Assembly (NCBI GenBank): GCA_003455235.1
Contig: DMRT01000027.1
Span: forward strand, 1-10,923
Direction of reading: 5' to 3'
Length of the DNA: 10,923 bases
Source of the DNA: Chitinophagaceae bacterium
Lineage (GTDB): Bacteria; Bacteroidota; Bacteroidia; Chitinophagales; Chitinophagaceae
Both the position numbers and the translations under genes were made by a program. Every line of letters starts with the position of its first letter. The stretch's first letter is position 1. Below, piece after piece: positions 1-10,923 of this stretch. The notes beneath the pieces are model-generated. The model made no database searches, had not been told where the DNA came from, and saw only the letters and a list, made by a program, of their open reading frames with translations.

Positions 1-6
1 AATAAT

Positions 7-39
7 GAACAAGGAACAAGGAATGCCGAACAAGGAATG
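7..39. repeat. Short direct repeats of GAACAAGGAA
   Basis: The 10-mer GAACAAGGAA occurs three times, at 7-16, 14-23 (overlapping the first) and 28-37. The second and third copies extend to GAACAAGGAATG with a 14-base period. No ORF runs through the stretch. Short repeats of this kind are common intergenic material in Bacteroidota, but I cannot tell whether they belong to a named family. The array may continue to the left of the window. Confidence 0.6.
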
Positions 40-50
40 GCATGCGGTTG

Positions 51-116
51 AAAATTGAAAATTGATTATTGGGTATTTTTTAATGTTCAATATTCAATGC
101 TCAACGATCAAAATTC
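51..116. repeat. AT-rich TTGAA(A/T)AT-type units in opposed orientation
   Basis: Tandem TTGAAAAT-like units at about 51-67 face a reverse-complement set (TTCAATATTCAATGCTCAA and related) at about 83-116. The spacer contains a run of T. The units are degenerate, so this is a loose inverted arrangement and not a perfect palindrome. Together with the repeats on either side it fills the gene-free left end of the window. No coding potential is evident. Confidence 0.45.
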
Positions 117-140
117 AAGTTGAATCCCTGCAACCGGGGT

Positions 141-235
141 TTAACCGCAAAGTACGCCAGGTACTGCGCAGAGAACGCAGAGCGTTTATTTCTCTTTGCG
201 TTCTCTGCGAAACTCTTTGCGTACTTTGCGGTTAA
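141..235. repeat. Long inverted repeat of CGCAAAG-type units
   Basis: A 95-base imperfect palindrome. Outer arms of 17 bases, TTAACCGCAAAGTACGC at 141-157 and its exact reverse complement at 219-235, enclose nine mismatched bases on each side. Inner arms of 13 bases, CGCAGAGAACGCA at 167-179 and its exact complement at 197-209, surround a loop of about 17 bases. Intergenic elements rich in CGCAAAG and GCAGAGAACGC are known from Bacteroidota genomes. The layout resembles a REP/BIME-like or MITE-like mobile repeat. It ends 25 bases before the hydrolase start, so it lies in or next to that gene's promoter and 5' leader. No flanking target-site duplication was recognised. Confidence 0.75.
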
Positions 236-260
236 CTCCCTTACATAATATAAACCCGTT

Positions 261-1259
261 ATGAAGAAAATAAAAATTCTGTTCGCTGTTTGTTTTTTTG
301 CAGGGATTAAAGCATCCTTTTCCCAATCCTGCGGAACCCGCCAGCTGGATCCCCGGGCGGCCACTTTTTTAAAGATTACCGGTTTTAAGGATCAGACGAT
401 TGAAGAACTGCGTGCAACACCCATCGCCCGGTTCAAGTACATGGGACTGCCGGTAATTCCTTATCCCAAAGAAGATGTAAAGCGGGTAAAGGTTACAGCC
501 GACAGCATCCCCGTTTTGATCTTTAACCCGGCGCATAAAACCAGGCTTCCCATTATCATCAATTATCATGGAGGCGGATTTATAGCGCCATTGATTCCGG
601 CATTGGAATTTACGATGTGGCAGGATGCAAAGACCTATGAAGCCATTGTATTTGCCGTGGATTACCGGGTGGCGCCGGAACATAAATTTCCGGCTGCAGT
701 GAACGACAGCTACCAGGCATTCAAATGGATTGTTGAACACGGGGCTGAATTCGGCGGTGATACCAGCCGCATGATGCTGATGGGCAACAGCGCCGGCGCC
801 AACCTGGCCGCCGTGGTTACACAAAAAGCAAAACAGGATGGCCTCGTTAAAAAAATAAAACTGCAGGTGTTGAACGGACTTCCGGCCGATTTAAGTGCGC
901 AGCGCATGGAAACATCGCCCTCCTACCAGGAAAATGCAAGCGGTTATTTCCTCACCAAAGCATCCTGCTATTTCAGCATGGAGAATTATGCACCCGGCGT
1001 AAAGAATAACCCGGAGCTGTCACCCATTCTTACAAAGGATATTTCGGGATTACCACCGGCAGTTATCATCAGTGCTGAGTTCGACCCGCTGAGGGATGAC
1101 GCAATACTGTATGCGGACAAACTGCGGAAGGCCGGCGTGAAAGTCTGGGATAAATGTTTTGCCGGGCAGATACATATGCTGCTTGGCCTGCCGCCCAATG
1201 CCAAAGAGATAAAGGAACTGGAGACAATGGTAAAGGATGCGATGAAAGAATGCTTTTAG
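261..1259 (+). CDS. Secreted alpha/beta hydrolase, hormone-sensitive lipase (family IV esterase) type
   Basis: A 332-residue esterase/lipase-like enzyme predicted to hydrolyse carboxyl esters outside the cytoplasm. Residues 1-22 form a signal peptide: basic MKKIK, a hydrophobic core, then SFSQ, a typical Bacteroidota cleavage site. The catalytic domain runs from about 85 to 315. It has the HSL oxyanion motif HGGG (103-106), the block [13 protein letters not shown] (134-146), the nucleophile elbow GNSAG with Ser177, Asp275 in DPLRDD and His305. The triad is therefore complete and activity is likely; the substrate cannot be read from sequence. No Shine-Dalgarno is visible, but the start gives a clean signal peptide, and upstream is only the inverted repeat. 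The dehydrogenase gene follows 40 bases downstream, so co-transcription is plausible. Length is normal for the family. Confidence 0.9.
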
Positions 1260-1299
1260 AAATTGTACCACGGCCAATTCAACCGGAAAGCAAAAAATT

Positions 1300-2193
1300 A
1301 TGAAAGCAGTAGTATATGAACGATACGGACCACCGGAAGTGCTGGAGCTAAGGGATATTCCAAAACCCGTACCAAAAGATAATGAGCTGCTGGTGAAAAT
1401 ACAGGCCACCACCGTTACAGCAGGCGACTGGCGCCTGCGCAAGGCGGACCCTTTTTTAGCAAGACTCTTCAATGGATTATTTCGTCCACGCAAGGTGAAG
1501 GTACTGGGATTTGAGCTGGCCGGCATTGTGGAGGAGGTGGGTAAGAACGTAAAATCGTTCAAAATAGGAGATGCCGTATTTGCTTCCTGCGGGCTGAAGT
1601 TCGGTGGTTATGCAGAATACAAAGCACTTCCCGAAAATGACCTCGTTGCACATAAACCTTCCAGCATGAGTTTTGAAGAAGCGGCGGCAGTTCCCATCGG
1701 CGGACTCACTGCTTTGGGTTTTTTACAAAAAGCAGGGGTCAGCAAGGGGCAGGAGGTACTGATCTACGGGGCATCGGGCAGCGTGGGAACATTCGCCGTT
1801 CAGCTGGCAACATACTTCGGTGCGCATGTTACTGCTGTATGCAGTACCTCCAATACCGAAATGGTACGATCGCTCGGTGCAGACAATGTAATCGACTACA
1901 CAAAAGAAGAATTTACAAAAACGGCACAGCGCTTCGATATTGTTTTTGATGCCGTGGGCAAAGCACCCAAAGCAGCCGCCAAACAATTGCTGAAGGCTGC
2001 CGGAAAATGGGTATCGGTAACGGGTTCTCCCCAAAAAATTCCCGGCGGGTTGCTCGTACTGAAAGAGATCATTGAAGCCGGTAAATTAATAACGGTGATC
2101 GACCGGAGGTATACACTGGAACAGATCCGGGAAGCGCATAGCTATGTGGAAGGGTTTCATAAGAAGGGAAATGTGGTGGTGGAGGTTAGATAA
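1300..2193 (+). CDS. Zinc-less medium-chain NAD(P)-dependent dehydrogenase / quinone oxidoreductase
   Basis: A 297-residue cytoplasmic MDR-superfamily oxidoreductase. The N-terminal GroES-like domain (about 1-125) starts [17 protein letters not shown] and contains [15 protein letters not shown] (70-84). The Rossmann domain has the nucleotide-binding glycine motif GASGSVG (157-163) and the [10 protein letters not shown] block (191-200). The C-terminal signature [17 protein letters not shown] (267-283) and HKKGNVV (287-293) are typical of this quinone-reductase-like subgroup. I see no structural zinc cysteine cluster, so it belongs with the zinc-independent branch. Relatives I recall are often 310-330 residues; the connection between [10 protein letters not shown] (235-244) and [10 protein letters not shown] (254-263) looks short here, either natural variation or a small in-frame loss. 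The physiological substrate is unknown. The gene may be co-transcribed with the hydrolase 40 bases upstream. Confidence 0.88.
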
Positions 2194-2217
2194 TGAATAC
2201 TGCTATTTTCAAATACT

Positions 2218-2249
2218 CCGGTTCCTGCCTCAAGGGCAAGAGAATCCGG
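2218..2249 (+). terminator. Possible terminator hairpin after the dehydrogenase gene
   Basis: CCGGTTC (2218-2224) pairs with GAA-T-CCGG (2242-2249, one bulged T), and an inner GCC/GGC pair (2227-2229 and 2235-2237) closes a five-base loop. It lies 24 bases after the stop codon, where a terminator would be expected, but no continuous T run follows. It may act weakly or be a chance structure. The rest of the 2194-2298 gap has a near-match to the Bacteroidota -7 box, TACTTTTA at 2260-2267, that could serve the next gene. Confidence 0.35.
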
Positions 2250-2298
2250 CAGAAACAACTACTTTTACAATAGAATCCTTACTTGTAATAATATTGAG

Positions 2299-5200
2299 AT
2301 GAAAACGATCTGCCTATTTATCATAACAGTCTTTTTAATGGTCAGTTTGAGTTTTGGCCAGGTAACTGTTACGAACCCTGCCAATACTACCCCTAATCTT
2401 GCAGCTACCTATACTTCACTGGCCAATGCAATAACAGCCTTAAGCGGTATTACATCCATCAGTGGCCCGGTGATCATTACCCTGGATGCAGGCAATCCTC
2501 AAACAGCGCCTGCAGGGGGGTATGTGATACAGTTCACAGCAACAACAACAGCTGCCAATAATATTACCATTGCCGGAACTAATAATATTATTACTGCATT
2601 TGCACCTCAAACCACGGGTAATATAAATGATGCCATTTTCAAACTCATTGGTGCCGACTATATTACGATCCAGAATTTTACCATGCAGGAAAATGTTGCC
2701 AATACAGTTAATACGCCGGCTGCATCAAACAATATGACCGAGTGGGGGATCGCTTTACTCCGTGCAACCACAACAGATGGAGCACAGAATAACACCATTC
2801 AAAACAATACGATATCTCTTAACAGAGCTTACAGGAACAGTTTTGGCATTTATAGCAATGCAAGGCATACTCCGGCAGCTCCAACAACCGATGCAGATGC
2901 CACTGCTTTCAGTGGCTCAAATTCCGGGAATAAGGTTTATGGAAACAATATCAGCAACGTCATGATGGGCATCACCTTCATAGGCACAGCCACAGCAGCT
3001 TTCCAGGATTCAGGCAACGATATAGGCGGAAGCTCTGCCGCAACGGGCAATACCATCACCAACTGGGGTGGAAATGCCCAGCTCAGTTCATATGCATCCA
3101 ATTCAGGCCAGTCGTATTGCATTTTCATGAATCACCAGGTAGCAGACAATGTTTCCTATAATACATTAAACAGCGGCCTGGTGGGTACAGGAGTAAATAC
3201 CACCCAGTTTTACGGGATCAATAAACATTATACAGCCGCCTCTCCCACAGGAACATTCACTTCCACAATATCCTATAATACAATCACGATGGCAAGTGAT
3301 TTCTCGGTAAGTACCATGTTTTGCATCAGAACTAATGGGATGGCCCCGTTGTCTACCACCACCACCATCAACATTACCAATAATTACCTGCTTAATAGTA
3401 CGGTTGCCGGCACATTTAACGGTTTTTGGGGGATCTTTAATGACTCTGCGCCGGGCACATTGAACATCAGTAATAATGTTATCCGCGGGGTTACCGCTCT
3501 GACCGATGGTGGTTTTGGAGGAATCCTCACTAATGGAGCCGTTGCGAACACCATCAATATCACCAATAACAAGATCGGTGATGCTGTAGCCGGAGCTGTA
3601 ACATTCACAGTTCCAACTACCAGCACTGTTTACGCGATCTTTAGTTCTGGCGGCGCGGGTACTACTACTGTTAATGTGAATAATAATTCCATTGATGGAT
3701 TTTCTGTTGTTAACACGTGGCAGGTCAATTTTATTATGAACGGAGGAAACTTTGCAGTGGTTAATATAAATAATAACCAACTCGGCACGGCAACAGGTTC
3801 GCTGATCAGTTTCAGCGGAGTTCAGACATTTTCACTACGGGGGATAGCTAGTGTTAATGATCCAACCACATCTATTTCCATTCAGAATAATGATTTTACG
3901 GGGGTGGTACAAGCCGTTACAGGAACGGGAACCCATGAGTACATCTATTGTCAGGCCATTGTTCCATTAACGAACATCAGTAATAACACCTTTACCAACC
4001 TGAGCTTAAATACAAGTAACGAGGTAAAACTGATATACAAGCATGGTTCAATGCCTTCCGGGGCTGCTTCTATTGTAAGCAACAACCGTATTGCTGGCAG
4101 TTTCAGTAAAACGGCAGCCGGAAGTAATGTGATCATGTACTATTCGGTTCCCACATCTGCCGGCGGATCAACATTAACAATAAGCGGGAACAATTTTTCC
4201 AACGTTAACCTAACAGGCGCTACCAATTTTTACGGCTTTGAAGACTTTGAAGGATTTACTCCTGCCAGTTCTCCTAACAAAACTATTTCAGGTAATACGA
4301 TCAGTAATGTTACGATGGGGACCGGTATTTTTTATGGCTTGTGGATCGATAAGGGGCAGACTTTGGGAATTACTTCCAATACCATCAGCAATATATCGAA
4401 TGCGGGCACAATTAGTGCGATCTACCTTCTTACGAATTCAGGATCAAACGCCCTTGGCGTTTCTTCAAACACAATCAATACGCTGATCTCATCAGCCGGC
4501 GATGTCTACGGAATAAGAAGCATCAGCACCTCGGCTGCTGTTAATATTCATGATAACAGTATAACGGGGCTTTCATCCGGCGGAAGCAGTAATTCGGTGA
4601 ACGGAATGCTTTTCAATAATGGGATCACCGTTACAGCGTACAATAACTTTGTGGCTAAGCTGGAGGCCGGTAATGCTGACCTGGCTGACGCAGTACGTGG
4701 TATCAGTGTCAACTCCACCACTGCAAACAGCACGTATAACCTCTATCACAATTCCATTTATATCAATGCCGCTTCAGCAGGAACCAATTTTGGTACATCA
4801 GGTATCTATCACCTGACCAATGCCACAGCTACTACCGGGGCGCTTAATATGGTTGACAACATTATTGTGAATACATCCACAGCCAATGGAACAGGACTTA
4901 CAGTTGCGTATCGGCGCTCCAATGCAACCCTGGCCAATTTTGCTGCATCCGATTATAACCTGTTGTATGCAGGCACACCCTCCGCAACAAACCTGATATT
5001 CTATGATGGAACCAACAGTGATCAAACGTTAGCAGCTTACCAGGCAAGGGTTAGTACAAGGGATGCGAATTCAATAAGCCTGATGCCTGTTTTTGTATCG
5101 GCTACGGATCTGCATTTAACACCCGACAACTGTGCGCTTGATAATAAAGGAACCCCGGTTGGCGGCATCAGCAATGATATAGATGCTGATACACGAAGTG

Positions 5201-6363
5201 CCAGCACCCCTGATATTGGCGCAGATGAATTTGATGCTTATAATACGGGAGTTTTAGCAGGAATTGTAAACACTTCTGTTTGCTCAAACAAGACGGTGAT
5301 TAATACCGGTACCATATATACCGATGCCGGGTGCAACCTTATTGCCAGGGTTTTGCCTTCGGGTGCTGCCCCGGTAAGCGGGATGATAAATGCATGTGTT
5401 ACGAGAGATGCAGCTCAACTTTATTTTAATGCTGAACCTTATGTACAAAGGCATTACGATATTGAACCGGCCGTTGCTGCGGCCACAGCAACGGCAACCA
5501 TCACTTTATATTTCAATGATGCCGACTTTGCCTTATACAATACCAATAACAGTCCAGCATGGCCGGCATTGCCAACCTTAGCAGGAGGAGGAAATACCGA
5601 CCCGAATATTGCTAACCTGAAAGTTACGCAGTTTCATGGTACGCCTATCGGCGGTTTGCCAACCAGCACTCCGGGCAATTATACCGGTACTAGGGTTTTA
5701 TTGACTCCTGTGAGCGTTGTACTCACCGGAGCCATTTGGGCCGTAACTGTAAATGTTACTGGCTTCAGCGGATTTTACGTACATACCAACCTCTGGAATG
5801 GACCATTGCCTTTTACAGTTAACTATTTTAAGGGTATAAAACAGGGAAATAACCATTTACTTGACTGGAAAGTAACCTGCAACAGCACACCGGGGATAAT
5901 CATGACACTGGAGCGAAGTGCCGACTCCCGAAACTTCAGTGGATTGAATACCATTACAGCTGATGCCGTCCGCTGCAACCAGCCATTTAATTATGCTGAT
6001 ACCCGACCGCTAAAAGGAATGAACTATTACCGGCTTAGAATGGCGGATGCAGATGGTAAAACTTCTTACAGTGGTATAGTGGCGTTACTAAATTCTGCTA
6101 AAGGGGTTGATATTGTAAGCATTGCACCCAATCCTGTAACTGCCGGTAGTTTTAAGCTTAACGTTGCCAGTACACAATCATCCAATATGCAATTGCTGAT
6201 CTTTGATATACAGGGCAGGATGCTGAACAGGCAAACCGTTTCAGTAATTGCAGGCTACAACAGCGTACCGGTTAATGTGGATAACCTGGCTTCAGGCATT
6301 TACAGCATCCAGTGTAGTGTTGGAGAAGATAAGTCAAGGACGCTACGTTTTGTAAAGCAATAG
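2299..6363 (+). CDS. T9SS-exported right-handed parallel beta-helix protein, 1354 residues
   Basis: A giant secreted or surface-attached protein. Residues 1-21 are a signal peptide (MKTICLF...SFGQ). From about 25 to 960 the chain is rich in Asn, Thr, Ser and Gly. Thirteen clear rungs of the form N-I-x-N-N-x-I begin near residues 358, 389, 420, 459, 489, 527, 559, 592, 627, 662, 690, 720 and 749, the pattern of NosD/pectate-lyase-like parallel beta-helices. PDIGADEFD near 971 closes that part. About 995-1163 is a beta-rich segment containing YFNDADFALYN and LKVTQFHGTP, a type seen in other Bacteroidota surface proteins. About 1169-1265 looks like an Ig/fibronectin-like domain (LERSADSRNF, YYRLRMADADGKTSYS). 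About 1272-1354 is a T9SS type A sorting domain: SIAPNPV, the IFDIQGRML strand, LASGIYSI and a C-terminal basic FVKQ. I see no catalytic residues I would trust; adhesion or glycan binding is possible but unproven. Confidence 0.9.
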   Translation: MKTICLFIITVFLMVSLSFGQVTVTNPANTTPNLAATYTSLANAITALSGITSISGPVIITLDAGNPQTAPAGGYVIQFTATTTAANNITIAGTNNIITAFAPQTTGNINDAIFKLIGADYITIQNFTMQENVANTVNTPAASNNMTEWGIALLRATTTDGAQNNTIQNNTISLNRAYRNSFGIYSNARHTPAAPTTDADATAFSGSNSGNKVYGNNISNVMMGITFIGTATAAFQDSGNDIGGSSAATGNTITNWGGNAQLSSYASNSGQSYCIFMNHQVADNVSYNTLNSGLVGTGVNTTQFYGINKHYTAASPTGTFTSTISYNTITMASDFSVSTMFCIRTNGMAPLSTTTTINITNNYLLNSTVAGTFNGFWGIFNDSAPGTLNISNNVIRGVTALTDGGFGGILTNGAVANTINITNNKIGDAVAGAVTFTVPTTSTVYAIFSSGGAGTTTVNVNNNSIDGFSVVNTWQVNFIMNGGNFAVVNINNNQLGTATGSLISFSGVQTFSLRGIASVNDPTTSISIQNNDFTGVVQAVTGTGTHEYIYCQAIVPLTNISNNTFTNLSLNTSNEVKLIYKHGSMPSGAASIVSNNRIAGSFSKTAAGSNVIMYYSVPTSAGGSTLTISGNNFSNVNLTGATNFYGFEDFEGFTPASSPNKTISGNTISNVTMGTGIFYGLWIDKGQTLGITSNTISNISNAGTISAIYLLTNSGSNALGVSSNTINTLISSAGDVYGIRSISTSAAVNIHDNSITGLSSGGSSNSVNGMLFNNGITVTAYNNFVAKLEAGNADLADAVRGISVNSTTANSTYNLYHNSIYINAASAGTNFGTSGIYHLTNATATTGALNMVDNIIVNTSTANGTGLTVAYRRSNATLANFAASDYNLLYAGTPSATNLIFYDGTNSDQTLAAYQARVSTRDANSISLMPVFVSATDLHLTPDNCALDNKGTPVGGISNDIDADTRSASTPDIGADEFDAYNTGVLAGIVNTSVCSNKTVINTGTIYTDAGCNLIARVLPSGAAPVSGMINACVTRDAAQLYFNAEPYVQRHYDIEPAVAAATATATITLYFNDADFALYNTNNSPAWPALPTLAGGGNTDPNIANLKVTQFHGTPIGGLPTSTPGNYTGTRVLLTPVSVVLTGAIWAVTVNVTGFSGFYVHTNLWNGPLPFTVNYFKGIKQGNNHLLDWKVTCNSTPGIIMTLERSADSRNFSGLNTITADAVRCNQPFNYADTRPLKGMNYYRLRMADADGKTSYSGIVALLNSAKGVDIVSIAPNPVTAGSFKLNVASTQSSNMQLLIFDIQGRMLNRQTVSVIAGYNSVPVNVDNLASGIYSIQCSVGEDKSRTLRFVKQ

Positions 6364-6527
6364 GGGTAAGCCGTAAATAAACAATCTGCCAGACACATTT
6401 CTCTTCTTTGCCCTATCTGGATAACGGATATCCACGACAAGCATCGGATTAATGTGCACACCTTGTGCTGCCAGGCGTCACTGAATCCTTGCGAAGGCGA
6501 ACTGGTGAGATGAATTGGAGAATAGAG

Positions 6528-6554
6528 AGCATGGGATCCTTTTCCCGTAATGCT
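6528..6554. terminator. Weak hairpin between convergent genes
   Basis: AGCAT (6528-6532) and GGGA (6533-6536) pair with TCCC (6543-6546) and ATGCT (6550-6554), with a three-base bulge GTA. It lies between the ends of the beta-helix gene and the regulator gene, which converge. Neither side has a T run, so a terminator role is only a guess from its position. The other bases of the 6364-6581 gap show no convincing gene or motif. Confidence 0.22.
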
Positions 6555-6581
6555 CGACTGATATACCATTACTTTCTGTAT

Positions 6582-7502
6582 CTAATTATTTGCTTTCAGT
6601 ATCCGCTGCAGCTGCCTCGGCGTTTTAAATCCACACTGCGCAGCAATATATTCCATCGTATAATCTGGATTGTTGATCATGGTGCTGGCGTATTCAATCC
6701 GCAAAAGCGTGAGGTATTCAAGAACGGTGGAGCCGGTCTTTTCTTTAAATACACGGCTCAGGTTGCGGGGGCTCATCCCCACCATGGAAGCCAGGGTCTC
6801 AATATCATTCTCTTTGGAAAGATTATCGATCAGGTAGTCCTGCACCTCATGTACCTGCGGGTTGATGTGATTCCGGTAATCGAGATAAATACTTTGTTGT
6901 TTGTGCCGGCCGCTTCTGCGGTGATATACCACCAGCCCCCTTGCCACTTTGTGGGTGAAGAGCGCCCCTTTCAGGTCTTCCAGGATGGCTAAAGACAGGT
7001 CGATGCCGGCGCTGATGCCGGCGCTTGTATAAATAGTATTGCTTTTGATATAAAGAATATCAGCCAGTACCCTTGCCTCCGGAAACTGTTTCTGCAAGGC
7101 CTCCACCCTTCTCCAGTGGGTTGTGCATTCTGTATTTCTCAGTAATCCTGCGTGGCCCAGGGCAAAGGCGCCGCTGCAGATTGAACATACGATGATCCCT
7201 TTTTGGGAACATTCCTTCAGCCAGTTGAAGAACTCCCTTTCTGCTTTAAATTCAAAACTGTTCACATAATCATTATCCATCCCGGGCATGATGACAAAAT
7301 CACCTTGTTTCAATTTGGCGGTTTTAAAATGGGCTATTTTCCCGAAGCCAAGCCCGGCGGTGCTGATGGGGTTCTCGCTGTATTGGTAGAACTCCATTTC
7401 TACTTCCATTCCATGAACCTTTGCCTCGGTGAATACCTGCGCCGGTCCGGACAGGTCCAGCAACTCAACAGTGGGGGGAATAATAAAAGCGATCTTTAGC
7501 AT
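6582..7502 (-). CDS. GlxA-type transcriptional regulator: DJ-1/PfpI domain plus AraC HTH
   Basis: A 306-residue regulator starting at MLKIAFIIPP. An in-frame TTG seven codons upstream (7521-7523) is a poorer start, because only about three bases would separate it from the -7 box. The N-terminal DJ-1/PfpI (class I amidotransferase-like) domain, about residues 1-185, has PGMDND (73-78), the nucleophile-elbow-like SICSGAFALG with Cys109, TTHW (127-130) and YTSAGISAGIDL (158-169). In this family the domain usually acts as a sensor. The C-terminal AraC/XylS domain, about 218-306, has two HTHs: IETLASMVGMSPRNLSRVFK (234-253) and EYIAAQCGFKTPRQLQRILK (284-303). It probably binds DNA and controls nearby or distant genes; the ligand is unknown. 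It lies 83 bases downstream of the small ferredoxin-like gene and has its own promoter motif. Such regulators often sit beside genes related to their sensor domain, which fits the DJ-1-like lipoprotein three genes upstream. Confidence 0.9.
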   Translation of the reverse strand: MLKIAFIIPPTVELLDLSGPAQVFTEAKVHGMEVEMEFYQYSENPISTAGLGFGKIAHFKTAKLKQGDFVIMPGMDNDYVNSFEFKAEREFFNWLKECSQKGIIVCSICSGAFALGHAGLLRNTECTTHWRRVEALQKQFPEARVLADILYIKSNTIYTSAGISAGIDLSLAILEDLKGALFTHKVARGLVVYHRRSGRHKQQSIYLDYRNHINPQVHEVQDYLIDNLSKENDIETLASMVGMSPRNLSRVFKEKTGSTVLEYLTLLRIEYASTMINNPDYTMEYIAAQCGFKTPRQLQRILKANN

Positions 7503-7525
7503 ACAAACTTTTTTAATAATCAATT

Positions 7526-7533
7526 CAAAGGTA
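7526..7533 (-). promoter_or_regulatory. Bacteroidota -7 promoter box TACCTTTG
   Basis: On the minus strand TACCTTTG matches the TAnnTTTG consensus exactly. It ends 23 bases before the regulator's ATG, which would leave a leader of about 17 bases. A clear TTTG at the -33 position is not seen; the nearest TTG lies about 25 bases upstream, a little too far. It suggests the regulator can be transcribed separately from the operon upstream. Confidence 0.5.
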
Positions 7534-7585
7534 AAGACAGATGCCGTTGCCGGGCAGACAATAAACAGTCAGCAACAGACGGCGG

Positions 7586-7798
7586 TTAATTCAGGACCTC
7601 GCAGCTGAAACCCAGGCGGTGAAGGTCATTCACGATGACCCGGGAGCCGGCTTCGGTGATTCCGTCAACCCGTAGTATCTTATCACAATCGGCCAGGTCG
7701 AAGTTTATCCGGGCCTCTGAAAAACCCTTTTCCAGGATTTCCAGGATGCGCCTGGCCTGCGTTTTGGTTTGCACATTTGTTTTGAATACCTCTATCAT
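7586..7798 (-). CDS. Small hypothetical protein, ferredoxin-fold (HMA-like) pattern, 70 residues
   Basis: A 70-residue cytoplasmic protein without signal peptide or membrane segment. The alternation looks like a beta-alpha-beta-beta-alpha-beta ferredoxin fold of the heavy-metal-associated type: MIEVFKTNV strand, a helix over QARRILEILEKGF, strands INFDLAD and KILRVDG, a helix over GSRVIVNDLHRLG, and a final strand CEVL. The CxxC metal site of true HMA proteins is absent; the only cysteines are in ADCD and SCEV, so metal binding is not implied. Small proteins of this shape are frequent in Bacteroidota and are usually unannotated. Its start codon overlaps the stop of the upstream membrane-protein gene (ATGA, 7795-7798), so the two are very likely translationally coupled. 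Confidence 0.75.
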   Translation of the reverse strand: MIEVFKTNVQTKTQARRILEILEKGFSEARINFDLADCDKILRVDGITEAGSRVIVNDLHRLGFSCEVLN

Positions 7799-8241
7799 GG
7801 TAATGGTTTGTTGGTTGAGCGGTTGCTTTTTATGGATTCAGGTCTTGCCTCTTTTTGAGAAAACTGTTTTATGAATACCCATATATAAATGCCGATGACG
7901 AAATCAATGGTCATACAAAACCATTCATAATGCGGCGGGATCAGCCCGGGGTTCTGGAAAAACTGGTAGGTAATGTCCCAGATCCCGTGCAGGAAATACC
8001 CGGTGGCAAGGATATATGTGCTCTTTCTTATTCCATAGTAGGCAATGAAGACAAACAATATTGCCTGGGCCGAGTTGATGATCAGCGCCTGCATATCTGT
8101 CCACACGAAACCAACATACAGGAAGCCGATACCTGAAAGAATGAGCGCATAGAGAGGGCCTTTGTCCATTCGCTTCAGAATGGTGAAAAACAAAATGTTG
8201 AGCAAGCCCCCGGTGAATCCAATAATAATAGCTGAAAACAT
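7795..8241 (-). CDS. Small integral membrane protein, possibly DUF6010-like, 148 residues
   Basis: A 148-residue inner-membrane protein with about four or five transmembrane helices, roughly 3-22, 30-50, 52-72, 75-92 and 108-126, and a charged cytoplasmic-type tail (about 128-148, KQFSQKEARPESIKSNR). The segment GYFLHGIWDITYQF around residue 85, followed by IPPHYEW and a DFVIGIYI helix, resembles the DUF6010 family as I remember it. That assignment is tentative and the function is unknown. The conserved-looking His-Gly-x-Trp-Asp inside a membrane helix would be the first place to look for an active or ligand site. The gene starts 28 bases after the lipoprotein gene, and its stop overlaps the next start by four bases, so it sits inside an operon. 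Confidence 0.8.
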   Translation of the reverse strand: MFSAIIIGFTGGLLNILFFTILKRMDKGPLYALILSGIGFLYVGFVWTDMQALIINSAQAILFVFIAYYGIRKSTYILATGYFLHGIWDITYQFFQNPGLIPPHYEWFCMTIDFVIGIYIWVFIKQFSQKEARPESIKSNRSTNKPLP

Positions 8242-8269
8242 AGTTTTATAAATTAGTGATGACGAATGA

Positions 8270-9451
8270 TCAGTTATAGTCCAATGATATTTTCACAAAA
8301 TTCCTGAAACGCGGACCATACTGTTTACCGATCCGTTCCAGGCAGGTGTTCACCAGGTATTCACTTCCCTCATGAGGATAGCGGATGATCCGGGTGTTTT
8401 TAAGATCCGCTTCTTCCGCTGGGGAGAATGGTTCTGTTCTTACCACGTGCAGCTCATCCAGGCCTTTGATCCTGTTATCGCCGGTGGAGATAAGGACCAG
8501 TCCATATTTTGTCTGAACAGTGGAGCCGTTCAAAACATATGTTTTAAAGGAAGCGGGGAAACTGCGTCCGTATAATTCAAGGATGGTGGCCATATCAAAT
8601 TCGTTGATGCCGTTCTCCAGCAGGGCGCCGATATCCCTGTTTTTCCGGAAAAGAACTTTTTTGAGTACGTTGAATTTATCGCTGCCGTTGAGTGCAATGC
8701 TCCGGTGAGCTGTTTTTATTTCTGCCGAAGGATAATGAACATCCTGTAATACTTTTTTCATTGTTTCCTTTCCAAACAGTTCTTCAATTACGGTAAGGCT
8801 TCCCTCCACCGCATTTGAAACGCCGGCTGTACTGAACAGGTTCCCGCTTTTTGTAACGGTTACATGCTGTACCCATACCGGTTTACTGAAATGAGAACTT
8901 ACGTAGGCAAAATCAGAAGCGTGGGTGGTGATGGGTTTGCCATCGTACAGCCCGGTGGCTGCGGCAGTGGCGGATCCGTCGCAGATGGAAAGCATTTTGG
9001 TTTCCGGCAGGAAATGGTTTTTTATCCAGTCGATCAGCACCGGATCCTGGTGCTCGTCCCGGATGGATAAGGCGGGTATCACGATGGCATCGGCCCGCAG
9101 CTGCATGGAATCGGCTTCCCGGAAGCTGAGCTGGGGCATTACAAAAAGATATCTTCGAATAAAAATGGGCACCCGCTCTTTTGTAATGATGTAAACATTT
9201 GCCTTTTCCGTGGCATTGAATAAATAATAGGGCGCCAGCATGTCGAACAGCACCGTTAGTTTGCTGTCGGCAATGATGAATACGTTTTTCTTAGCGGGAT
9301 CAGGCACCGGTAAGCTGGCTTTTACGGGATAGTCGCCCGACCATGCTTTGGGGGCATCATAAAAATTGCGGAGCGGCCTGCAGGCATTCATAACCAGGGC
9401 GCTTATGAAGATGACAACAGGAAGAATGAAATGTGTTTTTTTGATTTTCAT
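8270..9451 (-). CDS. DJ-1/PfpI-type (GlxA-like amidotransferase fold) predicted lipoprotein
   Basis: A 393-residue exported protein. A basic N-terminus and hydrophobic core (about 7-22) lead to NAC with Cys24, a plausible though loose lipoprotein signal, so it is probably anchored in a membrane facing the periplasm. Residues about 55-225 are a DJ-1/PfpI domain: KNVFIIADSKLTVLFDMLAP (55-74), ADAIVIPALS (120-129), LSICDGSATAAATGLYDG with the elbow Cys157, TTHASDF (175-181) and STAGVSNAVEGSLTVIEEL (207-225). Residues about 283-340 (NEFDMATILELYGRSFPA..., TYVLNGSTVQTKYGLVLIST) repeat the start of that fold without a cysteine elbow, suggesting a degenerate second copy. In DJ-1-like proteins this fold can be a sensor, a chaperone-like protein or a hydrolase; which applies here is unknown. 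It starts 24 bases after the small exported protein gene, in one operon. Confidence 0.82.
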   Translation of the reverse strand: MKIKKTHFILPVVIFISALVMNACRPLRNFYDAPKAWSGDYPVKASLPVPDPAKKNVFIIADSKLTVLFDMLAPYYLFNATEKANVYIITKERVPIFIRRYLFVMPQLSFREADSMQLRADAIVIPALSIRDEHQDPVLIDWIKNHFLPETKMLSICDGSATAAATGLYDGKPITTHASDFAYVSSHFSKPVWVQHVTVTKSGNLFSTAGVSNAVEGSLTVIEELFGKETMKKVLQDVHYPSAEIKTAHRSIALNGSDKFNVLKKVLFRKNRDIGALLENGINEFDMATILELYGRSFPASFKTYVLNGSTVQTKYGLVLISTGDNRIKGLDELHVVRTEPFSPAEEADLKNTRIIRYPHEGSEYLVNTCLERIGKQYGPRFRNFVKISLDYN

Positions 9452-9475
9452 GACAGTTGGTTTTGAATGTTATTA

Positions 9476-9697
9476 TCAGATGGAGGCTTTCGATTTAAAA
9501 TCGAACAACCCCTTCGTGTTTTCTGCATCCTGGCTTTCAAATACCCGGGAGCCGGAGTGATCAGAATTTTCCCGGTTTACGGAATTTGTTTTATGTGCAC
9601 CGGGTTCAACCGTTCTGTAATCCAGCTCCAGGATAATGTATGCCGGGAGCATGATCAGCAAGCTGAAGACCTGGATGGTAAATACTGCTTTTTTCAT
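9476..9697 (-). CDS. Small membrane-anchored hypothetical protein, 73 residues
   Basis: A 73-residue protein starting at the ATG encoding MKKAVFTIQVF. An in-frame extension to 9784 exists but would run back through the -7 promoter box, and the MKK start gives a classic export signal. Residues about 5-23 form one hydrophobic segment (VFTIQVFSLLIMLPAYIIL), followed by an acidic and polar tail of about 48 residues with no cysteine and no recognisable domain. There is no obvious signal-peptidase site, so it is probably a single-pass membrane protein with a periplasmic tail. The leader before the ATG is A-rich (AAAAACAAGTAAAACG) without Shine-Dalgarno. It is the first gene of the probable operon with the DJ-1-like lipoprotein and may be a small partner of it. 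I do not recognise the family. Confidence 0.65.
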   Translation of the reverse strand: MKKAVFTIQVFSLLIMLPAYIILELDYRTVEPGAHKTNSVNRENSDHSGSRVFESQDAENTKGLFDFKSKASI

Positions 9698-9727
9698 TTT
9701 ATTTCGTTTTACTTGTTTTTTGTGATG

Positions 9728-9735
9728 CAAAGCTA
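9728..9735 (-). promoter_or_regulatory. Bacteroidota -7 promoter box TAGCTTTG
   Basis: TAGCTTTG on the minus strand is an exact TAnnTTTG match. It ends 30 bases before the ATG of the 73-residue protein, giving a predicted leader of about 24 bases. No good TTTG is visible at -33. It most likely drives the operon small protein, DJ-1-like lipoprotein, membrane protein and ferredoxin-like protein. Confidence 0.5.
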
Positions 9736-9880
9736 TCAAGGGTTTCAGCGGCCGGGCGGACAGCAAGGCGTCAGAAACGGACAACTTAATAGTGATTGGT
9801 TTTACAAGGGGGCCGGGGGTATTGATCCGGGTCGTTTGTCTTCAGCTGCGCCCAGGTTGTTTACGGTTTTTTAGGGCAAA

Positions 9881-10546
9881 TCAGTGAACCGGGGTTGTAA
9901 TGAGGTTGCCGGTACATTTTTCTTCAGTACCTGTGCAGCAACAGGTGGGTGTTCTTTTTTTCAGGTAGGGGCTGCTGCAGTTCCAGCAGTCAAACGGTTC
10001 TTCGGTTGAAAGGAGGATGCCCATTTCTGCGAGTAGCCTGCGGTAGTTTCTTGCGATGCTGCTTTCCTGCAGCAGGGTAATGCCATTGCGGCTGTAGAGT
10101 TTTCCTGTATACCGGAAACCGGCTTTCCGGATGCCCTTGAGGGAGGCTTTGTTCTCCGGGGCGTGGATGATCCAGAAGCGGTTTGCTTTCTTGCTTTCGG
10201 TTTGCAGGATGTATTGGAGTAAAGCGGGATAAATACCCAGGCCCCGGAATGTTTCCAGGGTCCGGAAATTCCACAGGTAGCGGTTGCCGGTGGGCAGGAT
10301 CATTTCATGTCCCAGTTCACCGATCCGGGCTTTTCCCCGGGCCACCCACCCAAAGGCAGCGGGTATATTGTTCATAAATGCCACGTAGGCATTGTTCTCA
10401 TTGGCCAGCCGCCGTTGTACTTCTTCGGCGCTAACGGTTCCTAGTGCTGAAAGCAGTGAAATGTCCGTGCTTTCTTCCATCGTTAATCCTTCCGGCAACG
10501 TAACAGGGGCGAGTTTTACAGTTCCGGCAATTGTATAAAGTGACAT
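9881..10546 (-). CDS. GNAT-family N-acetyltransferase with Cys-rich C-terminal tail
   Basis: A 221-residue protein starting at MSLYTIAGTV. A longer in-frame reading to 10642 would pass through a strong hairpin and overlap the Cys-rich peptide gene, so it is rejected. The acetyl-CoA fold lies at about 45-150: YVAFMNNIPAAFGWV (54-68), the pyrophosphate-loop motif ETFRGLGIYPALLQYIL (98-114, with RGLGIY at 101-106), and the NKASLKGIRKAGFRYTGKLY block (132-151). It would transfer acetyl from acetyl-CoA to an unknown amine. Beyond the fold, residues 183-221 carry six cysteines: C187 and C190 in CWNC, a CCC run at 202-204, and C211, a tail not normally seen in GNAT proteins and possibly a metal-binding knuckle. 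The nine-cysteine peptide gene lies 65 bases upstream on the same strand, and no TAnnTTTG box lies between them, so expression may come from partial read-through. Confidence 0.85.
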   Translation of the reverse strand: MSLYTIAGTVKLAPVTLPEGLTMEESTDISLLSALGTVSAEEVQRRLANENNAYVAFMNNIPAAFGWVARGKARIGELGHEMILPTGNRYLWNFRTLETFRGLGIYPALLQYILQTESKKANRFWIIHAPENKASLKGIRKAGFRYTGKLYSRNGITLLQESSIARNYRRLLAEMGILLSTEEPFDCWNCSSPYLKKRTPTCCCTGTEEKCTGNLITTPVH

Positions 10547-10570
10547 CGTATCGTTTTGTTTTGGTGTTTT

Positions 10571-10605
10571 TTTAAAAGCCGGGAGAAGAATTTCTTCTCC
10601 CGGCT
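10571..10605 (-). terminator. Strong hairpin with T run between the Cys-rich peptide and the GNAT gene
   Basis: A near-perfect palindrome. GCCGGGAGAAGAA (10578-10590) and its exact reverse complement (10592-10604) are separated by one base, so the usable stem is 11-12 bp with a 3-5 base loop. A further A-T pair (10577/10605) extends it. Reading leftward, the stem is followed by TTTTAAA, so it can act as an intrinsic terminator seven bases after the peptide's stop codon. On the plus strand no T run follows. It probably makes the peptide transcript abundant and lets only a fraction of transcription continue into the acetyltransferase gene. Confidence 0.8.
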
Positions 10606-10611
10606 GTTTGA

Positions 10612-10719
10612 TTAAGCGCAGCTTTTGCAACCGCAGGTACATCCGGTACCGGGACAGTTATCGCCGCAAGTGCAGATGCCTGTTTCAGCGCATGTGCATT
10701 TTTTAATTGTTGCTTCCAT
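10612..10719 (-). CDS. 35-residue Cys-rich peptide, metallothionein-like
   Basis: A complete ORF from ATG (10717-10719) to TAA (10612-10614), too short for most gene callers. It begins MEATIKKCTC and ends GCTCGCKSCA. Nine of 35 residues are cysteine, at positions 8, 10, 16, 18, 22, 27, 29, 31 and 34, giving four CxC pairs (8/10, 16/18, 27/29, 29/31). There are no aromatic residues and no histidine; Gly, Thr and Lys fill most of the rest. This composition is that of a metallothionein, which binds Zn, Cu or Cd through clustered thiolates, although known bacterial SmtA/BmtA proteins are longer and contain His. An exact TAnnTTTG box lies upstream, the leader before the ATG is A-rich (ACAACAAAAAACAAAACA), and a strong terminator follows directly, so the unit looks like a real, well-expressed gene. 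A modified-peptide precursor is the main alternative. Confidence 0.75.
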   Translation of the reverse strand: MEATIKKCTCAETGICTCGDNCPGTGCTCGCKSCA

Positions 10720-10753
10720 TGTTTTGTTTTTTGTTGTGATAAAATTGATGATG

Positions 10754-10761
10754 CAAAATTA
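10754..10761 (-). promoter_or_regulatory. Bacteroidota -7 promoter box TAATTTTG
   Basis: TAATTTTG on the minus strand matches TAnnTTTG exactly. It ends 34 bases before the ATG of the 35-residue Cys-rich peptide, leaving a predicted leader of about 28 bases. A -33 TTTG is not evident. I saw no obvious metal-responsive operator palindrome of the ArsR/SmtB type around it, but the short CTGTTACAG palindrome at about 10781-10789 lies just upstream. Confidence 0.5.
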
Positions 10762-10866
10762 TTCCGCAACCGGGGGGCTGCTGTTACAGTTTCGAGGAAG
10801 AGATTTATATAATTCCCGGTGAGGATTAAATACAACCTGGTTTTTGCAACCGCTATATGCAAAAAA

Positions 10867-10886
10867 ACAGCCGCGGTCACGGCTGT
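10867..10886. terminator. Bidirectional intrinsic terminator at the right edge
   Basis: ACAGCCG (10867-10873) pairs with CGGCTGT (10880-10886) around a six-base loop. Reading leftward it is followed by a run of seven T (complement of the A run 10861-10867), an excellent terminator. Reading rightward it is followed by CTTCTTTTT. Leftward stop codons occur at 10920-10922 and 10894-10896, so a minus-strand gene probably ends at or just past the right edge. The stretch 10762-10866 between this terminator and the -7 box holds no gene I can support. Confidence 0.8.
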
Positions 10887-10923
10887 CTTCTTTTTATGGA
10901 CTTGCTATATACTGTTGACTTAT

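Follow-up and report, generated by a model that had tools for sequence, protein, structure and literature searches.

Is a 35-codon open reading frame crowded with cysteine codons a gene, and if it is, what does its product do and with which partners? Such a frame, running from ATG to stop, lies on the minus strand of the window (the whole stretch of DNA analysed here, 10,923 nucleotides from a Chitinophagaceae bacterium; table 1). A preliminary description, made from the letters alone, had read its product, MEATIKKCTCAETGICTCGDNCPGTGCTCGCKSCA, as a metallothionein by composition that standard cut-offs would miss. The translation does contain nine Cys among 35 residues, arranged in four CxC pairs, and neither His nor an aromatic residue; very small size, Cys-richness, CxC pairs and few or no aromatics, the hallmarks of metallothioneins, are all found in it. 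Beyond that description, the present analysis adds an operon partner, an operator and the copper-gene neighbours of relatives.

Table 1. Features of the window around and downstream of the peptide gene.
Feature	Position	Strand	Remarks
Cys-rich peptide gene, class A (35 aa, nine Cys)	10612..10719	-	conserved in 17 distinct loci, pN/pS 0.19
-7 promoter box TAATTTTG (TAnnTTTG)	10754..10761	-	ends 34 nt before ATG
Operator-like direct repeat	10780..10817	-	TATA 10809-10806 and TGTA 10788-10785, 21 nt apart; upstream alignment
Hairpin, attenuator or partial terminator	10577..10605	-	z -8.5; z<-3 in 16/17 loci
GNAT acetyltransferase, partner gene (221 aa, start MSLYT)	9881..10546	-	
Cys-rich GNAT tail, CWNC...CCC...C (six Cys)	9914..9988	-	invariant or nearly invariant alignment columns; low-confidence in model
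Small, membrane-like protein (by eye), MKKAVFTIQVF...	9476..9697	-	relatives beside class B peptides
DJ-1/PfpI-family protein	8270..9451	-	also in L023 locus, 49% identical
DUF6010 protein	7795..8241	-	relative beside class B peptide in L092, 57% identical
DJ-1/PfpI plus AraC regulator	6582..7523	-	

Conservation and distribution of the class A peptide

The family of the window peptide, here called class A, comprises 17 distinct DNA loci, the window included, after removal of four identical duplicates and addition of L067 and L068; two pairs among them (L016/L017 and L018/L030) are near-identical. Six Cys, CxC-x3-C-x4-CxCxC, are invariant in all 17, whereas the first CxC and the last Cys of the full spacing that had been proposed vary or are absent, and the proposal holds for its central part. 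Both TGT and TGC are used at every invariant Cys codon, heterozygosity at the first, second and third codon positions is 0.13, 0.19 and 0.51, and pN/pS pooled over the 16-codon core is 0.19, versus 2.73 and 0.57 when the alternative frames are read. The third-position variability, the low pN/pS, which the preliminary description had named as a check, and the codon mixture at invariant Cys mean that the peptide is under purifying selection at the protein level. Besides Cys, the residues G, D, P and T are conserved in the alignment, 13 of the 15 aligned members start with Met-Glu (ME), and the lengths range from 25 to 43 aa. Because the homologous loci share the six Cys and this low pN/pS, the frame is more than a chance ORF; it is a real, conserved gene overlooked by gene finders. 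With its nine Cys, four CxC pairs, lack of aromatics and six Cys invariant in the 15 aligned members, the product is indeed metallothionein-like by composition.

Among the genomes sampled, the family occurs patchily and in Chitinophagaceae only. Among 396 genomes of the order, convincing matches were found in four besides the window's own and weak ones in four more, and the gene directly after the peptide in all four convincing cases is the same GNAT gene as in the window. The draws of 394 genomes of the family gave profile matches in 12 at E<=0.01 with a profile that itself includes several of the members found; one of them (G699, E 0.004) is taken as chance, having stops inside and no GNAT match, and 11 genomes with 12 loci are left. 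In the phylum sample of 395 genomes, only the window's own genome and G176 carry the gene, in addition to four weak matches (L070-L073). The weak P0001 matches L002-L014 and L019-L022 are regarded as chance because they have no conserved Cys core. In plasmids, the peptide gave no match and GNAT a single distant Gemmatirosa match; viral contigs gave none. The peptide gene was found in none of the 58 other congeneric genomes, the weak matches there being judged chance, and this counts against the copper reading given below; the window's own contig (C149 of genome G000) may have been transferred recently or misbinned. In one genome (G587), the complete set of promoter, peptide, hairpin and GNAT occurs twice; one copy is L067, and L035 (Segetibacter koreensis) looks like the other, as judged from coordinates and score order. 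Chitinophaga dinghuensis is among the carriers as well.

No NCBIfam model matches any of the 15 class A members at E<=1, and the Pfam evidence is limited to a sub-threshold PF00131 (Metallothio) match of 14.8 bits (E 0.032; cut-off 23 bits) in one of the 15, the window's. The prokaryotic metallothionein family of Pfam, which covers SmtA and BmtA, gives no match at E<=1 and the window member is without His, so the suggestion of a Bacteroidota family distinct from SmtA/BmtA stands. NCBIfam matches at E<=1 likewise bring up no relation to MymT, which may however lack a model there. A search of the PDB with the class A profile returned nothing at E<=1. The best PDB sequence match of the window peptide is the copper metallothionein of Neurospora crassa (1m0j, E 4.1), with which it has the spacing CxC-x5-CxC-x3-C in common; since the match is not significant and the first-CxC spacing is not kept in class A, this likeness is convergence at most. 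That annotation misses such genes, as had been supposed, is illustrated by a 43-aa relative (L034), for which not one of about 5.8 billion predicted proteins shares three 5-residue words. Peptide fragments searched as text in the open-licence PMC literature gave no match, and no such peptide or regulon was noticed in the portions of that literature consulted.

The acetyltransferase partner and the intervening hairpin

The next gene after the class A peptide is an acetyltransferase of the GNAT superfamily in all 17 loci; in the window it starts 65 nt after the peptide stop, in the same direction. The linkage is free of search bias in both directions. On the one hand, a search with GNAT gave 398 homologues, the best 120 of which yielded 33 named loci (17 in Bacteroidota, 16 in Chloroflexota), and among these listed matches a short Cys-rich ORF lies directly upstream of GNAT in 14 of the 17 Bacteroidota loci, the exceptions being L023, L038 and L039, and in none of the 16 Chloroflexota loci. 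On the other hand, starting from the peptide in the 394 family genomes, all 12 loci (11 genomes, G699 left out) are directly before GNAT by coordinates. GNAT itself is present at 14 loci in 13 of these genomes, including all 11 with the peptide; the two without class A are G221 (L023) and G271 (L039, where GNAT is truncated).

Membership in the GNAT superfamily is seen from fold and acetyl-CoA motif. The model (mean pLDDT 85, with the tail from about residue 185 at low confidence) has an ordinary GNAT fold, for which Legionella VipF and MshD are the top structural rows and many others follow a few Z units below. More peculiar is the tail, in which six Cys are present in 16 of the 17 peptide-linked GNATs and four in the remaining one (L036). 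The Chloroflexota relatives (L040-L055) have Cys tails of their own and of a different kind, e.g. CWRC..VCTC...CSC; no copper gene was recognised beside them, where the neighbours are hydrolase-, LuxR- and dehydrogenase-like by eye, and this counts against a copper reading. A GNAT tree of 26 rows, with L039 and nine of the 16 Chloroflexota loci left out, does not place the window firmly and requires the peptide label to change three times, perhaps by a single gain and two losses.

The peptide ORF appears in part to be overwritten by GNAT starts annotated too early, because N-terminal extensions of some GNAT records are compatible with the six-Cys pattern in a second frame. Checked were the 12 records of at least 240 aa from the best 120 of the 398 homologues. 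Five extensions could hold the six-Cys pattern and a stop in that frame, which for each was matched by at most one of 500 shuffles, a sixth is compatible with five Cys (without shuffle control), three have CxCxC and a stop only, a weak criterion reached by 9 to 26 of 500 shuffles, and three have no peptide pattern. In the public GNAT records P0023, P0041, P0097, P0108 and P0122, the start is probably set too far upstream, so that they run across the peptide ORF in another frame.

The gap of 53-78 nt between peptide and GNAT is filled in the 17 loci by a hairpin of -15 to -24 kcal/mol whose sequence differs from locus to locus and whose z falls short of -3 in L036 alone (-2.7). The window hairpin begins 6 nt after the stop codon and has 13 bp and -24.3 kcal/mol, a stability that none of 200 shuffles reached. 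It had been called a strong terminator; the structure is real, but on the minus strand the stem is followed by no more than three T (the terminator scan had scored the plus strand) and GNAT starts in the same direction just beyond, so attenuator or partial terminator inside an operon is the better name. As the T-run ranges among the 17 loci from zero T to seven within eight bases, the hairpin sequences suggest at most partial termination, by which the peptide would be made in excess over GNAT.

A shared operator-like repeat, copper genes and candidate regulators

The exact TAnnTTTG box reported before is indeed present upstream of the window gene, and TAnnTTT[GA] occurs in all distinct class A loci but L026 (16 of 17) at an offset of 55-56 from the start of an operator-like element. 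In the alignment of class A upstream regions, two TnTA half-sites at a distance of 21 nt precede the -7 box; the 38-nt block, with its first column numbered 0, has T8, A11, T29, T31 and A32 invariant and T10 in 16 of 17. A spacing of 21 nt between half-sites is that expected of an AraC-type dimer. The window operator scores 40.0, being itself one of the 17 training sites, and the shuffled maximum is 13.3. Left out one at a time, the 17 promoters score 3.8-42.8; 15 reach at least 22, and the two low values (3.8 and 7.1) count against the motif.

When a matrix from the 17 promoters was combined with a required TAnnTTT[GA] 52-60 nt after the site start, 28 matches were found in 425,010 bases, versus 1.0 in five base-composition shuffles (0.2 at score 8). 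Twenty are class A promoters, duplicates included, and the box is at 55-56 in 27 of the 28; one match, in L019 (score 5.3), looks false. The seven non-training matches above score 6 stand before multicopper oxidase genes (L024, L028, L039), an HMA protein gene (L039) and short Cys-rich genes of a second family (L023, L038, L067). No Chloroflexota locus has a match.

This second family, class B, is under an operator like that of class A (L023:4924-5046(+), L038:1993-2106(-), L067:11069-11182(+) and L088-L103), with the same -7 spacing, similar size, CxC pairs and some window neighbours in common. It differs by its core, CxNPNCTCxxCxCxxxCxC, within the shared pattern MK...CxNPNCTCxxCxC...CxC, and by having no GNAT directly downstream. 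No Pfam or NCBIfam model matches it, and three near relatives exist as hypothetical proteins. Class B is present in 14 of 279 family genomes (17 rows, where L104 is the L092 locus, L090 starts too close to the end of its contig, L101 matches the profile weakly and is a variant Cys peptide, and L091/L102 and L096/L103 share a genome each). Operator and box at 55-56 are found in 13 of the 15 testable distinct loci. Among the loci not used for discovery (L088 being L023 and L091 being L067), the count is 11 of 13, or 10 of 12 without L101; L098 and L099 have no site, which counts against the association. L023 and L038, which have GNAT without the class A peptide, have class B nearby. A class B peptide was not found in the window's own MAG, which is 68% complete. 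Considering that relatives of the window's neighbours (table 1) stand at class B and L023 loci, the window is tied to the same regulon even though its own regulator is not visible. Elsewhere in the neighbourhood, a 70-aa protein (7586-7798) has no Pfam match, and a 1354-aa protein with a T9SS C-terminal sorting domain is encoded at 2299-6363(+). The small membrane-like protein at L092:1783-2163(+) (L104) has its own CxNPKCTCKKCSCGSDC-like segment, and its homologue in the window is without Cys.

Multicopper oxidase domains number 14 in 12 genomes, and the DNA upstream of each was scanned for the operator. It is present at six of the 14 loci: five sites are directly before the oxidase, two of them new (L106, L108) and three already known, and the sixth (L109, a weak 6.3) is before a small HMA-like protein. 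The eight loci without a site count against a general association. The site-bearing oxidase frames have 453-501 aa and those without a site at least 568 aa. Beyond the 425 kb scanned at first, L097 has an oppositely directed multicopper oxidase with its own operator (score 31.3). The operator positions before short oxidases are L024 +2542, L028 +4291, L039 +1981, L097 +2319, L106 +848 and L108 +853. These short enzymes have no obvious signal peptide by eye and could be cytosolic. A multicopper oxidase lies within 5 kb of GNAT in three of the 12 genomes.

Two kinds of AraC genes are candidates for the regulator. AraC regulators with an HMA-like (copper-chaperone-like) N-domain are present in 36 copies in the 12 genomes and, with a profile built from linked copies, within 5 kb of GNAT in nine of them. 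Their N-terminal domain is HMA-like with a CxxC, CxRC being invariant in eight aligned copies, and its profile matches the ATP7B whole chain (1.3e-8), the two-domain construct 2ew9 (5.5e-5) and CopZ (0.012) in the PDB; hhalign against the local HMA protein gave no match, which counts against the relation. Since only three of 25 unlinked HMA-AraC loci have the operator nearby, which also counts against this regulator, not all of the paralogues use it. The second candidate is another, divergent AraC gene, found next to the peptide in nine of the 14 named class A loci, which could be the activator instead of HMA-AraC. No such regulator is seen in the window genome, because the contig stops some 100 nt past the operator and the MAG is without HMA-AraC; no multicopper oxidase was found in this 68% complete MAG either, and both absences count against the copper reading.

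Functional role of the class A system

Composition, conservation and the shared operator argue for a copper-metallothionein role, and we consider it probable that the class A peptide is a cytosolic, metallothionein-like Cu(I) buffer in a copper regulon most likely activated by HMA-AraC, with co-expression of GNAT presumably limited by the hairpin. Transcription would start from the Bacteroidota -7 promoter with the direct-repeat operator just upstream, where an AraC-type activator, most likely HMA-AraC, would switch on the peptide along with class B, the HMA protein and the short multicopper oxidases. Some transcripts would end at the hairpin, giving much peptide and less GNAT; the peptide thiolates would buffer or sequester Cu(I) in the cytosol, and the Cys-tailed GNAT presumably acetylates a target that belongs to this stress response too.

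CxC peptides are ligands for many soft metals, and the peptide could be metallothionein-like and yet serve Zn/Cd, arsenic or general thiol stress and not copper. The genes at L028:985-3281(-), ArsR-, ArsC-like phosphatase-, ArsM- and aquaporin-like by eye, adjoin an oxidase-peptide-GNAT operon and count against copper. The operator nevertheless recurs before multicopper oxidases, the HMA domain of the nearby regulator resembles copper ATPases best, and bacterial Zn metallothioneins, according to excerpts of PMC7387436 and PMC10612145, have a zinc-finger fold with His, which the window peptide does not have; a metal other than copper is accordingly unlikely. Still less probable is that the product is irrelevant and the ORF a Cys-rich leader peptide, which responds to Cys-tRNA by translation-coupled attenuation and governs GNAT by way of the hairpin. 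The ORF is short and Cys-rich, its hairpin follows 6 nt after the stop and before an enzyme gene, and mycobacterial polycysteine uORFs are a precedent; a leader would nevertheless not explain well the fixed CxC spacing and the conserved G, D, P and T. Moreover, class B, under the same operator and without a GNAT directly downstream, is followed by a strong hairpin of its own (z<-3) in six of 15 cases, which points to the peptides as end products.

The neighbourhood of GNAT also bears on whether the peptide could be the precursor of a modified, secreted metal-binding peptide, as in methanobactin, acetylated by GNAT and taken up by a TonB-dependent receptor. An outer membrane TonB-type protein (cluster 6; assigned from Pfam of the L024 member) follows GNAT in seven of the 17 named Bacteroidota loci, with a gap of 2 nt in L037, and L035 has another receptor-like gene beside GNAT, outside cluster 6; this peptide-GNAT-receptor order and the ME start of most members fit such a precursor, which is very improbable all the same, as inspection by eye showed neither a signal nor a leader segment, neither an exporter nor a further modifying enzyme was recognised, and the receptor cluster is not in the window.

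For the preferred reading, a cytosolic copper metallothionein, the closest working analogue is the RicR regulon, to which MymT and a multicopper oxidase belong. According to excerpts of PMC10141476 and PMC7558416, MymT of Mycobacterium tuberculosis is a tiny, at first unannotated Cys-rich copper metallothionein, co-regulated by a copper regulator with a multicopper oxidase and other small ORFs. Class A resembles it, as far as these excerpts describe it, in being a tiny unannotated Cys-rich peptide that, to judge from the shared operator, may be co-regulated with a multicopper oxidase and other small ORFs; it differs in having AraC candidates in place of CsoR/RicR, a GNAT partner, another phylum and no NCBIfam match. 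SmtA, in the excerpts of PMC7387436 and PMC10612145, has a divergently transcribed regulator gene and an operator. In the same excerpts, SmtA, BmtA and PmtA are, like class A, small and Cys-rich; class A is shorter, its window member is without His, and its regulator candidates are AraC-type.

A much bolder version, to which we give little credence, is that the HMA-AraC proteins are the cytosolic copper sensors of Chitinophagaceae, acting through one 21-nt-spaced operator on two orphan metallothionein families, and that GNAT docks on the peptide and acetylates its ME(T) N-terminus or its lysines, thereby tuning stability or metal release. If true, this would be a metallothionein with its own modifying enzyme.

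The number of studied bacterial metallothioneins is small; in the part of PMC7387436 consulted, this 2020 paper counts two, SmtA and MymT, before its own Pseudomonas work. Class A and class B, for which no Pfam or NCBIfam model matches above cut-off, and whose small size lets them escape notice, besides the partial overwriting by early GNAT starts, would extend bacterial metallothioneins to Bacteroidota. Which one-component protein senses copper in this phylum appears to be unsettled: in excerpts, a marine genome survey (PMC10141476) lists for Bacteroidota only two-component and ECF homologues, and the MerR and CopY relatives of Bizionia (PMC11213822) are without copper sites. The operator and the HMA-AraC genes make the question of the Bacteroidota copper sensor directly testable, and the operator can in addition guide the search for further small metal proteins that are still hidden.
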